Origin: Halalkalirubrum salinum
GTDB taxonomy: Archaea > Halobacteriota > Halobacteria > Halobacteriales > Haloferacaceae
Length of the DNA stretch: 64,000 nucleotides
Direction: 5' to 3'
NCBI RefSeq assembly: GCF_005543295.1
Contig: NZ_SRSG01000003.1
Span: 1-64,000 of the forward strand
Position numbers and translations under genes: made by a program. The notes under the pieces are model-generated. The model made no database searches, had not been told where the DNA came from, and was given only the letters and a program-made list of their open reading frames with translations. Below, one piece after another: positions 1 through 64,000 of the stretch. How positions within the stretch are numbered: the first letter of the stretch is position 1; every line of letters starts with the position of its first letter.

Positions 1-111
1 TCCACGACTCCCCAGTGACACAGTTAGTTCTGCATTAGAGAACGGTCTATGAGACTGCTACGAAATCGTCTCGACATAGAACTGCTATCCAACTACCTCA
101 TATTTATTCCT

Positions 112-450
112 TTATTCTAAATTGAACACGTCTACAGGATGTCTGACTAAGGAGTCTTCATCCTCAGGCGATCCTGCATCAAAACCTCCTTCTCTTGGGT
201 GGTGTGGCCATGGGTTGTTTCCTTCGGGTAGGTGTTCTGAGTTGCCGATTTGCGGATCTTGGCCGTCTTGCTGCTCATAGTTCGCAGACCTCTGATGTAG
301 CCAATCCAGATTGTAACCATCGGTCGGAACAATAGTACGTGTTTCTACTTGTATTTGCCCGGCCTCCTGACTGCCTTCAGTTATATATGCCTCGCTGATT
401 TCGTTGCCATCGCCGTCTTCATAGATCTTCAGCCACTTCTGGAGTTTCAA
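112..450 (-). CDS. hypothetical small acidic protein
   Basis: I do not recognise this 112-residue protein. The first half is a mixed sequence with charged patches (KIYEDGDGNEISEAY). The second half is rich in Gly, Pro, Asp and His and looks disordered (for example PWPHHPREGGFDAGSP). There is no signal peptide or membrane segment. It lies downstream of the ATPase/winged-helix operon on the same strand, about 107 bases after it. An AT-rich stretch near 500-515, which reads CTATATTTTT on the minus strand, could be its own promoter. It shares the lower GC and unusual codon use of the 1-3760 block, so it is probably part of the same mobile element. Reality as a gene rests on length, position and acidic composition only. 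Confidence 0.5.
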   Translation of the reverse strand: MKLQKWLKIYEDGDGNEISEAYITEGSQEAGQIQVETRTIVPTDGYNLDWLHQRSANYEQQDGQDPQIGNSEHLPEGNNPWPHHPREGGFDAGSPEDEDSLVRHPVDVFNLE

Positions 451-557
451 TCCTTGTAACTGCGCTAACCTTTGGACAAAGAATACGTAGCTAAAACAGC
501 AAAAATATAGTAGGTTTTGATGATGACTTTTGAGCCTTTGCTTCTCAGAATGCCTAT

Positions 558-959
558 TTATAGATGTTTTTGGACTTGCCTTCTGAAGGCCTCTACTGAG
601 GCTTGGAGGGTCTCTATCTCAGCTTCCAGTTGGTGTACTTTCTGGATGAGTTCTTTGTGGGTCATGTTTTGGTAGGCCTCTAGATCTTCTCTATCTTCTT
701 TACTGAGGGTTTGGAGGCCTTTTTCGGTGGTTTGGGCTTGTAGTGGTGTTTGGAAGACTCTTTTTTGGCCGTTGATGATGCGTTCTGTCATGCCGTCGGG
801 TTTTTCCAGGTGGATGAGGCCTTGTGTTTCTAGTTTTTTGAGACTGTAGCGGACGTGGTGGTTTTCGAGGGTTGTTTCCTGGGTGATTTTTTGGGTGTCG
901 TTGTGGCCTTCTTGGATGGCGTGGAGGACTGCTTGGTCGATATCCCGAAGTTCGGTCAT
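558..959 (-). CDS. winged-helix DNA-binding protein with C-terminal coiled coil
   Basis: The first 65 or so residues form a MarR/ArsR-like winged helix: a helix pair around DIDQAVLHAIQEGHNDTQKI, a recognition-like helix in HHVRYSLKKLETQGLI, then a short wing. The C-terminal third (about residues 88-133) is a heptad-rich Glu/Lys/Gln coiled coil (HKELIQKVHQLEAEIETLQ), probably for dimerisation. The ATG overlaps the TGA of the coupling ATPase (ATGA at 956-959), so the two are translationally coupled. Haloarchaeal mobile elements often end a conjugation-like operon with such a small regulator, so autoregulation of the operon is plausible but inferred. Three AGGCCT palindromes lie inside or at the edge of this gene. 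Confidence 0.75.
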   Translation of the reverse strand: MTELRDIDQAVLHAIQEGHNDTQKITQETTLENHHVRYSLKKLETQGLIHLEKPDGMTERIINGQKRVFQTPLQAQTTEKGLQTLSKEDREDLEAYQNMTHKELIQKVHQLEAEIETLQASVEAFRRQVQKHL

Positions 960-2872
960 TGTTCGAGGAGGACGCAGGGTTGTTCGAGTTCGGTGCAGAA
1001 TCCGGATTCTTCGCGGTAGAGGCAGAAGGCCTGTAGGTCTTCACTGGTGTTGTGGTGGAGTTCGGGGCATTCTGGCTCTATTTTTTCGTCGTGGACTTCC
1101 AGGTCTTCATCTGTGATTTCGATTATTCGGTACTCTGCGTTTTCTAGGTCTTCGAAGTCGGTGTAGGCCTCTCCGTCTTCGTCATTGTAGTAGCTGTAGC
1201 TGCCTTGTTCGTCCTGGTACTGGTCTCCGCGCCGGTTTTTGGGGTCGTCGACGATGTTCTGAAGCTTCGCAGCGTTACCACCTTCGACGACGTAGAAGAC
1301 TTCTCGGTCTTCCTCGACGGCTCGTTGGAGGTTGCGTAGGACTTTGACAGGCCTGCTTAGTGTGCTGTGTTCGGCTTCGAGGTGTGCGATACTTTCGTTG
1401 GGTAGGTGTACGTGGCCGTCCGGTTTTTCGTCGCCTTGGTCCTGGTAGAGCAGGTTGACTGTGAAGCCGCGTTCTTCCAGTTGTTTCTTGGCTTGTGCGA
1501 GGAGTTCGCGGTGTTTGTCGCCGCCGGCGTTGTTGCCTTTCCCGAGGCTCTGCGAGGCCTTCAACTGGGTTGCGGTGTGGGAGGTGGCGGCGGTTCCCTG
1601 TTTTTTGAGTTGGTCGACGTCGGTGTCTTCGGGTTCCCAGGGCGGGTAGGTGTCGAACAGGATGGCGTTGTTGTGGCTTTTCTTGCTGGGTTTCTGGACT
1701 GCGGCCCGGTACTTGCCTAAGGCCTTCAATTGATCTTTGGAGAGGCCTTGGAACATTCCGGCGATCTGGGTTTCGTTTTCTGACCCGGAGGGGTTGAATG
1801 TGATTTTGGTACGGCAGTTGTTGACGACTGCTCTCCGCATGTCGGTTGCGAGTTGTTGGAGGTACTGTGTGGCGAGCCAGCAACCTAAGCGGTATTCGCG
1901 GGCCTCGCTGAGGATTTTGGTGAAGTTGCTGCCTTCGCCTCCGAAGTTCTGTAGTTCGTCGACGTAGAGGAAGAAGGGTGTTCGTTGTTCGACGGGTTGG
2001 GTGACTCTGCTTTGTGCTGCGGCCCAGATTTTGGTGGTGACGATAGATCCGACGAGTTGGGTGACTGTTTCTCCGACTTCGCCTTTCTGGATGTCGACGA
2101 GCAGTATTTTGCTGTCGTCGACGACGTCGCGGAAGTTGACTCCGGATTGTTCGGGGCCGATGACTCTTCGGATGGTGGGGTTCATCACGAAGTCGTTTAG
2201 TCGGCGCTGGAGGGGCTCCATTTCATACGAGGTCATGTCTTCTTTGACGCGGACGAGCTGTTCTCGGATGATCTGGTCGTCGGTGTCGTCGATTAGTTGG
2301 GTGAGCTGGTCTTGGTTGACGACGCAGCGGAAGACATCGAGCAGACTGTTTCCCTGGTTTTTCTGGATGTTTAGGTCGAGGTGGGCGCGGAGCAGGGTTT
2401 CGAGGACGCGTCCGAACTGGTCACCCCAGTTCTCGCTTTGGCGTTTGAATAAGTCGATGAGGTCGGAGACGATGATCTCTTTCTGGTTTTCTCGTTGTGC
2501 TTCGGACATTTCCTCGGTGACGTGGGGTTCGAGGACGTTGATCGGTGTGACGGGGTCTCTTGCCGGGTTAATGTAGACGATGTCGTCGATCCGGTCTTTC
2601 GGGAGTTTGGCGAGGAATTCGTCGATGAGATCGCCTTTCGGATTGATGATCGCTAATCCGTGGTCTTTCTCCGCGTCTTGGAGTGCGACGTGTGTCAGTA
2701 ACTGGCTTTTTCCGTAGCCGGTGGGTCCGACGTTGAGGACGTGTGTTAAGCGCTTTTCGTCGCTGAGGCCGATGTTTTCCTCTACTCCAAGATTTGACTC
2801 TCGGCTGCCGAGGTAGGTCGTGTTGAGGTCGCCGGTGCTCTGGATCAGTGTCTGGGCTTCGCTGGATTTCAT
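956..2872 (-). CDS. VirD4/TraG-like type IV coupling ATPase (HerA/FtsK superfamily)
   Basis: This 638-residue P-loop ATPase has Walker A GPTGYGKS at residues 49-56 and Walker B in FFLYVDELQNF. It then has the TraG/TraD-type run ATQYLQQL followed by an Asn/Arg sensor region (NNCRTKITF). This order is that of coupling ATPases which pump DNA or protein through type IV secretion pores. The family's N-terminal membrane anchor is absent, as in many archaeal forms, so the membrane link may come from the upstream protein. The C-terminal 200 residues are acidic (DEDGEAYTDFEDLE) with a Cys-rich tail. Its start overlaps the stop of the upstream fragment and its stop overlaps the winged-helix gene, giving a tight three-gene operon. 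Codon use differs from the core genome. No relaxase or VirB6-like gene is in view. Confidence 0.8.
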   Translation of the reverse strand: MKSSEAQTLIQSTGDLNTTYLGSRESNLGVEENIGLSDEKRLTHVLNVGPTGYGKSQLLTHVALQDAEKDHGLAIINPKGDLIDEFLAKLPKDRIDDIVYINPARDPVTPINVLEPHVTEEMSEAQRENQKEIIVSDLIDLFKRQSENWGDQFGRVLETLLRAHLDLNIQKNQGNSLLDVFRCVVNQDQLTQLIDDTDDQIIREQLVRVKEDMTSYEMEPLQRRLNDFVMNPTIRRVIGPEQSGVNFRDVVDDSKILLVDIQKGEVGETVTQLVGSIVTTKIWAAAQSRVTQPVEQRTPFFLYVDELQNFGGEGSNFTKILSEAREYRLGCWLATQYLQQLATDMRRAVVNNCRTKITFNPSGSENETQIAGMFQGLSKDQLKALGKYRAAVQKPSKKSHNNAILFDTYPPWEPEDTDVDQLKKQGTAATSHTATQLKASQSLGKGNNAGGDKHRELLAQAKKQLEERGFTVNLLYQDQGDEKPDGHVHLPNESIAHLEAEHSTLSRPVKVLRNLQRAVEEDREVFYVVEGGNAAKLQNIVDDPKNRRGDQYQDEQGSYSYYNDEDGEAYTDFEDLENAEYRIIEITDEDLEVHDEKIEPECPELHHNTSEDLQAFCLYREESGFCTELEQPCVLLEQ

Positions 2873-3759
2873 GATGAGGCGTACTGAATGTTTTCTTGAG
2901 TGGTGCTGGGTACGGCGGTGAGCGCGGCCAGTTCTTCTACTGTGGTTTGGAAAGGCAAGTTCCAGTTGTCGAACTGTCTGTCAGCGATAGAGTTGGCGAA
3001 GTCGACTAAGCGGTGCTCTCGGAGCGGCTGAACCGTGGTTGTGTTGAAGTATTGGCCGGTATCCGGGTTCTCGTAGACGTTGAAGGCCCCGGAGAGTTCT
3101 TTTACCCGGCTTTTGGTGTGTTCGCCGGCACCGATTACTGCGAACCGTATCGAGGTGTGAAACCGGTTGTTCCCGGCTTTGTCCTCGATGGCGTCGGCTT
3201 GCCGTTTTTCCCGGGGAGTAGCGGGTCTCGATCCCCAGAGTTTTTCTTTTTCTTTTCCGAGGAAGCCTATTCGTTGGTAGGCCCGGTGGTTCCAGTACTT
3301 GCCTCGTAGTGGTTTCCCGACGGCGGGTTGGAACAGGATTTGAATCACTACCTGGGTTCCCCGCATTGAGTGGCGGTGCAGTGCTTTTGCTATCGAGTTC
3401 GTGGGCGGTTCTTTGAACTCGTTTTTGAGCGGGTAGTGGTCGAGTTGTCCGGTGGTGAGTAGGCCTCCGCCGATCGTGGTTTCGGGTGTTACGGGTAGGC
3501 CTGAGGTTCCGGTGTCGAACCGTATTTCGGGTAGGTGGTTGGTGAGTTGTGCCCGGATTTTCCGTTCCAGTCTCTTTGTGGGAACGGTGAACTGGAGTTG
3601 TAGGCCGTTCTGTGTTCTCCTGATTTCGTAGCTGGTGATTGGGGAGGTGTTTTTGAGGCCGAGCCATTGGGTTTGGAGTTCTTCGATGGCTCTGATGAAC
3701 TGGGGAAGTGTGCCTTGGTTGTGGTTTCTGGGAGGCCGCGTTGATAAATCACCGGAACT
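2869..3759 (-). pseudogene. 5'-truncated gene upstream of the coupling ATPase
   Basis: An open frame runs from a TAA at 3760-3762 to the stop at 2869-2871, about 296 codons, but it has no ATG, GTG or TTG before the internal ATG at 3366. Reading through from 3759 gives a coherent protein (FIRAIEELQTQWLGLKN, then FTVPTKRLERKIRAQLTNHL and VIQILFQPAVGKPL). Composition and AGGCCT sites stay continuous over the whole frame, so the true gene is longer than the 165-residue piece that starts at 3366 and has lost its 5' end. The stop overlaps the ATPase start by 4 bases. Sequences with this layout just before a TraG-like ATPase in archaeal elements are often VirB4-associated or membrane-docking proteins; I cannot assign this one. 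Translation from the internal ATG at 3366 remains possible. Confidence 0.6.
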
Positions 3760-3768
3760 TTATTTACA
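3758..3768 (+). promoter_or_regulatory. TATA-like box for the secreted glycosidase-like gene
   Basis: ACTTTATTTAC sits about 25 bases upstream of the ATG at 3789. That is the archaeal TATA-to-start spacing for a leaderless transcript, so translation is likely to begin at this ATG rather than at the in-frame TTG at 3780. The box overlaps the point where the minus-strand frame of the foreign block is cut. Confidence 0.4.
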
Positions 3769-3788
3769 TGTAATTCAACTTGACAATC

Positions 3789-6410
3789 ATGTCCGATGTG
3801 AACACTTTGCATCTATCACGACGTGTGCTGCTTAAGGTGGCGTCAATACTCCCGTTCATAGGGTGGGCGTCACGTCCGGGAAAGGCGGAAACAAGCGTTT
3901 TCGTCGATGAGGACGAGTCGCATGTTCGGATCGGAAACAGCCAGCTTGAACTCACATTTAGAAAAGAGACTGGAAGTATCGAACAAGTGAGGGCCGTAGA
4001 GTTAGGACTTGATCTCCGGAACAGTTCAGGAAAAGGACCGGAGATGACGTGGGAACTCTCTTTCTATCATCCTGAGACCGAGTCGTTGACTGCGCCATCG
4101 TACGAGGCAGAGAAGGCAATAGTCCAAACAAGAGATGACGGTGACGAGGTGGGTGTAACGATAACGTGGACGAACCCGCGACTCTACCCTAATGTCCAGG
4201 AAGGGCCTCGTTTTGAGGGAAAAGTCACTGTAGAGGTGTCTGTTCGCGAAAACGACCCCCTGTCTTACTGGCAGATTGATGTTGAAAACAACGATAGTTT
4301 GGCAATCAAATCAATCGAATGTCCGAAAATCATGGACATTGATGCGGTCGCAGATGATGGTACTGACGGTATCACGCTCCCGTCTGAGATGGGGCGTCGT
4401 TTCGTTGATCCGACACAGAAATTCAAGGAACTCGGAGAATCGGCAGGTATGACTTATCCTTCAGGTTTTGGGACGATGCAGTTCACCTCTTATGCCGGTC
4501 CAAATGGCGGATTTTACTCTGATGCTCGAGATACTGAGGGACACGTCAAGCGATGGCGCTGGGGGCAGAGTTGGGAGGACGCAGATCGGCTTCGGTTTGA
4601 TGCTTCATACTTTCCACCGCAATTGCCGGGAGAAGATGTTCACGTCCCATACACTGTGACATTCGGAGCGTTGGACGGTCAGTGGTACGATGCAGCAGAT
4701 CGGTATCGTACGTGGGTCAACTCCGAAGGTTGGCTTAGCGATTTTGACGGTGAACAACCCGATTGGCTTCGTGATCTCGGGGCGACCTACCGAATCGAAA
4801 CCTATCATCCTGAAGGTACAACCGTCGAATTCGATCGAGCCAGTGAGCTCGTTCAAGAGATGGATACGTTCCTTGACCTTCCTCTCCAGTTCCAATTCGG
4901 TCAGTGGCAACACGGGCCAGATGATAGTCCGGTTGAGGGCTGGGAGAGTTTCACAGAAACTGTCGATGATCTTGCGTCCGCCGGAATCCGGACAAACTCA
5001 TTTGTCGGCGGAAACATCATCGGTCGAGATAATTCGGTCTTTGAAGAAAAGGAGGATGCTACCGACTGGGTGGTTCGGGATCAGAATGGCGAACCTGATT
5101 GGATCGGTGATCAAGAACAGTTGTATCAAATTGAATCGACCCAGGAAGGGTGGCAACAATATATCCGAGAATACATCGAGAATCTTCTAGATCGTGGAGT
5201 CACTGAAATTCAGTACGATGGCTTTCCATACGTATTGCCTGAGTGCTATGATCCGAACCATAATCACCCTCCTGGACAGGGTGGGAATTGGTTTTCATCA
5301 GCCGCACGGGAGGACACTCGAGAACTCCAGGAACTGCTCAGGAAGACGGACGATGGCGTGTTAAGTGGTGAAGGGATTTGTGACTATTATGTCCCGTATC
5401 TCGATGTCTTCAACACACGTGATGTCTTTGGAGAATATTTCATCCAAGATATCGATACAGGATGGGTCGAGATAATCCCACTGTTCGAATACGCGTTCGG
5501 GGATATCGTGGTATCTCGGAACCAGAACCACGAGGGGCTCGAAAACGAACCATCCATCACACGATTGTTCACGGCGCGCGCCCTCATGTGGGGAGCGCTT
5601 CCCGTGTTCCGTTATGCTGATCCCGAAGCGGATCCGGAGGTTCCTGGGTTCGACAACCCGCCAGAGTCGCTGCTACACTTTCGACGTGTCGCTCAGGCCC
5701 GGGCAGATTACGCTAACCGGTTCCTTGCACGAGGGCGGATGCTTCCGCCACCAGTTATCGACACTGATGAAGTACTACTTACCAGCCATAGTGGAGTTGA
5801 AGTCAACACAGACGCCGTCTTGGGAAGTGCGTGGGAATCAGCAGAGGGCGAGACGGGGCTTACATTCACGAATGTTAGCAGCGGGGATACACCACAGACA
5901 CTTGAGGTAGATATTGATTTCGGTGAACAGCCGTTCTCCATCCCCGAGGGCGAGACGTTGACGTATGTCGTTCGAAACGGTCAGTACGAACGACTCGACA
6001 ATCCATCTGCGACCGAGCTATTGGTCGAGGTTGCTCCGGATCACGTTGTTCTTGTCGTGGTGGCTCCTCACAGCAGGGAATATGAGGAGGCGCTTGAGGC
6101 AATTGTTGATGCACAGGAAGTTGTCGAAGATGATCACGCTGAAGATACGTTAATTTCAGCTAAACGTGCCCTTGAGGCCAGAGACTTCACCGGAGCGATC
6201 GAACATGCGGAAGCTACCCAAACTTCTTCTGAATCAAACGAGAACCGATCGGAGACTGGTTCGAATGGAGAAACATCGGAGACTGGTTCGAATGGAGAAA
6301 CATCGGAGACTAGTGAGGAAATCCCTGGCTTTGGCTGGGTAGCTGGAGCAGCTAGCGTAGTCGGTGCTGTGAGCGCCAAGCTATTGAATGATCGATATAA
6401 GCAGGAGTGA
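3789..6410 (+). CDS. Tat-exported glycosidase-fold protein (DUF6259-like) with PGF-CTERM-like anchor
   Basis: About 873 residues. The N-terminus has a twin-arginine signal (LSRRVLLKVASILPFIGW). A beta-rich domain (residues about 40-300) is followed by a TIM-barrel-like part (LPLQFQFGQWQHGPDD, ITEIQYDGFPY, GEGICDYYVPYLDVFN), which resembles the DUF6259 group of glycoside-hydrolase-like proteins. A beta domain and a helical stretch follow, then a Ser/Thr/Asn/Gly/Glu linker. The end (IPGFGWVAGAASVVGAVSAK then a short basic tail) looks like the PGF-CTERM signal that archaeosortase ArtA processes for lipid anchoring. It is therefore probably a surface polysaccharide-degrading enzyme; the substrate is unknown. 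Family recall is from motif pattern only. Base composition is lower in GC than the core genome, and it stands alone between the foreign block and a toxin-antitoxin pair. Confidence 0.7.
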   Translation: MSDVNTLHLSRRVLLKVASILPFIGWASRPGKAETSVFVDEDESHVRIGNSQLELTFRKETGSIEQVRAVELGLDLRNSSGKGPEMTWELSFYHPETESLTAPSYEAEKAIVQTRDDGDEVGVTITWTNPRLYPNVQEGPRFEGKVTVEVSVRENDPLSYWQIDVENNDSLAIKSIECPKIMDIDAVADDGTDGITLPSEMGRRFVDPTQKFKELGESAGMTYPSGFGTMQFTSYAGPNGGFYSDARDTEGHVKRWRWGQSWEDADRLRFDASYFPPQLPGEDVHVPYTVTFGALDGQWYDAADRYRTWVNSEGWLSDFDGEQPDWLRDLGATYRIETYHPEGTTVEFDRASELVQEMDTFLDLPLQFQFGQWQHGPDDSPVEGWESFTETVDDLASAGIRTNSFVGGNIIGRDNSVFEEKEDATDWVVRDQNGEPDWIGDQEQLYQIESTQEGWQQYIREYIENLLDRGVTEIQYDGFPYVLPECYDPNHNHPPGQGGNWFSSAAREDTRELQELLRKTDDGVLSGEGICDYYVPYLDVFNTRDVFGEYFIQDIDTGWVEIIPLFEYAFGDIVVSRNQNHEGLENEPSITRLFTARALMWGALPVFRYADPEADPEVPGFDNPPESLLHFRRVAQARADYANRFLARGRMLPPPVIDTDEVLLTSHSGVEVNTDAVLGSAWESAEGETGLTFTNVSSGDTPQTLEVDIDFGEQPFSIPEGETLTYVVRNGQYERLDNPSATELLVEVAPDHVVLVVVAPHSREYEEALEAIVDAQEVVEDDHAEDTLISAKRALEARDFTGAIEHAEATQTSSESNENRSETGSNGETSETGSNGETSETSEEIPGFGWVAGAASVVGAVSAKLLNDRYKQE
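6249..6312 (+). repeat. 27-bp tandem repeat encoding the surface-protein linker
   Basis: Two identical 27-bp units (6249-6275 and 6276-6302), each starting TCGGAGACTGGTTCG, are followed by a partial third unit to about 6312. Each full unit encodes nine residues of the Ser/Glu/Thr/Gly/Asn linker (SETGSNGET). Such exact repeats usually expand and contract by replication slippage, so linker length likely varies between strains. Confidence 0.85.
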
Positions 6411-6660
6411 TCTTCTGTAGCATTATTGCTCGTGCAGAAAGGATGTGTCCCCGGCGCTTTATGATGGTATTTGATAATACTACTTTGACGGAAAGACGGC
6501 GTAGCTGCCAAGAAAACGAGAAAATCAAGGGACTGGCCCGGATCCCAGAAATCCGATGAATAATCTGTTGTCCTGAATGGGTCGAAAATCTGTTCCTAGA
6601 ACATGTGACACTTCTCGTACTCACACGTTTCATCCCAAACCGAATATGAGTGACAAGCCG

Positions 6661-7173
6661 CTAGTCTTCGGTATCGAGTATCTCGGTCACGCTTTCGATA
6701 GGGGCGTAGTATCCACGCTGCTCTCGCCATGTGTCGAGCCATTCATCGGCGATCTTCCGATCGATGTAATCATACTCAACACCGAGAACCAACAGTCCAA
6801 CCGACCCTGTGACCGGCACGTCATGCTGCTCGGCGACCGTACGGGCGGCGAGGTCGTCGGTTGCCAATGTCCCGTCATACTTGATTGCTGCAAGTAATGA
6901 GTCCGCTTCGCCCAGGTCTAATCGTTCTCGGATACCATTGAAATCCTGGTCTGACGAAAGCGGCCGAACGGGTAGTTCGTCGCTGAGAGCGTCAACTGCG
7001 GAATCAAGGTATTTGTGGCCTGTATCTAGACCACGTTGCAGTTCATCACGAATCGCTGGAACCACCATTGGCGACTCCAATGTAGCGATCAGAAATGAGA
7101 TGCTGTCTGTGCTGGCGAAATTGCTAACAACGGTAGTATCAAGAACGACTGGTTGGGGATACCGGCTAGCGAT
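6661..7173 (-). CDS. PIN-domain toxin (DUF3368-like), start codon missing
   Basis: The coding frame clearly continues upstream of its first ATG (7080): directly after the antitoxin TAG it reads ATC GCT AGC CGG TAT, giving ASRYPQPVVLDTTVVSNF. That is the first PIN strand with its acidic residue. Further acidic sites follow in LGEADSLLAAIKYDGTLATDD, the usual second half of a PIN/DUF3368 nuclease, and the total is about 170 residues. PIN toxins are Mg-dependent RNases held in check by their partner. No ATG, GTG or TTG lies between the antitoxin stop and the PIN core. Either ATC at 7171-7173 is used as a rare start (possibly by translational coupling), or the toxin is dead or shortened and lacks its first catalytic Asp. 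Confidence 0.7.
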   Translation of the reverse strand: MASRYPQPVVLDTTVVSNFASTDSISFLIATLESPMVVPAIRDELQRGLDTGHKYLDSAVDALSDELPVRPLSSDQDFNGIRERLDLGEADSLLAAIKYDGTLATDDLAARTVAEQHDVPVTGSVGLLVLGVEYDYIDRKIADEWLDTWREQRGYYAPIESVTEILDTED

Positions 7174-7395
7174 CTACTCGTCAATATTCTGTGCGACGTC
7201 AAGTTCTGCTTGGAGATCGTCGTCTGTTCGTGGACCGTACAGCGCTGTAAATCCAGCCTCTTCGAGGAGTTCTTCGAATTCCCAGCGCGACATTCCTGCC
7301 GATTCAGCAGCTTTCCCAAGTGAAATTTCACCGAGGGCGTACTGACCGATGACGGTCGCTAGTTCGTCGCTCGCACCAGAGCTGGTAGACGCCAT
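7174..7395 (-). CDS. UPF0175-family antitoxin
   Basis: A 73-residue protein with the UPF0175 helix-turn-helix-like core: ALGEISLGKAAESAGMSRWEFEELLEEAG. The basic-hydrophobic run GMSRWEFEELL is the family hallmark. UPF0175 proteins are antitoxins encoded directly ahead of PIN/DUF3368 toxins, as here, where the PIN frame begins at the base after this stop. The C-terminal tail (RTDDDLQAELDVAQNIDE) is the part expected to wrap the toxin. The same protein probably represses the operon. An intergenic stretch of about 256 bases separates it from the restriction gene at 7652-9067. Confidence 0.8.
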   Translation of the reverse strand: MASTSSGASDELATVIGQYALGEISLGKAAESAGMSRWEFEELLEEAGFTALYGPRTDDDLQAELDVAQNIDE

Positions 7396-7651
7396 CGTAC
7401 CTTTCTATCCGGGCTATGTGCCTAAGAGTGTATCCTCCTATGAGGTGCACATGATTCCGACTGGCAACCGTTACTGACAGAGCAGTGTACCGTCCTGATC
7501 CTCCTCAAACGAGAAAATTAACTTTTCATCACCGATTCCAGTATTTAACCAATTTTCTGATAGCGAGGCATATGTTCACCCTATTTTCATATCTGTATTT
7601 TTATAGCATATAACCAGAAGAAATAAAAATCTACACGACTCAAACTATTCA

Positions 7652-9067
7652 CTACCGCTCAAACCCGTGGATCGCCCAATGTTGTTCAAGAAAAAGTAAA
7701 TGTGGATACAATTCTGCATCATCTGGAAGGTGCAATGACTGGCCCTCAAGCTGCTTGAACTCATAATGGCCGTTCTTGTCTGGTGCTTCAGTTACCATGA
7801 TTTCGTGGCTATCAGTAACCGACAACCAACCTGTGTCAAATGCCCAGTGATGGAACTTACACAGAGCGATTCCGTTCCGGACGTCGTTACGTCCGCCTTC
7901 AGACACCGGATAGATGTGGGCGGCTTCGACTTCTGGGTTTCCACTGGGGGATTCACGTTGGCACCCACAGACAGCACAGGTGTTGTCGTACGCCTCCCGA
8001 ATTAATTCAGTGAACGCACGGTCACGCGCTCTTCGGCGTGTCTCAACATACTGCGTTTCATCTTCAGTCAATTCCGGCGCTTGTTCAACCGCTTTCTTCA
8101 ATTTGGATTTTTGATCTTCGACTTCCGATATAGTTGGTTCACTTGCAAATAACACAGAAGCAAGCGATCCATGCTCCTGTCGTACACTCACTGCCCGCTC
8201 ATCTGCAACCCTAGTGAAACCTTGGACGACCTGCCGCCCGTCGTATCCCAGCAACGTCCACACTCGGTCAACACCAGGAACATTGTAAGTGAATTCATCG
8301 ATTGTGAAGAGATGGCGACTCTCTGGATTATTCCATAGTAATTTCCCAACATCTGCATTCTCAAAAGTACGGCTAACAATGCCCCCGCAAAAGAATCTCC
8401 CCTGATAATAGAAGAGAACGTAGTCGTCTGGTTCCATCTTGTCGATCGCTGATCGTTTCTTCTGAGCATCTGTTTCGGTCGTTCCCCACATCCGGAGCCG
8501 TGCAATTCCTTCTAGCTGAGAGGGAAGCTCACCGTATTGTCGCAGGTCATGGGGCTCTTCGACTGAATTCCTAAACCGATCTCTCCACTCATCATTAACG
8601 GGGATTAGATAGAGTCCGCAATCTTCTGCGTCTGAGGGGTCTCGATGTTGCATAGTAAAAATGAGAACTTCCCGCCCACCCTGTTCCTCACGACGATAGC
8701 TTTGCACATCAATTTCGCCTTGATATTCCCACCCTGTTCTATCCTGTCTCTTATAGAAGAAATATACCGGAAAATCCGCTAAAATCGCGTCAATGAGCAC
8801 TGAATTCCCCGGAGAGTCTTCGTTTTGATCGCCGCGTAACCCTTCGCCGATATATTCGAACTGTCCCTGTCTCACGGAATCGCTGTATGGCCCGTCCTCA
8901 TTCGCAAAGATCAGCAGATACCGATTGTTGTTGTGATCTCGCCGTGGATTGATACCGGAAATTCGATAACCGAAGCCCGTATCGAAGGCTTGCTCAATTT
9001 CCTCTTGAGTGAGCCGATCGCCCAGTTCAAGATCCTGCGGCGGTGTATGCATATTCAAAAACATCAC
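7652..9067 (-). CDS. modification-dependent restriction endonuclease: SRA-like, EVE-like and HNH domains
   Basis: 471 residues in three parts. Residues about 15-160 (GFGYRISGINPRRDHNNNR, YSDSVRQGQFEYIGEGLRGD) look like a YDG/SRA-type flipped-base reader. Residues about 190-320 (IARLRMWGTTE, MEPDDYVLFYYQGRFFCGGIV, RVWTLLGYDG) look like an EVE/PUA-type reader. The C-terminus is an HNH nuclease: CAVCG, then EAAHIYPVSEGG, then NGIALCKFHHWAFD. This is the plan of type IV enzymes that cut DNA with modified cytosines. No cognate methylase is adjacent, which fits restriction of foreign modified DNA. The first ATG at 9067 is followed by another at 9064; either could be the start. Two reader domains in one chain is less common than one. 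Confidence 0.75.
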   Translation of the reverse strand: MMFLNMHTPPQDLELGDRLTQEEIEQAFDTGFGYRISGINPRRDHNNNRYLLIFANEDGPYSDSVRQGQFEYIGEGLRGDQNEDSPGNSVLIDAILADFPVYFFYKRQDRTGWEYQGEIDVQSYRREEQGGREVLIFTMQHRDPSDAEDCGLYLIPVNDEWRDRFRNSVEEPHDLRQYGELPSQLEGIARLRMWGTTETDAQKKRSAIDKMEPDDYVLFYYQGRFFCGGIVSRTFENADVGKLLWNNPESRHLFTIDEFTYNVPGVDRVWTLLGYDGRQVVQGFTRVADERAVSVRQEHGSLASVLFASEPTISEVEDQKSKLKKAVEQAPELTEDETQYVETRRRARDRAFTELIREAYDNTCAVCGCQRESPSGNPEVEAAHIYPVSEGGRNDVRNGIALCKFHHWAFDTGWLSVTDSHEIMVTEAPDKNGHYEFKQLEGQSLHLPDDAELYPHLLFLEQHWAIHGFER

Positions 9068-9333
9068 AACTGCCCAACATTACTCTTCCCCTGGACATAC
9101 GAATCCACGAACTCCCTGAACGCCTAATAGAACACCTGAATTAATTTGTCGACTTTCCGGTGAAATCTCAGCGGTACTGTATCGATCGACAACAATCGCC
9201 ACCTACTCCTCGCATTGAATCCCATTAACGACACGATCGCTTCGTTATCCAAACTGCTGTGCCTCCGAAGACCTATAATTCCCGAGCAGAAACCGTTCTG
9301 GGGCGGATAAAAGCCATCGTCGGTCGCCAACCC

Positions 9334-9822
9334 ATGCATTCCGTGTTTCAATACCTCGATCCACGGCAGTCGGTTTTCCCCGTCCCACTGGCATTTATAA
9401 TCGGCCTCGCGCTGCACGTCGTCGATCAGGCGCTGAATTTCCGGGCTGGGCCCGTCCCGATCGCGATCGCTGCGCCACTCGTCGCTGTATTCACATACAT
9501 CTATCTCCGACCCAACACGTGGCCGCGCCGCTTTGCCGTGGTGTCCGTGTGGGCGGTTTTCGGCACGGGGATTGCGCTACTCGGTCATGCGCTGCACTCG
9601 CTGTCCTACCGGCTTCCGCGCCCGTTGACCGAACCCGAGATGCTCCTGTTCGATCTTGGGACGTTTTTGTGGTTCGTGTTCGCGCTGACGATCGCGTACG
9701 TGATCGCCGCTCGAACCACTGACGAGACGCGGGCGTGGATCGCGATCGCCGCTGGGCCCTTACTCCAGTTGCTGTGGACCCTCAGTTTTCGGCTGCTCGT
9801 TGCTGTGGGGTTGTACGCGTGA
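9334..9822 (+). CDS. integral membrane protein, about five segments, unknown function
   Basis: From the ATG at 9334 the product is 162 residues with about five hydrophobic helices (VPLAFIIGLALHVV, IAIAAPLVAVFTYIYL, FAVVSVWAVFGTGIALLG, LGTFLWFVFALTIAYVIA, AIAAGPLLQLLWTLSF). An in-frame ATG at 9259 would add a 25-residue basic extension that looks non-coding, so I prefer 9334. I do not recognise a family. The gene is GC-rich, core-like in codon use, and stands alone between the restriction gene and the remnant of hepT. Its direction is opposite to both neighbours. Confidence 0.65.
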   Translation: MHSVFQYLDPRQSVFPVPLAFIIGLALHVVDQALNFRAGPVPIAIAAPLVAVFTYIYLRPNTWPRRFAVVSVWAVFGTGIALLGHALHSLSYRLPRPLTEPEMLLFDLGTFLWFVFALTIAYVIAARTTDETRAWIAIAAGPLLQLLWTLSFRLLVAVGLYA

Positions 9823-9871
9823 GTTTGCGAACCTTGTGGTTCCGCAAATTTCAGTTGGTCCCTTTTGTCCA

Positions 9872-9961
9872 TTATGCGATCTGTTGACTATACGTATCGT
9901 ACACAGAGAGGCCTGTTTGAAGGATTTCATACACCTCTTCATTATTTATGGAAGTTTCAAG
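9872..9961 (-). pseudogene. 3' fragment of hepT, cut off by the TnpB element
   Basis: On the minus strand, the 90 bases ending in TAA at 9872-9874 encode LETSINNEEVYEILQTGLS and then VYDTYSQQIA. This is the C-terminal helix expected of HepT proteins after the R-X4-H-X-Y motif. Joining base 9961 to base 11419 restores one frame: HEYGH followed by LETSINNEEVY. The rebuilt HepT has about 145 residues, normal for the family. The fragment has no start codon and is now separated from the rest by about 1.46 kb. Confidence 0.8.
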
Positions 9962-9968
9962 GCTAAAA

Positions 9969-9988
9969 CCCCGCCCTTCAGGGCGGGG
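9969..9988 (+). repeat. left-end hairpin of the TnpB element
   Basis: Arms CCCCGCCC (9969-9976) and GGGCGGGG (9981-9988) enclose the loop TTCA. Subterminal hairpins of this kind are what IS200/IS605 Y1 transposases bind. The loop and flanking bases recur in the right-end hairpin. Confidence 0.85.
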
Positions 9989-10100
9989 ATACAACCGACA
10001 ACCCATACACTAACCCTGTTCAATGGCACTGCCGGATATTCCACGCCCAGTCGTTACTTTTAATATACAATTTCTCATAACTGGTTATGGACACAGTCTG

Positions 10101-11369
10101 ATGCTGGAGATAACCCGCACCTATCGAGCGAAAATCGTCAACCACCAACAAGTGAGAGACGACCTCGACCAGTGTGGGTTCTCCGCGTCGAAACTGTGGA
10201 ACGTCGCCCGATACTACACGCAAGGCCGATGGGGTGAAGACGGGGAAATCCCCGACGACGGCGAACTCAAATCCGAACTCAAGAAACACGAACGATACAG
10301 TGACCTACATTCTCAGTCAAGTCAGCGAGTTCTCGAAGAGCTTGCTGAGTCGTTCACTAGTTGGTACAAAGCACGCCAACGCGGAGACGAGAATGCCAAC
10401 CCACCCGGCTACCGCAAACACGGCGACGAACACCCACGCTCCACCGTGACGTGGAAGCAGAAAGGAATCAAGCACGACGCCAACCACAACAAGCTCCGCC
10501 TGAGTAAAGGTTTCAACCTGAAGAACCACCGCTCGGACTTCATCCTCTGCGAGTACGAGACGCGACCAGACGTGACCGTGGAGAACATCCAGCAAGTTCG
10601 AGCCGTCTGGAACGGCGACCGCTGGGAACTCCACCTCGTCTGCAAGGTTGAGATACCCACAGAGGACGCTCCCGGCGACAACACGGCGGGTATTGACCTC
10701 GGTATCAAGAACTACCTCGCCATCGCCTACGACGACGGTGACGCTGAGTTGTATCCGGGGAACGTGCTGAAACAAGACAAGCACTACTTCACCCGTGACG
10801 AGTACGATACAGAAGGCGAAAACGGCCCGTCACGTCGTGCGCTTCGTGCCCGTCAGAAACTCTCGCGTCGGAAAGACCACTTCCTTCACGCACTCGCCAA
10901 GCACGTCGTTGAGCAGTGCATCGACCACGAGGTCGGTCGTATTGTCATCGGAGACCTGAGCGAGATTCGTAAGGACGAGAACGGTGACTCACGGAATTGG
11001 GGTCGAAGTGGGAACAAGAAACTCCACGGACGGGAGTTCGATCGGTTCACCACGTTGCTCGAATACAAGGCGGAGGAACACGGTATTCTCGTTGACCGAA
11101 CGAGCGAGCGCGACACGAGTAAGACGTGTTCGTGCTGTGGACGGAAGCGTGATGCGAATCGCGTGGAGCGTGGCCTGTACGTCTGTGAGTCGTGCGGAGC
11201 GACGATGAACGCGGACGTGAATGGTGCAGTGAACATTCGGAGAAAGATAACTCAGAATCCTCCAACAGAGGATATGAGTAACGGTCGTTTGGCACGGCCA
11301 GTAGCCTACCTGTTCAACCAAACCTCCGGGTCGTTCCACCCGAGGGAACAGGTGGGTTGCGAACCTTAA
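10101..11369 (+). CDS. tnpB: TnpB RNA-guided nuclease
   Basis: 422 residues from the ATG at 10101; an earlier in-frame ATG at 10023 lies in the element's left end and reads poorly. The N-terminal half is the basic recognition part. RuvC-I is AGIDLGIKN with Asp199. The RuvC-II strand reads IVIGDL with Gly284 where classic TnpB has Glu; a Glu follows later in FTTLLEYKAEEHGI (Glu321). RuvC-III is NADVNGAVNI with Asp372. A zinc finger (CSCCG and YVCESCG) sits between RuvC-II and III. TnpB uses an RNA from the element's right end to cleave empty donor sites next to a short TAM. The Gly-for-Glu change with a shifted Glu matches described TnpB variants with a rearranged catalytic site, so loss of activity should not be assumed. 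Confidence 0.9.
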   Translation: MLEITRTYRAKIVNHQQVRDDLDQCGFSASKLWNVARYYTQGRWGEDGEIPDDGELKSELKKHERYSDLHSQSSQRVLEELAESFTSWYKARQRGDENANPPGYRKHGDEHPRSTVTWKQKGIKHDANHNKLRLSKGFNLKNHRSDFILCEYETRPDVTVENIQQVRAVWNGDRWELHLVCKVEIPTEDAPGDNTAGIDLGIKNYLAIAYDDGDAELYPGNVLKQDKHYFTRDEYDTEGENGPSRRALRARQKLSRRKDHFLHALAKHVVEQCIDHEVGRIVIGDLSEIRKDENGDSRNWGRSGNKKLHGREFDRFTTLLEYKAEEHGILVDRTSERDTSKTCSCCGRKRDANRVERGLYVCESCGATMNADVNGAVNIRRKITQNPPTEDMSNGRLARPVAYLFNQTSGSFHPREQVGCEP

Positions 11370-11434
11370 TATCCCAACGCTCGGGAATCCTCGCCCTTCA
11401 GAGCGGGGAGGATGTCAAATGGCCGTACTCGTGA
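11290..11434 (+). ncRNA. probable TnpB guide RNA (omega/reRNA) with guide in hepT
   Basis: By analogy with characterised TnpB systems, the guide RNA overlaps the tnpB 3' end and runs through the right-end hairpin (about 11387-11413) to the element end at 11418. The guide is then the next ~16 bases of flank (ATGGCCGTACTCGTGA, 11419-11434). That guide lies in hepT and would match an intact, element-free hepT allele. The 5' border is a guess; the 3' border follows from the element end. Confidence 0.45.
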
Positions 11435-11766
11435 GCGAGCACGTTCCGAAAGCCGATTGCAGCGACAAGCGTATTGGCCGTTTCTTCATCGATAACACCC
11501 TCACGGCTGAGCACGCGAATGGCGCCTTTGGATGTTGTGCCGTTGAATCCAAATTCGCGTGTGGCGATGTGTTGCGCAAGGTCGCCAGAGGCCTGAATTA
11601 CGTTTTCGAACATCCGTTCGACGGCACGCTGCTCGGTCGTACTTGAAAGAAATTCGCGGTTGGAGAGTGTTTCTTGTTTTCTTTTGAGCTCGCCGTGGTA
11701 CTGCTCAATCTGTTTGAGTTTAACCGAGATGACCCGTTCGTCAACCACGTAATCCGCCCTCCGCAA
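11419..11766 (-). pseudogene. HepT (HEPN, DUF86) toxin, 3' end replaced by the TnpB element
   Basis: The intact part encodes 116 residues of a HEPN ribonuclease with the signature RNVLAHEY (R-X4-H-X-Y). The current reading frame runs six codons into the element and stops at 11398 (HEYGH then LTSSPL). About 29 native C-terminal residues are lost and found again at 9872-9961. In MNT/HEPN modules the antitoxin MntA adds AMP to the Tyr of this motif, which is still present. The truncated protein may be unstable or inactive, since HEPN dimers use the C-terminal helix; that is inference. The start at 11766 overlaps mntA by 26 bases; a later GTG (YVVDERV region) is another candidate. Confidence 0.85.
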
Positions 11767-12163
11767 TCCGATCGATTACCGCGCGCTGTTCACGACGAAG
11801 CGCCTCACGTTGCGCATCAAATTCTGTCTCTATTGTCGCCTTGAATTTCTCAAATAGTTGTTTGTCGCCACAGAGAAGTTCGCCGTTCACGGCATCGTGT
11901 GCAACATCCACTGGGAGTGATTCGATATCAGAGACATCAACAAAGGGGAGATCTTCGTGTTGGATCTCACCAGACAGGAAACAGCGCTTGTCGAATCGAT
12001 CGCGCTTAGAAAGCTCATCAGCGAACTTGACGGCAAGATCAAAATCAGATGAGGACGTCGATTCACCCGAGAGCTGTGATCCAAAGACGACAGCAAACAC
12101 AATATCTGGATCAGCGCAGACCGTCTCCGCTAGGGTAGAACGCGTCGCTGCACTCAGATCCAT
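11741..12163 (-). CDS. MntA nucleotidyltransferase antitoxin
   Basis: A 140-residue minimal nucleotidyltransferase with VVFGSQLSGESTSSSDFDLAV, the GS-X-G-E...S-D-F-D-L metal site, and a third acidic strand (DLPFVDVSDI). MntA proteins neutralise HepT by transferring AMP to the HEPN Tyr. I take the ATG at 12163 (MDLSAATRS) because the upstream ATG at 12175 adds only four poor residues. The gene overlaps hepT, as usual for this operon. It is intact although its toxin is broken by the TnpB element, so it may be a free antitoxin now. Confidence 0.85.
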   Translation of the reverse strand: MDLSAATRSTLAETVCADPDIVFAVVFGSQLSGESTSSSDFDLAVKFADELSKRDRFDKRCFLSGEIQHEDLPFVDVSDIESLPVDVAHDAVNGELLCGDKQLFEKFKATIETEFDAQREALRREQRAVIDRIAEGGLRG

Positions 12164-12232
12164 ATATAAAATCACGCCGTATCGTTACAAAAGCATACCG
12201 CCGCTCTGAAATGATAAAACTCAACGAACCCG

Positions 12233-12496
12233 TTACTCAGCATCAGTGTCGGACTTCTTGTTCGCCTCACGGATCTCGATCGCCACATCTGTGACGTGTT
12301 GCTGATGCGCTGCTGAGAGTTGTGCGCTCTGGGCCGCATCGAGCTGTCCGTCGACGACCGCGTTCTGTTGTGGCCCCCATCTTTCGGGCGGCTCGGACTT
12401 GATGTATTCGACCCAGCGTTTGATACCCTTGATGCGCTGCTCGCGGTTGCGTTCGTGCTTCGCCGCAAGCTGCTCACGCTTGTTTGAGTCGCTCAT
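12233..12496 (-). CDS. small charged protein overlapping the nucleotidyltransferase-like gene
   Basis: An 87-residue (from ATG 12496; 92 from 12511) strongly hydrophilic, Gln/Ala/Glu/Arg-rich, helical protein (KREQLAAKHERNREQRIKG, AQSAQLSAAHQQHVTDVAIE). I do not recognise a family. The start lies 23 bases inside the 3' end of the upstream gene (stop at 12474), so the two are translationally coupled. The arrangement of a large nucleotidyltransferase-like protein followed by a small overlapping partner resembles a toxin-antitoxin module, and it lies next to the MntA-HepT pair. Function is not known. Confidence 0.65.
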   Translation of the reverse strand: MSDSNKREQLAAKHERNREQRIKGIKRWVEYIKSEPPERWGPQQNAVVDGQLDAAQSAQLSAAHQQHVTDVAIEIREANKKSDTDAE

Positions 12497-13076
12497 ATTC
12501 GTCCTCGACATCGAGTCGTGTTACCCACTGTTCGAGGCGGGGGACACTAAGACTTTCTTCGAACAGCGTGAAGAGGTGAACGGCGTCTTCGAGATCCTTC
12601 TGCGCAGCGAGGTACAACTTGTACGCGATCTGTAGTTCGAGCGGGCCGATCGGGACTGCGCGATCGCCGATCTGCGCTGTGATCGCGTTGGTGAGCGATG
12701 AACGATCGAACTCATCCCGCACAAATTTGACTTCGAGATGCGGCGTGATCTGGTCTTCCGGCGCGACCCAGAGGTTTTCACCGTTGTTGAGCATCTCGTA
12801 TATTGAAACGAGCGGCATTGCTGGGCCCCAAAATCCTTCTTTGGCAAGCATCTCCGCAAGTTCCTCTGCAGTCTCTTCGTCGATCCGTTCAATAAGAACG
12901 TCGACATCTTCGGTCGAACGTGCTCGGCCGGCGAGAATCGAGACGTATCCGGCGATGTAGACATGTCGGATCCCGAATCGATTGAGAATATCGGAGAACG
13001 TGATCGCTAACTCGTCGAGTTGGTTCGGCTCACGCTCGATAATGAGCGTATCGTTTCGAAGCTCAATACCGCCCAT
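12474..13076 (-). CDS. nucleotidyltransferase-fold protein (DUF6036/AbiEii-like)
   Basis: 200 residues. The motif IAGYVSILAGRARSTEDVDVLIE matches the glycine-rich G-X-X-X..(T)-X-D-X-D-(V/L) pattern of nucleotidyltransferases grouped as DUF6036/AbiEii-like. A later acidic strand (TPHLEVKFVRDEF) fits the third metal ligand. A helical C-terminus (LELQIAYKLYLAAQKDLEDAV) also matches that group, in which ELQ..YKL...KDxxDA is recurrent. Members are toxin or antitoxin halves of defence modules. It is the first gene of a two-gene unit with the small protein at 12233-12496 and lies about 160 bases downstream of pgk, on the same strand. Confidence 0.65.
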   Translation of the reverse strand: MGGIELRNDTLIIEREPNQLDELAITFSDILNRFGIRHVYIAGYVSILAGRARSTEDVDVLIERIDEETAEELAEMLAKEGFWGPAMPLVSIYEMLNNGENLWVAPEDQITPHLEVKFVRDEFDRSSLTNAITAQIGDRAVPIGPLELQIAYKLYLAAQKDLEDAVHLFTLFEESLSVPRLEQWVTRLDVEDEYERLKQA

Positions 13077-13238
13077 AGCGATTCATTAGGTGGCCGGCGC
13101 ATAAATCCCGCGAGTAGCCGTACTGACTCATTATGTCTATTGTAGTCGTCTCCCGGATCGATCGTCAGCAGGGCCTCCAGCCCCTGCTCGATCGAGAGGT
13201 CATTCGCTACAATAAACAGTATCGCCGTACCTGTACTG

Positions 13239-14456
13239 TTATTTGGCCGCGTCGATCAACAGCTCGATCGCCGGCAGCGGCTCGCCGGTCAGCGCACGGA
13301 TGTAGGCCCCACCGGCGATCGAGACGTGTGAGAAGTCCGATTCTTCCATCCCGTACATCTCGATCGCCCGGGAGGTGTCGCCACCCCCGACGACCGAAAA
13401 GCAGTCAGTGTCGGCGATCGCCTCGAGTACCCCAACCGTCCCGACCGAGAATCGCTCGTCTTCGAAGACGCCGAGGGCCCCTTTGACGAACACCGCATCC
13501 GAGTCGCGGATGATCGGCTCGTAGGCCGCGACGCTGTCGGAGCCGATATCGAGGAATGACTCCGTCTTCTCCGCAATTTCGGCCACGTCGATCTCTGCGC
13601 GATCGTCTTCCTCGTCAGCGTACGCGAGGTCGACGGCGAGTTCGATCTGGTCACCGCGATCGGCCAAGAGCTCGCCGATCGTGTCTGCGTTTTCATCCCA
13701 CTGGCTGTCGAAGAGCTCACTGTCGTCGATATCGTATCCGACATTTGCGCCGTCTGCACGCAGGAACAGCTCACCGGCGATCCCGCCCATGCAGAAGGTG
13801 TCGATGCGATCGCCGATCGCGTTCATCACGCCGATGACGTCGGTGGCTTTTGTCCCGCCGATGATCATTGTCACTTGGCCGTCGAATTCGCGTTCGGCGA
13901 TCGCGGTGTTGGCCTCGTACTCCGACTGCATCACACGACCCGCGTACGCGGGCAGGACGAGCGGGAAGCCGACCAGCGAGGCGTGTTTGCGGTGTGCCGC
14001 CGAGTACGCGTCGTTGATATACGCGTCGAACTCACCCGCAAGTGTCTGGACAAACTTGGTTTCGGCTTTCACTTCGGGATCTTCTTCGGGGAGTTCCTCG
14101 TCGGCCATCCGGGTGTTTTCGAGTAGGAGCACCTCTCCTGCCTCGAGCGATCGGATCGCCTCGAGGGCCGTCTCGCTGTAGATGCCCTCGACGAACCCCA
14201 CGTCGCGATCGATGTGGTCGGCGAGCACCTCGGCGTGACTCGACAGCGAAATGAAGCTGTCGCGTCCTGGCCGGCCCTGGTGGGCCATGCACACGACGCG
14301 GTGGCCCGCCTCGGCAAGTTCGCCGACGGTTTCGGCGTGGCGATCGAACCGGCGGTTGTCCTGGGCGGTTCCGTCTTCGACCGGCGAGTTGAGGTCGAGC
14401 CGGACGAGGACGCGCTGTGCGTCGTCGAGGTCGTCAATGGTGTTGAAGGCTGTCAT
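13239..14456 (-). CDS. pgk: phosphoglycerate kinase
   Basis: 405 residues. Interconverts 1,3-bisphosphoglycerate and 3-phosphoglycerate with ATP in glycolysis/gluconeogenesis. Visible landmarks: the N-terminal VLVRLDLNSPVED (archaeal version of R-x-D-x-N-x-P), the substrate loop CMAHQGRPGRDSF, MIIGGTKATDVI (hinge/nucleotide site), VKGALGVFED, and the C-terminal VVGGGDTSRAI. Length is normal. It follows gap on the same strand with a 66-base gap, so the two enzymes of consecutive steps are probably co-transcribed. CGATCG-rich and typical of the host core genome. Confidence 0.95.
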   Translation of the reverse strand: MTAFNTIDDLDDAQRVLVRLDLNSPVEDGTAQDNRRFDRHAETVGELAEAGHRVVCMAHQGRPGRDSFISLSSHAEVLADHIDRDVGFVEGIYSETALEAIRSLEAGEVLLLENTRMADEELPEEDPEVKAETKFVQTLAGEFDAYINDAYSAAHRKHASLVGFPLVLPAYAGRVMQSEYEANTAIAEREFDGQVTMIIGGTKATDVIGVMNAIGDRIDTFCMGGIAGELFLRADGANVGYDIDDSELFDSQWDENADTIGELLADRGDQIELAVDLAYADEEDDRAEIDVAEIAEKTESFLDIGSDSVAAYEPIIRDSDAVFVKGALGVFEDERFSVGTVGVLEAIADTDCFSVVGGGDTSRAIEMYGMEESDFSHVSIAGGAYIRALTGEPLPAIELLIDAAK

Positions 14457-14522
14457 GGTGTCTGTGACTATCCGTTGGTGGATGCGAACAAAAATCGGTG
14501 TGGTCGTGTAGGCGATCGGGTC

Positions 14523-15581
14523 TTACGCTTCGTTCGTGACGTACTCGGCCATGTCGAGCATTCGGCTCGAGAAGCCGTACTCGTTGTCGTACCACGTCAG
14601 GATCTTTACGAGGCCGTCGCCGTCGTCGCCAACGACGTCCGTCGAGTTCAGATCCGCGTACGAGGAAAACGGCAGGCCGACGATGTCAGAGGAGACGACC
14701 TCATCATCGGTGTAGCCGAGTACGCCCGCGAGCGGTCCCGAATCGGCGGCCGCGCGGAACGCGTCGTTGACGTCCTCAACCGTGACGCTCGATTCGAGAT
14801 CGACGACGAGTTCGGTGAGCGAGCCGTTCGGGATCGGGACCCGGATCGCCATTCCGTCGAGTTTGCCGTCCAGTTGCGGGAGGATCTTCGTCGCCGCCTG
14901 GGCTGCGCCGGTCGTCGTTGGGACGATGTTCTCGGCGGCTGCGCGACCGCGGCGCTGTTTGGCTTTCGGGCTGTCAATGAGGTTCTGCGACCCGGTGTAG
15001 GCGTGGACGGTCGTGAGCGTCCCCGATCGGATGCCGAACTCCTCGTCGAGCACCTTCGCCACCGGCGTGACGCTGTTGGTGGTACAGGAGGCGTTCGAGA
15101 TCACGTCTTCGCCCTCGTACTCCTCATGGTTGACTCCGTAGACGAGCTGTTTGACCGGCTTGTCACCCTTCGGCGGCGCGGAGATGATGACTGTGTCCGC
15201 GCCTGCATCGAGGTGAGCGCTCGCGTCGTCTTTCGTTCGGAAGATTCCGGTACATTCGAAGGCAACGTCGACGTCCAGGTCGTCCCACGGGAGTTCAGCC
15301 GGGCTCTGGATGTTGTACACCGGGGTCGAGGTGTCGCCGATCGTCAGCGCGCCGTCGGTGAGCTCGAGCCCGTCGAGCCGCCCCATGATGGTATCGTACT
15401 TTGCGAGATACCGCATGTCTTCGGGATCCATGACGTCGTTGATCCCTGCAAGCTCGATATGCGGACTCTCTAGTACCGCACGGAATACGCTGCGACCGAT
15501 CCGCCCGAAGCCGTTGAGACCGATGCGAACGACATCCTCCTCGGCGACAGCTTCGCCTGCGTTGAGGTACGATTTACTCAT
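14523..15581 (-). CDS. gap: glyceraldehyde-3-phosphate dehydrogenase, bacterial-type (class I)
   Basis: 352 residues. The Rossmann start is VRIGLNGFGRIGRSVFRAV. The catalytic site is SNASCTTNSVTPVAKVL (Cys) with the partner His in TTVHAYTGSQNL. RRGRAAAENIVPTTTGAA and the C-terminal TWYDNEYGFSSRMLDM complete the family pattern. This is the bacterial-like NAD enzyme that haloarchaea use for sugar breakdown, not the archaeal class II form. The ATG at 15581 is preceded by a short N-terminal extension (MSKSYLNAGEAVAEED) common in haloarchaeal copies. First gene of a gap-pgk unit. The intergenic region up to 15723 is shared with the divergent hsp20 gene and is AT-rich (AGATACTTAAAATC). Confidence 0.95.
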   Translation of the reverse strand: MSKSYLNAGEAVAEEDVVRIGLNGFGRIGRSVFRAVLESPHIELAGINDVMDPEDMRYLAKYDTIMGRLDGLELTDGALTIGDTSTPVYNIQSPAELPWDDLDVDVAFECTGIFRTKDDASAHLDAGADTVIISAPPKGDKPVKQLVYGVNHEEYEGEDVISNASCTTNSVTPVAKVLDEEFGIRSGTLTTVHAYTGSQNLIDSPKAKQRRGRAAAENIVPTTTGAAQAATKILPQLDGKLDGMAIRVPIPNGSLTELVVDLESSVTVEDVNDAFRAAADSGPLAGVLGYTDDEVVSSDIVGLPFSSYADLNSTDVVGDDGDGLVKILTWYDNEYGFSSRMLDMAEYVTNEA

Positions 15582-15723
15582 ATTCGAAAAAGCGATCCCC
15601 AGATACTTAAAATCGGCAGTAACGTTATCGATAGTTTATCATGAGCGTTGGACTTGGAGCGTAACACGGCGGAATTGCCTCACGGACAGAACGCTTTTGA
15701 TAGCGAGGTTCCTATCAGAATCC

Positions 15724-16095
15724 ATGAGTAGAGACGATCGCGACGATCCGTTCGGCGACATTTTCGACGAGATCGAGCGGATGATGCACGGGATGACCGG
15801 CGGCTACGACGACCGATCGGGCTTCGCCTCCGAGACGCACGTCGACGTGTACGACGAAACCGACCGCGTTCGACTCGTCGCTGATCTCCCAGGCATCGAA
15901 AAATCTGAGTTGAACCTCCAGTGCGACGGCGAGACGCTCACCATCAGCGCTGCCAACGATCGTCGCGAATACGACGAGCGCGTTCGGCTCCCGGTTCGCG
16001 TCGACGAACACTCCGCGACCGCGACGTTCAACAACGGCGTCCTCGAGGTCTCCTTCGAGAAGGCCGACGACTCCGCGTCGATCGACGTTCGGTAA
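15724..16095 (+). CDS. small heat-shock protein, Hsp20/alpha-crystallin family
   Basis: 123 residues from the ATG at 15724. A short flexible N-terminus (DDPFGDIFDEIERMMHGMTGG) is followed by the alpha-crystallin beta sandwich: HVDVYDETDRVRLVADLPGIEK, ETLTISAAND, VRLPVRVDEHSATATFNNGVLEVSFEK. The A-x-x-x-N-G-V-L-E-V motif is diagnostic. The usual I-x-I tail is reduced to SIDVR. It acts as an ATP-independent holdase. Divergent from gap; stops one base before the convergent ATP-grasp gene's stop (16097). Upstream sequence TTTTGATAG near 15695-15703 may hold the promoter. Confidence 0.9.
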   Translation: MSRDDRDDPFGDIFDEIERMMHGMTGGYDDRSGFASETHVDVYDETDRVRLVADLPGIEKSELNLQCDGETLTISAANDRREYDERVRLPVRVDEHSATATFNNGVLEVSFEKADDSASIDVR

Positions 16096-16096
16096 G

Positions 16097-16984
16097 TCAC
16101 CCAGTTTCGGTTTTTTGTGTCTGTGCAGTCCGTTTGATGAGCCCTGCCAGTCGATCGTAAAAGTTCGGCTCGTACTTTGTTGCCGCGTCGATCGTCGGCC
16201 GCGCGTTCGTTTCACCGACGAGGGTTCGATCGTCGGTGACGAGCAGATCGACACCCAGATACTCGATTCTGAGCGCCCGTGCTGTCTGTTCTGCGATCTG
16301 TCGTTGTTCGTCGGGCAACGAGACGCCCTCGGCCACTGCACCGCGGTGGACGTTGTGCTTCCAGCGCCCCTCGGCGCGATCGCCCTCCGGCAATCGTCGT
16401 TCGACGGCCCCCATGTACTCGCCGTCGATCACCATCGCCCGATAGTCGCGGGCGCCAGGCACATACTCCTGTAGGAGGTAGGTTTTGTCGCCCGTCGCCG
16501 GGAAGTCGTGGATTAGATCGAGATAGTCGACAATACCTGAAAGCGAGTCTGGATCCTCAGCCTTTGCGATCCCAATGCCCCGAGTCGTCGAGTTCGGTTT
16601 GACCACGATCGGATAGGAGAGTCCAGCGGTGTCGATCGCCGCCGCAATGTCCGTCGACGAAACGGGGTTCGAGACGAAAACGCTCTGTGGCACTGCAATG
16701 CCCGCCCGAGCTAGCATCGCGAGCACACCCGCTTTGTTCCGTGAGGTGAGGATCGCTGCCCGATCGTTGACCCAGGGAATTCCGTACTGTGCATCGACGA
16801 CGGCTCCTTCGCTGATCCGCGAGGGATACACGAACCCAACATCGAAGCGATCGTCGGGCTCTGTCCCGAGAGTATAGGTCCGCCCATCAGTCTGGAGGTG
16901 TTCGACCGCGATCCCGCGATCGCCTAGCGGGCCGGCCATGCGATCGAACGTCTCCGCCCGGGTCGTCACCGCGAGCCGTAGCAT
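16097..16984 (-). CDS. RimK/LysX-like ATP-grasp ligase
   Basis: 295 residues from the ATG at 16984; sequence upstream of that in the same frame looks non-coding. The ATP-grasp fold is visible: SYPIVVKPNSTTRGIGIAKA (nucleotide and small loop), TYLLQEYVPGARDYRAMVID, GAVERRLPEGDR(A)EGRWKHNV, and the metal site YLGVDLLV..LVGETNARPTID. The family joins amino acids to a carboxylate (ribosomal S6 glutamylation, coenzyme gamma-F420-2, or AmCP in lysine synthesis). F420 biosynthesis genes elsewhere in the window make a tail-modifying role conceivable, but substrate cannot be read. It converges on hsp20 and lies 67 bases downstream of L10e, with the gap GC-rich. Confidence 0.8.
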   Translation of the reverse strand: MLRLAVTTRAETFDRMAGPLGDRGIAVEHLQTDGRTYTLGTEPDDRFDVGFVYPSRISEGAVVDAQYGIPWVNDRAAILTSRNKAGVLAMLARAGIAVPQSVFVSNPVSSTDIAAAIDTAGLSYPIVVKPNSTTRGIGIAKAEDPDSLSGIVDYLDLIHDFPATGDKTYLLQEYVPGARDYRAMVIDGEYMGAVERRLPEGDRAEGRWKHNVHRGAVAEGVSLPDEQRQIAEQTARALRIEYLGVDLLVTDDRTLVGETNARPTIDAATKYEPNFYDRLAGLIKRTAQTQKTETG

Positions 16985-17051
16985 ACGCTCGGCGTTGGCG
17001 GTCGAGAATAAAAAGGGATCCGACCCCGGGCCCTGAGCGCGACCCGACTGT

Positions 17052-17582
17052 TCAGGCGACGAGCAGTTCCTCACCGCGCTCAACGACGACCCGACACGGC
17101 GGGGACATCTTGTTGTACGCACGCCGGAACGCTTCCTTGACAACAGGGGCCTGATCGACGTCGCAGTAGGCGGTAAAGACGATCTCACCTTTGTTCATTC
17201 GTGCGGCGGTGCCGACGATCTTCCCGAAGGACTGACGCATTCCGTCGGAGACTCGGTCTGCACCCGCACCGGTCGCCTGTTTGTTCTCTCTGAGGACCTG
17301 GTGGGGGAACTTCCGGAGGATCATCTTGTACTGACCCTCACCGAGGGTCTTGATGAGGTGACGGTTCGCCGACAGTCGCGCGGATTCGAGCGAGCCGTGC
17401 CGAAGTTGGACGTCCTCTTCGACCACGAGGTTGATCTGCACGGGGTAGTCGTCGGGGTCTGCCTGCAGGTCCCCCATGTTGTGCTGTGCGATTTTCGATC
17501 CAGGGATACCGGTGATGTACTCCCGTCGCGTGTACGACGGTTTGTCGATCTCCCGGTACATAGAGGCCGGTTTGTCTGACAT
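17052..17582 (-). CDS. rpl10e: 50S ribosomal protein L10e (uL16 family)
   Basis: 176 residues from the ATG at 17582. The start [20 protein letters not shown] and the L10e/L16 core ([62 protein letters not shown]) are standard for haloarchaeal L10e. It sits at the tRNA entry side of the large subunit near the peptidyl transferase centre. It is a single-copy core gene here, downstream of nucS with a 79-base gap. An upstream in-frame ATG at 17813 would run through the nucS repeat region and is not credible. Confidence 0.95.
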
Positions 17583-17661
17583 GGTTACTTGTGAAGGCAA
17601 ATGCTCGTGCGTTGAATAAACCCTTCGATGCCGTTCGGCGATCATCGGGAGTGTGACGGGC

Positions 17662-18501
17662 TCACACGCCGGTTTCGTCACCAGATCGATCGTCCTCGTC
17701 ACCAGATCGATCGTCCTCGTCGCCAGATCGATCGTCCCTGTCGGCCGCTTCGATCGACTCGCGCCCCTGCTCGTCGGATTCGGGTGCAGTCGGATCGAGC
17801 GCGACAAACCCAAAGCCGCGTTGTTCGAGCAGTTCGGCGGTCCGATCGGTCACAGAGGGCGCAACAAGCACCCCACGAACGGCAGCCTTGTCGCCGATTT
17901 CTCGCCGCAGGGCATTGACGTACCGCTCCAGTTGGCTCACTGCACTCGGGCCCACCCGGCGGCGTTTTAACTCGACGACCACAGGAACCCCATCTGCGTC
18001 TCGGCCGAAGATGTCCATCGGGCCGGCGCTGCTTTGGCGTTCGGCCTCGATCGGCGTGAATCCGGGCTCGATGCGGTCTGGATGTGCGAGGAGGTAGTCT
18101 TTGAGATCGGCCTCGCTACCCAATAGATCAGGCGATCGGCCGCCAGTCACCGGATACGCACAGAGCTGCTCGATCCGTTCGAAGCAGACGTCGAGGCGTT
18201 CCTCGGGGCTCGATCGCTCACTGCGGATCCGCAGCCGGCCCTCCCGGACGGCCGCGTAGTGGGTACATCCCGGCGGCTGCCAGTTCACCGGCTTTTGATT
18301 CTCGTCGGTGTGTACCAACGCGGTTCCGTCCGGTTTGAGGATCACCAGACGATCGCCGGCCCCGAGTTCGGCGCTCGCGCGGCCGTTGTACTCGACCGTG
18401 CAGCGACCGAAGACTGTAATGAGGTCGCCGCGATCGAAGGCAGCTTCGAGTGCCCACAGCGCCTCGCGGTGGGTCGGCCGGTGGGTCGTCGTCGCGGACA
18501 C
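17662..18501 (-). CDS. nucS: NucS/EndoMS mismatch-specific endonuclease
   Basis: 279 residues. The N-terminal domain is a beta-rich DNA-binding half ([35 protein letters not shown]). The C-terminal half is a RecB-like nuclease: [21 protein letters not shown] gives the D...E-x-K catalytic triad and [15 protein letters not shown] the conserved helix. NucS cuts both strands at mismatches and replaces MutSL in many archaea. In other archaea the protein ends with a PCNA-binding peptide. Here the end is three copies of a Gly-Asp-Glu-Asp-Asp-Arg-Ser unit with no visible PIP motif. It lies upstream of L10e on the same strand and about 240 bases from tRNA-Phe, which is divergent. Confidence 0.9.
17679..17741. 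repeat. 21-bp tandem repeat in the nucS 3' end
   Basis: Three in-frame 21-bp units (17679-17699, 17700-17720, 17721-17741). Each begins CACCAGATCGATCG or CGCCAGATCGATCG, and the third differs from the others in a few bases. They encode DDRSGDE-type heptads at the NucS C-terminus. The host-preferred GATCGATC core repeats with each unit. There are no spacers, so this is not a CRISPR. Confidence 0.9.
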
Positions 18502-18743
18502 GTTCGGGTTTGGGTCCCGATCGACAAAACGATGGCTTCTGTCAGTCGTTGCCCACCCGCCCGATCAGAACGTGCCACAGGGTGTACTCACGAGGGTATC
18601 AATCGCGATGGCGAAGGTGTGGAGGATCGCTGTCTGATCCCTCGAAAATGCGGACGGCCGGTCTGACACCGAGCATCAATACTGGTCGTCGGATCGCCGT
18701 CATTCGAAATCCTTTTGTTTCCGATCGGCTTCCCTCCGAGTGC

Positions 18744-18817
18744 GCCGCCTTAGCTCAGACTGGGAGAGCACTCGACTGAAGATCGAGCTGTCCCCGGTTC
18801 AAATCCGGGAGGCGGCA
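18744..18817 (+). tRNA. tRNA-Phe (anticodon GAA)
   Basis: 74 bases. The acceptor arms GCCGCC/GGCGGC close the molecule with A as discriminator. The D arm is AGCTCAGACTGGGAGAGC. The anticodon arm is CTCGA-CTGAAGA-TCGAG with GAA at 18778-18780. The T arm is CCCCGGTTCAAATCCGGGA. No CCA is encoded (the gene runs into TAC), and there is no intron. The 3' end is repeated 149 bases downstream, which marks this gene as an integration site. Confidence 0.95.
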
Positions 18818-19253
18818 TACTTCTGCGGCCGACGCCGCGAGTGAGCCGTCGGCCGTGAATCTGCTCCCGAGCGGATTTGAACCAGACGAGTCACAGCCCG
18901 GAATGGAGAGCGAAGCGAGCCACATGCCCGGACTGTCTCGGCGAGGTTCAAATCCGGGAGGCGGCATTAGACTCAGAGTTCAAATGCCTGCGGCGCTCTG
19001 CGGGCGGGAATCCCGGGATATTCTCACGATCAATTCGGGAACTTGACCGACAATTCTCTCCGTCACTGCGCAGATCATTATCCGCACACCACCTGAGAAG
19101 AGACTGCTCACGAGTTCCGCGGGACAGAGGGCTCCGTGATGAATAGAGATGCCCAGTTACTGCTGTGCCTCTCGGAAAATCATCTCCTTACCGGGGGTAC
19201 GCCGACTATAGGTTTCAATATCGCCGCCAAAATGGGAGTATATACGAAGGACA
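18818..19253. other. tRNA-Phe downstream region: integration scar, no gene seen
   Basis: No convincing coding frame. It contains the 23-bp duplicate of the tRNA 3' end (18945-18967). It also contains a 12-bp inverted copy of the T-arm sequence (CGGATTTGAACC at 18872-18883) and repeated GC-rich stem-like sequence (GCCGAC...GTCGGC at 18830-18853). I read it as the scar of one or more site-specific integrations. The last 60 bases lead into the regulator gene at 19254 and carry AT-rich sequence (CTATAGGTTTC, GTATATACG) that may be its promoter. Confidence 0.6.
18945..18967 (+). repeat. att-like direct repeat of the tRNA-Phe 3' end
   Basis: Twenty-three bases (starting GGTTCAAATCCGGGAGG, ending CGGCAT) are identical to 18796-18818, which is the T loop, T stem, acceptor strand and next bases of tRNA-Phe. 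Tyrosine integrases of archaeal plasmids and viruses use exactly this part of a tRNA as core site, restoring the tRNA on one side and leaving a copy on the other. No integrase gene remains beside it. Confidence 0.85.
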
Positions 19254-20168
19254 ATGACAGAGAATCGTTCGGCTACGGATATTTTTCGCCTTCTCGCTGA
19301 CGGCACACGGGTTGATATTCTTCGCGCGGTTGCTGTTGCGCAGTACGAACTCGAACAGGTCGGGTCAGGGGCTGCTGAACTCGCATTTTCTGAGATCTAT
19401 GACCACGTCGACGTGGAGAACACGTCGAAGCTGTCGTACCACCTCGGCGAACTCACAGGGACCTATCTCCGGAAAAGCGACGACGGATATTCGCTTTCAC
19501 ACGCCGGTGAGCGCATCGTTCGATTCATCTTGTCGGAGAATTACGAGCAACCACAACCGTTTGGGCCTGAACCAGTTGATGGAGTGTGCGTCTTCTGCGG
19601 TGAGGAAACGATGGAAGCGAAGCTCTCACATCAATTTTTCCGGATCGACTGTACGACCTGTGAGCAACAGGTTACGGGACAGCCGATCACGCCGGCACAG
19701 GTCAGGACGCGGGACGGCGAGTCGCTCGTGCAGAGCGTCAAGTTACGCAATTCGGAGGATGCCAGACAGATCCGGCGGGGGATGTGTCCAGAGTGCGGGG
19801 CGCATCTGTCTGCCGACGTAGTTGTGGTACCCGACAGCCCGTTGCCTGATGCTGATTCGTACGTGGTGACGAGTACTTGTGAGGCGTGTCTCCGGGAGTA
19901 CAACAGCCCGTTGACCTACAGTGTCGTCTACCATCCGGCGTCGATTGCCTTCTATTGGGATCGCGGAGTCGATGTGACGGCGCGGGGTATCTGGGAGTTC
20001 CACGAATACGTCTACGAGGGCCGCTGGACGTCCGAACAGACGGCGTCTGATCCCGAGGAGTACGAAGTCGAGTTGCGCCACGAAGACGATGCAGTTCGAC
20101 TCTATCTCGATTCGACTGCGACGGTGGTGGAGACGGAGCGCGTGCGAGGCGCGAGCGGCGAGTTTTGA
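19254..20168 (+). CDS. ArsR-like winged-helix regulator with zinc-ribbon C-terminal domain
   Basis: 304 residues. Residues 1-95 form an ArsR-type winged helix (DIFRLLADGTRVDILRAV, SEIYDHVDVENTSKLSYHLGEL, KSDDGYSLSHAGERIVRFI). The remainder has two zinc-ribbon-like Cys pairs (VCVFCGEETM with IDCTTCEQQV; MCPECGAHLS with STCEACLREY) and a beta-rich end. This plan matches the common haloarchaeal regulators with a DUF7351-type C-terminal domain, whose ligand is unknown. It is the first gene of the tRNA-linked region and stands alone, with a 208-base gap to the methyltransferase. Codon use is less GATCG-rich than the core genome. Confidence 0.8.
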   Translation: MTENRSATDIFRLLADGTRVDILRAVAVAQYELEQVGSGAAELAFSEIYDHVDVENTSKLSYHLGELTGTYLRKSDDGYSLSHAGERIVRFILSENYEQPQPFGPEPVDGVCVFCGEETMEAKLSHQFFRIDCTTCEQQVTGQPITPAQVRTRDGESLVQSVKLRNSEDARQIRRGMCPECGAHLSADVVVVPDSPLPDADSYVVTSTCEACLREYNSPLTYSVVYHPASIAFYWDRGVDVTARGIWEFHEYVYEGRWTSEQTASDPEEYEVELRHEDDAVRLYLDSTATVVETERVRGASGEF

Positions 20169-20316
20169 GTTTCCTGACAGAACTATTACGAAAGCAACGT
20201 TGAGTGGAGAGTGGTACTACTCGGGTGATTCTCTGATTGTCCGTCTATGAAGTTTACTGTCCCTGTTTTCCACTCAATTCTCGTTTTGAAGCAGATCCGA
20301 TAAATTATCAATATAA

Positions 20317-20330
20317 CGATATATTTATCG
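20317..20330 (+). promoter_or_regulatory. AT-rich TATA-like element upstream of the methyltransferase
   Basis: ACGATATATTTATCG lies about 50 bases upstream of the ATG at 20377. The gene also has a strong Shine-Dalgarno-like GGAGG at 20364-20368, eight bases before the start. TATA plus a leader with a ribosome binding site is unusual among mostly leaderless haloarchaeal genes. Confidence 0.4.
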
Positions 20331-20376
20331 GTGTTGCTGGCTCGATGCATACTCACAGTCAACGGAGGCCCATCCC

Positions 20377-21078
20377 ATGTCATCGAGCAATTCCAAGGAA
20401 CCGGCAAGACCGCAGCATCGAACACACACCGACACGACCGACCAACAGCAGTCGGTACAGAGACGCTCGAAGTCGGCCGAGGAGATCGCCGATGCGTACG
20501 CAGACGTCGCTGACAAACTCGCACGGTGGCGACAGCTTGACCGCCTGTTCGCTGGTCGATATCGTCGACGCCAGTTTGAGCACGCGACCGGTCGAGTGCT
20601 CGACGTCGCTTGCGGCACTGGACGAAACTTCGGCTACCTCTCGTCGGCGAGTGAAGTCATCGGTATCGACATCAGCAACGAGACGCTCGCCCACGCCCGC
20701 GGTGAACTCGACAGGCTCGAACTAGACGGCACCGTCCAGCAGATGGACGCCCAGGCACTCGACTTCCCCGACGACAGCTTCGACACCGTCATCTCGTCGT
20801 TTTCCACGTGTACATTCCCCGACCCAATCTCCGCGCTCCACGAGATGGAGCGAGTCTGCACCCCTGGCGGCGAGATTCTGTTACTCGAACACAGACGCAG
20901 CGACGCCACTCCACTTGCCTGGCTCCAGGACTGGCGCGCCAACTCCCACTACGAAAAGAACGGCTGTCGGTTGAATCACGATCCGCTGGAGACCGTGGAG
21001 CAAGCCGGAATTCCGGTCGAGAACGCCTCAACCGCGTTCTTCGGTCTCGTCACTACCATCGAAGCCACTCCAAGATGA
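20377..21078 (+). CDS. class I SAM-dependent methyltransferase (UbiE/Methyltransf_11 type)
   Basis: 233 residues. After a disordered, Thr/Gln-rich N-terminus of about 45 residues, motif I is RVLDVACGTGRNFGYL. The acidic motif II is VIGIDISNETLAHARG, motif III is VQQMDAQALDFPDDSFDTVIS, and the end is HEMERVCTPGGEILLLEH. The domain architecture matches small-molecule or lipid/quinone methyltransferases of the UbiE group. The substrate cannot be told. It precedes the serine hydrolase by 7 bases, so the two are one operon with the small membrane protein. A role in lipid or cell-envelope chemistry would fit that company. Confidence 0.85.
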   Translation: MSSSNSKEPARPQHRTHTDTTDQQQSVQRRSKSAEEIADAYADVADKLARWRQLDRLFAGRYRRRQFEHATGRVLDVACGTGRNFGYLSSASEVIGIDISNETLAHARGELDRLELDGTVQQMDAQALDFPDDSFDTVISSFSTCTFPDPISALHEMERVCTPGGEILLLEHRRSDATPLAWLQDWRANSHYEKNGCRLNHDPLETVEQAGIPVENASTAFFGLVTTIEATPR

Positions 21079-21085
21079 ACACGCT

Positions 21086-22786
21086 ATGACGCGGACACGA
21101 CCACACACTATGAACGATAGCGGTGATGGAACCACGAGACGATCGTTCCTCACTGGTGTCGGTAGCCTCGGAGCCATCGCTCTCGGAACACCGACTGGGC
21201 GGACTGGGGCAACAACCGATGCCTCCACCACTAGCTCACAGCTAGACGAGAACCCATTCACGGACTCGGATGAACTCGAAGCGTTCGTCGACAACGTGAT
21301 GGCCGAGCGGGTTGGGACGACAACGCCCGGGGCCACTGTCGCTATCGTCTCGGGAGACACACCCATCCTCACCAACGGATACGGCGCTGCTAACGTTGAT
21401 ACTGACGTTCCCGTTCGAGTTGATGAGACGGCGTTCCGCGTCGGATCAGTCGGGAAACTCGTGACCTACACCGCCGTCATGCAGGGGGTCGAACGGGGCG
21501 TCCTCGACCTCGATACTGACATCAACGCGTATCTCGGTGACTCTGCCGTCACAGTGCCGGACACGTACGACCACCCGGTGACACTCCGGCATCTCGGGAC
21601 TCATACCGCTGGATTCGAATCTATGCTCGACCCTGCCATCGTCGCCGATCCGGCTGCGCTCGACCCGTTGGAGACGGTGCTTACCGACCAGCAGCCCTCA
21701 CGTATCCGTCCGCCGGGCAAGCTCGTCGGATACTCCAACTACGGCGCAGCGCTCGCCGGGCATATCGTCGCCAAAGCACACGACACAACGTTCGAGGCGT
21801 ACGTCCAGTCGAAGATCTTCGACCCGCTCGACATGACTCACAGCACGTTCGCCCAACCCGTCCCCAACGACCAGTCTGGCGAACTCGCTGCCCCACACGT
21901 CCGCGACAGTGCGTCGTTCACGGTGGCCGACGACGTGTACATCAACATGCGTCCCGCGGGCTCGTTGAGCGCGACGGCGACGGACATGGCGGCGTTCATA
22001 AGCGCACACCTCGGCGACGGTGCAGCCGGTGACACACGGATTCTCGACTCGGAGACCGCCGACACGATGCACAGTCGCCATCACATACGCCATCCAGCAG
22101 TCACGAACTGGCGGTACGGCTTCCACGAGTACGGCGACCCGGACGCGAACCTCCTTGCCCACTCGGGCGCGACGGTCAACTTCACGAGCCACCTGCTGCT
22201 CGCCCCGGACCAGGAGGTCGGAATCTTCGTCGCCTACAATAGCAACCCCGCCGAGCTTCCGTCGGCTGTCGTCGATGAGATCGTCGCGGAGTACGATCTT
22301 CAACCGGCACCGACTACACCAACATCGACTTCGAAACCGGGCGGTCGGGAGCGCGCCGAAGCCGTTGCTGGGGAGTATAGTCTCTCGTATCTCCCACAGA
22401 GCGGACCTCTCCAGGTGGTAGACCTGCTGGAGCATCTGACCGTCGAACCAGCAGACAACAGCGACCTGCGCACGACGACACTCGAAGGTGATGCCCGGAA
22501 GTGGATCGAGATCGAACCGTACGTGTACCGGGAGGTCGGCGGCCACGATGTCCTCGCGTTCGAGATCACAGACGGCGATGTGATCGTGTTGAATATGAGC
22601 AGCGAACCGACTGGGGTGTACCAGCCAGTCCCGTTCCACGAGCGCCAACTCGTCACCGGGGGTGTCCTTGGAACGGCGCTATCCGGGTTCGGTCTCTCGC
22701 TCGTCGGATGGGGCGGCCACAGTGCCTGGCAGCAATGGAAGCACCGCCGAAGCGAGGAGGCTCACAACACGGGGGACGCCGAATGA
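21086..22786 (+). CDS. Tat-exported serine beta-lactamase-like hydrolase
   Basis: 566 residues. A twin-arginine signal (TTRRSFLTGVGSLGAIALG) leads into a class C beta-lactamase/DD-peptidase fold: SVGK for the S-x-x-K nucleophile (residues about 131-134), YSNYG for the Tyr-x-Asn base, and HSGATVNF near the KTG position. A C-terminal beta domain of about 170 residues and a final hydrophobic helix (VLGTALSGFGLSLVGWGG) follow, so it is probably membrane-held on the outside. Archaea lack murein, so the substrate is more likely a peptide, ester or D-amino-acid compound. A second ATG at 21110 is a possible start. It overlaps the next gene by four bases. Confidence 0.85.
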   Translation: MTRTRPHTMNDSGDGTTRRSFLTGVGSLGAIALGTPTGRTGATTDASTTSSQLDENPFTDSDELEAFVDNVMAERVGTTTPGATVAIVSGDTPILTNGYGAANVDTDVPVRVDETAFRVGSVGKLVTYTAVMQGVERGVLDLDTDINAYLGDSAVTVPDTYDHPVTLRHLGTHTAGFESMLDPAIVADPAALDPLETVLTDQQPSRIRPPGKLVGYSNYGAALAGHIVAKAHDTTFEAYVQSKIFDPLDMTHSTFAQPVPNDQSGELAAPHVRDSASFTVADDVYINMRPAGSLSATATDMAAFISAHLGDGAAGDTRILDSETADTMHSRHHIRHPAVTNWRYGFHEYGDPDANLLAHSGATVNFTSHLLLAPDQEVGIFVAYNSNPAELPSAVVDEIVAEYDLQPAPTTPTSTSKPGGRERAEAVAGEYSLSYLPQSGPLQVVDLLEHLTVEPADNSDLRTTTLEGDARKWIEIEPYVYREVGGHDVLAFEITDGDVIVLNMSSEPTGVYQPVPFHERQLVTGGVLGTALSGFGLSLVGWGGHSAWQQWKHRRSEEAHNTGDAE

Positions 22787-23181
22787 CAGACCAGCACGTC
22801 CCTCAGCGCCAGCAACACGAGCACAAAGATCGAAGCGGGGGTACGAGGGGCATCAAACGCCGGCTGACGAGTCCCCCGTGGCTCGGCCGCGCCGCAGGTG
22901 TCGGCCTCAGTAGTGTCTCCATTGGATTTGTTGTGCTCCTCATATTCGTCTTGGAGACCCGCGGTGAGGTCGCGCTCTTCACGCGACCGCTCACGATGCA
23001 GATCGCACTCACCCTCCCGTATCTCATCTGGGCCCTCACGCTCGGAACAATTGCCGGATCTTTGCTGGGATTGCGGCACCGATACTGGTCACTGCCTGTA
23101 CGCATCCATCAGACGGCACTGGCGCTACTGGGCATCGCGTTTAGCTGGCAGCTCTCGACGCTCGGTTTCATGGCGTTGTAG
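22783..23181 (+). CDS. small membrane protein, partner of the serine hydrolase
   Basis: 132 residues. The ATG overlaps the hydrolase TGA (ATGA at 22783-22786). A hydrophilic basic N-terminus of about 35 residues is followed by three hydrophobic helices (VGLSSVSIGFVVLLIFVL, IALTLPYLIWALTLGTIAGS, ALALLGIAFSWQLSTLGFMA). Paired membrane proteins occur downstream of haloarchaeal beta-lactamase-like genes. In several the hydrolase itself carries these helices as a C-terminal extension, so this may be a split version; that is inference. No catalytic motif is visible. Confidence 0.7.
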   Translation: MTDQHVPQRQQHEHKDRSGGTRGIKRRLTSPPWLGRAAGVGLSSVSIGFVVLLIFVLETRGEVALFTRPLTMQIALTLPYLIWALTLGTIAGSLLGLRHRYWSLPVRIHQTALALLGIAFSWQLSTLGFMAL

Positions 23182-23406
23182 CGTGTGACAACCGTTCTAT
23201 GGCCTGTATCGTTACCATACAACCCTGTATTCGGGAATGACAAGGCTAAGCCGTTCTCTCAGTCATTGGGCCCTTTATATTGAGTCACGCGATAAAGGAG
23301 AACACGGACCCAGAAGGTCGCTGGAGTCAAATGGATCATTGGTTATCACAACGGGGTCATTCGACCTTTCCGCCACTCCCATTATAATGGGTAGATACGA
23401 TATCAT

Positions 23407-24093
23407 ATGGGACTCGTCGCTGAATTCGATATTGACTGTCAGGTGTTACCGCTTGTAGGGGTTGCGTCAGCCGTATCCGAAGCAACGTTTGCTCTCGACT
23501 TGCAGTTCAATCACGGAAACCGACCATTGTTTCTCGTCACCGTTCAAGACGGCTCTCGGACGGCTATTGAAACCGCCCTCACAGACGCATACGATGTTAA
23601 GGAATGGACACTGGTTGGGCAAGCCGGAGACACTCGTCGATATCAGGTAGTCCCAGCGCTCAGTCTGGAGGTGCAACTCGGAGACCATCTTGACGATCTG
23701 GAGGGGCTTGAGGCCCTCGCTACGGCCGATGCAATCATCGAGCGGATTGACGTCGTCCCAGACGGGTGGCGGCAGACCGGCTGGTTCGCAGACCGCGACG
23801 CGTTCAGTAGGTTTTCCTCGTTCTGGCAACGTAACGCTGGCTTCCAGTTACACCGCCTTACGCGAGATGGCGAGTCAGAACCACCCGGCAATGGACTTAC
23901 CGACCGTCAACACGAAGCACTGCGGATCGCGTACGAACTGGGTTATTTCGATATCCCGCGGCAGGCCTCTCTCGAAGACGTTGCTGCAGAATTAGATATC
24001 ACTCCATCATCGGTATCTGAGCGGCTCCGACGAGCGCAAACTCAACTCATCGAAGAGACAGTGGCAACCACGTGGCCCCCGCTTCCCAAGTGA
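23407..24093 (+). CDS. bacterio-opsin activator-like HTH_10 regulator
   Basis: 228 residues. The N-terminal 150 residues are a beta-rich sensor of the type found in haloarchaeal Bat-like proteins (FLVTVQDGSRTAIETALTD, WFADRDAFSRFSSFWQRN). The C-terminal domain is HTH_10: LTDRQHEALRIAYELGYFDIPR, then ASLEDVAAELDITPSSVSERLRRAQ. HTH_10 proteins are transcription activators found in many copies in haloarchaea; the signal is unknown. It stands alone after the hydrolase operon with a 225-base AT-containing leader region. Confidence 0.85.
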   Translation: MGLVAEFDIDCQVLPLVGVASAVSEATFALDLQFNHGNRPLFLVTVQDGSRTAIETALTDAYDVKEWTLVGQAGDTRRYQVVPALSLEVQLGDHLDDLEGLEALATADAIIERIDVVPDGWRQTGWFADRDAFSRFSSFWQRNAGFQLHRLTRDGESEPPGNGLTDRQHEALRIAYELGYFDIPRQASLEDVAAELDITPSSVSERLRRAQTQLIEETVATTWPPLPK

Positions 24094-24234
24094 CAGGGAC
24101 GAGTTCGCCCTCCAACGGGAGAGCGAGGAGGACTGAAACGCTTCACATATGCCTGTTTTACAATAATCGGGAATCGGTCAGTAGCGGTCAGAATTTCAAC
24201 GCTAATTGAGAGCTTTGAATTCCCGGCGCTTCAT

Positions 24235-24804
24235 TTAAGAATCATCGAGTCGATCGGCGAGCGCGTCCATCATTTCCCATATGAGTCCGGATAGGGAACG
24301 TGCGCCGAACGAGATCTTCTCGTACGTGTACGTGTCGTCCGTGTCTGCCCGTGCCTGATAGTGGAGTAATCCATCGACGTGGTGATTCGGTTCGCAGTGG
24401 AACCCACAGTCGAGCCCGTCCGGCTCGCTGTAATGAAGGGTGTAGTACGCCCGGATCGGTGTCCGCATCCAAGCGTCGTTCACACGGTCAGACGCTTCGG
24501 GGCTGGGTGACGGGTCAGGGATCCACGTTACCCGGAGCGACGCGGTCTCTGCTGGGCGACCGAACCACGACGGGTCGAGCGTAGCCCGTAGTTCACGGTA
24601 CTCGTCCGGTGGTTCCCCCTCAATGAATCGTACGGCAGGGTGTCGGGCCAGTTCGCCGCGTAACTCGCGTAAAATTCGGTGTCGATCACGACCCGGACCC
24701 GAACCCCCATCGAAGCGAACGTGTTCTCGGGAGGATTCAGGAGAGGCGTGACGGGAGACGCCGGTGTCAGTCTGGTTCGGCGACGCGTCCCGGTCGCCGG
24801 TCAT
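24235..24804 (-). CDS. conserved haloarchaeal protein paired with a DUF7342-like regulator
   Basis: 189 residues. A disordered N-terminus of about 40 residues is followed by a compact domain with LRVTWIPDPSPSPEASDRVN, AYYTLHYSEPDGLDCGFHCEPN and HVDGLLHYQARADTDDTYTYE. The invariant-looking His/Tyr/Cys cluster (CGFHCEPNHHVDG) recalls the TumE/DUF6516 toxin group in my memory, but I cannot confirm it. The ATG overlaps the TGA of the upstream HTH gene (24801-24804), the classic antitoxin-toxin arrangement. The plus-strand HTH_10 gene converges on it. Confidence 0.65.
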   Translation of the reverse strand: MTGDRDASPNQTDTGVSRHASPESSREHVRFDGGSGPGRDRHRILRELRGELARHPAVRFIEGEPPDEYRELRATLDPSWFGRPAETASLRVTWIPDPSPSPEASDRVNDAWMRTPIRAYYTLHYSEPDGLDCGFHCEPNHHVDGLLHYQARADTDDTYTYEKISFGARSLSGLIWEMMDALADRLDDS

Positions 24805-25346
24805 GCGGTGATCGAGGAGGGGTCAGACGTCCAGGTGTCGTAGTTCTTGATCGCGTCCTGCACGATCGAAAGCCGATACCGGGCGAGTTCCCAGTCGCTT
24901 GCTGCCCGCGTGAGTTCGTACGCCTGATCGGCAGGGACGTCGTCCACGGCTGCCCGTTCACGAAGTGCGTCCGGGGAGTCAGCGTTGTACTCGGCTTTCC
25001 ACTGTGCGATGTCTTCTTTCAACGCTGTTGCCTGCTCTGAGAGTTCCCGTTTCGTCGTGTCTTCGAGTAACTCCCGGACGTCTCGAAGCCGCGTGTATAG
25101 TGGATCCGGATAGTAGTGTCGTGTTCCCTCCTGCTCGGTCTCCATCACGACACCAAGATCCATGAGTCGGCGCAGATGACCCCGCGCAGTATTCGGGGCG
25201 ACAACTGCCTCCTCAGCGATCCAAGAAGCTGATCGGGGCTCTGAGAGCGTCATTGTGACTGACTTCACCCGATCGAACGCCGACGCGTGCTCTTTCCACG
25301 TCGCTATCCACTCGGGTTCATCGTTGGATGTCTCCTCGGGTGACAT
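24801..25346 (-). CDS. HTH regulator/antitoxin-like protein (DUF7342-like)
   Basis: 181 residues from the ATG at 25346. I reject upstream ATGs because the added 51 residues have mixed composition. WIATWKEHASAFDRVKSVTMTLSEPRSASWIAEEAVVAPNTARGHLRRLMDLGVV is a winged helix. YYPDPLYTRLRDVRELLED is the wing and linker, and a long helical C-terminus (SEQATALKEDIAQWKAEYN, RYRLSIVQDAIKNYDTW) follows. This pattern is that of the DUF7342 haloarchaeal family. It is translationally coupled to the downstream gene. It may be an autoregulating antitoxin, but the role is inferred from layout only. Confidence 0.75.
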   Translation of the reverse strand: MSPEETSNDEPEWIATWKEHASAFDRVKSVTMTLSEPRSASWIAEEAVVAPNTARGHLRRLMDLGVVMETEQEGTRHYYPDPLYTRLRDVRELLEDTTKRELSEQATALKEDIAQWKAEYNADSPDALRERAAVDDVPADQAYELTRAASDWELARYRLSIVQDAIKNYDTWTSDPSSITA

Positions 25347-25526
25347 ACGCGACAGTATTCGCTCGAACGTAATAGTTCTATTCTCCCGCAAATTATTGCG
25401 CATAACTAGCATTTTGTTCACTCCACGGGTCGGCCCTTGAGGCAGGGGTCCGCGCTCAGTTACTACGCCTCTCAATCGACGCTCGCTGCTCGACTCCACA
25501 TCACAGTAGTACCCAGGTGCTGTGAG

Positions 25527-26774
25527 TCAGTTACTACCGACCTTCGTCGTCACTCGGAACGTCTCCGGTGGGTTGAGAATACCCGCGACCGTTCCCATGG
25601 AGTGAATCACCGTGATCACCGGCGCCAGCGGCAGTGCCAGTGCCCACTGGCGATGATCGTCGCCGTAGTAGGCGACGCCCAGCAGGAACCACCCGAGCGT
25701 GCACAGTGCCAGCCCCATGGATGCTGCAAAGAACCAGCCGCTGTAGACGATCGTCACGCTCAAAAGCGACAGCGGGATGACGAGCAGGGTGACGATCGGC
25801 GAGAGCGCCCAGGTGTAGTTCCGCACCCGGGTCAACAGCTCATAGCGCAACGGCAGCATCTTCGACGCCTGCACGTTTCCAGCGGCCCAGCGGCGACGCT
25901 GCTGGAGGATCTCGTACAGCGACGGTGGTGCCTCGTTCCGGCAGACTGCATCCGATAGCTCGAACGTCACGTCCAACTCCTGAAACGCCGCCCAGACGAA
26001 CGCAGTGTCTTCGACCAGCGTCTCACGGTTCCACGTCGTCATCTCCTCTACCTCTGTACGAACCGCGATCCCGCCACCCCACGCGAACAGTGGAATCGAC
26101 AGTCGCGCGAACGCGCGCTGTTCGAACTGCACGCCCATCCGATACATGTCGGCGAGGTAGCTGAGATTCGACCCCGTCCGGCGCGGTTTCTCACGGAGTT
26201 GAACGATATCAGCGTCCGGCAGTCCCGTGAGCGACTCGACGATGCTGTCCTCATCGAGATACACCACAAACTCCTTCTGGCAGTCCAGCGTCTGCCGAGC
26301 CCACTCTTGGGCGCGGCCCTTCCGGACCGCTCGACACGTGAACTCCTCGGGGACGACGTGCACTGTCGCCCCAGCCACGTCGATCGGCGCTTCCGCGATT
26401 ACGTGTACGTCATCGAGCCCTGCAGGCAGCGAATCCACGGTCTCCTGGACGACCTCGGCGGCATCGACAGTCATGATCCGGACCTGCATGTCGTCGAGGC
26501 CGTATTCGTTCGGCGGTGCCTCGTATCCCGCCCCGATAACGGTCGTCAGGACGAGCCAGACGAGTGCAGTCGCCCCAAAGAGGAGCGTCACGCCCCACAA
26601 GGCGATCCCGAGTAACGACGCGAGGCCACCATCGGCGACCGCAGCAGTCGTTGCCGCCGCTTGCTCGGGAGCCGTACCCGGCCCAGAGACAACGGTCGGT
26701 GCGAACACGGTTGCGGCGCCACCGACAAGGAGTGTCAGGGTGACCGCGATCAGTGCGATACCTTCGGTGTTCAT
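25527..26774 (-). CDS. membrane family-2 glycosyltransferase
   Basis: 415 residues from the ATG at 26774; the frame upstream is not signal-like. Two hydrophobic helices at the N-terminus (IALIAVTLTLLVGGAAT, LGIALWGVTLLFGATALVW) precede a GT-A domain. It has the acidic pair EFVVYLDEDSIVE (metal/nucleotide-sugar), the catalytic-base ETLVEDTAFV and the acceptor motif QQRRRWAAGN. Three or four C-terminal helices follow. The layout is that of processive GT2 enzymes such as hyaluronan/cellulose-type synthases. The donor sugar and product cannot be read. It stands alone in the tRNA-linked region, next to an envelope-active hydrolase operon, so a surface polysaccharide role is plausible. Confidence 0.8.
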   Translation of the reverse strand: MNTEGIALIAVTLTLLVGGAATVFAPTVVSGPGTAPEQAAATTAAVADGGLASLLGIALWGVTLLFGATALVWLVLTTVIGAGYEAPPNEYGLDDMQVRIMTVDAAEVVQETVDSLPAGLDDVHVIAEAPIDVAGATVHVVPEEFTCRAVRKGRAQEWARQTLDCQKEFVVYLDEDSIVESLTGLPDADIVQLREKPRRTGSNLSYLADMYRMGVQFEQRAFARLSIPLFAWGGGIAVRTEVEEMTTWNRETLVEDTAFVWAAFQELDVTFELSDAVCRNEAPPSLYEILQQRRRWAAGNVQASKMLPLRYELLTRVRNYTWALSPIVTLLVIPLSLLSVTIVYSGWFFAASMGLALCTLGWFLLGVAYYGDDHRQWALALPLAPVITVIHSMGTVAGILNPPETFRVTTKVGSN

Positions 26775-27080
26775 TGTATCTGCACCTCGCTCACCAACCC
26801 GTATGAACCGTCCAGACGCTGCACCAGAATTCGACCGTATTCCACCGAATTCAGGATCCCAATCCAGCCTAATCCGGATTAATCGCATGACTACAATGGT
26901 GTGATATCTGTTACTATGTGTCTGTACACCTCACCACACGACTGCACCGATATGACTGCTCACCGTCCCGTGACTGTGTCGCGCGCACTGGGCTGGCTTC
27001 ATCTCTGCGACGCGCTGCGGCCCACAAACATACGAGAGTGCGCAACTATTCGTCGTGATCGACGATATGGAACGGCGCAA
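26775..27080. other. intergenic, no gene seen
   Basis: About 306 bases between the glycosyltransferase start and the UspA stop. It includes an AT-rich stretch near 26840-26900 (AATTCGACCG, CTAATCCGG) that may hold the glycosyltransferase promoter, but no convincing frame or repeat. Confidence 0.5.
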
Positions 27081-27521
27081 CTATTCGTTCCGATCGACTC
27101 GTGGAAGCGCAATCACCGGCCGATCGGCCTGCGTGACGAGTCGTAACGAGAGGTCACCAGAGAGAAATCGCATGACTCGGTTGCCATCGCGGGCACGGTA
27201 TGCGATCGCGCTGGCATCGACTTTCTCAGCGGCGTCAAAGATTGCCTCGGCGACGTCGCGCGCGTAAGCAGTATGATCGTCTGCGTCCGGAAACACCGTC
27301 CGAACGGCCGCATATGACGCTGCGGCGATCTCCTTGGATTGTTCGACTGGCGTCTTGTCAGGTACACCCTCTCCTTTTTCCACGACGTGTACGACGGTGA
27401 CGTGTGCTGGGTCGTACGGTGCTAACGCCGCTGCGGTGGCTTGCGCATCGGATTCGTTTGCGACCGGGACCAGCACGTGTGAAAGCAGTTCCTCGGTCCG
27501 ATCAGCTTGCGGGTCATCCAT
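27081..27521 (-). CDS. universal stress protein (UspA-like)
   Basis: 146 residues. The N-terminal strand HVLVPVANESDAQATAAALA and VTVVHVVEK are the first two UspA strands; DVAEAIFDAAEKVDASAIAYRARDGNR and LVTQADRPVIALPRV are the C-terminal core. The family's ATP-binding G-x2-G-x9-G-S/T is not evident here, so it is a non-ATP-binding or divergent member. It lies at the head of the potassium cluster, downstream of the K+ channel on the same strand, but separated by 357 bases and two hairpins. UspA proteins often bind and regulate transporters. Confidence 0.8.
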   Translation of the reverse strand: MDDPQADRTEELLSHVLVPVANESDAQATAAALAPYDPAHVTVVHVVEKGEGVPDKTPVEQSKEIAAASYAAVRTVFPDADDHTAYARDVAEAIFDAAEKVDASAIAYRARDGNRVMRFLSGDLSLRLVTQADRPVIALPRVDRNE

Positions 27522-27612
27522 ATGGGGCGATACTGTCGACTCCGCAAAGAAGATACGGATCGCGCCGACCTCGTCACCTGTGGCACTCTCTCAGTACCTC
27601 GGTAAGGAAAAC

Positions 27613-27660
27613 GGCCGATCGCCCGCGTGAAAAGTGAAGAGATCGCGCAGGCGATCGGCC
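27613..27660 (-). repeat. inverted repeat (hairpin) 1
   Basis: GGCCGATCGCC at 27613-27623 is an exact reverse complement of 27650-27660, with a 26-base loop that contains further CGCG complementarity. The arms use the host's favoured GATCG palindrome, which raises the chance of coincidence. Position suggests terminator or leader structure between the K+ channel and uspA. Confidence 0.6.
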
Positions 27661-27673
27661 AGTTGGTCCCCGC

Positions 27674-27703
27674 TGACGCTTCGGCCCTCCAAGCGAAGCG
27701 TCA
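27674..27703 (-). terminator. perfect 10-bp hairpin downstream of the K+ channel gene
   Basis: TGACGCTTCG (27674-27683) pairs exactly with CGAAGCGTCA (27694-27703) around a 10-base loop. On the minus strand it lies about 175 bases after the channel stop and upstream of uspA. Archaeal terminators are mostly T-runs, and there is no long T-run here, so a leader or ncRNA role is equally open. Confidence 0.5.
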
Positions 27704-27878
27704 CTTAAGCCATCTCGTCGGATTTACTTAAACATGCCGACCGATCCACTATTTGTGAAAAAACCGCAGTACGGCACTTGATCGCCGACAGCTACCAGTC
27801 TGTTCTCTACATGCGATTATATCTGGTAGTTGGTTCCTTGTGCGTATTCAAAATGCCGTATATTGTCCAGTCAAAACG

Positions 27879-29534
27879 TCAACAGAACAGCTCGACAAAG
27901 CGGTTCGTCCCCTCGTCAGTCCCCGCGACGATGACCGTATCGTCGAGCTCAAACCGGAACGACGCGGCGAGTTCGACCAGTGTCTCTCCGTTTCGTTCGA
28001 CACCAATGACCGTACAGGCCGTTCGCTTGCGGATTCGGGCATCGGCGAGCGTCCGGCCGGCCAGCGACGGGGCGGTTGTCCGGATAATTCTGACGTTCGT
28101 CCCGAGCGAGAGGATCTCTTCGGATTCGATCAACTTCGTCGCGATCGCCCGGCCGCTCACGCTGGCGATCGAAAGCACGTAGTCCGCTCCCGCGCGATAC
28201 AGTTTCTGGACGCCCTCTTTTGACTCCGCTCGGGCGATGATCTCGACGGTCTGGCTCAGGTCACGGATGATGAGTGTAGCGAACTCCGCAACCGTCGGAT
28301 CCGGGATCGCAAGCACGACTGAGTCAGCCGAGGGAACGCCGGCGTTCTTGAGCACCGCTCTGTCAGTCGCATCGCCGACGATGTCCACGCCCTCGATATC
28401 GTTGATGTCGACGACAGTGCACGGTTCCTCCTCGCGTTCAAGCGCGCGATCGACCGCTCGGCCCACCTCGCCGTAGCCGAGCACGACCGTCCGGCCCGTT
28501 CGAAACTGTCGACGCGTCGAAATAGTCGCTGTTCGGAGCCGCCGGAGTTGTGCTTCGCTCCCGGTAACGAGGAGGATTGTTCCGTCTTCTAGGGGCGTCT
28601 CTGGGCGCGGGGCCGGTTGAAACTCGCCGTCCCGCCAGATTCCGATGATGTTTACGCCGTAGGTGTTGCCCAGATCGCTCTCGGCGATCGTCTGCCCAAC
28701 GAGCGAGCTCTTTCGGTGGACCGGCAGCTCTGCGATGTCGAACACGTCGGTGAGTCCGACATCATCAGTAAGATCGGTGTCGATTACGCTCGTCACTTTC
28801 TGTGAGAGTCCAGCACCGAGCAGCTGTCTCGGAGTGACGACCTCGTCGGCCCCCGCGAGTTCGTGATACACCGCGTAGTCTGGATCTTCAACGACGCTGA
28901 TGATCCGGATCGATTCGCTGATCTCGCGGGCGGCGAGCACAATGCTGGCGTCGACCTTATCGGAGACGTCCGCGACGAGCGCGTCAGCGTCTTCAAGCCC
29001 TGCTCGTTTTAATCCAGCAATCGATTCGGGGTCCGCGTGGACGACGAGATGGCCATCCTTTTCAAGTGCGACTGCCCGATCGCCATCGGGTTCGACGAGG
29101 ACGTACTCGACGTCGTTCGATCGGAGTTCCGAAATGAGTGTTTCGGCTCGCTGAGAGTACGTGCAGATAACCACGTGCTCCTCAAGCGTCGTCTCAAGCG
29201 TCGTAGGTGGACTCTCAGATAATGCATCCCGAAATAGCGGTAAAAACACCGCCGGTAGGGCGAGGAAAAACAGCCCCACGCCGGTTAGATCGAGCAGCAT
29301 GACGAGGATGTTCATCTCCGTGCTGTACCACGGCGAATCAGAGCCGTAGCCCGTCGCGGTGAACGTCTCGACGACGACCTGCAGTGAGTGTAAAAACCCA
29401 ATCTCGACATCTGGCGGCGGGTACGGTCGTGGCTCGAACGTGCGCATGCCAAAGTCGTACGCGATCGCCGAGACGAGAACGATTACGCCCGCCGACAGGA
29501 CATAATACCCTGCCCGGCGCTTGATATCTTCCAT
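27879..29534 (-). CDS. potassium channel with two RCK domains
   Basis: 551 residues. Two membrane helices (about 11-27 and 73-98) flank the pore filter TATGYGSD (residues 59-66), the K+ signature. Two RCK modules follow. The first begins EHVVICTYSQRAETLI, where the GxGxxG loop is degenerate. The second begins TVVLGYGEVGRAVDRAL, with an intact nucleotide loop, then VGDATDRAVLKNAGV and a TrkA_C-type end (LSLGTNVRIIRTTAPSLAGRTLA). It resembles MthK/GsuK-like ligand-gated channels. It lies 25 bases downstream of trkA on the same strand, so it is the tail of the potassium operon. Confidence 0.85.
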   Translation of the reverse strand: MEDIKRRAGYYVLSAGVIVLVSAIAYDFGMRTFEPRPYPPPDVEIGFLHSLQVVVETFTATGYGSDSPWYSTEMNILVMLLDLTGVGLFFLALPAVFLPLFRDALSESPPTTLETTLEEHVVICTYSQRAETLISELRSNDVEYVLVEPDGDRAVALEKDGHLVVHADPESIAGLKRAGLEDADALVADVSDKVDASIVLAAREISESIRIISVVEDPDYAVYHELAGADEVVTPRQLLGAGLSQKVTSVIDTDLTDDVGLTDVFDIAELPVHRKSSLVGQTIAESDLGNTYGVNIIGIWRDGEFQPAPRPETPLEDGTILLVTGSEAQLRRLRTATISTRRQFRTGRTVVLGYGEVGRAVDRALEREEEPCTVVDINDIEGVDIVGDATDRAVLKNAGVPSADSVVLAIPDPTVAEFATLIIRDLSQTVEIIARAESKEGVQKLYRAGADYVLSIASVSGRAIATKLIESEEILSLGTNVRIIRTTAPSLAGRTLADARIRKRTACTVIGVERNGETLVELAASFRFELDDTVIVAGTDEGTNRFVELFC

Positions 29535-29559
29535 ACGATGTCCACTCTATGCGGGGATA

Positions 29560-30897
29560 TCAAAACAACGACGTGATCGCGTTCGCCCCCTCGATCTCGA
29601 CGAACGCAACGACCCGATCGCCGAGCTTGAGCGTCGTCTCTCCTCGCGGAGTGATCACCGAACCGTCGCGAGTGATCGCCCCGATGACGAACGGCGTGTC
29701 GACCTCACGGTCAACCTCGGCAATTGTTTTGCCAATAAGATCGCTGGCGGCGCTCACCTGTAGTTCGATCACCTCTGCCTTGTCGTCTTCGAGCACCGCG
29801 ATGTTTTCGGCGATCGTCTCGTAGCTGAACCCGATAATCTCTTCGGCAGCGACCTGTCGAGGATTGACGGCCACGTCGATGCCAACCTCCTCGAACAGCG
29901 TGACGTAGTCGGCGCTGTCGACGATCGAGATGACCCGTCCCGCGCCGACACGTTTCGCAAGGACCGACGCCAGCAGGTTCCGCTCGTCGCTTTCGAGCGC
30001 CGAAACCACGACATCGGCCCGATCGATATGCTCGCGCAGCAAGAATTTGGTGTCGGTTTCGTCGTTGTGTAACACCGTTGTATCCGGAAGTTTCTCGGCC
30101 AGCCAGCGGGCCCGATCGCCGTCGCCTTCGACCAGTCGCGGGGAAAATCCCCGATTTTCGAGCAGTCGGGCGACCTGATAGCCGATCTCGCTCCCGCCGA
30201 TGACGACGATCTCGTCGGCTTCATCTGGCGTCTCCGCCGGCGCGAGGTCCATCGCAAAGGCCTGAATGCTCTCGGGGCTGCCGATGACCACAACGCGATA
30301 GCCGGCTTCGATCCGCGTATCGCCGCTCGGAAGCACGATTTTGCCGTTTTCGAAGACGCCGGCGAATGTGAGCGAGTCGTATCGGTCGGCTTCGGCGATC
30401 GTTTTGCCGGCGATCGGTGCGTCAGCCGTCACCTCGAACTCCGCCATCTGGACGAGTCCGCCGGCGAAGGGATCGACGTCGATCGACGCCGGCAGCCCGA
30501 TCAAGCGGACGACGCTTTCGGCGGCGAAGAGGTCTGTACAGACGAGGAAGTCGACACCGAACGCCTCCTCTGTTTGTTGCCACGTCCGAAGATGATCGAC
30601 GTTTTTGCTCCGGGCGATCGTGAAGACGTCTGACAGTGCCTTTGCGGTTCCACTGGCCACGAGGTTCGCCTGATCGTTGTCCGTACAGGCGATGAATAGA
30701 TCCGCGTTGTCAACGCTCGCTTCTTCGAGCGTCGAACACGTCGTGCCGTCGCCGGCGAGGGTCAACACGTCAAGTTCATATTTGAGTTCGTCGGCCCGCA
30801 TGGGATCGATATCGATCACGATTACGTTGTGATCTCCTGCGAGGCTCGCTGCGATCGTCGTCCCTACCTCCCCTGCGCCGACGATGACGACTCTCAT
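29560..30897 (-). CDS. trkA: TrkA potassium uptake regulator, two-repeat form
   Basis: 445 residues, two TrkA_N/TrkA_C repeats in tandem like E. coli TrkA. Repeat 1 starts RVVIVGAGEVGTTIAASL and repeat 2 IVVIGGSEIGYQVARLL; both keep the glycine-rich NAD/ATP loop and the acidic ribose-binding residue (NVIVIDIDP and the RLVEGDGDR site). TrkA sits on the cytoplasmic face of TrkH and gates it in response to nucleotides. The downstream channel has the same plan, so both may answer the same signal. The gene is preceded by an AT-rich region of about 180 bases that separates it from trkH. Confidence 0.9.
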   Translation of the reverse strand: MRVVIVGAGEVGTTIAASLAGDHNVIVIDIDPMRADELKYELDVLTLAGDGTTCSTLEEASVDNADLFIACTDNDQANLVASGTAKALSDVFTIARSKNVDHLRTWQQTEEAFGVDFLVCTDLFAAESVVRLIGLPASIDVDPFAGGLVQMAEFEVTADAPIAGKTIAEADRYDSLTFAGVFENGKIVLPSGDTRIEAGYRVVVIGSPESIQAFAMDLAPAETPDEADEIVVIGGSEIGYQVARLLENRGFSPRLVEGDGDRARWLAEKLPDTTVLHNDETDTKFLLREHIDRADVVVSALESDERNLLASVLAKRVGAGRVISIVDSADYVTLFEEVGIDVAVNPRQVAAEEIIGFSYETIAENIAVLEDDKAEVIELQVSAASDLIGKTIAEVDREVDTPFVIGAITRDGSVITPRGETTLKLGDRVVAFVEIEGANAITSLF

Positions 30898-31078
30898 GCG
30901 TGCATACCCTCCGTCCCCGCGGTGTGTCGGCTCATAAGTTCCTCGCGGCGATCGCAGCCGGTGTTACTACCCATATTGTATTTCAGTATATAAATATATC
31001 TATTGAATCAGTAATTTACAAAAGATATTTTCAGCTTTCAATATCTCACTTGGTCACTTCTTCTCGCACGAAGTCGAT

Positions 31079-32644
31079 TTATCGATCCATGCCTCGCACG
31101 AACAGCGCGAGAACAGGGACGATCTCAAGACGGCCAATCCACATCAGAAAGATCATAAGCAGCTTCGAGGTATCCGAAAAGAACAGGAAGCTCCCAAAGG
31201 GGCCGAGCCGACCAAACCCGGGGCCGATGTTTCCAAGTGTCGCCAACGACGCGCTCGTGGCTTCGAGCGCAGAGAGTTCAACGCCGATCCGGGCAGCATC
31301 AAGGCTGAAAAACACGGCCGAGATCGCAAATAACACGAGATACAAGAGCGTAAAGACCATGATCGCCCGAACCGCATCCTCGTCGACAATCCGACCGCCG
31401 AGACGGACCGGCTTGATTGCGTCCGGAGTCGCCGACGTAAACAGCTCTCGACGGACTGATTTGAGGACGATGATCCATCTGACGATCTTGATACCTCCAC
31501 CGGTTGACCCGGCCGAGCCGCCGATAAACATCGCAAACAGCAACAAGATCTGTGCGTGGGTGTCCCACTGTGCGAAGTCCGCGGTGGCAAAGCCCGTCGA
31601 GTTCAATACCGAGCCGATCTGAAACGCCGCCTGCCGGAGCGCGTTTTCAGGATTTCCCTGTGTCGTCCCGCCAAGTTCGATCGCCGGCGCGGCACCACTG
31701 AACAACAGAAACGCGAGTCCCGCGACAAAGACCGCGATCGCCCCTGCGTACGCCCGAAACTCTACGTTCTCTAGTACTGCTCGCAGTTCGCCGCGGACCA
31801 CCTGCCAAAACAGCGCGAAGTTCACCCCTGCGGCTACCATAAATGGAATAATCGCCCACTGGACCGCTGCGCTGAATGCGCCGATGCTGTCGGCCTGCGG
31901 GGAGAATCCACCGGTCGGCATCGTCGAGAACGCGTGGGCGATCGCATTGAACAGATCCATCTTCGGTGCGAATCCGAGCGCACCGAGCGAGTACAATATC
32001 ACCGCCAACAAGACGGTAAACCCGATGTACAGCCCCCACAACACGCGGGCGGTTTCGGCAATCTTCGGGGTGAGTTTCTGTAGTTCAGGGCCAGGAGCCT
32101 CCGACTGCATCAACTGGGCGCCATTGACTGCGAGCTCTGGCAGGATCGCGATCATCAAGACGATAATTCCCATTCCACCGAGCCACTGGGTGAGCTGTCG
32201 CCACAACAACAGCGCGTGCGAGTGCTGTTCGAGACTAATTTCGCCGAGCACGGTCGAACCCGTAGTGGTAAAGCCGCTCATCGATTCGAACAGCGCGTTG
32301 ATGATCGAGCTAGAAAATGCCCCCGCCGACGAGAGGTTGAGTCCGACGGTCGAAGTAGTACCGTATCCTGCGAGCAGATACGGGATTGCTCCGACGACGG
32401 CGACCGCAAGCCAGACGATCGCAACCAACAACAGCGCCTCCTGGGGTCCGAGGTCTGGCTCTGGGTCGAGCCGTTCAAGCCCAAAGCCGATGGCCACCGC
32501 GATCGAGATTGAGATAACAAATACTAGGGTATCCTCCCCATAGACGATCGAGACGAGCAACGGAAGCAGCATCATCAACGCCAGATACTGCAACACGGTC
32601 CCGACGAAACTCACGCTCGATCGCCACTCGACGTGCCACGTCAT
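31079..32644 (-). CDS. trkH: TrkH potassium transporter
   Basis: 521 residues from the ATG at 32644 (TWHVEWRSSVSFVGT); the ATG at 32662 adds six residues. About ten helices with four pore-loop repeats are visible, for example SMSGFTTTGSTVL and FGMGFTTMPTGGFS-type loops (FSTMPTGGFSPQADS) and the end IKIVRWI. TrkH is the K+ transmembrane subunit that pairs with TrkA. High cytoplasmic K+ balances external salt in haloarchaea, so this cluster is central to osmobalance. It lies between the Lrp-TrkA_C regulator and trkA. Confidence 0.9.
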   Translation of the reverse strand: MTWHVEWRSSVSFVGTVLQYLALMMLLPLLVSIVYGEDTLVFVISISIAVAIGFGLERLDPEPDLGPQEALLLVAIVWLAVAVVGAIPYLLAGYGTTSTVGLNLSSAGAFSSSIINALFESMSGFTTTGSTVLGEISLEQHSHALLLWRQLTQWLGGMGIIVLMIAILPELAVNGAQLMQSEAPGPELQKLTPKIAETARVLWGLYIGFTVLLAVILYSLGALGFAPKMDLFNAIAHAFSTMPTGGFSPQADSIGAFSAAVQWAIIPFMVAAGVNFALFWQVVRGELRAVLENVEFRAYAGAIAVFVAGLAFLLFSGAAPAIELGGTTQGNPENALRQAAFQIGSVLNSTGFATADFAQWDTHAQILLLFAMFIGGSAGSTGGGIKIVRWIIVLKSVRRELFTSATPDAIKPVRLGGRIVDEDAVRAIMVFTLLYLVLFAISAVFFSLDAARIGVELSALEATSASLATLGNIGPGFGRLGPFGSFLFFSDTSKLLMIFLMWIGRLEIVPVLALFVRGMDR

Positions 32645-32818
32645 GGACACCACAAGAGACACAAACTCGTGCGGGTTGTTGGTGATTGAGTAATCCGAGA
32701 GAATATCAATCTCGAATCAGCAACCAATCGCGTGTACATATCTCGATACACAAACGAGGGTGGTATAATCGTGTCGGAGTACGCTGCTGTCCGCAGCACA
32801 TGTGATCTCTGGTGGGGA

Positions 32819-32928
32819 CTGTAGTAACGGTTGCAACGCTTTGCAACAAGCACCTCGAAATGCAGTCCGAGAGAGCATGACCCAGCCGTTCTTGCGAAGT
32901 GAGACAATCATTGCAAACGCTACTATAA
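32819..32928 (-). mobile_element. MITE copy B (about 110 bp) with 18-bp terminal inverted repeats
   Basis: On the plus strand the left end is CTGTAGTAACGGTTGCAA (32819-32836) and the right end TTGCAAACGCTACTATAA (32911-32928), which are near inverted repeats of each other. The reverse complement aligns along its whole length with the element at 57339-57451. Shared blocks include TAGCGTTTG, TCTCACTTCG, GCTCTCTCGGACTGC and GAGGT. It has no coding capacity. It ends next to the TAA (32929-32931) of the regulator gene. Confidence 0.8.
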
Positions 32929-33672
32929 TTACCCCGATCGAAATGCCGAGATCGTCTGTTCTTCAACATCGTCCCGCGAAAGCAGCGTCACGACGTCGTA
33001 CGGTTCAATTTCGGTTCCTCCCCGTGGCGTGACGAACGAGTCGCCGCGTTCGATGCTGATTACGAGCGTGTCCTCATCCAGGAGCTCTTCTGTGACTGCC
33101 TCCGCGAGGGTATGACCAACGATCGGTGCGTCTGTCCCCGCAGTGAGCTCGATGATTTCAGAGCCGCCCGAGAGGCTGATGAGGTCGGGAACGCCGGGCG
33201 TTTCGCGGGATTGTGTCGGTCCATACGGGGCAAACGGTATGTGTTGTTCCTCGTGGACGAACGACTGATCGTCGATCGAGAGGCCGATCGCCGACAGTTC
33301 TCTGGCGATCCGTTCGGTATCGCTCACGTCGGTCCCAACAGCCGTGACGTGGAGGTTTTGTGTCCCGCCAGTCAGCGTCTGTACGTGAACAACGCCCGAC
33401 ACCGTTTCGGCCCGTTCGGCCAGCGAACGCGTTTGTTCGACCGGTGCAGTACAGATGTAGACCGATCGGACAAATCCTTCTCCACGGGCGAAGTCAACGG
33501 TCGCTCGAAAGCCGGTGATCACGCCTGCGTCTTCGAGGTTTGCGATCCGGTTTCGGATCGTCCCTGGCGAGACATCCAACGTTTCTGCCATTTCGGGGGC
33601 GGACGTTCCTCGAGCGTCAATCATAAGATCGTATAGAATTCGTCGATCAATCTCGTCGAGCCGGTATCCCAT
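32929..33672 (-). CDS. Lrp/AsnC-type regulator fused to a TrkA_C domain
   Basis: 247 residues. The N-terminal AsnC helix-turn-helix is DEIDRRILYDLMIDARGTSAPEMAE then SPGTIRNRIANLEDAG. A RAM-like ligand domain follows (TRSLAERAETVSGVVHVQTLTGG). The C-terminal domain GSEIIELTAGTDAPIVGHTLAEA to EIEPYDVVTLLSRDD is TrkA_C, the ligand-sensing part of K+ transport regulators. It therefore probably links K+ state or a nucleotide to transcription. It is the first gene of the potassium cluster and reads toward trkH, 284 bases upstream of it. The stop codon abuts the MITE. Confidence 0.85.
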   Translation of the reverse strand: MGYRLDEIDRRILYDLMIDARGTSAPEMAETLDVSPGTIRNRIANLEDAGVITGFRATVDFARGEGFVRSVYICTAPVEQTRSLAERAETVSGVVHVQTLTGGTQNLHVTAVGTDVSDTERIARELSAIGLSIDDQSFVHEEQHIPFAPYGPTQSRETPGVPDLISLSGGSEIIELTAGTDAPIVGHTLAEAVTEELLDEDTLVISIERGDSFVTPRGGTEIEPYDVVTLLSRDDVEEQTISAFRSG

Positions 33673-33751
33673 GGCGGTATCCTTCGACCGAGGGCCTCAT
33701 ACGCGTATCGGACACAACGCGTTTTTGCGCGCTCGGATCGTCTCTTAGCGT

Positions 33752-34243
33752 ATGAGCGAACTCCCCGATCGCGTCCGCCGCGCGTTCCGCGATCACGACT
33801 CGTTCGAACGGTGCGATGATGACACGTACGAATCAACGACCACGGTCTTCGACGGACGCGTCCGCCCGCGCCCCGGCGATGATGGCCAGATCCGCTTCGA
33901 CGTCACCGTCTCCGTCCCGATGTTGAACGAGGTCACCGAAGACCACGTGGCCGACGTGGTCGAAGAGGGCTGGTACGAGACATTCGAACTTCGTGTTGCT
34001 GATCTTTATGGCGTGACGAAAGTCGATCGCGATCTCTCTCCCGAAACCGAGCGCGCCGATCGCGAGGCGATTGTCTCCGTCGAGTTTGCAGATATCAACG
34101 AGCGCCGTGGCGTCGACGATGCGGGTGCAATCATCGACTTCGTTGAGGGGACGTACGTACAGGGTATCATCCCTGGATACGAGTACACCGAACCAGTGAC
34201 TGCGCTCATCTCCCGGGGTCGACGCGCCGCCGGCGCGGAGTGA
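33752..34243 (+). CDS. DUF5813 family protein
   Basis: 163 residues, very acidic, with DGRVRPRPGDDGQIRFDVTV, VSVPMLNEVTEDHVADVVEEGWYETFELRV and VEGTYVQGIIPGYEYTEPVTALIS. The GTYVQG-x-PGYEY end is diagnostic of the haloarchaeal DUF5813 family. Function is unknown. It is divergent from the regulator at 32929 with 79 bases between starts, and faces the small Lrp protein at 34278. CGATCG-rich and core-like. Confidence 0.8.
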   Translation: MSELPDRVRRAFRDHDSFERCDDDTYESTTTVFDGRVRPRPGDDGQIRFDVTVSVPMLNEVTEDHVADVVEEGWYETFELRVADLYGVTKVDRDLSPETERADREAIVSVEFADINERRGVDDAGAIIDFVEGTYVQGIIPGYEYTEPVTALISRGRRAAGAE

Positions 34244-34277
34244 AAAAACCGGGTGCTATTCGGGATAGGCGCGATCG

Positions 34278-34511
34278 CTACCCCATTGCGATGTAGGTTT
34301 GGGTATCCTCGACACCTTCGATACCCAAAATCCCGCTCGCAGCGATGTCTTTGACGTGTGCGGGTGACTCGACCGACAGTTTGACGATGAAATCCACGTC
34401 GCCCGCGACGATGTGTGCGTCAACGACGCCGTCGATCGCCTCAATCGACTCCTTGACACGATCGGCCTCGCCGGTATTCGACTTCACCAACACGTACGCG
34501 GTGACGGCCAT
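34278..34511 (-). CDS. stand-alone Lrp/AsnC ligand-binding (RAM) domain protein
   Basis: 77 residues from the ATG at 34511. It is a single alpha/beta RAM domain: AYVLVKSNTGEADRVKESIE, VVDAHIVAGDVDFIVKLSVE, ILGIEGVEDTQTYIAMG. There is no DNA-binding domain, so it likely forms mixed oligomers with full Lrp regulators or binds an amino acid. Its start is one base after the TGA of the TrkA-like gene (34513-34515), so they are coupled. It is a paralogue of the gene at 35313-35546 on the other side of that gene. Confidence 0.85.
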   Translation of the reverse strand: MAVTAYVLVKSNTGEADRVKESIEAIDGVVDAHIVAGDVDFIVKLSVESPAHVKDIAASGILGIEGVEDTQTYIAMG

Positions 34512-34512
34512 C

Positions 34513-35199
34513 TCAGGCACCTCCGGCCGCCGCAATGGGTTCGGTGGTCCCGACGAGCAGCTGCCGAACCTCGTCTAAGACGTCGAAATCGGCGATAACG
34601 GCGACGCGATCGCCTGCCTCCAGTGAATCGTCCTGAAGGGGAATCCCGAGCGGTTCGTCGGCCTTGCCGAATGCGAGGACCCGCGAATCCGACGGCAGCG
34701 CGACCTCGCTGAGGGAGTATCCTCGCATGGGCGACTCTTCTGTCACGGTAACGAGGATAATCTGAATGTTCTGGGCCACATCGGCGATCGCCCTGATCGA
34801 CCCGCCGAGCAGGGCGTTTTTCGCCCCAATCGCGCCCAGTCGCTCGGGATAGACAATCTCGTCAACCTCGGTCGCGTACTGCTGGTAGATTTCCTCGCGG
34901 TAGTCCTCGTCGATCCGCATTACGGTCCAACAGCCGTGGTGTTTCGCGATGAGACACGCCGCGAAGTTGGCGTTTAGATCGCCGGTTAACGCCCCAACAG
35001 CGTCAGCTTCATCAACGCCGGCTTCGGTGAGGACATCCTCACGGGAGCCGTCGCCTTCGATTACCCGAAAGCCCGCTGACGACGCATGATTGGCTTTCGT
35101 GGCGTCTCGCTCGACGATCGTCACCTCGTGTCCCTCCTCTGTCAGCACCCGGGCCGTTCTGAGCCCGACCCGTCCGCCACCAATAACGATAAATCGCAT
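34513..35199 (-). CDS. single-repeat TrkA-like nucleotide-binding protein
   Basis: 228 residues from the ATG at 35199 (FIVIGGGRVGLRTARVLTEE). The Rossmann loop GGGRVG and the acidic ribose-binding VTIVERDATKA are intact, followed by TrkA_C (GYSLSEVALPSDSRVLAFGKAD, AGDRVAVIADFDVLDEV). It is half the length of TrkA at 29560 and carries only one repeat, so it probably dimerises or tetramerises on a K+ transporter. It is encoded with a stand-alone RAM protein downstream, suggesting joint amino-acid and nucleotide sensing. Confidence 0.85.
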   Translation of the reverse strand: MRFIVIGGGRVGLRTARVLTEEGHEVTIVERDATKANHASSAGFRVIEGDGSREDVLTEAGVDEADAVGALTGDLNANFAACLIAKHHGCWTVMRIDEDYREEIYQQYATEVDEIVYPERLGAIGAKNALLGGSIRAIADVAQNIQIILVTVTEESPMRGYSLSEVALPSDSRVLAFGKADEPLGIPLQDDSLEAGDRVAVIADFDVLDEVRQLLVGTTEPIAAAGGA

Positions 35200-35312
35200 G
35201 TGGTATGCTATTGTCACGCAAGGGAATAACTGTATCCCTGTGGTGTCCCAATTGATCACCTGTCGTCATAGCCGTCAGAACGCTTTTCTCGAATGGTGTG
35301 GTAGTAGGTCAC

Positions 35313-35546
35313 ATGGTTTATGCCTACATCTTCGTCAAAACCCAAACGGGCTCCTCGACCGAATTGGTCGATAAAATTCGCGGTCTCGATCTTGTCGCGG
35401 AGGCACACGTTGTCGCGGGCGAGTTCGACATCATTGCGGAGGTTGAAACGACGGACGTCCACGAGGTGTTACAAACGGCCGCCAGCGAGATTCAGTCGCT
35501 TTCGGGCGTCGCCGACACGAAGACGTACATTTCGCTTGAGGCGTGA
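35313..35546 (+). CDS. second stand-alone Lrp/AsnC ligand-binding (RAM) domain protein
   Basis: 77 residues from the ATG at 35313 (MVYAYIFVKTQTGSS). It is a paralogue of the protein at 34278-34511, sharing VVAGEFDIIAEVET and VADTKTYISL in the same positions. The in-frame ATG at 35298 is a weaker start. The two RAM genes flank the single-repeat TrkA gene, one on each strand. Transcription runs away from the TrkA gene, so each may have its own promoter. Confidence 0.85.
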   Translation: MVYAYIFVKTQTGSSTELVDKIRGLDLVAEAHVVAGEFDIIAEVETTDVHEVLQTAASEIQSLSGVADTKTYISLEA

Positions 35547-35590
35547 TCGGGACCGTCGAGAACCCACTCGCAACCACACCCGATCGCGGC

Positions 35591-36613
35591 TCAGCCGCTG
35601 TGGTCAGTTCGGAACTCCCGCTCGCTCCGATCGACGGCCATCGTCGGGCTCGCGTAGGCATGGGTAAACAGTTCGGAGGGATTCGGCTCGGGCAACGATT
35701 CGACTGTCTGGACCGCTGCTGAGAGCTCTGCGTCGGCTGCCTCGTCGATGTCGTCGATCGTCGCCGTCGAAAGCACACCGCCCTCGAGGAGGTACTCACG
35801 GTACCGATCGAGCGGATCGCGGGTCCGCCACGCCGGCAGATCGGACTCGTCGTCGCGATATCGGGAGGGGTCGTCGGCGGTTGTATGTGCGCCCTGTCTG
35901 TACGTCAGTGCCTCGACCAGCACCGCGGTCCCGGCTTTTGCGTCTGCGATCGCCGACTCGACGGTCTCTCGAACCGCGAGCGGGTCGTTGCCGTCCACCT
36001 GCACGGCCTCGATTCCGTAGGCGTCGGCCTTCGCGGCGATCGACGCTGCAGCAGTCTGGCGCGCCGTCGGGTGTGAGATCGCCCAACCGTTGTTTTCACA
36101 GAAGAACACGACCGGCGCGTCGAAGACGCCCGCGAAGTTGAGCCCTTCGTGGAAATCTCCCTCGCTCGTGGCTCCATCGCCGAAGCAGACGACCATTGCT
36201 TCCTCATTGCCGCGGTAGTCTCTGGCCATCGCCGCACCCGTCGCGTGCGGAATCTGCGTCGCGATCGGGACCGCCTGCGGGAAGATCGGAATCTCGTGTT
36301 CGGAGGTATACTCCGGCATCCCTCGCCGGAATGCCAAGATGTCGCTCATCGGGACGCCGCGGGCGATCTGTACCGCGTTCGATCGATACGTCGGAAACAG
36401 CCAATCGTCCGTGCTCATCGCGTGGGCGGCCCCGACTTGTGCGGCTTCCTGGCCACGGAACGGCGGGTAGCCGCTCATCCAGCCGCGGCGCTGCAGCGCG
36501 ATCGCGCGATCGTCGAACCGGCGGGTCCGAACCATATCCCGATAGAGTTCGATCGCCGCTGCCTCGCTGTAGGGCCCGGTGTCGAAGGCCCCCTCCCGAA
36601 TGACGCTGTGCAT
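35591..36613 (-). CDS. 2-oxo acid dehydrogenase E1 component, alpha subunit (TPP enzyme)
   Basis: 340 residues. The thiamine pyrophosphate site is VVCFGDGATSEGDFHEGLNFA ... FFCENNGWAIS (GDG then NN). The substrate and phosphorylation-loop region has YRQGAHTTADDPSRYRD. The N-terminus has RTRRFDDRAIALQRRGWMSGYPPFRGQEAAQ. The family decarboxylates pyruvate or branched-chain 2-oxo acids with an E1-beta subunit, E2 and E3. None of those partners lies in the window, so this is an orphan alpha subunit. Which acid it uses cannot be read. It converges on the small RAM gene. Confidence 0.85.
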   Translation of the reverse strand: MHSVIREGAFDTGPYSEAAAIELYRDMVRTRRFDDRAIALQRRGWMSGYPPFRGQEAAQVGAAHAMSTDDWLFPTYRSNAVQIARGVPMSDILAFRRGMPEYTSEHEIPIFPQAVPIATQIPHATGAAMARDYRGNEEAMVVCFGDGATSEGDFHEGLNFAGVFDAPVVFFCENNGWAISHPTARQTAAASIAAKADAYGIEAVQVDGNDPLAVRETVESAIADAKAGTAVLVEALTYRQGAHTTADDPSRYRDDESDLPAWRTRDPLDRYREYLLEGGVLSTATIDDIDEAADAELSAAVQTVESLPEPNPSELFTHAYASPTMAVDRSEREFRTDHSG

Positions 36614-36707
36614 GTCCGATCATCAGCCACTGGTAAAATAAGTGATTCGTCGCGAGCGGCTGCTCTCACAACGACACCAACAAGAGCACCCACGCCCTAC
36701 AACGTGT

Positions 36708-37025
36708 ATGGCTTCTGTGATCGGTGTCGTGCTCTTCGTCTTCGTGTTAGTCGTCCACACGTTCCTTTCGGCCATCATGACCCGGTTCTTCCGCATTCGC
36801 CTCGAGACCACCGGCGGCTGGCTATTTTTCACCGCGTTTTTCATCCCAGTCGTTCTCTTCATTTCGACGCTGTTTTTCACCGGCGTCCTCGGAATCGGGA
36901 TCGATCTTGGGAGTTCGACTGTCGCGTTGGGTGTGATGATCGGCCTGCCGCTCGCGATCGGATTCACGATCGACGTGTTGTACATTCCGGCTCCCGAAAA
37001 CGTCGATCTGCCGGAACCGCGGTAG
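36708..37025 (+). CDS. small membrane protein, DUF7991-like
   Basis: 105 residues from the ATG at 36708. Three hydrophobic helices (SVIGVVLFVFVLVVHTFLSA, FFTAFFIPVVLFISTLFF, VALGVMIGLPLAIGFTIDVLY) and the end YIPAPENVDLPEP match my memory of the haloarchaeal DUF7991 group. Function is unknown. It lies divergent from the E1-alpha gene and converges on thymidylate kinase with 16 bases between stops. Confidence 0.7.
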   Translation: MASVIGVVLFVFVLVVHTFLSAIMTRFFRIRLETTGGWLFFTAFFIPVVLFISTLFFTGVLGIGIDLGSSTVALGVMIGLPLAIGFTIDVLYIPAPENVDLPEPR

Positions 37026-37041
37026 TTTTACCATCGAGCAC

Positions 37042-37632
37042 TCAGTGTTCTGCGCGAAATCGCTTGATCGATGCCTCGACGTGGTCGATCACCGTCTCGG
37101 GTGGCTTGGTGGCGTCAATCCGGACGAAGCGTCCCGGTTCGGCCCTAATCAATCGTTCGTAGTTTTCTTGTACTGCCGTGAGATGCGACACCTGCTCGTA
37201 TTTATTTGTTGAGCCGCTGCGAGCCGCGGCGAGTTCGGGATCGATGTCGAGATACAGCGTCAGATCTGGCGTGCGGCTAAATGCCTCGTGGATCCCTTTG
37301 ATGTACTCCATCGGGCGGACGAGGTCGGTCTCTGTGAGCGCCGCGCCCTGGTAGGCATATCGTGAGTCTGAATATCGGTCGGAAATCACGAGTTCGTCGG
37401 CTGCAAGCGCTGGCCGAATTACCCGCGAGAGGTGATCGGCGTGATCGGCGGTGAACAGAAACAGGCCTGCGAGCGGATCCGCCTCGTCGTCGTCGATCGA
37501 TCGCTGGACGGCCTCTCCGTACCACGAATTAGTCGGTTCGCGGGTAAAGACCGCCTCGGGATACGTGGCGTGTAGCGCCTCCCAGACGGTCGTCTTTCCA
37601 CTCCCGTCGAGGCCTTCGAGCGTGATGAGCAT
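37042..37632 (-). CDS. tmk: thymidylate kinase
   Basis: 196 residues from the ATG at 37632. The P-loop is [16 protein letters not shown], the DR-type motif [15 protein letters not shown] and the lid [30 protein letters not shown] is the substrate loop. It phosphorylates dTMP to dTDP. The frame stays open upstream to a GTG at 37749, which would add 39 residues ([18 protein letters not shown] and on). That extension is atypical for Tmk, so I use 37632, but the longer form cannot be excluded. Confidence 0.9.
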
Positions 37633-37794
37633 GGACGAGGTGAGCCGCCCGCTCTCAAAGAACCCTGCGATCGGTCCGGCGAGGCTCCCACGCGTTCTGA
37701 GAGCCGCTTCGATCACGGTACTCTCTGTCGGTGTTTGTGTCGCACTCACCGTCGCGTACGGTACTTTTAGGTTTCTACCCCTCGAATAAGCGGT

Positions 37795-38694
37795 ATGAAG
37801 ATCATAGTTGCTGGCGGCAGCGGATTCATTGGCACACATCTCAGCCGCGAACTGCTCGATCGTGGGCACGACGTGACGGTTTTGTCACGATCCCCAGACG
37901 AAGATGACCTCCCCGAGGGCGTCTCCACGGCGACCGGTGACGTCTCTGCGTACGATTCGATCGAGTCGGCCGTTGCGGGCCACGATGCGGTTGTCAACCT
38001 TGTCGCGTTGTCACCGCTTTTCGAACCCGAGGGCGGCAACGAGATGCACGACGAGGTCCACCGCCACGGCACCGAAAACCTCGTCAACGCGGCCGAAGCC
38101 GGCGGTGTTTCGCGGTTCGTCCAGCTGAGCGCCCTCGGTGCGGATCCAAACGGTGACACCGCCTACATCCGAGCGAAGGGTCGTGCCGAGGACCACGTCA
38201 CCGAGAGCGATCTTGAGTGGGTTATCTTCCGGCCGTCGGTCGTCTTTGGTGAGGGCGGTGAATTTGTCTACTTCACCAAACGGCTCAAAAAGATGTTCGC
38301 GCCTGGTGTGCCGATATATCCCCTGCCCGGCGGCGGCAAGACTCGATTCCAGCCGATCTGGGTCGGCGATCTCGTTCCACTGCTCGCAGATTCGATCGAC
38401 GAAGACGAACACGTCGGCCAGACCTACGAGATCGGCGGTCCCGAGACGCTGACGCTGCGAGAGATCACCGAACTCGTCTACGATGCCGAAGGCAAATCGA
38501 TCTCCATTGTCCCACTCCCGATGGCGATGGCCGGAATCGGGCTCTCAGTACTCGGTGCTGTTCCGGGATTCCCGATGGGCAAAGACCAGTACCGATCGTT
38601 ACGCTTCGACAACACAACTGCCGACAACGACGTCAGCGCGTTCGACGTCGATCCAGGGGAACTAACGCGGTTTTCTACCTATCTCCAGGGGTAA
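37795..38694 (+). CDS. NAD(P)-binding epimerase-like protein (complex I NDUFA9-like)
   Basis: 299 residues. The Rossmann start is [19 protein letters not shown], with [32 protein letters not shown] and [16 protein letters not shown]. The classic catalytic Tyr-x3-Lys is seen as YIRAK. The C-terminal [19 protein letters not shown] matches the NDUFA9-type atypical SDR group. Haloarchaeal members are thought to act on isoprenoid or quinone-related substrates, or have lost catalysis. It is divergent from tmk with 162 bases between starts. Confidence 0.8.
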
Positions 38695-38878
38695 TGGACG
38701 CCCAGCACTAGGCGCTCACCGCTCGGCGACTTATACGATGCCAACCACGCAAATCACGTGATTGCGGTCCCGTTTAGGCGATCGTTTAACTGGCCGGTTA
38801 TCAGGGTCGATACGGTGATCACAAGGTTTATACCCGTTTTCCTATTGTCTACTTTTTAATGACAAGGGGACGGTACAC

Positions 38879-40057
38879 ATGAAACTGGCAATGATCGGGT
38901 TCGGCCAGGCGGGCGGCAAGATCGTCGACAAGTTTGTCGAATACGACAGGCGGACGGGATCAGAGATCGTCCGTGCGGCGGTTGCGGTTAATTCCGCGAA
39001 GGCTGACCTGATGGGCATCACAAACATCCCAAAAGACCAGCGCGTACTCATCGGTCAATCGCGTGTCAAGGGTCACGGCGTCGGCGCGGACAACGAACTC
39101 GGCGCAGAGGTTGCCGAAGAGGACATCGACGAGATCCAGGGTGCAATTGACGGAATTCCGGTCCACGAGGTTGACGCGTTCCTCGTCGTCGCGGGGCTCG
39201 GCGGCGGCACCGGTTCTGGCGGCGCACCGGTGCTCGCAAAGCACCTCCAGCGGATCTACACCGAACCGGTGTACGGCCTTGGGGTACTGCCTGGTAGCGA
39301 CGAAGGCGGAATCTACACGCTGAACGCGGCGCGATCGTTCCAGACGTTCGTCCGCGAGGTCGACAACCTGCTCGTCTTTGACAACGATGCCTGGCGGAAG
39401 ACCGGCGAGTCGGTCCAGGGCGGCTACGACGAGATCAACGAAGAAATCGTCAAGCGATTTGGCATTCTCTTCGGCGCAGGTGAGGTCCAAGCCGGTCAGG
39501 AAGTAGCTGAAAGCATTGTGGACTCCTCTGAGATCATCAATACGCTTTCTGGTGGTGGTGTCTCGACAGTCGGGTACGCCGAAGAGGAAGTCGAAGAACG
39601 GAACTCCGGCGGACTGCTCTCACGGCTCCGCGGTGACAATACCACGGACGATCTTGACACGGCCCACACCACGAATCGCATCACAAGCCTCGTTCGCAAA
39701 GCGGCGCTTGGACGGCTTACGCTTCCGTGTGAGATTGATGGTGCCGAGCGAGCACTGCTCGTGATGGCTGGTCCCTCCGAGTATCTCAACCGGAAGGGCA
39801 TCGAGCGCGGCCGCAAGTGGATCGAAGAGCAGACCGGCAGCATGGAGGTCCGCGGCGGTGACTACCCGCTCAAGGGTCGCGGCTTCGTCGCGAGTGTCAT
39901 CCTGCTTTCGGGCGTTACGAACGTCCCACGGATCAAGGAACTCCAACAGGTCGCGATCGAGGCACAAGATAACCTCGAAGAGATCCGTGCGGAAAGCACC
40001 GAAAACCTCGACAGTCTCGTCAACGACGGCGAAGACGAACTCGAGTCATTGTTTTAA
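38879..40057 (+). CDS. cetZ: CetZ tubulin-like cell-shape protein
   Basis: 392 residues. The T1 loop is KLAMIGFGQAGGKIVDKF, the tubulin signature AGLGGGTGSGGAPVLAKH, and the nucleotide/T7-like region DNDAWRKTGESVQGGYDEINEEI. A C-terminal acidic helix (QDNLEEIRAESTENLDSLV) follows. CetZ proteins polymerise with GTP under the membrane and control cell shape in haloarchaea; they are separate from FtsZ1/2. The leader region from 38830 is T-rich (TACTTTTTAATGACAAGG), a likely promoter. It is followed closely by cofC on the same strand. Confidence 0.95.
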   Translation: MKLAMIGFGQAGGKIVDKFVEYDRRTGSEIVRAAVAVNSAKADLMGITNIPKDQRVLIGQSRVKGHGVGADNELGAEVAEEDIDEIQGAIDGIPVHEVDAFLVVAGLGGGTGSGGAPVLAKHLQRIYTEPVYGLGVLPGSDEGGIYTLNAARSFQTFVREVDNLLVFDNDAWRKTGESVQGGYDEINEEIVKRFGILFGAGEVQAGQEVAESIVDSSEIINTLSGGGVSTVGYAEEEVEERNSGGLLSRLRGDNTTDDLDTAHTTNRITSLVRKAALGRLTLPCEIDGAERALLVMAGPSEYLNRKGIERGRKWIEEQTGSMEVRGGDYPLKGRGFVASVILLSGVTNVPRIKELQQVAIEAQDNLEEIRAESTENLDSLVNDGEDELESLF

Positions 40058-40119
40058 CGGTCTGGTCGCTGCGCCCTGCGATCGGATTGGTTTTTCCCCT
40101 TGAAAACGTATTCCGTGCG

Positions 40120-40737
40120 ATGAGAGTCATCGTTCCGTTCGACGCGACCGATCCGAAGACTCGGCTCGCACGGGTGCTTTCCGCACAGGAGCGCCGAGCG
40201 TTCGCCGACGCGATGCTCTCAGACGTGCTCGCGGCAATCGATCGAGCCGGCCACGACGCCCACGTGATCACAACAGCCAAAGTAGACGTTCCCGTCCCAA
40301 CGACCGTCGACCCTCAGCCGTTGTCGACGGCGGTGAACGACGTGCTCGTGGGGGCAGAGCGGCCGGTCGCGATCGTGATGGCAGATCTCCCGTTGGTGAC
40401 TCCCCGCACGCTGTCGCGACTGTTCGACACCGACGGCGATCTCGTGCTCGCACCGGGACTCGGCGGCGGGACGAACGCGCTCGTGATCCGCACCCCGGCG
40501 TTCCACGTTGACTATCATGGTGCATCCTGTCGAAAACACCGTGAGATCGCCGATCGGCTTGGCTTATCAGTCGCAGAATGTGATTCGCGGCGATTGGCGA
40601 CTGACATTGACGAGCCTGCAGACCTCCGCGAGGTGTTACTCCACACAGACGGCCGTGCAGCGCGCTGGCTCCGCGACCGAGACTTTTCGATCGCCGTCGC
40701 CTCAGGACGGATTTCGGTCGATCGCAAACTCGAGTAG
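40120..40737 (+). CDS. cofC: 2-phospho-L-lactate guanylyltransferase
   Basis: 205 residues from the ATG at 40120. It is a GT-A/nucleotidyltransferase fold: MRVIVPFDATDPKTRLARVLS, VAIVMADLPLVTPRTLSRLF, LVLAPGLGGGTNALVIR. CofC activates 2-phospholactate or phosphoenolpyruvate with GTP, the first dedicated step in building the coenzyme F420 side chain. It lies 62 bases after cetZ and 66 bases ahead of cofG on the same strand, so cofC and cofG likely form one unit. Confidence 0.9.
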   Translation: MRVIVPFDATDPKTRLARVLSAQERRAFADAMLSDVLAAIDRAGHDAHVITTAKVDVPVPTTVDPQPLSTAVNDVLVGAERPVAIVMADLPLVTPRTLSRLFDTDGDLVLAPGLGGGTNALVIRTPAFHVDYHGASCRKHREIADRLGLSVAECDSRRLATDIDEPADLREVLLHTDGRAARWLRDRDFSIAVASGRISVDRKLE

Positions 40738-40803
40738 TCGCCGACTGTGGTCGATTTCGCGGGGATTCCGACGTTTTTTACGCTCAGATCGCAAGCCAAC
40801 TGT

Positions 40804-41952
40804 ATGGTGTCGTTCGAGAGCGTGGGGATCGAGATTCCTGAGCCAGCCGTCGATCGGCTCCTCACAGTCCGTCCCGCGGATGTCGCGGCTGCCCCCGCGT
40901 TGACGTTCGCACGGAATGTCTTCTTGCCACTGACGACGGCGTGTCGATACACCTGTACGTACTGCACGTTCTACGACGTTCCCGGCGAGGCGACGCTGTT
41001 ATCGCCCGAGGAGATCAGAGAAACCGTTCGGCTTGGCGCGGACGCCGGCTGTACAGAGGCACTGTTTACGTTTGGAGACAAACCCGACGATCGCTACACC
41101 GACATTCACACCCAACTGTCGGAACTTGGTCACGAGTCGATCATCGACTACCTCTATCGGGCCTGCGAGATCGCACTCGAGGAGGGATTGCTCCCACACT
41201 CGAACCCCGGTGACGTGACTGAATCCGAATTCCGCCGGCTGAAGGGGGTCAACGCCTCGATGGGTGTCATGCTGGAGACGACCGCCGACGTGGACGCACA
41301 CTCGGGCACCCGCCGCAAAGAGCCTGCCCAGCGGCTCCGGACGATCGAGGCCGCCGGGGAGGCTGGCATGCCGTTCACCACCGGCATCCTTGTCGGGATC
41401 GGGGAGTCCTGGCGCGACCGTGCTGAGAGCCTGCTCGCGATCGCCGCGCTGGCCGAGCGCTACGACCACATCCAGGAAGTGATCGTCCAGAACGTGGTGC
41501 CAAACGACAGGTCAGACTTCGATCGGCCATCTGTCGGGACCATGCGACGCGTTGTTGCGATGGCGCGGACAGCGCTGCCTGACTCGGTGTCGGTGCAGGT
41601 CCCCCCGAACCTCTCGCCGACCGAGCAGCTTCTGGACTGTGGGGTTGACGACCTCGGCGGCGTCTCGCCGGTGACAGACGACTATATCAATCCTGCGTAC
41701 GCGTGGCCGGCGCTTTCTGAGCTTCGATCGCTCGCGGAGACGGCCGGTGTGCCACTGTACGAACGCTTGCCGGTGTACGACCGGTATCTGCCCGCTGTCC
41801 ACCGTCGATCCGCGGTCACGCCAGCGGAACCGACCACATCGGGGTGGCTTTCCGATCGGATCACTGCAGCACTTTCGGCGTCGGACATCCATGGACAGCG
41901 GTACCGCGGTGTTGCCGATCGCGACGGGCCGCTCTCGATAGCACCGCGTTGA
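40804..41952 (+). CDS. cofG: FO synthase subunit 1, radical SAM
   Basis: 382 residues from the ATG at 40804. The radical SAM motif is CRYTCTYCTF (C-x3-C-x2-C). GTRRKEPAQRLRTIEAAGEAG and GESWRDRAESLLAIAAL are family landmarks, as is NLSPTEQLLDCGVDDLGGVSP. CofG and CofH make the deazaflavin FO, the chromophore of F420, from tyrosine and a ribityl-aminouracil. It is next to cofC; the partner CofH is 2 kb away on the other strand. Confidence 0.95.
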   Translation: MVSFESVGIEIPEPAVDRLLTVRPADVAAAPALTFARNVFLPLTTACRYTCTYCTFYDVPGEATLLSPEEIRETVRLGADAGCTEALFTFGDKPDDRYTDIHTQLSELGHESIIDYLYRACEIALEEGLLPHSNPGDVTESEFRRLKGVNASMGVMLETTADVDAHSGTRRKEPAQRLRTIEAAGEAGMPFTTGILVGIGESWRDRAESLLAIAALAERYDHIQEVIVQNVVPNDRSDFDRPSVGTMRRVVAMARTALPDSVSVQVPPNLSPTEQLLDCGVDDLGGVSPVTDDYINPAYAWPALSELRSLAETAGVPLYERLPVYDRYLPAVHRRSAVTPAEPTTSGWLSDRITAALSASDIHGQRYRGVADRDGPLSIAPR

Positions 41953-42052
41953 TCCATCCTGCCAGCAGCATCGGCTCCGAACCAGCGATTCGATAATCCT
42001 GCTGCTGTCGGCAGATTTTTACTATTCTTTCAACATATACTGATCGGTATCC

Positions 42053-42913
42053 ATGCAGACAACCGTACTTCAGGGAGTGGTTGATTCAATCAACGTGGTC
42101 CCGATCGCCCAGCGAGTGGTGGCGTTTCTTATCGGGCTGATCGTGGTGTTGTTGCTGGGACGAATTCTCATCGTCCCACTGGTGGTAAAAGCGTTGGAAA
42201 ACCGAGGATTCGACTCGGCTGTCCGAAGCCTCGGTGAGAGCGTTACGCGGGCACTGATATGGTTTGCTGCGATCGCGGTGGCGTTCACTCTCGGCGGATT
42301 CGGGGCGTTTCTCGCTGCGTTCGCGACGCTTGGCGGTGCGCTCGCGCTCGCGATCGGCTTTGCTGCACAGGATCTGATCGGCAACTTCGTCGCGGGGGTG
42401 TTCATTCTGAAAGACAAGCCGTTCGTGGTTGGCGACTGGATCGAGTGGGACGGCCAAAGCGGTCGCGTCGAAGACATCGACCTGCGGGTCTCGCGGGTCC
42501 GGACGTTCGACAACGAACAGATCACCGTCCCGAACGGTGATCTCGCGAACAACGCGGTCAAAAATCCGGTTGCGTACGATACGCTTCGACAGAAGTTCGT
42601 CTTCGGGATCGGCTACGACGACGACATCAACGAGGCGACCGAGTACATCATCGAGGAGGCCGAGTCACATCCGGAGATCATGTCCGATCCGGGACCGTCA
42701 GTTCGACTTGTCGAGCTGGGTGGCTCAGACGTGGGGTTACAGTCACGATTCTGGATTGAGGACCCGACTCGCGGGGACTTCGCTCGGATCCGATCGGAGT
42801 ATGTCCAAGCAGTCAAAGAGCGCTTTGACGCCGAAGGAATCGACATCCCGTACGCACACACCCAGCTCACCGGCGAGGTTGAGGTTATCGAATCGGTCGC
42901 CGACGAGGCCTGA
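42053..42913 (+). CDS. small-conductance mechanosensitive channel (MscS family)
   Basis: 286 residues. Three N-terminal helices, the third being the Gly/Ala-rich pore helix (GALALAIGFAAQDLIGNFVAGVFIL), are followed by the cytoplasmic cage: FVVGDWIEWDGQSGRVEDIDLRVSRVRTFDNEQITVPN. It releases solutes on hypo-osmotic shock, which matters in variable salt. It lies between cofG and a globin gene. An AT-rich stretch near 42018-42030 is upstream (TTACTATTCTTTC). Confidence 0.9.
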   Translation: MQTTVLQGVVDSINVVPIAQRVVAFLIGLIVVLLLGRILIVPLVVKALENRGFDSAVRSLGESVTRALIWFAAIAVAFTLGGFGAFLAAFATLGGALALAIGFAAQDLIGNFVAGVFILKDKPFVVGDWIEWDGQSGRVEDIDLRVSRVRTFDNEQITVPNGDLANNAVKNPVAYDTLRQKFVFGIGYDDDINEATEYIIEEAESHPEIMSDPGPSVRLVELGGSDVGLQSRFWIEDPTRGDFARIRSEYVQAVKERFDAEGIDIPYAHTQLTGEVEVIESVADEA

Positions 42914-43068
42914 AAGCGCTATACGGCGCCATTTCGGTTATTTTTTCGATACAACGAACCAGCGGACGCGATCGCGAGAGCCACTGGTGACCGCAATATA
43001 TTTTACACGAACCACCCAACCGCGTTGGTTCTGTACCACTCTCCTAACCTGGCTAGCCCTGTCACGGG

Positions 43069-43449
43069 CTACTGATTCTCGTCTTCTGGCCTCGCCAACA
43101 AGTCCTGTTCGTATTCGGCCACTGCCTGCACCACAATCTCTGCGTCCGCTTCAGGCACGTTGAACTCGGCTAGGCTCTCATATAACAGGTCGACTGCTCG
43201 CTGGATGTGCGCTGGGGAGAAGGGAACGTGAAGATGGGCTTCACGGATCGGTCCAGCGTCGTAGGTCTCTGGGCCACCCGCGGCCTCACACAAAAAATCA
43301 GCCTGTGTCGTTCGTAGCCGCTCCATATCTGCGTTCGCAAAGAACGGCCCCAGTTGGTCATCGCCGAGCAGTCTGTCGTAAAAATCATCGACTACAGCCC
43401 GAATACCATCGTAGCCACCCAACCGATCGTACAGCGTTTCCTGGGTCAT
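43069..43449 (-). CDS. truncated hemoglobin (2/2 globin)
   Basis: 126 residues. LYDRLGGYDGIRAVVDDFYDRLLGDD is the A/B/C helix start, FFANADMERLRTTQADFLCEAAGGPETYDAG covers CD to E, and HLHVPFSPAHIQRAV is the F-helix region with the proximal His (group I-type pattern). These globins bind O2 or NO. It is a single gene converging on mscS. The plus strand at 43030-43068 carries no terminator-like T run that I can see. Confidence 0.9.
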   Translation of the reverse strand: MTQETLYDRLGGYDGIRAVVDDFYDRLLGDDQLGPFFANADMERLRTTQADFLCEAAGGPETYDAGPIREAHLHVPFSPAHIQRAVDLLYESLAEFNVPEADAEIVVQAVAEYEQDLLARPEDENQ

Positions 43450-43592
43450 AATTTACGCCTTACTCTAAAATCAGAAATAATTTATTTAATCCCAGCGGGG
43501 CCTGCACGGTCTGTGAGACTGTCGGCTTCGCTTGCTGACGCGACGTTCTCGGTTTCAAACGTCCTCTGCGTGGTTTGCATCGCCGTCTCCGG

Positions 43593-44141
43593 CTACAGCG
43601 TCACGTAGTCGGGAATCCGTTTTCTGCCGACGCTGTAGACGAGCCCAAACGCGATCGCGATCGCTGCGATCGCTTCGACTGTGCCGTCGTACAGGACGAT
43701 CGCCGGGAGCAAACACACGAGCGACAACACGAGGTCACCCGGCGAGCCGTCGTACCGAACCCAGTATTTCGCCTCCAGCCACCGCTTCCTTGGATGGAGG
43801 TACACCGCGTGCGGCGTTGTTCGGAGCCACGGGCGAGCCTCCGGGCCCGCTCCGAACCAGTCCATGATGGAGTGCACTGCCGCCGAAACGAGCGCGAGCG
43901 CCGCAAAGACGGCGATCGGATGCAGCGATACCCACGCGATCGCGATCGCCGGCAGCGCAGCGATCCAGTAGTACACCGGAAAATGCAGGGTTCGCCGGTG
44001 CTCGCCGACGAACATGTCGAGATCAGGACCGATACCGCCAACAATACCCCCGAGTGCTGCCGGGACAGCCAGTTCGGGAGCCAGGAACCAAACCGGGGTC
44101 GCGAGGGCGATACCGATACCAATGTGGGTGGGGCTCATCAT
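43593..44141 (-). CDS. membrane-bound metal-dependent hydrolase (YdjM/DUF457 type)
   Basis: 182 residues from ATG 44141 (an ATG three bases later is equally good). MMSPTHIGIGIALATPVWFL carries the first His; GGIGPDLDMFVGEHRRTLHF is the G-x-D-x-D metal site with a following H-R, and VHSIMDWFGAGPEARPWL is the third. Two or three membrane helices follow. The YdjM family is linked to membrane hydrolysis of uncertain substrate. It lies 40 bases downstream of cofH on the same strand. Confidence 0.85.
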   Translation of the reverse strand: MMSPTHIGIGIALATPVWFLAPELAVPAALGGIVGGIGPDLDMFVGEHRRTLHFPVYYWIAALPAIAIAWVSLHPIAVFAALALVSAAVHSIMDWFGAGPEARPWLRTTPHAVYLHPRKRWLEAKYWVRYDGSPGDLVLSLVCLLPAIVLYDGTVEAIAAIAIAFGLVYSVGRKRIPDYVTL

Positions 44142-44180
44142 GCGGGCGAGTACTATTCGCTGGTACGGCATCGAGCAGGA

Positions 44181-45578
44181 TTAATCGTCCGCTGTTGCCG
44201 CCCCGAGCGGCTTTTCACGATGCCCCGGCGGGAACATCGGTGATCCATCCGCTCTGGGACCCAGCCGTGGCCCGATCGGCTCGTCGGCTGGATCGACGCT
44301 GACGCGGGTCCGATAGTCGGTCGATCGCTCGACGGCTGGCCGACCGATCGCGGCGATCATGTCGGCGTACTCGTCGACTGTCCGGTACTCGCCGTAGGTG
44401 CCGCCGGCGCGCTTTGTGATCTCTTCGGAGAGGATGGTCCCCATGAAGTCGTTGGCACCGCAGTTGAGGAGTTTGAGCCCTTTCGCGTTGCCGTATTTGA
44501 CCCACGACGACTGGATGTTCTCGATGTTGTCCAAAAACAGCCGAGAAACGGCGATCATCAACTCGTCTTCGGCGTCACTCGCGCCGCCGTCGACTACGCC
44601 GTGTTCGAAAAGCGGAGTATTTTGATGAATAAACGACAGCGGGACGAACTCGGTGATGCCGCCGGTTCGATCCTGGATATCACGGATCACCTTCAGGTGA
44701 GCTACGCGGTGAGCGACGGTTTCGACGTGGCCGTACATGATCGTCGAGGTTACGTCCAGTCCCGCAGCGATCGCGCCCTCGATCGCATCAACCCACTGTT
44801 GGGTTGTGATTTTCCCCGGACAGATTACGTCGCGAACCTCGTCGACGAGGATCTCGGCGGCAGTACCGGGCGCGGAGTCGAGGCCGGCGGCCCGAAGCTC
44901 CCGATAGATCGACTCGTAGCTCCAGTCGGTGCCGCGTTTGGCGTGATAGGCCTCCTCGGGGGTCATCGAGTGGACGTGGATCCCGTCGATCGACATCGCC
45001 TTGATCTGCTCGCGGTACGTTCCGGGATCTGTTTCGTAGCGCTCGGGCGGCTTGTAGTTGACCTCGCTTGCGGGACGGTCGTACCCCGAGAGAATCTCGT
45101 GGTGTTCGTCGTTCAGCGCGAACGCCGGGTGTAGTCCTGAGACCGAACAGACCTCAGAGATTCCGAGATCAAGCGCCTCGTCGACGATCGTCCGCGACTC
45201 GGCGGGGGTTTTGGTGAAGCCGTCGTGGTCGCCCTCGTGATCGGCTTCGAACCGGTGAGCGCTGTTTTTGAAATTACAGAACAGACAGCCGACGTTGCAG
45301 GCGGTCGTGACGTTGTTGTTGAGGTTCGTCACGAACGTCACGTCCTCGCCGACGAGCTCCGCGCGGCGGCGGTCTGCCAGTTCCAGCACCCGCTCTTTGC
45401 GCTCACGATCGATTCCCTGGGTGGCTGTCCCGGTCGCCATCAGTTCGATCCCGTCGTCGACTGTGAGCCGATCGCCGTTTCGTGCCTTCTCGAGGGCGTT
45501 TTCGAACGACTGGTCGGTACGAGGGCGATCGAAGCCGAACTCGTCGGGATCGAGCTCAGCGGCGGACGGACGCGTCAT
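44181..45578 (-). CDS. cofH: FO synthase subunit 2, radical SAM
   Basis: 465 residues from the ATG at 45578 (TRPSAAELDPDEFGFDRP); the frame upstream of it is not coding-like. Radical SAM motif: CNVGCLFCNFKNSAHR. Other landmarks are EVCSVSGLHPAFALNDE, DGIHVHSMTPEEAYHAKRG, ICPGKITTQQWVDAIEGAIA and NCGANDFMGTILSEE. CofH joins tyrosine with a ribityl-aminouracil so CofG can close the deazaflavin ring. The gene starts 136 bases from the divergent deaminase start. Confidence 0.95.
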   Translation of the reverse strand: MTRPSAAELDPDEFGFDRPRTDQSFENALEKARNGDRLTVDDGIELMATGTATQGIDRERKERVLELADRRRAELVGEDVTFVTNLNNNVTTACNVGCLFCNFKNSAHRFEADHEGDHDGFTKTPAESRTIVDEALDLGISEVCSVSGLHPAFALNDEHHEILSGYDRPASEVNYKPPERYETDPGTYREQIKAMSIDGIHVHSMTPEEAYHAKRGTDWSYESIYRELRAAGLDSAPGTAAEILVDEVRDVICPGKITTQQWVDAIEGAIAAGLDVTSTIMYGHVETVAHRVAHLKVIRDIQDRTGGITEFVPLSFIHQNTPLFEHGVVDGGASDAEDELMIAVSRLFLDNIENIQSSWVKYGNAKGLKLLNCGANDFMGTILSEEITKRAGGTYGEYRTVDEYADMIAAIGRPAVERSTDYRTRVSVDPADEPIGPRLGPRADGSPMFPPGHREKPLGAATADD

Positions 45579-45713
45579 CGATATAATAACCGAGTCGAAG
45601 AGCAAAAAACGGACGGTAACGACGCGCTGATCGATCACAGTCTTTCGGCATCGCTGTTGCTGAGACAGCCACGGGTGCTGCGCCTTTTTGCGTTCACACA
45701 AAAAAGAGTCGGT

Positions 45714-47009
45714 ATGTCAACGCTTCGTATTGCTGGCGGCCACGTTGTCCGCCCGGACCTGACGATCGACGAGGCCGACGTGCTGGTCGACCAATCGGAC
45801 GGCACGATCCTCGAAGTCGGCGATGTCTCCGGTGGCCAGACGATCGTCGACGCCGCCGATTCGCTCGTCATTCCGGGACTCATCAACGCACACACTCACG
45901 TCGCAATGACGCTGCTCCGTGGGCACGCCGGCGACAAGCCGCTCGACGCGTGGCTTCGCGAGGACGTCTGGCCCGTTGAGGCCGAACTCGAACCGGCCGA
46001 CGTCCGCGCGGGCTCGGCGCTCGGCATCGCCGAGATGATCCGATCGGGAGTCACCGCCTTCTCGGACATGTACTTCGAAGTCGACGAGACTGCCGCCGTC
46101 GTCGAACAGGCTGGTCTCCGTGCCGCGCTCGGCCACACTGCGATCACGGTCGGCAAGGACGACGAGGCCGCCCACGCGGACATGCAACGGAGCATCGACG
46201 TGGCATCGTCACTTGACGGGGCCGCCGGCGGTCGGATCCAAACGACGGTTCAGCCCCACAGCACGACGACCGTGGGTACCGAGTACCTCGAAACGTACAT
46301 TCCCAAAGCGAGGGCTGGCGGTCATCCCTTGCACTACCACACCAACGAGACCGCAGCGGATGTCGATCGCATCGTTGACGAGCACGGCATGCGGCCGATC
46401 GAGTACGCAGACAGCCTCGACATGCTCGCGCCGGGAGACACGCTCTCGCACTGTGTCCACGTCAGTGACGCAGAGATCGACCTGCTCGCCGATCGCGGCG
46501 TCACGGCGCTGCACTGTCCGGCGGCGAATATGAAGATCGCAAGCGGGCTCGCGCCGGTCCAGCGGCTGCTCGATCGGGGCGTCAACGTCGCGCTCGCGAC
46601 CGACGGGCCGGCCTCAAACAACGACCTCGATATGTTCGACGAGATGTGTGACGCCGCGATGATCGGCAAGATCGCCGCCGACGATCCGACAGCGATCGCC
46701 GCTGAGACCGCCTTCGAGATGGCGACCGTGAACGGCGCGCGGGCGCTCGGGATCGACAGCGGTCGAATCGAACCAGGCGCAAACGCCGATCTCGCGGTCG
46801 TCGATCGCAGTGCGCCGAAGTTCCACCCCGGCCACGATCCGATCGACGATCTCGTCTACACGGCCAATGCCGGCGATGTCCGCCACACGATCTGCGACGG
46901 CCGGCTGCTCATGCACGAGCGAAACCTGTTGACGCTCGGAGAACGAACCATCACGCGCGAGGCGACCGATCGGGCGAACGCCCTGCTTGAGCGCGCAGGC
47001 GTCCGGTGA
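45714..47009 (+). CDS. S-adenosylhomocysteine/5-methylthioadenosine deaminase-like amidohydrolase
   Basis: 431 residues from the ATG at 45714; the longer open frame upstream overlaps cofH and is a shadow. Metal ligands: VIPGLINAHTHVAMTLLRG, HPLHYHTNETAADV, SHCVHVSDAEIDLLADRG and ATDGPASNNDLDMFDEM. The C-terminal ALGIDSGRIEPGANADLAVVD is standard for the ATZ/TRZ superfamily. The MtaD/DadD type deaminates MTA, SAH or 5'-deoxyadenosine, which radical SAM enzymes such as CofG, CofH and RaSEA release, so the setting is apt. Substrate choice cannot be read from sequence. Confidence 0.85.
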   Translation: MSTLRIAGGHVVRPDLTIDEADVLVDQSDGTILEVGDVSGGQTIVDAADSLVIPGLINAHTHVAMTLLRGHAGDKPLDAWLREDVWPVEAELEPADVRAGSALGIAEMIRSGVTAFSDMYFEVDETAAVVEQAGLRAALGHTAITVGKDDEAAHADMQRSIDVASSLDGAAGGRIQTTVQPHSTTTVGTEYLETYIPKARAGGHPLHYHTNETAADVDRIVDEHGMRPIEYADSLDMLAPGDTLSHCVHVSDAEIDLLADRGVTALHCPAANMKIASGLAPVQRLLDRGVNVALATDGPASNNDLDMFDEMCDAAMIGKIAADDPTAIAAETAFEMATVNGARALGIDSGRIEPGANADLAVVDRSAPKFHPGHDPIDDLVYTANAGDVRHTICDGRLLMHERNLLTLGERTITREATDRANALLERAGVR

Positions 47010-47153
47010 TCGCCTGAGTCCCTCCCTGCGCATGCAGGCGTCTGTTGATCAACTGGCCAGAATATGCAATAACGTGGGTATAATTGTCTCTTAAGACGAG
47101 TGAATACGCACAGAACTGAAAGATACTTACGCCAGGCGGCCGGCGAGTGAGAT

Positions 47154-48197
47154 ATGACGAGCGTCAAGGAATTTGTGATCGACCGCCCTGCCGACGAGAG
47201 CGACCTCGGCCGCGGGCGGTTCGTCTTCACCGACGCGTACTCGGTGTTTGACTGGGGGCAGATGCCTGATCCGATCGAGCACAAGGGTGCAAGCCTCTGT
47301 ATGATGGGGGCGTTCAACTTCGAACTGCTGGAAGAAAACCACATTCCGACGCACTACCGCGGCGTCATCGATCCGGCGGGCGGCGAGGAGCCTGTCGACC
47401 TCGAGGACACCGAGGGGCTGCCGACGGAGATGGCGATCGAACTCACCCAGGTTCCAGATCTTCCCTACGAGGGACCGGACGGCGATCACGAGGGATACGA
47501 CTACGAGGCCTACCACGCCGCTGCCGGCGAAAACTACCTGATTCCCTTAGAGATCGTCTTCCGAAACACCGTCCCGGTTGGCTCGAGTCTCCGAACGCGA
47601 GGTACCCCCGAAGAGTACGGTCTCGATGTCGAGACGTGGCCCGACGAGCCGGTGTCGCTGCCCGAGCCGATCGTCGAGTTCTCGACGAAGTACGAAGAAC
47701 AGGATCGCTATCTCGACCGCGAAGAGGCTGCGACGATCGCCGGTGCCGCCGAGCTCGATCGGCTCGAAGAACTTGCGCTCGCTGTCAACCATATCATCAC
47801 CGAGCGGGCTGCGTCGGTTGGATTGACCCACGAAGACGGCAAGATCGAGTGTCTGTACCACGACGGGACGATCAAAGTCGCCGATGTCCTCGGGACATTC
47901 GACGAGAATCGGTTCTCCTACGACGGCCAGCAGGTTTCAAAAGAGGTCATTCGACAGTATTACAAACGCGAACAGCCCGACTGGGTTGCTGCGGTTTCGG
48001 CGGCGAAACGGGAGGTCGCGCTTTCGGCGGATGCAGACTGGCGACCGCTCTGTGATATCGAGCCGATGTCGTTGCCCGATGCGGTGCTTGCGGCCGCTTC
48101 GGACATGTATGCTGCTGGTGCGAACGCCTACACCGGGAGCGATCGCTTCGACGCGCCTCCGCTTGCGGAGGCCGTTGCGGCGGTTCGATCGCTGTAA
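47154..48197 (+). CDS. purC: phosphoribosylaminoimidazole-succinocarboxamide synthase
   Basis: 347 residues. GRGRFVFTDAYSVFDWGQMPD is the haloarchaeal form of the SAICAR-synthetase start (K-x-R...F-T-D-R-S-F-D), IPLEIVFRNTVPVGSSLRTRG the substrate loop, and DGKIECLYHDGTIKVADVLGTFDENRF the metal/ATP part. It is longer than the bacterial enzyme, as usual in haloarchaea. PurC makes SAICAR from CAIR and aspartate in purine synthesis. purS-purQ follow 580 bases away, with the MC1 gene between on the other strand. Confidence 0.9.
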   Translation: MTSVKEFVIDRPADESDLGRGRFVFTDAYSVFDWGQMPDPIEHKGASLCMMGAFNFELLEENHIPTHYRGVIDPAGGEEPVDLEDTEGLPTEMAIELTQVPDLPYEGPDGDHEGYDYEAYHAAAGENYLIPLEIVFRNTVPVGSSLRTRGTPEEYGLDVETWPDEPVSLPEPIVEFSTKYEEQDRYLDREEAATIAGAAELDRLEELALAVNHIITERAASVGLTHEDGKIECLYHDGTIKVADVLGTFDENRFSYDGQQVSKEVIRQYYKREQPDWVAAVSAAKREVALSADADWRPLCDIEPMSLPDAVLAAASDMYAAGANAYTGSDRFDAPPLAEAVAAVRSL

Positions 48198-48242
48198 GGC
48201 CTGGATACGGCGTTCTCGGTGGTCGCTCGACGTCGAGTCCCG

Positions 48243-48554
48243 CTACTCGTCGAGGTGTTTGATGCCCTGTTTTTCGACGTTCGCCTTGGTCACCGAATCG
48301 CCGATCCAATCTGGTGAATCTTCGTCGGCCTCTTCTTTCCAGGCCCATCCCTCGTAGATGTGGACTTTGTCGGTGCCGTGTTCGCGGAGTCGAAGGGTTG
48401 CTCGATCGTCGATCTCGTCTTCGCTCGGTGCGGGATGCAGCCGACGGGCGGCCTTGAGCGCAGCCTGTCGGGGATATCGGCCGGTGAAGACGCTGTCTTC
48501 CTCGCCGTTCTCGTCGCGCAGCGCGAAGTTTCGGGTTGAGCTATCGTCGGACAT
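48243..48554 (-). CDS. MC1-family chromosomal (non-histone) protein
   Basis: 103 residues. The MC1 core is NFALRDENGEEDSVFTGRYPRQ, AALKAARRLHPA, and HGTDKVHIYEGWAWKEE. MC1 is a monomeric archaeal DNA-bending protein that packs and kinks DNA; haloarchaeal forms carry an acidic C-terminal extension as here (DSPDWIGDSVTKANVEKQG). It is between purC and purS but on the opposite strand. Confidence 0.85.
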   Translation of the reverse strand: MSDDSSTRNFALRDENGEEDSVFTGRYPRQAALKAARRLHPAPSEDEIDDRATLRLREHGTDKVHIYEGWAWKEEADEDSPDWIGDSVTKANVEKQGIKHLDE

Positions 48555-48776
48555 AGGAAACTCTTTTGATACATACAGCGGTCAACATAATAAAACTACC
48601 CACGAAAACGGCCGATAGAGTCCGGATCAATCGCAGTAGTCGACCAAACGGTCCACAATACCGACGGATCTGCGTCGGTTCGCCTGCTTGAGCGCGCGCC
48701 CTTCAAAATATTCATGTATGTGCATCACAGACGACATCCAAAAGAGCTTTTGACCACGGATACGCACTCTCGGGCG

Positions 48777-49037
48777 ATGACCGCCTACACCGCAACGGTG
48801 ACTGTTCGGCTCAAACGCGGCGTACTCGACCCGGAGGCCGAAACGACGAAGCGATCGCTCGAACGCCTCGGGTTCGAGCTGTCTGGGCTTCGCTCGGCGG
48901 ATCGCTTCGAAATCGACCTCGAGGCCGACAGCCCGGCGGCGGCCAAAGAAACGGCAACAGAGATGACAGAGCGACTGTTAGCGAATCCGACGATCCACGA
49001 CTACGAGGTGTCGGTCGCGGCGGCGGGGCAATCGTGA
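48777..49037 (+). CDS. purS: phosphoribosylformylglycinamidine synthase subunit PurS
   Basis: 86 residues from the ATG at 48777. YTATVTVRLKRGVLDPEAETTKRSLERLGFE is the PurS fold start and RFEIDLEADSPAAAKETATEM the middle. PurS bridges PurQ and PurL in the FGAM synthase complex. Its TGA overlaps the GTG of purQ (GTGA at 49034-49037), so the two subunits are translationally coupled. A TATA-like AAAATATTC lies near 48706-48714. Confidence 0.9.
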   Translation: MTAYTATVTVRLKRGVLDPEAETTKRSLERLGFELSGLRSADRFEIDLEADSPAAAKETATEMTERLLANPTIHDYEVSVAAAGQS

Positions 49038-49708
49038 CGGTCGCTGTCGTGCAGTTCGGCGGCTCGAACTGCGATCGCGACGCGGTTCGTGCACTCACAC
49101 ATCTCGGAATCGACGCCAAGCGAGTCTGGCACGAAGACGGACTCCCGTCCGAGACGACGGGCGTCATCCTCCCTGGTGGGTTCTCCTACGGCGACTATCT
49201 TCGTGCCGGCGCGATGGCCGCCCGCTCGCCGATTATGAACGAGATTCGATCGGCCGCAGAAGCCGGAACGCCTGTTCTCGGGGTCTGCAACGGCGCACAG
49301 ATCGGCTGTGAGTCGGGGCTTACCGAGGGGGCGTTTACAACAAACAAACGCGCCCGGTTCCAGTGTGAACCCGTATATCTCCGCGTCGAACGCGCAGACA
49401 CCCCCTGGACCGCAGCCTACGAGGCTGGTGACGTGATCGAGGTCCCGATCGCCCACGGTGAGGGCCGGTTTGAGATCACCGACGAGCGGTATGACCGCCT
49501 CGAAGCCGACGATCGGATTCTCTTTCGGTACTGTGCGCCCGACGGCTCGGTGACTGAGGCGGCCAATCCGAACGGATCGATCGGCAACGTCGCGGGTATT
49601 CTCGGTGAGTCCAATCACGTGGCGGTCTTGATGCCACACCCAGAGCGGGCGACGCTACCCGACATCGGCGGCACCGACGGCGCCGGTGTGCTCCGTGCAT
49701 TCGCCTGA
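49034..49708 (+). CDS. purQ: phosphoribosylformylglycinamidine synthase subunit PurQ
   Basis: 224 residues, GTG start overlapping purS. VAVVQFGGSNCDRDAVRAL begins the class I glutamine amidotransferase. The nucleophile Cys is in PVLGVCNGAQIG and the His-Glu pair in VAVLMPHPERATLPDI. PurQ frees ammonia from glutamine and passes it to PurL (not in the window). Downstream, 48 bases separate its stop from that of the KaiC-like gene. Confidence 0.95.
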   Translation: MTVAVVQFGGSNCDRDAVRALTHLGIDAKRVWHEDGLPSETTGVILPGGFSYGDYLRAGAMAARSPIMNEIRSAAEAGTPVLGVCNGAQIGCESGLTEGAFTTNKRARFQCEPVYLRVERADTPWTAAYEAGDVIEVPIAHGEGRFEITDERYDRLEADDRILFRYCAPDGSVTEAANPNGSIGNVAGILGESNHVAVLMPHPERATLPDIGGTDGAGVLRAFA

Positions 49709-49756
49709 TCGCGTGGCTCTCTTGTTGTTACTCAACTTGTCGTTACTCAACAGCGC

Positions 49757-51301
49757 TTACTCGGCTCGATGATTTGATTGAACCTCGATCGCCGGGGTTC
49801 CGCTGGACCGCTTGACCAGTCGAGTGACGCCTGTCTTGCCGTGAGCCCCCTTGTCGAGTCGGATATACTGGAGGTCACTTTCGGCTTCGATCCACGTCTC
49901 GAATACCTGCTGGGCGTCGTAGACGTAGAACTCTGAGAGTCGATCGTTCATCGTTGCCGGGTTTTGAACGAAAACGATGGTGTCGTCGTCGGTGAGCAGG
50001 TTTGCCTGGATCCAGCCGTGCTGAAACCGAAGATCCGTCGCTGACAGCTCCTGGAGGGCGGTTTCGGAGTAGACGATTGGGACCGTATCTCTGGAGCCAC
50101 GACGCTCGTCGATCGAGCGGTAAATCCGGAAGATCCGCTGCATGACGTACAGTCGGTTGTGGGTCAAAAGCCCCGCGAGCCCACGTTTGTGGACTCGGTA
50201 GATGTTCGGGTGATCGAAGTCCCAATCGGCGTACCAGTCGATGATGAACAGTCGGTTCTCATCGAGGAGTTGTTCGAGCGAGGAAATCCGATTGGCGATC
50301 TTTGTTTCGACCCACTCGCGACCGAGTGTCCCCGGAACGAAGATCGGCACCGCGGCCCCCGCAAGCAACGACTCGACGGCGATTTCGGCGACGATGTCGC
50401 TCACTCGCGCTCGGCCGTCGTGAGACAACACCACCGATCCACCTTTTGAGAGCCCGCCGCCGCCGAGTTCGTCCAGCCCCGGCACGCCCGTTCGCCAGAC
50501 TCGCCCGACCGGCTGGGTCGGCGACCATCGAGAGACGACTGATGGCCCGTCATCGGTGATCTCGAACTCGTGTTTTCTGGTATCGTGATTGACGCCTCTG
50601 AGCTTCTCTACCCGAAGGTATCGGTGATAGTCGCCGTGAATTGGTTCGTGGCTGAGGTAGATTACGCCGTGGGCAGCGAAACGGAGCAGCTCCGGCGCGG
50701 CCGAGCCGGTGACACTGCCGTGTTCGGGTTCTTCGGCGATGAGAAGCGTCGTCGCACCGAATCGATCGGCAAAGAGCCGAATAATCTCAAGGAGATCTCG
50801 CCGAAGCAGATCCGGTGACTCTTCCATCGGTGCGATCCCAGAGAGGCTGTCGACGACGATTCGATCGACGGGCGTGTGTTCAGCTAGATGTTCTTCGAGA
50901 TATTCGGTGGTAAACGGCGCATAGAAATCGTGTGGGCGGCTCTCATCGCGTTGGAGTTCACTCAACATCAATCCCTCAGCGCCGTCGATCCGCTGGCCGG
51001 GACGCGCATGGACGGAGGCGATCGACAGCTTGGGGTCGTCCAGGTCAAACGAGAACGGGGCGAACGAATCCCGAAGCTCGTCGGCAGTCTGCTCGGTCGT
51101 GACGTACAGCGCTCGTTCGCCGGCTTCAAGGCCGGCCTGGAGGAACTGCATTGCGAGCGTACTCTTGCCTGTTCCGGGGCCGCCAGCGACGAGGACCGAT
51201 CGTTTCGCCGGAAATCCGCCATCGAGAAGCTTGTCAAGTCCGGTATCGCCGGAGCTCACCTGCGTTAACTCCGCTTCGGGCTCGCCGTATGTGGCCGCCA
51301 T
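49757..51301 (-). CDS. KaiC/RadA-like ATPase with degenerate second domain
   Basis: 514 residues, two RecA-like halves. Half 1: GLDKLLDGGFPAKRSVLVAG then GPGTGKS (Walker A, residues 40-47), TPVDRIVVDSLSGIAP (Walker B) and SVTGSAAPELLRFAAHGVIYL. Half 2 starts GLDELGGGGLSKGGSVVLSH, but SHDGRARVS has no Lys of Walker A, so it probably does not bind ATP. The C-terminal part is a haloarchaeal extension (FRIYRSIDERRGSRD, VYDAQQVFETWIEAESD). Two-domain KaiC-like proteins in archaea are thought to work in signalling, not as clocks. Lone gene with a T/A-rich upstream region (51310-51360). Confidence 0.85.
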   Translation of the reverse strand: MAATYGEPEAELTQVSSGDTGLDKLLDGGFPAKRSVLVAGGPGTGKSTLAMQFLQAGLEAGERALYVTTEQTADELRDSFAPFSFDLDDPKLSIASVHARPGQRIDGAEGLMLSELQRDESRPHDFYAPFTTEYLEEHLAEHTPVDRIVVDSLSGIAPMEESPDLLRRDLLEIIRLFADRFGATTLLIAEEPEHGSVTGSAAPELLRFAAHGVIYLSHEPIHGDYHRYLRVEKLRGVNHDTRKHEFEITDDGPSVVSRWSPTQPVGRVWRTGVPGLDELGGGGLSKGGSVVLSHDGRARVSDIVAEIAVESLLAGAAVPIFVPGTLGREWVETKIANRISSLEQLLDENRLFIIDWYADWDFDHPNIYRVHKRGLAGLLTHNRLYVMQRIFRIYRSIDERRGSRDTVPIVYSETALQELSATDLRFQHGWIQANLLTDDDTIVFVQNPATMNDRLSEFYVYDAQQVFETWIEAESDLQYIRLDKGAHGKTGVTRLVKRSSGTPAIEVQSNHRAE

Positions 51302-51441
51302 TCGTCTATTGATTAATCACCAAGGTACTTTCATATAAACCCTCGCGTCTATATATCATACCTGATATTTGTCCACGGAAGATGGCTCGAACTGTCTGGA
51401 TCGTCGATGATGGTCGCGACGACCTGTACTGCTCGGTAGTA

Positions 51442-52518
51442 TTACCGTACGAGCGGCATGTTGTAACTTGTTTCGGCGGCCATCACGTGTTCCCACGTCG
51501 ATTCGCACTCACAGGTTACCTGCGAGAAGACTGAGGGGTCTTGGCGCAGATCGAAATCCTTGATCGCCTTCTGGACGAGATCGTCGCACTCCCCGCAGTT
51601 GTGTGCACCGCGATCGCTGCCGTGGCCGACCGGATCGGAGACGACGATCGCGTCGACGTCGGCGGTCGACTCGAGGACGTGGGCAACCGACCACAGCCAC
51701 GGCGGTCGGTAGCCTCCCTCGAAAAACAGCTCGTCGACCATCGTGTACCGCTGGACGTTGCACGGGTTCATTGACACCGTGTGACAGCCCGCAACAGCCG
51801 CACAGCGCTCGATCGAGGAAATCATGTCCGCGGCGGCTTCCGGTTCGGCGAGGAACGGCGGTTTCATGAGCAGGTACGCCTTCACGCCTGCACCCGCGGT
51901 CTCGGCTTCTGCGCAGGCGGCCTCGAAGTCCGCGAAGTCAAAGTACTTGTTCACGCAGTCGCGGCGCACCCGATCGGTCGCGGTTTCGAGCCCGATCGCC
52001 ACGTCGGTGTCGAGTCCACAGTTGGTGAAGTCCGCGAGCTTTTCGGCAGTTACGAAGTCCGGAAGCGATTCGACAACGATCCGCTCGCGATCGGCAAACG
52101 TCTCGGCGATCGCCGCCCGTGTTTCGGCGGGCACCTCTCGCTCGTCAAGGAACGATCCCGAGGTGTAGATTTTCACGAGGTCACACTCACTTTCGGCCTC
52201 TTCGGCTTCGTGATCGAGACAGGCGTCAATCTGGTCCATGAGCGCCTCGTGGGCGACGGTGCCGCCTTCGACAGACTCGGCGACGTAGCCGCACATGGTA
52301 CAGCCGCCGGCGCGGGCCCACCGACAGCCGCCGGTGTTGAGGATGATCGTGAGGCTCTCGTAGACCCCGGTTGGCGTGTTGTCTTCGTCGATCCACACGC
52401 GGGTCGGCTCGTGAGGGTCGTACGTCCGCTGTTTCTCGGCGCGGATCTCGCGCATCACCTGATTGTGCGCGTCCATCCCGCGCCCCGTCTCGTAGACCTC
52501 GGGGCTCGGCTTGCTCAT
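51442..52518 (-). CDS. archaeosine synthesis radical SAM protein RaSEA
   Basis: 358 residues from the ATG at 52518. The cluster motif is ILNTGGCRWARAGGCTMCGY (C-x7-C-x2-C, atypical spacing). IYTSGSFLDEREVP, VAIGLETATDRVRRDCVNK and VSMNPCNVQRYTMVDELFFE are family landmarks. RaSEA works with ArcS to turn preQ0-lysine tRNA into archaeosine at position 15. The C-terminus has a Cys-rich set (HNCGECDDLVQ, CECESTWEH), likely a metal site. It lies 73 bases downstream of the VanZ-like gene on the same strand. Confidence 0.85.
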   Translation of the reverse strand: MSKPSPEVYETGRGMDAHNQVMREIRAEKQRTYDPHEPTRVWIDEDNTPTGVYESLTIILNTGGCRWARAGGCTMCGYVAESVEGGTVAHEALMDQIDACLDHEAEEAESECDLVKIYTSGSFLDEREVPAETRAAIAETFADRERIVVESLPDFVTAEKLADFTNCGLDTDVAIGLETATDRVRRDCVNKYFDFADFEAACAEAETAGAGVKAYLLMKPPFLAEPEAAADMISSIERCAAVAGCHTVSMNPCNVQRYTMVDELFFEGGYRPPWLWSVAHVLESTADVDAIVVSDPVGHGSDRGAHNCGECDDLVQKAIKDFDLRQDPSVFSQVTCECESTWEHVMAAETSYNMPLVR

Positions 52519-52591
52519 TACCGTCTGTACCCGATCGACGGGTAAAACGACACCGACACGACCCGATCGACTGGCTCGTGTCCGCTGGCAC

Positions 52592-52945
52592 TCACGATTT
52601 GTTCCCTCGACCGATCGATCGAATCGATACCCCGGCGACGGCACCAAGGGCATTGATCGCGAGGTCTGCGATCGCGAACGTCCGCCATGGGATCGTCACC
52701 TGCAGGACTTCGATTCCCGCTCCAACGCTCATCGCGAATAGGGCTGCGAAGGCCATCGCCCCGCGTCGTGGACCGACCGCGTCGATCGTGAGCGCCCCGA
52801 GTACCCCGTACCCGACGAGGTGAAACGGTGCTGTCGGACTGAACGGAACGACCGACGGACTGCCGGACGATCCTGGGATGGGAATGACAGAGGCGAGCAC
52901 AAGCGCGACACACCACGATCCGACAGCAACCCGTGCAGACGGCAT
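52592..52945 (-). CDS. VanZ-like membrane protein
   Basis: 117 residues from the ATG at 52945. Four hydrophobic helices (SWCVALVLASVIPIPG, LVGYGVLGALTIDAVG, AMAFAALFAMSVGAGIEVLQV, IADLAINALGAVAGVS). The loop PFHLVGYGVLG and the end GAGIEVLQVTIPWRTFAIADLAINALGA match VanZ (F-H...Y-x-x-L and E-x-x-Q-x..R-x-x-x-x-x-D-x-x-x-N). Function in archaea is unknown. It is upstream of RaSEA. Confidence 0.8.
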   Translation of the reverse strand: MPSARVAVGSWCVALVLASVIPIPGSSGSPSVVPFSPTAPFHLVGYGVLGALTIDAVGPRRGAMAFAALFAMSVGAGIEVLQVTIPWRTFAIADLAINALGAVAGVSIRSIGRGNKS

Positions 52946-53217
52946 GCGCACAGATTTTGTGGATCGGCGCAAACCTCTTTCGAAGCCTGCGGTCACGATC
53001 GAACGGCACAAAATTACGGCTTTTGGACCGTTGAAACCCCGTTACGCGCGTAACGTCGATCGGTCAACAGATACCCGCTGTCAGTTTCGCACTGACGGTA
53101 CTGAATCGGTTCGCGGCGAGCGATTTCAACACGCAACCCGATGGTAACTACATCTGGTTACTTCTCGGTGAGAACAGCTAACACGCTGTAGAACCAACCT
53201 AACTATTGTACATTACA

Positions 53218-55140
53218 ATGACTGAACTCGGTGGCTATCAAGACAGGGTTGGAGAGATCGACCTCTCGTCGAGCGAGGTGAACTATCGCTCGGTCGACGA
53301 CGAGGACGCGAAAAAATACATCGGCGCTCGAGGGCTCGGCGTTCGATACCTCTTCGAGGAGGATCCGACGATCGATCCGATGAGCGAGGACAATCGTCTC
53401 GCGATCATGACCGGACCGCTCACGGGAACACAGGTGACGATGAGCGGACGGGTCGCGATCGTGACGAAATCCCCGCTCACGGGAACGGTCACGGACTCAC
53501 ACCACGGCGGCTGGTCTGGTGCACGGCTCAAGTGGGCCGGCATGGACGGACTCGTGTTCGACGGCAAGGCTGACCAACCGGTGTACGCCGTTGTCGAAGA
53601 CGGCGAGGTCGAACTCCGAGACGCCTCACACCTGTGGGGCAAAGGCGTTCACGAGACGCGCGACATCCTCGAAGAGGAAGTTGACGGGTCCTACGGTAAA
53701 AACCTCAGCATGATGGCGATCGGCCCCGGCGGCGAGAACGGCGTCAAGTACGCCTGTATCGTCAACGAAGACGATCGCGCTTCCGGGCGCGGCGGCACCG
53801 GCTGCGTGATGGGGTCGAAGAACCTCAAGGCAGTCGTCATCAAATCCGGCACGAAGATGCCGAAACCAGCCGATTCGGAGACGTTCAAGAAGGGTTACCA
53901 GCAGGCCCTGCAGGTCATCCGGGAGTCCGACGTGACCGCCCCGAACGAGGGCGGCCTCTCGATGTACGGCACGAACGTGCTGATGAACATCACCGAAGAG
54001 ATGGACGGCCTGCCGACCCGCAACGGAAAGTACACCTCGACGCGGGCATACCGCGACGATGGTGGTCCCGACATCGACGCCGAGCGTGTGTCCGGCGAGA
54101 ACGTCCGTGAGAACATTCTCGTCGACGAGCCGACGTGTCACTCTTGTCCGGTCGCCTGCAAAAAAGAGGTTGAGGTGCAGACGATGCACAAAGGCGAGGA
54201 GATGAACGTCCGGATGGAGTCCTACGAGTACGAGTCCGCCTTCGCGCTGGGCCCGAACTCCGGGCACACCGAACGCGACGACATCGCCCTCATGATCGAT
54301 CGCTGCAACGACATGGGCGTCGACACGATCGAGGTTGGCAACATGATGGCGATGGCCATGGAGATGACCGAGGAGGGCAAACTTGACGACGTCGGCGGCC
54401 TCGATTGGGGCGACTCGGAGACGATGGTCGACATGATCGAGTCGATCGCCCACCGCGACGGCGATCTTGCCGATCTGCTTGCGGAGGGTGCCCGCCGCGT
54501 CGCCGAGGCGCGCGACGCCCAGGAGAACTCCCTGGCGGTCAAAGGCCAGACGATTCCTGCCTACGATCCGCGCTGTATGAAGGGAATGGGTATTGCCTAC
54601 GCGACCTCGAACCGCGGTGCCTGTCACCTGCGGGCGTACACGCCGGCTGCAGAGATTCTCGGAGTCCCAGAGAAGGTCGATCCCTACGAGTGGGAGGGCA
54701 AAGGCGAACTGACCGCCACCTTCCAGGACATGCACGCGGTGAGTGACTCCTTCGACATCTGCAAGTTCAACGCCTTCGCAGAGGGGATCGAAGAGTACGT
54801 CCTGCAGTACAACGGCATGACCGGTCTCGACGTGTCCGAAGAGGACCTGTGGACCGCCGGTGAGCGGATCTACACCCTCGAGCGGTACTACAACAACCTC
54901 GCGGGCTTCGATGGGGCGGACGACTCGCTGCCGGCACGGTTCCTCAAAGACGGAATCGCCGGACAGGGTGCCTCCGAGGGCGAGTACTGTGAGCTCGAAG
55001 AAATGAAAAACGAGTACTACAGCCACCGCGGCTGGGTCGACGGGGTCGTCCCCGACGAGAAACTCGACGAGCTCGGTATCGACGTCGGTCCCGGTACTGG
55101 CGTCTCCTCGGGCGACGCGGCTGCGCCCGCCGACGACTGA
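53218..55140 (+). CDS. aor: aldehyde ferredoxin oxidoreductase, tungsten/molybdopterin
   Basis: 640 residues from the ATG at 53218. Residues KYIGARGLGVRYLFEE and GPLTGTQVTMSGRVAIVTKSPLTG are the pterin-binding N-terminus. CHSCPVACKK (about residue 305) holds three Fe-S Cys, and FDICKFNAF the fourth. DPRCMKGMGIAYATSNRGACH is the second pterin loop. AOR oxidises aldehydes to acids with ferredoxin and needs two pterin groups around W. The same region has moaD-like, mobA-like and yqeC-like genes, so the cofactor is made close by. The usual ferredoxin partner is not adjacent. Confidence 0.9.
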   Translation: MTELGGYQDRVGEIDLSSSEVNYRSVDDEDAKKYIGARGLGVRYLFEEDPTIDPMSEDNRLAIMTGPLTGTQVTMSGRVAIVTKSPLTGTVTDSHHGGWSGARLKWAGMDGLVFDGKADQPVYAVVEDGEVELRDASHLWGKGVHETRDILEEEVDGSYGKNLSMMAIGPGGENGVKYACIVNEDDRASGRGGTGCVMGSKNLKAVVIKSGTKMPKPADSETFKKGYQQALQVIRESDVTAPNEGGLSMYGTNVLMNITEEMDGLPTRNGKYTSTRAYRDDGGPDIDAERVSGENVRENILVDEPTCHSCPVACKKEVEVQTMHKGEEMNVRMESYEYESAFALGPNSGHTERDDIALMIDRCNDMGVDTIEVGNMMAMAMEMTEEGKLDDVGGLDWGDSETMVDMIESIAHRDGDLADLLAEGARRVAEARDAQENSLAVKGQTIPAYDPRCMKGMGIAYATSNRGACHLRAYTPAAEILGVPEKVDPYEWEGKGELTATFQDMHAVSDSFDICKFNAFAEGIEEYVLQYNGMTGLDVSEEDLWTAGERIYTLERYYNNLAGFDGADDSLPARFLKDGIAGQGASEGEYCELEEMKNEYYSHRGWVDGVVPDEKLDELGIDVGPGTGVSSGDAAAPADD

Positions 55141-55227
55141 GCGACAATCCCGGTCTCAATTTTTATTGGGCTGCCACGACCGATCGCCGAACGGTGACTA
55201 TTTCACTGACAGTCGAATACTTTTTGC

Positions 55228-56127
55228 GTGTCTCGGCTCACCGACGCCTCCATGTTTGTGGCGCTTGCAACACTGTGGGGACTATCGTTTCCGGCGATCT
55301 CAGTCGGGTTGGAATTTGTACCACCGCTGCTTTTGGCGGCGTTTCGCTACGATACCGCGGCGATCGTCCTCCTGGCGTACGCAATCCTCCGAACAGACGG
55401 CTGGCGACCGCGCGGGATGAACCATTTCCAGGCGATCGCAGGCGGCGGACTGTTTCTCGTCGCCGGGAACGGACTGTTGTTCATCGGCCAACAGACGGTT
55501 CCGAGCAGCGTCGCCGCGATCATGACCTCACTCGTTCCGATCGTCACCGCGCTGTGGGCGTTCGTGCTGCTCGGCGAGCGACTGTCTCGCGTGGGTGTCG
55601 TCGGTGTTGGGCTTGGCTTCGTCGGACTCGCCTTCGTCATTCAGCCGGATCCAGCGAACCTCCTCGGCGGGGATACAATCGGTCGGCTGATCATCCTCGG
55701 CCAAGTCGCGAGCGTCTCACTCGGTGGGGTCATTATCCAACGCGCTGGTCCGACGCTCGATCGCCTCCCGCTCGTCGGCTGGTCGATGGGACTCGGTGCG
55801 GTTGTATTACACGTGTTGAGTGCGCTAGCCGGCGAGCGCCCGACCATTGCGATCGCAGACCCGACAGCAGTCGCCGCAATTGTGTATCTCGGCGTCTTTT
55901 CAACCGCGATCGCGTTCCTGCTGTACTTTAGCATTCTCGAGAGATACGGCGCGTTTCAGGCCGCGCTTGTCGGCTATCTCGTCCCGATCGTCGCCACGAC
56001 GGTTGGGGTGGTGGTACTTGGAGAGGCGATCGGGTGGCCAACGTTCGTTGGATTCGGGCTTGTCGCGCTCGGCTTTGGACTGTTGAAACGCCGTGCTCTC
56101 GCCGAGTTGGCGGGCGCTCGCCTCTGA
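55228..56127 (+). CDS. EamA/DMT-family transporter
   Basis: 299 residues, ten hydrophobic helices in two EamA repeats (for example ATLWGLSFPAISVGLEFVPP and LGEAIGWPTFVGFGLVALGF). The GTG at 55228 is the first start (MSRLTDASMF); an ATG at 55252 is another. The family exports or imports amino acids, nucleotide sugars or similar; substrate unknown. It follows aor by 87 bases, and its stop abuts the azlD stop (convergent, zero gap). Confidence 0.85.
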   Translation: MSRLTDASMFVALATLWGLSFPAISVGLEFVPPLLLAAFRYDTAAIVLLAYAILRTDGWRPRGMNHFQAIAGGGLFLVAGNGLLFIGQQTVPSSVAAIMTSLVPIVTALWAFVLLGERLSRVGVVGVGLGFVGLAFVIQPDPANLLGGDTIGRLIILGQVASVSLGGVIIQRAGPTLDRLPLVGWSMGLGAVVLHVLSALAGERPTIAIADPTAVAAIVYLGVFSTAIAFLLYFSILERYGAFQAALVGYLVPIVATTVGVVVLGEAIGWPTFVGFGLVALGFGLLKRRALAELAGARL

Positions 56128-56478
56128 TCACAGCCCCAGAAGCGACGGCCCAAACCGGATCGCCCACAGTGTGCCCATGCCGAGGGCGATCGTTGCAAAG
56201 ACGTCCTCGGTCCGCCAGGCTACCGCGCCTGCGATGATCGCGGCGGCCACCCGATCGTCGACGAGCGTCGCTTCAATCGTCGGCTGGATCGTGATGACGG
56301 CAGGAATGACAAGCGCGGCGAGCACGGCTGCGGGAACGTATCGCAGGACGTGTTCGACCCGATCGGGGACAGTGTCGATTTGGCCGAACAGGTAGATGAA
56401 CGACAGGCGGATCGCGAACGTACACAGGCCGATGAGGCCGATCGCCGCCCAGATCGCTGGTGAAGACCATGCGGTCAT
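56128..56478 (-). CDS. azlD: AzlD-type branched-chain amino acid exporter subunit
   Basis: 116 residues from the ATG at 56478. Four hydrophobic helices: AIWAAIGLIGLCTFAIRLSF, VLRYVPAAVLAALVIPAVIT, VAAAIIAGAVAWRTEDVFA, IALGMGTLWAIRF. The motif RYVPAAVLAALVIPAV and T-F-x-x-R are AzlD features. It overlaps azlC by four bases (ATGA). With AzlC it forms an exporter of branched-chain amino acids or analogues. Confidence 0.85.
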   Translation of the reverse strand: MTAWSSPAIWAAIGLIGLCTFAIRLSFIYLFGQIDTVPDRVEHVLRYVPAAVLAALVIPAVITIQPTIEATLVDDRVAAAIIAGAVAWRTEDVFATIALGMGTLWAIRFGPSLLGL

Positions 56479-57173
56479 ATGTTCCCCCACGCGTCGATTG
56501 CGATGCCTGCGAGGATGCCACAGACTGCGGCGATCGGGAGATCGAGACTGAGCGGAACGCCGGCGACAGCGGCGCCCAGTGCGACTGCACCCGCAACGAT
56601 CGCCGCGGTCGTGGTCCCGCGATCCTTCATCGCGGGCACCAAGAGTGCAAGAAAGACGAGTGGGAGCGCAAATTCGAGCCCGAGCGCCTCGGGTACCCCA
56701 GCCCCGACAACCGCACCGACGAACGTGCCGATCTGCCAGACGATCCAGAGGGTAAACCCGATTCCAGAGTAGTACCACAGCCGGCTCCGCTCCGGTTTGC
56801 GTTCGTACTCAGCGACAGACATGGCGTATGCCTGGTCGGTCAACACATACGCCAACAGCGCCCGAACGCGGGTTGACAACGCCTGAAAGTACGGTGCGAT
56901 CGAGGCCGAGTACATGAGCATCCGTACGTTGATGATCACGGCGGTTACAACGACGACCGCAAAGGGCGCGTTCGAGTCGATGAGGTCGATCGCTGCGAGC
57001 TGTGAGGCACCCGCAAACACGAACACCGACATTCCCACGGCCTCGATGACCGTCATTCCGGCGTTGGCTGCAGAGATCCCGGCGACCATCGCAAACGGGA
57101 TAATACCGAGGAGAATTGGCCCAGACACACGGATCCCATCGAGGAGATCCGGATGGGGGAATCGGCGGTCCAT
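56475..57173 (-). CDS. azlC: AzlC-type branched-chain amino acid exporter subunit
   Basis: 232 residues from the ATG at 57173 (DRRFPHPDLLDGIRVSGPILLGIIPFAMVAG). Six to seven helices; ANAGMTVIEAVGMSVFVFAGASQLAAIDLI and INVRMLMYSASIAPYFQALS are AzlC hallmarks, as is AYVLTDQAYAMSVAEYERKP. Works with AzlD. Upstream 57174-57461 is non-coding and holds MITE copy A. Confidence 0.9.
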   Translation of the reverse strand: MDRRFPHPDLLDGIRVSGPILLGIIPFAMVAGISAANAGMTVIEAVGMSVFVFAGASQLAAIDLIDSNAPFAVVVVTAVIINVRMLMYSASIAPYFQALSTRVRALLAYVLTDQAYAMSVAEYERKPERSRLWYYSGIGFTLWIVWQIGTFVGAVVGAGVPEALGLEFALPLVFLALLVPAMKDRGTTTAAIVAGAVALGAAVAGVPLSLDLPIAAVCGILAGIAIDAWGNI

Positions 57174-57338
57174 GTTCGAATTCCTGGGGCGACGTATGAA
57201 ATGCTGCCGATCTCTCCGGCGATCGCCGGCAGGCTGTCGGTTGGCCATTCGACACCTCGCTCCAATTGGACCGCTCGGTTCCGCACTTTAGTCGGACCGC
57301 TCGGCTCCCCACATTAGTCGGACCGCCCGGCTCTTCAC

Positions 57339-57451
57339 TCTATAATAGCGTTTGTAATTATTTTCTCACTTCGGTTCAGGAACTGCGGGTTCACGCTCTC
57401 TCGGACTGCTTTTTGAGGTATTTGATGCAAAAAGTTGCAAACGTTACTATA
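57339..57451 (+). mobile_element. MITE copy A (113 bp) with 18-bp terminal inverted repeats
   Basis: The left end CTATAATAGCGTTTGTAA (57339-57356) and right end TTGCAAACGTTACTATAG (57434-57451) are inverted repeats matching at 15 of 18 positions. The centre includes GCTCTCTCGGACTGC, exactly shared with copy B at 32819-32928 in opposite orientation. There is no open frame. It must be moved by a transposase encoded elsewhere that recognises these ends. Confidence 0.8.
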
Positions 57452-57461
57452 GTTTGGCCGT

Positions 57462-57836
57462 TCAGCTACAGCCAATCACCACGACGCTTCTGATCTCGAG
57501 CGTCGTCTCGAACTCTTCGCGGCGATCGGTCTTCGAGCCGAGCCGTCGGAACTGCTCGACGTGGGCACGGCGGACGCCATCGGTCTCTCGGCGATCCAGC
57601 CCGCAGGCCTCACCGATCGATTCCCAGTGCTCAGTCGGAACCACAAACACCTCGCGATCGTCGTCAGTATAGATACGCTCGTAGGAGCGACGATACGTCT
57701 CCAGCTCTCCGCTGAGGTACCGTTGGACAGCTGCAAGCAGCTCCGGCAACCGACTTGGGGGGAGGCTCGCCTTCGCACCGGCCAAAAGCAACGGCTGGCC
57801 GTCGATCGGAAACGGTCCTGGCCCCTCGCTTTTCAT
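57462..57836 (-). CDS. conserved haloarchaeal protein in the AOR region
   Basis: 124 residues from the ATG at 57836, one base after the upstream stop. GQPLLLAGAKASLPPSRLPE, AAVQRYLSGELETYRRSYER and EVFVVPTEHWESIGEACGLDR are its parts; it looks soluble and helical with an end that turns to beta (TTLEIRSVVVIGC). I cannot assign a family. It forms a tight operon with the Gly-Gly protein and the MoaD-like protein, which points to a role in cofactor or sulfur handling. Confidence 0.65.
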   Translation of the reverse strand: MKSEGPGPFPIDGQPLLLAGAKASLPPSRLPELLAAVQRYLSGELETYRRSYERIYTDDDREVFVVPTEHWESIGEACGLDRRETDGVRRAHVEQFRRLGSKTDRREEFETTLEIRSVVVIGCS

Positions 57837-57837
57837 T

Positions 57838-58149
57838 TTATCCGCCCGCTCGCATCGCCTTCTGAGAGAATGCTTTGACGACCGGATCGACAGCGTCGGG
57901 TTCGCCAACAAACGTGACCGACACCTCTGTCAGCATCAGCGACCCCGCAGGATTGACTTTCTTGCTGTCGAGTGTGGCTTCCCATCCATCTCCCACAACC
58001 TCTGAAACCCCCTCGCTTTCGACGTCGGACTCGGCGGCGTGTTCGACTCCGTCGACGATCGGCCGGCCCTCGAGATTCCGAAGGTAGTGGACCGCGAGCC
58101 GCTGGGAGATCCCGCGGAACGCCTTTTCGACCTGATACTCGTCGGTCAT
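57838..58149 (-). CDS. conserved protein ending in Gly-Gly, coupled to the MoaD-like gene
   Basis: 103 residues from the ATG at 58149. DEYQVEKAFRGISQRLAVHYLRNLEG is helical; DGWEATLDSKKVNPAGSLMLTEVSVTFVGEP is a beta part; the end is KAFSQKAMRAGG and then the stop, so the chain terminates in Gly-Gly. The start overlaps the stop of the MoaD-like gene (ATGA at 58146-58149). I cannot place the family, though similar MRAGG ends recur in my memory of haloarchaeal proteins near MoaD. A terminal diglycine invites adenylation or conjugation like SAMP/MoaD; that is inference. Confidence 0.65.
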   Translation of the reverse strand: MTDEYQVEKAFRGISQRLAVHYLRNLEGRPIVDGVEHAAESDVESEGVSEVVGDGWEATLDSKKVNPAGSLMLTEVSVTFVGEPDAVDPVVKAFSQKAMRAGG

Positions 58150-58442
58150 CGTTCGCACCCGTTGACACCACCCGCAACCGGTGGGAAGATCGACACCGTA
58201 TCCCCGTCTGCGAGGGTCGTCTCGACGCCCTCGATGTGCAACACCTCGCGGCCGTTTTTGAGCACGTTGATCTGGGGTTTGAGGTCTCCGTCGACGAGGA
58301 GCTCACCCTTCATCTCCGGATACTCCGCCTCGAGCGACGCGAGGAGGTCACCGATTGTCAGGACCTCGTCGTAGGACTTCTCGACGACCTTTTGTCCGGC
58401 GTATTCCCGGAAGGTCGCAAAAAACCGAAGCGTCAATTCCAT
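58146..58442 (-). CDS. MoaD/SAMP1-like ubiquitin-fold protein with a tail after Gly-Gly
   Basis: 98 residues. The beta-grasp is MELTLRFFATFREYAGQK, VLTIGDLLASLEAEYPEMKG, INVLKNGREVLHIEGVET and ADGDTVSIFPPVAGG. In MoaD and SAMP1 this Gly-Gly is the C-terminus and is activated as an adenylate, then carries sulfur or forms isopeptide bonds. Here six residues follow (VNGCER) before the TGA, which overlaps the next start. A free end would need processing, or the protein is not activated by the usual route. The pterin-cofactor neighbourhood suggests the molybdopterin-synthase role. Confidence 0.85.
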   Translation of the reverse strand: MELTLRFFATFREYAGQKVVEKSYDEVLTIGDLLASLEAEYPEMKGELLVDGDLKPQINVLKNGREVLHIEGVETTLADGDTVSIFPPVAGGVNGCER

Positions 58443-58530
58443 ACTCGATACACGCTGGCCGTGAGTAAAAAGCTGCGTTCTCTGACAACCGACAGCCGAC
58501 GGCGTGCGCTGGTTGTCCTTTCACGTGCGG

Positions 58531-58926
58531 TCAGTCGCGCTTGCCGAACCGGATTCCGTCTTCGACCATGCGGTAGTTTCGTTCGGTATCCAGCGATTCG
58601 GCGAGCCACTCGACCTCATACAGCTGCATAATGAGATCGGCGTGGAGGTTCCGCCAGGCAATCGCGTAGATCGGCGATTGGCCCCACGCGCGCAGTTCGG
58701 GGACGAACTCGTCGTACGTCTCGATCTGCGCCTCCATGTGTTCGATCGCGTCGACGGCGATCGAGACGGCCTCGCTTTCGTCATCCGCCGCGTCGATCGC
58801 TCGATTGATTCGGCGTTCGATCCCCTCGACGGCCCGTTGCATGTCCATGGCCGCCGCTCCTTCGTCGTCTGGCAACGATTCGAGAATCTGTCGCGGCACG
58901 CCAAGTGAGAGTGGCTCTCTGTCCAT
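58531..58926 (-). CDS. conserved helical protein in the AOR region
   Basis: 131 residues from the ATG at 58926 (DREPLSLGVPRQILESLPDD). Mostly helical: AMDMQRAVEGIERRINRAIDAA, AVSIAVDAIEHMEAQIETYDEFVPEL, NLHADLIMQLYEVEWLAESL. No membrane segment or metal motif. The family is unknown to me. It is 88 bases upstream of the MoaD-like gene on the same strand and divergent from mobA, so it probably belongs to the same cofactor set. Confidence 0.65.
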   Translation of the reverse strand: MDREPLSLGVPRQILESLPDDEGAAAMDMQRAVEGIERRINRAIDAADDESEAVSIAVDAIEHMEAQIETYDEFVPELRAWGQSPIYAIAWRNLHADLIMQLYEVEWLAESLDTERNYRMVEDGIRFGKRD

Positions 58927-59054
58927 GGATTGGCTTCGGATCGAACGCCAAAGAAACCTCGCGCTTCGACTTGGCGCACGCACGGGAGCGCGGCTTTTGC
59001 CCCGCGTTAGGACCTGCCGCAACTCACAAGACCGCCCGCCCGAAACAGTCGTTC

Positions 59055-59675
59055 ATGCGCGCTGGCGTCATTATTGCAGGCGGCCGATCGACCCGCTTTG
59101 GCGATGCCGACAAGGCCGTCGCTGAGCTGGCTGGGACGCCGATGATTCGACGGGTCGCCGACCGACTGACCGACGTGATCGACACACTGGTCGTCAACTG
59201 TCGGGCCGACCAGCGGGCGGCGATCGAGGCCGCGATGGACGGCTATCCGTCTGCGGTGCGCTACGGGATCGATCCTGACCCAGACGGCGGTCCGATGGTC
59301 GGCATTCACACCGGCCTCGACGCGCTTTCTGACACGGACGCCGAGTACGCGTTTGTCGTGGCCTGCGACATGCCGTTTGTCCAGCCCTCACTCGTCGAAC
59401 ACCTCTTTGCTGTTGCCGAAACCGCTGAGGCAGCAGTGCCGCGGATTGACGACGAGTGGTATCAGACAACCCACGCGGTGTACCACGTCGACCGAATGGC
59501 CGCTGCGTGTGAGGACGCCATCGAACGCGGCGATCGAAAGATCCTCTCGCCGCTTTTCGAACTCGACTACCGGGTCGTCGACGACGCGGCGATCGCCGAA
59601 CACGGCAGCGAACAGAGCTTCGAGAATCTAAATACACAAGCAGAGTTCGACGCAGCCCAAACCCGTCTGAAGTGA
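59055..59675 (+). CDS. mobA: molybdenum cofactor guanylyltransferase-like (MobA)
   Basis: 206 residues from the ATG at 59055. The nucleotidyltransferase start RAGVIIAGGRSTRFGDADKAVAE (GG-x-S-x-R-x-G-x-x-K), metal DPDPDGGPMVG and FVVACDMPFVQPSL are the MobA pattern. Such enzymes attach GMP to molybdopterin. W-dependent AOR normally uses MPT without a nucleotide, so another enzyme outside the window may need the product. Its stop abuts the convergent yqeC-like stop (59675/59676). Confidence 0.85.
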   Translation: MRAGVIIAGGRSTRFGDADKAVAELAGTPMIRRVADRLTDVIDTLVVNCRADQRAAIEAAMDGYPSAVRYGIDPDPDGGPMVGIHTGLDALSDTDAEYAFVVACDMPFVQPSLVEHLFAVAETAEAAVPRIDDEWYQTTHAVYHVDRMAAACEDAIERGDRKILSPLFELDYRVVDDAAIAEHGSEQSFENLNTQAEFDAAQTRLK

Positions 59676-60617
59676 TCACGCCAGTCGAACCGAGACGACC
59701 GTCGCGTCGATCATCCGGGCCAACACAATTCGACGCACGTCCGGACCGAAGGGATTCGCCGCGACCGACTCGAAGAGTCGATCGGCGATCTCGTGGGCTG
59801 CCGCGGCGTCCTCGTCGGTGTCGACCTTGTTGATGAGCGGCACGACTGTCGCACCCGGCGGCACGTCCTTCAGTCCACCCTCTGGAGAGGCGAGGACCTC
59901 AGCGATCGCCGCGGGTGTGATCTTGTCACCGAGTTCGAGATCGGTCAACGACGCGACCCGCTCGGGGCGATGGACGGCCGCCTCGGTCAGTGGCTCGCCG
60001 ACAGCGTGGGCGCTGACGATCGGGACGACCGTCCGCGTCGAGGCTGGAATCTGCGGCTCGCTCGCGTTTGGCCCTTTGAACTCCCGCGTTCGCGCGCCGT
60101 CGGCTTTGACCAGTACTGGTCCGGTGTGTAACGCGGCGATCGAGTCGATCGTCTCCGGCGCAAAGCCGCGGTATCTGTCACCCTCTCGCGCTGCGACGAG
60201 TCCAAGGGGCCTGTCCTCACCCGCCGACAGGGCCGAAAGCGGGTCCTCACCGACGGCTACCCGGGCGACCTGACTGTCGAAGATCGGAATGCGGACGGTT
60301 GCGGTGACGATCGCATTTGGGAGCTGGTCGGCGAGCGCGTACAGCGTCGTCTTCTTGCCGCCCGCTCCGACAATGCAGGTGACGCCGCGATCGGCTCCGA
60401 GCGCGTCGACGATCGAATACCCCCGTTCGCTCTCCGCAGGAGTATCCGACTCGACGTGTCCCCCGTCAACGTACGCCCGAAGGCCGTCTCCACAGTCCTC
60501 GCACAACAGTGCCCGCAAATCGCCGTCACCGTCCAGCACGTCGACCGCTGAAAAGACATCGCCGGGCTCGATCGTTACGCCACAGCGAACACAGGGATGT
60601 GACTGCTGCAGCGTCAT
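59676..60617 (-). CDS. YqeC-like cofactor protein with N-terminal zinc ribbon
   Basis: 313 residues from the ATG at 60617. The N-terminus CVRCGVTIEPGDVF with LLCEDCGDGL is a zinc-ribbon. The main domain has the P-loop-like CIVGAGGKKTTLYALADQ, LVKADGARTREFKGPNASEPQIP and VVPLINKVDTDEDAAAAHE. The main part is the YqeC family, tied to selenium/molybdenum cofactor maturation in bacteria. The zinc ribbon is not part of bacterial YqeC in my memory. Its ATG overlaps the TGA of the peroxiredoxin gene (60614-60617). Confidence 0.75.
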   Translation of the reverse strand: MTLQQSHPCVRCGVTIEPGDVFSAVDVLDGDGDLRALLCEDCGDGLRAYVDGGHVESDTPAESERGYSIVDALGADRGVTCIVGAGGKKTTLYALADQLPNAIVTATVRIPIFDSQVARVAVGEDPLSALSAGEDRPLGLVAAREGDRYRGFAPETIDSIAALHTGPVLVKADGARTREFKGPNASEPQIPASTRTVVPIVSAHAVGEPLTEAAVHRPERVASLTDLELGDKITPAAIAEVLASPEGGLKDVPPGATVVPLINKVDTDEDAAAAHEIADRLFESVAANPFGPDVRRIVLARMIDATVVSVRLA

Positions 60618-61135
60618 TGCTCGGCGGTAATTGTCTCGATTGTCGACTCGATCGCCTCGAGATCCGGAAAGACGAGCGATTCGGTCGTCGTCCATGCGTA
60701 TCTGATGGTCAGTTCTGGATCGAGGACGAATACCGCCCGATCGGTAATCCCGGCTAGGACACTCTCAGTTCGCTCGACGTCGAACTCCGCGGCGAGCGTG
60801 TTATTGAACGTCGACATGAGGGGGTACGAGATTTCGTACTCGTCGATGAATGCGAGGTGAGACCACGGGGTATCTGCACTCACGCCGTAGAGCACTCCAT
60901 CCATATCTGTGACGTCGTCGGTCCAATCGCGGAGTTGACACAGTTCCTTTGTGCATGTCCGCGAGTACACCCCTGGAAAGAACGCGAGGGTGAGCGGGCC
61001 ATCTGCGGCGGCTGCTGCAAGGGATTGTGCCTCAATATCGCTCGTCGAGTAGGAGCCTCGATCGGCCGCAGCAGCGGCCGCCGGCGTTGCGATCGGTGCA
61101 GTAATATTCGAAACCGTCGTTCCATCGTCGCGCAT
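60614..61135 (-). CDS. peroxiredoxin (AhpC/TSA, BCP-like)
   Basis: 173 residues. The thioredoxin fold shows LTLAFFPGVYSRTCTKELCQLRD with the peroxidatic Cys in TCT and a second Cys five residues later (C-x4-C), as in BCP/PrxQ. GVSADTPWSHLAFIDEYEISYPLMS and DRAVFVLDPELTIRYAW are usual. A low-complexity Ala-rich N-terminus (about 45 residues) precedes it. It is coupled with the yqeC-like gene. AOR and pterin enzymes are oxygen-sensitive, so local peroxide defence is sensible. Confidence 0.85.
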   Translation of the reverse strand: MRDDGTTVSNITAPIATPAAAAAADRGSYSTSDIEAQSLAAAAADGPLTLAFFPGVYSRTCTKELCQLRDWTDDVTDMDGVLYGVSADTPWSHLAFIDEYEISYPLMSTFNNTLAAEFDVERTESVLAGITDRAVFVLDPELTIRYAWTTTESLVFPDLEAIESTIETITAEQ

Positions 61136-61288
61136 ACGACATCGTTGTCGTCGGGCGGCAAAAGCGTTCGCGCAATTGGTGCTCAGAATTTGTCATCGTG
61201 ATTGATTCATCTAGTAGATTCCTTTCAGCCATCACTTTCACAGATTGCTGTCAGTAACTCATAACACGATGTGCAATAATATCTGCGT

Positions 61289-61975
61289 ATGAGTGCTTGG
61301 CGCGATATGGTGCGTGATAGGCTTGTCGCCTATCATAAAAAAACAAATGAAGATATCGTCGATACCGACCACGTGTACGACATCGTCCTCCCAACGGCGC
61401 GTGAGACGTTTCCGAACAACGATCACCCAAAGGCCCAAATCCGACAGAAACTTCAGGAGCTTCAGGCTGCCAACGAACTCAAAAACGTTGAACGAGGACG
61501 GTACAATATCAAGAAGCTTGCCGAATCTACATCTCCTACAGATACCGAAGAGACCGGTTCTTCTCAGTATCTTGTCCCGCTTGACGACGACGAACGACGG
61601 GCCTACAATCAAATTGTAAACAGTGCCGTCGATCCGAATCGACTGGACGACGTTCCAGCGTTGCTTCACACAGCAGGCACGATCCGATTTTGGGCGTTCG
61701 ATGAACGGGCGCCGATTTCATCTTTGCAGTCTGGGGATACACTCATTTTCGTCCATGATGACCGGTATCTCGGTCAGGGTACTGTTGATTCTGTCGTTGA
61801 AGATTCGACCGTCGGTGAATGGTTCTGGACGGACCCGAACAGATGCGAGATTGTACTACTCCGTGAGCACGATACTGAATCTCCGTTTGAGGCGACACAC
61901 TCCAACGATGTTGAACTTCCACCGACCGAACCCTCGATTTCTATTGTCCCGCTTCATTCAGAGGCCCATAATTAA
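61289..61975 (+). CDS. helix-turn-helix-like N-terminus plus EVE/PUA-like domain, probable modified-base or defence protein
   Basis: 228 residues. Residues 1-72 (WRDMVRDRLVAYHKKTNEDI, HPKAQIRQKLQELQAANEL, ERGRYNI) resemble the winged-helix end found in Dam-replacing-type restriction proteins. Residues about 125-195 (TIRFWAFDERAPISSLQSGDTLIFVHDDRYLGQGTVDSVVED, WTDPNRCEIVLLREHD) resemble EVE/PUA readers (R-x-W-A-x..GD-x-x-F). A nuclease motif is not visible. EVE domains read modified cytosines, and such proteins lie in restriction and defence loci. It converges on the pentapeptide-channel gene. Both family calls are by pattern only. Confidence 0.55.
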   Translation: MSAWRDMVRDRLVAYHKKTNEDIVDTDHVYDIVLPTARETFPNNDHPKAQIRQKLQELQAANELKNVERGRYNIKKLAESTSPTDTEETGSSQYLVPLDDDERRAYNQIVNSAVDPNRLDDVPALLHTAGTIRFWAFDERAPISSLQSGDTLIFVHDDRYLGQGTVDSVVEDSTVGEWFWTDPNRCEIVLLREHDTESPFEATHSNDVELPPTEPSISIVPLHSEAHN

Positions 61976-62028
61976 CTACACCGAGAACCGCTCGATCGGC
62001 TCAGAACTCGCGTCTACTCTTTGGTTTT

Positions 62029-63801
62029 TCATCGATAGACAGAGCGGGTCAATGCAAATAAGAACAGGGCAATGAGAAATGCCCCCACGAATCCCTCACT
62101 GGCTGCTACCAACCGGATGAACCAACTGTCAACCGATGTGCCACCTTCGTGAACGAGTCCAGTGAACGATTCGAGGCTCAACAATAGGTAACTAATGAAT
62201 CGCGGGCTCGATGAGTATGGTTCGTTTCCGGAAATTCCGTACAGTAGTCCGTATATTCCGGTGTATCCAAGTACGGTTACAAGCGAAAACGCGATCACTC
62301 GCCTCGCACTCTCGCCGTAGTTTGCGATAAGATCGAAGAACCGATTTGTCTCGTATCGAAGCCGGTACTCGAAGCGCTTTTTTCCAGTCGTATTTTGACT
62401 GATCTGTGCGGCCAATCGACGCTTTCGAGCGCGCATCTCTCGAATAAAAAACGCCGATGCCGCCCGGTTGTCTCCAATACTATCGGCACCGGTTTTGGCC
62501 TTTTGATACGTGGTCTCCTCGATCGCCGGCAACAGATCGTTGTCTGGTATCGCAGCAATCGCTGAGAATTGGTGGATTTGATAGTCGGGTTCGAGCGCAG
62601 GCCGATACCGTGAAAAGTCGAACTCTGTGAAATCACACTCGACGAACCGAATCGCATCTAGCGCAGATTCGTCATATGGATCGGTAGTCACTGTGATGTC
62701 ACCGACTGTTGTCCGGCAGAAATCGTACAATGCCGTTCCATTCGTTGGTTGCGCCAACGTCCCTGCGTCAACCCGGGCGTCGATTACGTTGATTTTGATG
62801 TACTGATCTCCAGGCACACTCGGCGCAAAATTCACCCTTCCGGTACACGTCAACCCATCTAATAGTACATCTGCCGAAGAATCCCTGTCAGAACCGTCCT
62901 GTTGATCACGAAATACGACCCCCTCGAAATCCATCAGCGATCGAATCGTGGCGTCCGTCAAGTTGAGTTGACATGCGATGGTCGCAGCGTCCCGATCGTC
63001 GTCTCTGTCTTTGTTACCAAAGTAGGTCCGTCCCCCAAAAACAGTTTCAGCAAAATGTGCTTTCGTTTCGAACATTGCATCCCCAAAATAAACCGCCTCA
63101 GAAAACCTAGTGTTTGTGAAGTTCGCTTGCTGAAACGTCACATCACGGAAGTACGCCAACGCCCCGAAACGTCCCCCCGTAATTCGTGCGTAACTATTGA
63201 AAGACGCCCCAGTAAACACTGCTTGCCCCTCAAATGTGGGGGATTTTCGGAACCTGACCCCATACTGGAATACAGACCGCGCAAACAACAGCTTCCCGCC
63301 AAACGTTGCACCGTCTGCTTTCACTGTCCCGTCGAATTCACAACCGTACCAGTTTGCCTCTTTGGCAAACTCGACACCGTTCATCCACACTTGTTGGAAC
63401 CTGCTCCCATGAAACGAGATCTCATTCGTTATTGTCGCATTTTCCAGCCGTAGTTTCCCTTCGAACGTTGTATGCCGAAAATCGAGGGTACCGTTATCAG
63501 GCGGAGAAATAACGTGATCGCGCAGGTCCAGTGTGTTGAACGTCGCGTCAATAAATTGCTTTGACTCTGGTCCCCCCGTTCGTATTTCTTCGAGCAGCTG
63601 CTCTACGACTTCTTGATTGGTGATTCCAAGTTCGTGTTGCGTTTCAGTCGACATATGAAACACACAGCGATCGGCATCTGCGTGCGAATCGCGGTGGCAG
63701 GTCCACTCACTGTCTAGGTCGCTTTCTACTCCTGGGAGAGTAGATTCCCACTGCTCCGGATCGAATGTATGCCCGCACCGAGAATCGTCTTGATTACCCA
63801 T
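62029..63801 (-). CDS. pentapeptide-repeat protein with zinc knuckle and channel-like membrane tail
   Basis: 590 residues. The N-terminus is Cys/His-rich (CGHTFDPEQW, TCHRDSHADADRCVFHM), a zinc-binding type. Residues about 90-270 form a right-handed beta helix with the A-x-F/L-x-x pentapeptide rhythm (ATFGGKLLFARSVFQYGVRF, ADGATFGGKLLFA). Residues about 400-590 hold helices (VIAFSLVTVLGYTGIYGLLYG and GFVGAFLIALFLFALTR) around a pore-like loop (YLLLSLESFTGLVHEGGTS). The loop lacks a T-x-G-Y-G filter, so ion choice is open. A soluble sensing face with a membrane pore is a plan for a gated effector; that role is inferred. Confidence 0.65.
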   Translation of the reverse strand: MGNQDDSRCGHTFDPEQWESTLPGVESDLDSEWTCHRDSHADADRCVFHMSTETQHELGITNQEVVEQLLEEIRTGGPESKQFIDATFNTLDLRDHVISPPDNGTLDFRHTTFEGKLRLENATITNEISFHGSRFQQVWMNGVEFAKEANWYGCEFDGTVKADGATFGGKLLFARSVFQYGVRFRKSPTFEGQAVFTGASFNSYARITGGRFGALAYFRDVTFQQANFTNTRFSEAVYFGDAMFETKAHFAETVFGGRTYFGNKDRDDDRDAATIACQLNLTDATIRSLMDFEGVVFRDQQDGSDRDSSADVLLDGLTCTGRVNFAPSVPGDQYIKINVIDARVDAGTLAQPTNGTALYDFCRTTVGDITVTTDPYDESALDAIRFVECDFTEFDFSRYRPALEPDYQIHQFSAIAAIPDNDLLPAIEETTYQKAKTGADSIGDNRAASAFFIREMRARKRRLAAQISQNTTGKKRFEYRLRYETNRFFDLIANYGESARRVIAFSLVTVLGYTGIYGLLYGISGNEPYSSSPRFISYLLLSLESFTGLVHEGGTSVDSWFIRLVAASEGFVGAFLIALFLFALTRSVYR

Positions 63802-63908
63802 CTATGTATTATTGTCAAAACGGTTTATAAAAATCGCCGGGAAGGAGTAAAGTTTCAAGTAGCCCATCTAACTGATATAGTGTGATGGACACACCCCAGC
63901 GACTCTTT

Positions 63909-64000
63909 TTATCTCCGTGCAACAACGCGCTCGCACTCGGCCATCTCCACCAGCAACTCAGTCGCGGTGTGGCACCCGAAACGGTGAGCTCCCACTCCGA
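63909..64000 (-). CDS. C-terminal end of a gene running off the window
   Basis: A frame open to the right edge ends at a TAA at 63909-63911 and encodes the last ~30 residues (HRFGCHTATELLVEMAECER then VVARR). It looks protein-like (Leu/Glu/Ala helix with Cys) but is too short to assign. Sequence from 63802 to 63908 is AT-rich intergenic. Confidence 0.35.
   Translation of the reverse strand, partial: GVGAHRFGCHTATELLVEMAECERVVARR

What the first reader, a model, noticed from the sequence alone, without database searches (positions are those of the whole stretch)
9872..11766. TnpB element splits hepT, and the old gene can be rebuilt
The 116 N-terminal residues of HepT lie right of the element and the last 29 left of it. 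Joining 9961 to 11419 gives one frame (HEYGH then LETSINNEEVY). This gives near-exact element borders and shows the event is recent. The antitoxin gene mntA is still intact, so the module now has antitoxin without a complete toxin. Loss by a selfish element is a way to keep the antitoxin while disarming the toxin.
Basis: seen in the sequence. Interest (0 to 1): 0.65.

Follow-up and report, generated by a model that had tools for sequence, protein, structure and literature searches.

The report
TnpB element inserted in hepT toxin
In this salt-loving archaeon a small RNA-guided mobile element (TnpB) has cut the toxin gene of a toxin-antitoxin pair in two and left the antitoxin whole; it is a real but ordinary insertion, and related genomes show that this toxin is lost again and again, by many routes, and never seen lost after its antitoxin.

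Summary
The split is real. A TnpB-only IS200/IS605 element interrupts hepT, the RNase toxin of a type VII MntA/HepT module; mntA is open, with its GSX10DXD motif. Borders, fixed independently by related element copies and by intact HepT homologues, are 9950-11418, next to a TTAT target. The 3' piece also ends early (TAA where homologues read CAA). Truncated HepT keeps the RX4HXY motif but loses the last two helices; AlphaFold confidence falls from 91.8 (intact homologue) to 71.3. 'Recent' is reasonable: hepT still shows dN/dS near 0.09. No exact empty site is held; the sister species lacks the whole module. In this HepT clade 19 loci have hepT broken or gone beside a full mntA, 21 have both intact, 11 have both damaged, none has intact hepT with broken mntA. 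TnpB elements or fragments sit in hepT in about four genomes; most other lesions are frameshifts and truncations. So the element is one of many ways to lose this toxin. Whether the antitoxin is kept by selection is unproven. Modest interest.

The parts
11741..12163 (-). mntA, antitoxin (MNT nucleotidyltransferase), open, GSX10DXD present (GSQLSGESTSSSDFD), overlaps the start of hepT
   Evidence: NCBIfam MntA_antitoxin 60.4 bits at cut-off 60, Pfam Polbeta; 78% identical to MntA of L014
11419..11766 (-). hepT 5' piece, residues 1-116, with RX4HXY; its ORF runs on six codons (LTSSPL) into the element and stops at 11398
9875..9949 (-). hepT 3' piece, 25 residues (INNEEVY...QQIA), then TAA at 9872-9874 where homologues have CAA/CAG
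9946..9949 (+). TTAT target / presumed TAM directly left of the element
   Evidence: directly before the element in 16 of 21 readable copies, shifted 1-2 bases in four, one rearranged
9950..11418 (+). tnpB-only IS200/IS605 element, left end to right end (..GGATGTCAA)
   Evidence: shared borders of close copies and HepT homologue alignment
10101..11369 (+). tnpB, 422 codons, RuvC D...Ealt...D and zinc finger intact
   Evidence: NCBIfam guided_TnpB 3e-57; catalytic positions
11245..11409 (+). omega RNA scaffold, Rfam RF02656 sot0042, full-length match
   Evidence: 94.9 bits; fold z-score -7.4
11419..11438 (+). inferred guide: first 20 bases of the right flank, antisense to the hepT catalytic motif
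   Evidence: position only; inference from known TnpB systems (PMC8612924)
9831..12222 (.). segment (mntA, hepT pieces, element) absent from the sister species, where 53 unrelated bases stand

Best explanation
A haloarchaeon carries (and its sister species lacks) a type VII mntA-hepT toxin-antitoxin cassette next to its pgk-gap genes. A tnpB-only IS200/IS605 element, presumably mobilised in trans by a Y1 transposase, inserted without target duplication 3' of a TTAT within hepT, between codons 116 and 117. [Shown: borders, target, intact tnpB and omega RNA, split gene, open mntA. Inferred: trans mobilisation.] The remaining ORF encodes HepT up to its catalytic and AMP-acceptor loop plus six element-encoded residues and lacks the last two helices, so it is most likely an inactive, poorly folded toxin. 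[Inferred from homologue models.] The loss was tolerated because the antitoxin remained; toxin-first decay is the general fate of this HepT clade. [Shown by census.] The omega RNA would now carry an antisense hepT guide, so TnpB could cut uninterrupted copies of this same allele and help fix the disruption in a polyploid cell. [Inferred from ISDra2 and plasmid gene-drive work.]
For: Borders from element copies and from HepT homologues agree to the base. HepT/MntA family matches, HEPN-toxin fold of the intact homologue. Truncation lowers AlphaFold mean pLDDT from 91.8 to 71.3 and residues 111-121 to 48 and below. Omega RNA and tnpB intact. Four Y1 transposase matches in the genome. Census 21 both intact, 19 toxin lost first, 11 both damaged, 0 antitoxin lost first. 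dN/dS of hepT pieces unrelaxed.
Against: No empty-site allele was found. Ends of the resident tnpA loci do not resemble this element. The 3' piece has its own premature stop, so hepT may have been damaged before the insertion. No activity data for truncated HepT or TnpB.
Confidence: 0.85

Rival explanations
1. The truncated HepT (116 residues plus LTSSPL) is still made and still acts, as a weakened toxin or as a decoy substrate of MntA, so the module is altered and not dead.
For: RX4HXY is intact in the remaining ORF, and the operon's 5' end with its mntA-hepT overlap is unchanged.
Against: The last two helices are missing and the break lies in the loop that carries the AMP-acceptor tyrosine; model confidence there collapses. 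In a related complex that loop forms part of the dimer interface, and helix 6 of HEPN helps dock MNT in others (PMC11586414).
Confidence: 0.08
2. hepT was already dead (for example by the CAA-to-TAA change) when the element arrived, so the element did not disarm the toxin.
For: Premature TAA in the 3' piece; point lesions are the commonest way hepT dies in relatives.
Against: The stop removes only about 7 residues of a variable tail, and both pieces show constraint like intact genes, so there was little time as a pseudogene.
Confidence: 0.15
3. Orphan mntA is kept by selection, as an anti-addiction antitoxin or for another adenylylation target, and the insertion was favoured because it left mntA alone.
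For: Full-length mntA next to dead hepT in 19 loci; mntA dN/dS in the window 0.14-0.17.
Against: The same pattern follows from purifying removal of antitoxin-first losses; mntA is also decayed in 11 loci; pairwise dN/dS mostly covers time before the insertion.
Confidence: 0.2

Closest known systems
IS200/IS605 TnpB elements (ISDra2; haloarchaeal sotRNA/omega RNA elements, Rfam RF02656)
   Same: tnpB, omega RNA at the 3' end of tnpB, subterminal palindromes, insertion 3' of a short target without duplication
   Different: no tnpA in the element; target TTAT (TTGAT in ISDra2, TTAC in IS608); RuvC-II glutamate in the alternative position
Type VII MntA/HepT (HEPN/MNT) toxin-antitoxin modules
   Same: gene order, overlap, GSX10DXD in MntA, RX4HXY in HepT, HEPN fold of the intact homologue
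   Different: toxin gene split and truncated here
TnpB gene drive of IS200/605 in multicopy plasmids (PMC11870625)
   Same: the guide is rewritten to the insertion site, so uninterrupted copies become targets
   Different: here the site is a chromosomal toxin gene; nothing was tested and no uninterrupted copy of the allele is known
Decayed toxin-antitoxin loci with orphan antitoxin
   Same: toxin lost, antitoxin left
   Different: here one clade shows many separate cases, a few of them involving TnpB elements

Membership tests
IS200/IS605 tnpB-only element | TnpB protein with RuvC and zinc-finger motifs | tested here: met
   guided_TnpB 3e-57; D199, D372 and zinc finger, alternative RuvC-II glutamate seven residues before CxxC
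IS200/IS605 tnpB-only element | Left and right ends with subterminal hairpins, fixed short target, no target duplication | tested here: met
   24-nt end repeat; common borders and TTAT; no duplication at the hepT site
IS200/IS605 tnpB-only element | omega RNA overlapping the tnpB 3' end | tested here: met
   RF02656 full-length match
IS200/IS605 tnpB-only element | RNA-guided cleavage at TAM plus guide | not testable with these tools
   needs biochemistry
Type VII MntA/HepT module | MntA with GSX10DXD | tested here: met
   sequence and NCBIfam match; motif as in PMC7641770
Type VII MntA/HepT module | HepT with RX4HXY and complete HEPN bundle | tested here: not met
   motif present but the gene is split and the last two helices are lost; it is a disrupted member
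Type VII MntA/HepT module | RNase activity neutralised by AMPylation | not testable with these tools
   needs expression and assay

The most novel reading that the evidence does not exclude
The element does more than break the toxin: its guide is now antisense to the HepT catalytic motif beside a TTAT, so TnpB cuts uninterrupted copies of this allele. Toxin loss would then be driven through the polyploid chromosome pool and locked against return by recombination, while MntA from the same locus protects the cell in the mixed state. TnpB insertions in hepT of other haloarchaea would be further cases of a drive that disarms toxin-antitoxin modules.
Probability: 0.15. Interest if true: 0.65.

Novelty: new member of a known kind. 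Interest (0 to 1): 0.36.

Why it matters
An insertion sequence in a toxin gene is ordinary. The useful part is the comparison: one HepT clade in haloarchaea offers 19 loci where the toxin was lost before the antitoxin and none of the reverse, a natural test of toxin-first decay for a type VII system, and a set of orphan MntA proteins whose retention can be tested. The TnpB cases give insertions whose guide points at a toxin gene, usable for testing RNA-guided fixation in polyploid archaea.

Tried and rejected
Exact empty site: none in the two genomes of the genus, and the target occurs in the own genome only at the element junction. Viral contigs hold no close HepT relative; phage records hold no copy of the element. 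Source of the element inside the own genome: rejected, other copies are 64-68% identical. A MAFFT alignment of the left end with another copy was uninformative because of unequal lengths. An automatic intact/broken call misjudged the hepT of three loci (L017, L021, L059); corrected by reading frames. General targeting of hepT genes by this guide: rejected, none of 15 homologues has TTAT at the site and 1-8 of 20 guide bases differ. TnpB antisense to hepT with the right end facing mntA in three cases: noted, too few to matter.

Full report
WHAT IS THERE. The window lies in a haloarchaeal genome (G000, 3.4 Mb, contig C41). On the minus strand mntA (11741-12163) is followed, with overlap, by the 5' piece of hepT (11419-11766). 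Profile searches name them the MntA antitoxin and HepT toxin of type VII toxin-antitoxin systems. On the plus strand, between the hepT pieces, lies tnpB (10101-11369), with a full-length match to the haloarchaeal omega RNA family sot0042 at 11245-11409 and related hairpin-forming repeats at both ends.

BORDERS. Two independent lines fix them. First, element copies in other haloarchaea, most at 84-90% identity, begin at the target and end at window position 11418. Among 21 readable left flanks (the window included) 16 have TTAT directly before the first element base, four show it one or two bases further left, and one copy has a rearranged flank. Second, intact HepT homologues (88% identity and below) read HEYGH and then directly V or I, x, x, E, V, Y; the window's 3' piece begins with the matching I at 9949. 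Both lines give 9950-11418. The pieces were never joined; each was aligned on its own.

STATE OF THE TOXIN. The RX4HXY motif lies in the 5' piece (motif definition PMC7641770). The remaining ORF adds LTSSPL from the element and stops. AlphaFold gives mean pLDDT 91.8 and pTM 0.86 for an intact homologue, with helices at 118-127 and 130-146, and 71.3 and 0.60 for the truncated form, whose residues 111-121 fall to 48 and below against 82 in the intact one. The intact model matches crystal structures of HEPN toxins (7ae6, 7ae2, 5yep) with TM-scores of about 0.8-0.9. In known complexes the loop with the modified tyrosine helps form the dimer, and helix 6 of HEPN helps dock MNT (PMC11586414). I infer loss of function; it was not measured.

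AGE AND ORIGIN. dN/dS of the 5' hepT piece against the three nearest relatives is 0.07-0.09, like that between intact relatives, so hepT was under constraint for most of its history. The own genome holds only a 34% HepT paralogue. The other element copies in this genome are 64-68% identical, so the element did not come from them; four Y1 transposase matches exist that might mobilise it, though no matching ends were found beside them. In the only other genome of the genus the segment 9831-12222 is missing and 53 unrelated bases stand there, between flanks of 87-91% identity. The module is a gain here or a loss there. No exact empty site is available.

CENSUS OF RELATIVES. HepT and MntA searches of 170 genomes of the family and 391 of the class (overlapping sets), named genome contigs and plasmids gave about 50 loci of this clade. 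By reading frames: both genes intact, 21; hepT broken, truncated or absent beside a full mntA, 19 (window, L021, L056, L058, L059, L027, L061, L057, L116, L117, L188, L189, L173, L178, L180, L182, L174, L197, L198), with two more uncertain (L046, L177); both damaged or missing, 11; hepT intact with mntA broken, none. If either gene were equally likely to go first and all events were independent, 19 of 19 has p of about 4e-6. Shared ancestry weakens this, but the frameshifts inspected sit at different places. Four loci with more distant mntA and no recognisable hepT (L179, L181, L184, L185) were not counted. Three Haloquadratum-type loci share one hepT lesion while mntA is intact in one (L178) and frameshifted in two (L187 and the second copy in L054), again placing the toxin first. 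A more distant HepT clade (37-46% identity) is mostly intact: by hand count, 35 of 38 against 18 of 34 in this clade (Fisher p 3e-4).

OTHER TnpB CASES. In Halorubrum cibi (L056) hepT stops at codon 77 against the right end of a different TnpB element and its 3' part is gone. In G370 (L182) a TnpB element stands between the end of mntA and a hepT remnant (residues 123-145). In G212 (L189) about 2 kb with TnpB fragments separates residues 1-73 from 129-150. TnpB elements thus hit this toxin repeatedly, at different sites, as one cause among several.

MECHANISM. TnpB of ISDra2 is guided by RNA from the right end and cuts next to its target motif, which is proposed to restore the element at empty sites (PMC8612924); in multicopy plasmids this acts as a gene drive (PMC11870625). 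Here the inferred guide is antisense to the HepT catalytic motif. It should reach only the parent allele: none of 15 homologues has TTAT at the site. The TnpB clade lacks the canonical RuvC-II glutamate but has the alternative one defined in PMC10711439, so activity is plausible, not shown.

VERDICT. A real, ordinary insertion, with corrected borders.

Noticed in passing
window 10101-11369; L074-L103: This TnpB clade has G or another residue at the canonical RuvC-II glutamate (IVIGDL) but keeps a glutamate seven residues before the zinc-finger CxxC, the alternative arrangement described for Fanzor-like proteins; the pattern holds in all 28 close copies checked.
   Followed up: partly
L022/L190, L028/L191, L041: Three hepT genes of different genomes (one from the more distant clade) break off within two codons of each other, at G-F-R just before the catalytic motif; possibly chance.
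   Followed up: no
G000 contig C5, 279095-280611 (L125): The only other HepT-like gene of this genome lies about 900 bases from a Y1 (TnpA) transposase gene.
   Followed up: no
window 12474-13076 and 12233-12511: A 200-residue ORF and a 92-residue ORF upstream of mntA have no Pfam or NCBIfam match; the sister genome lacks the 5' part of the first (about 12701-13202).
   Followed up: no
L189:2600-4800: The insert in hepT of G212 holds a 319-residue ORF, TnpB fragments and a palindromic repeat ending in CTATAG on both sides, a nest of mobile pieces.
   Followed up: partly
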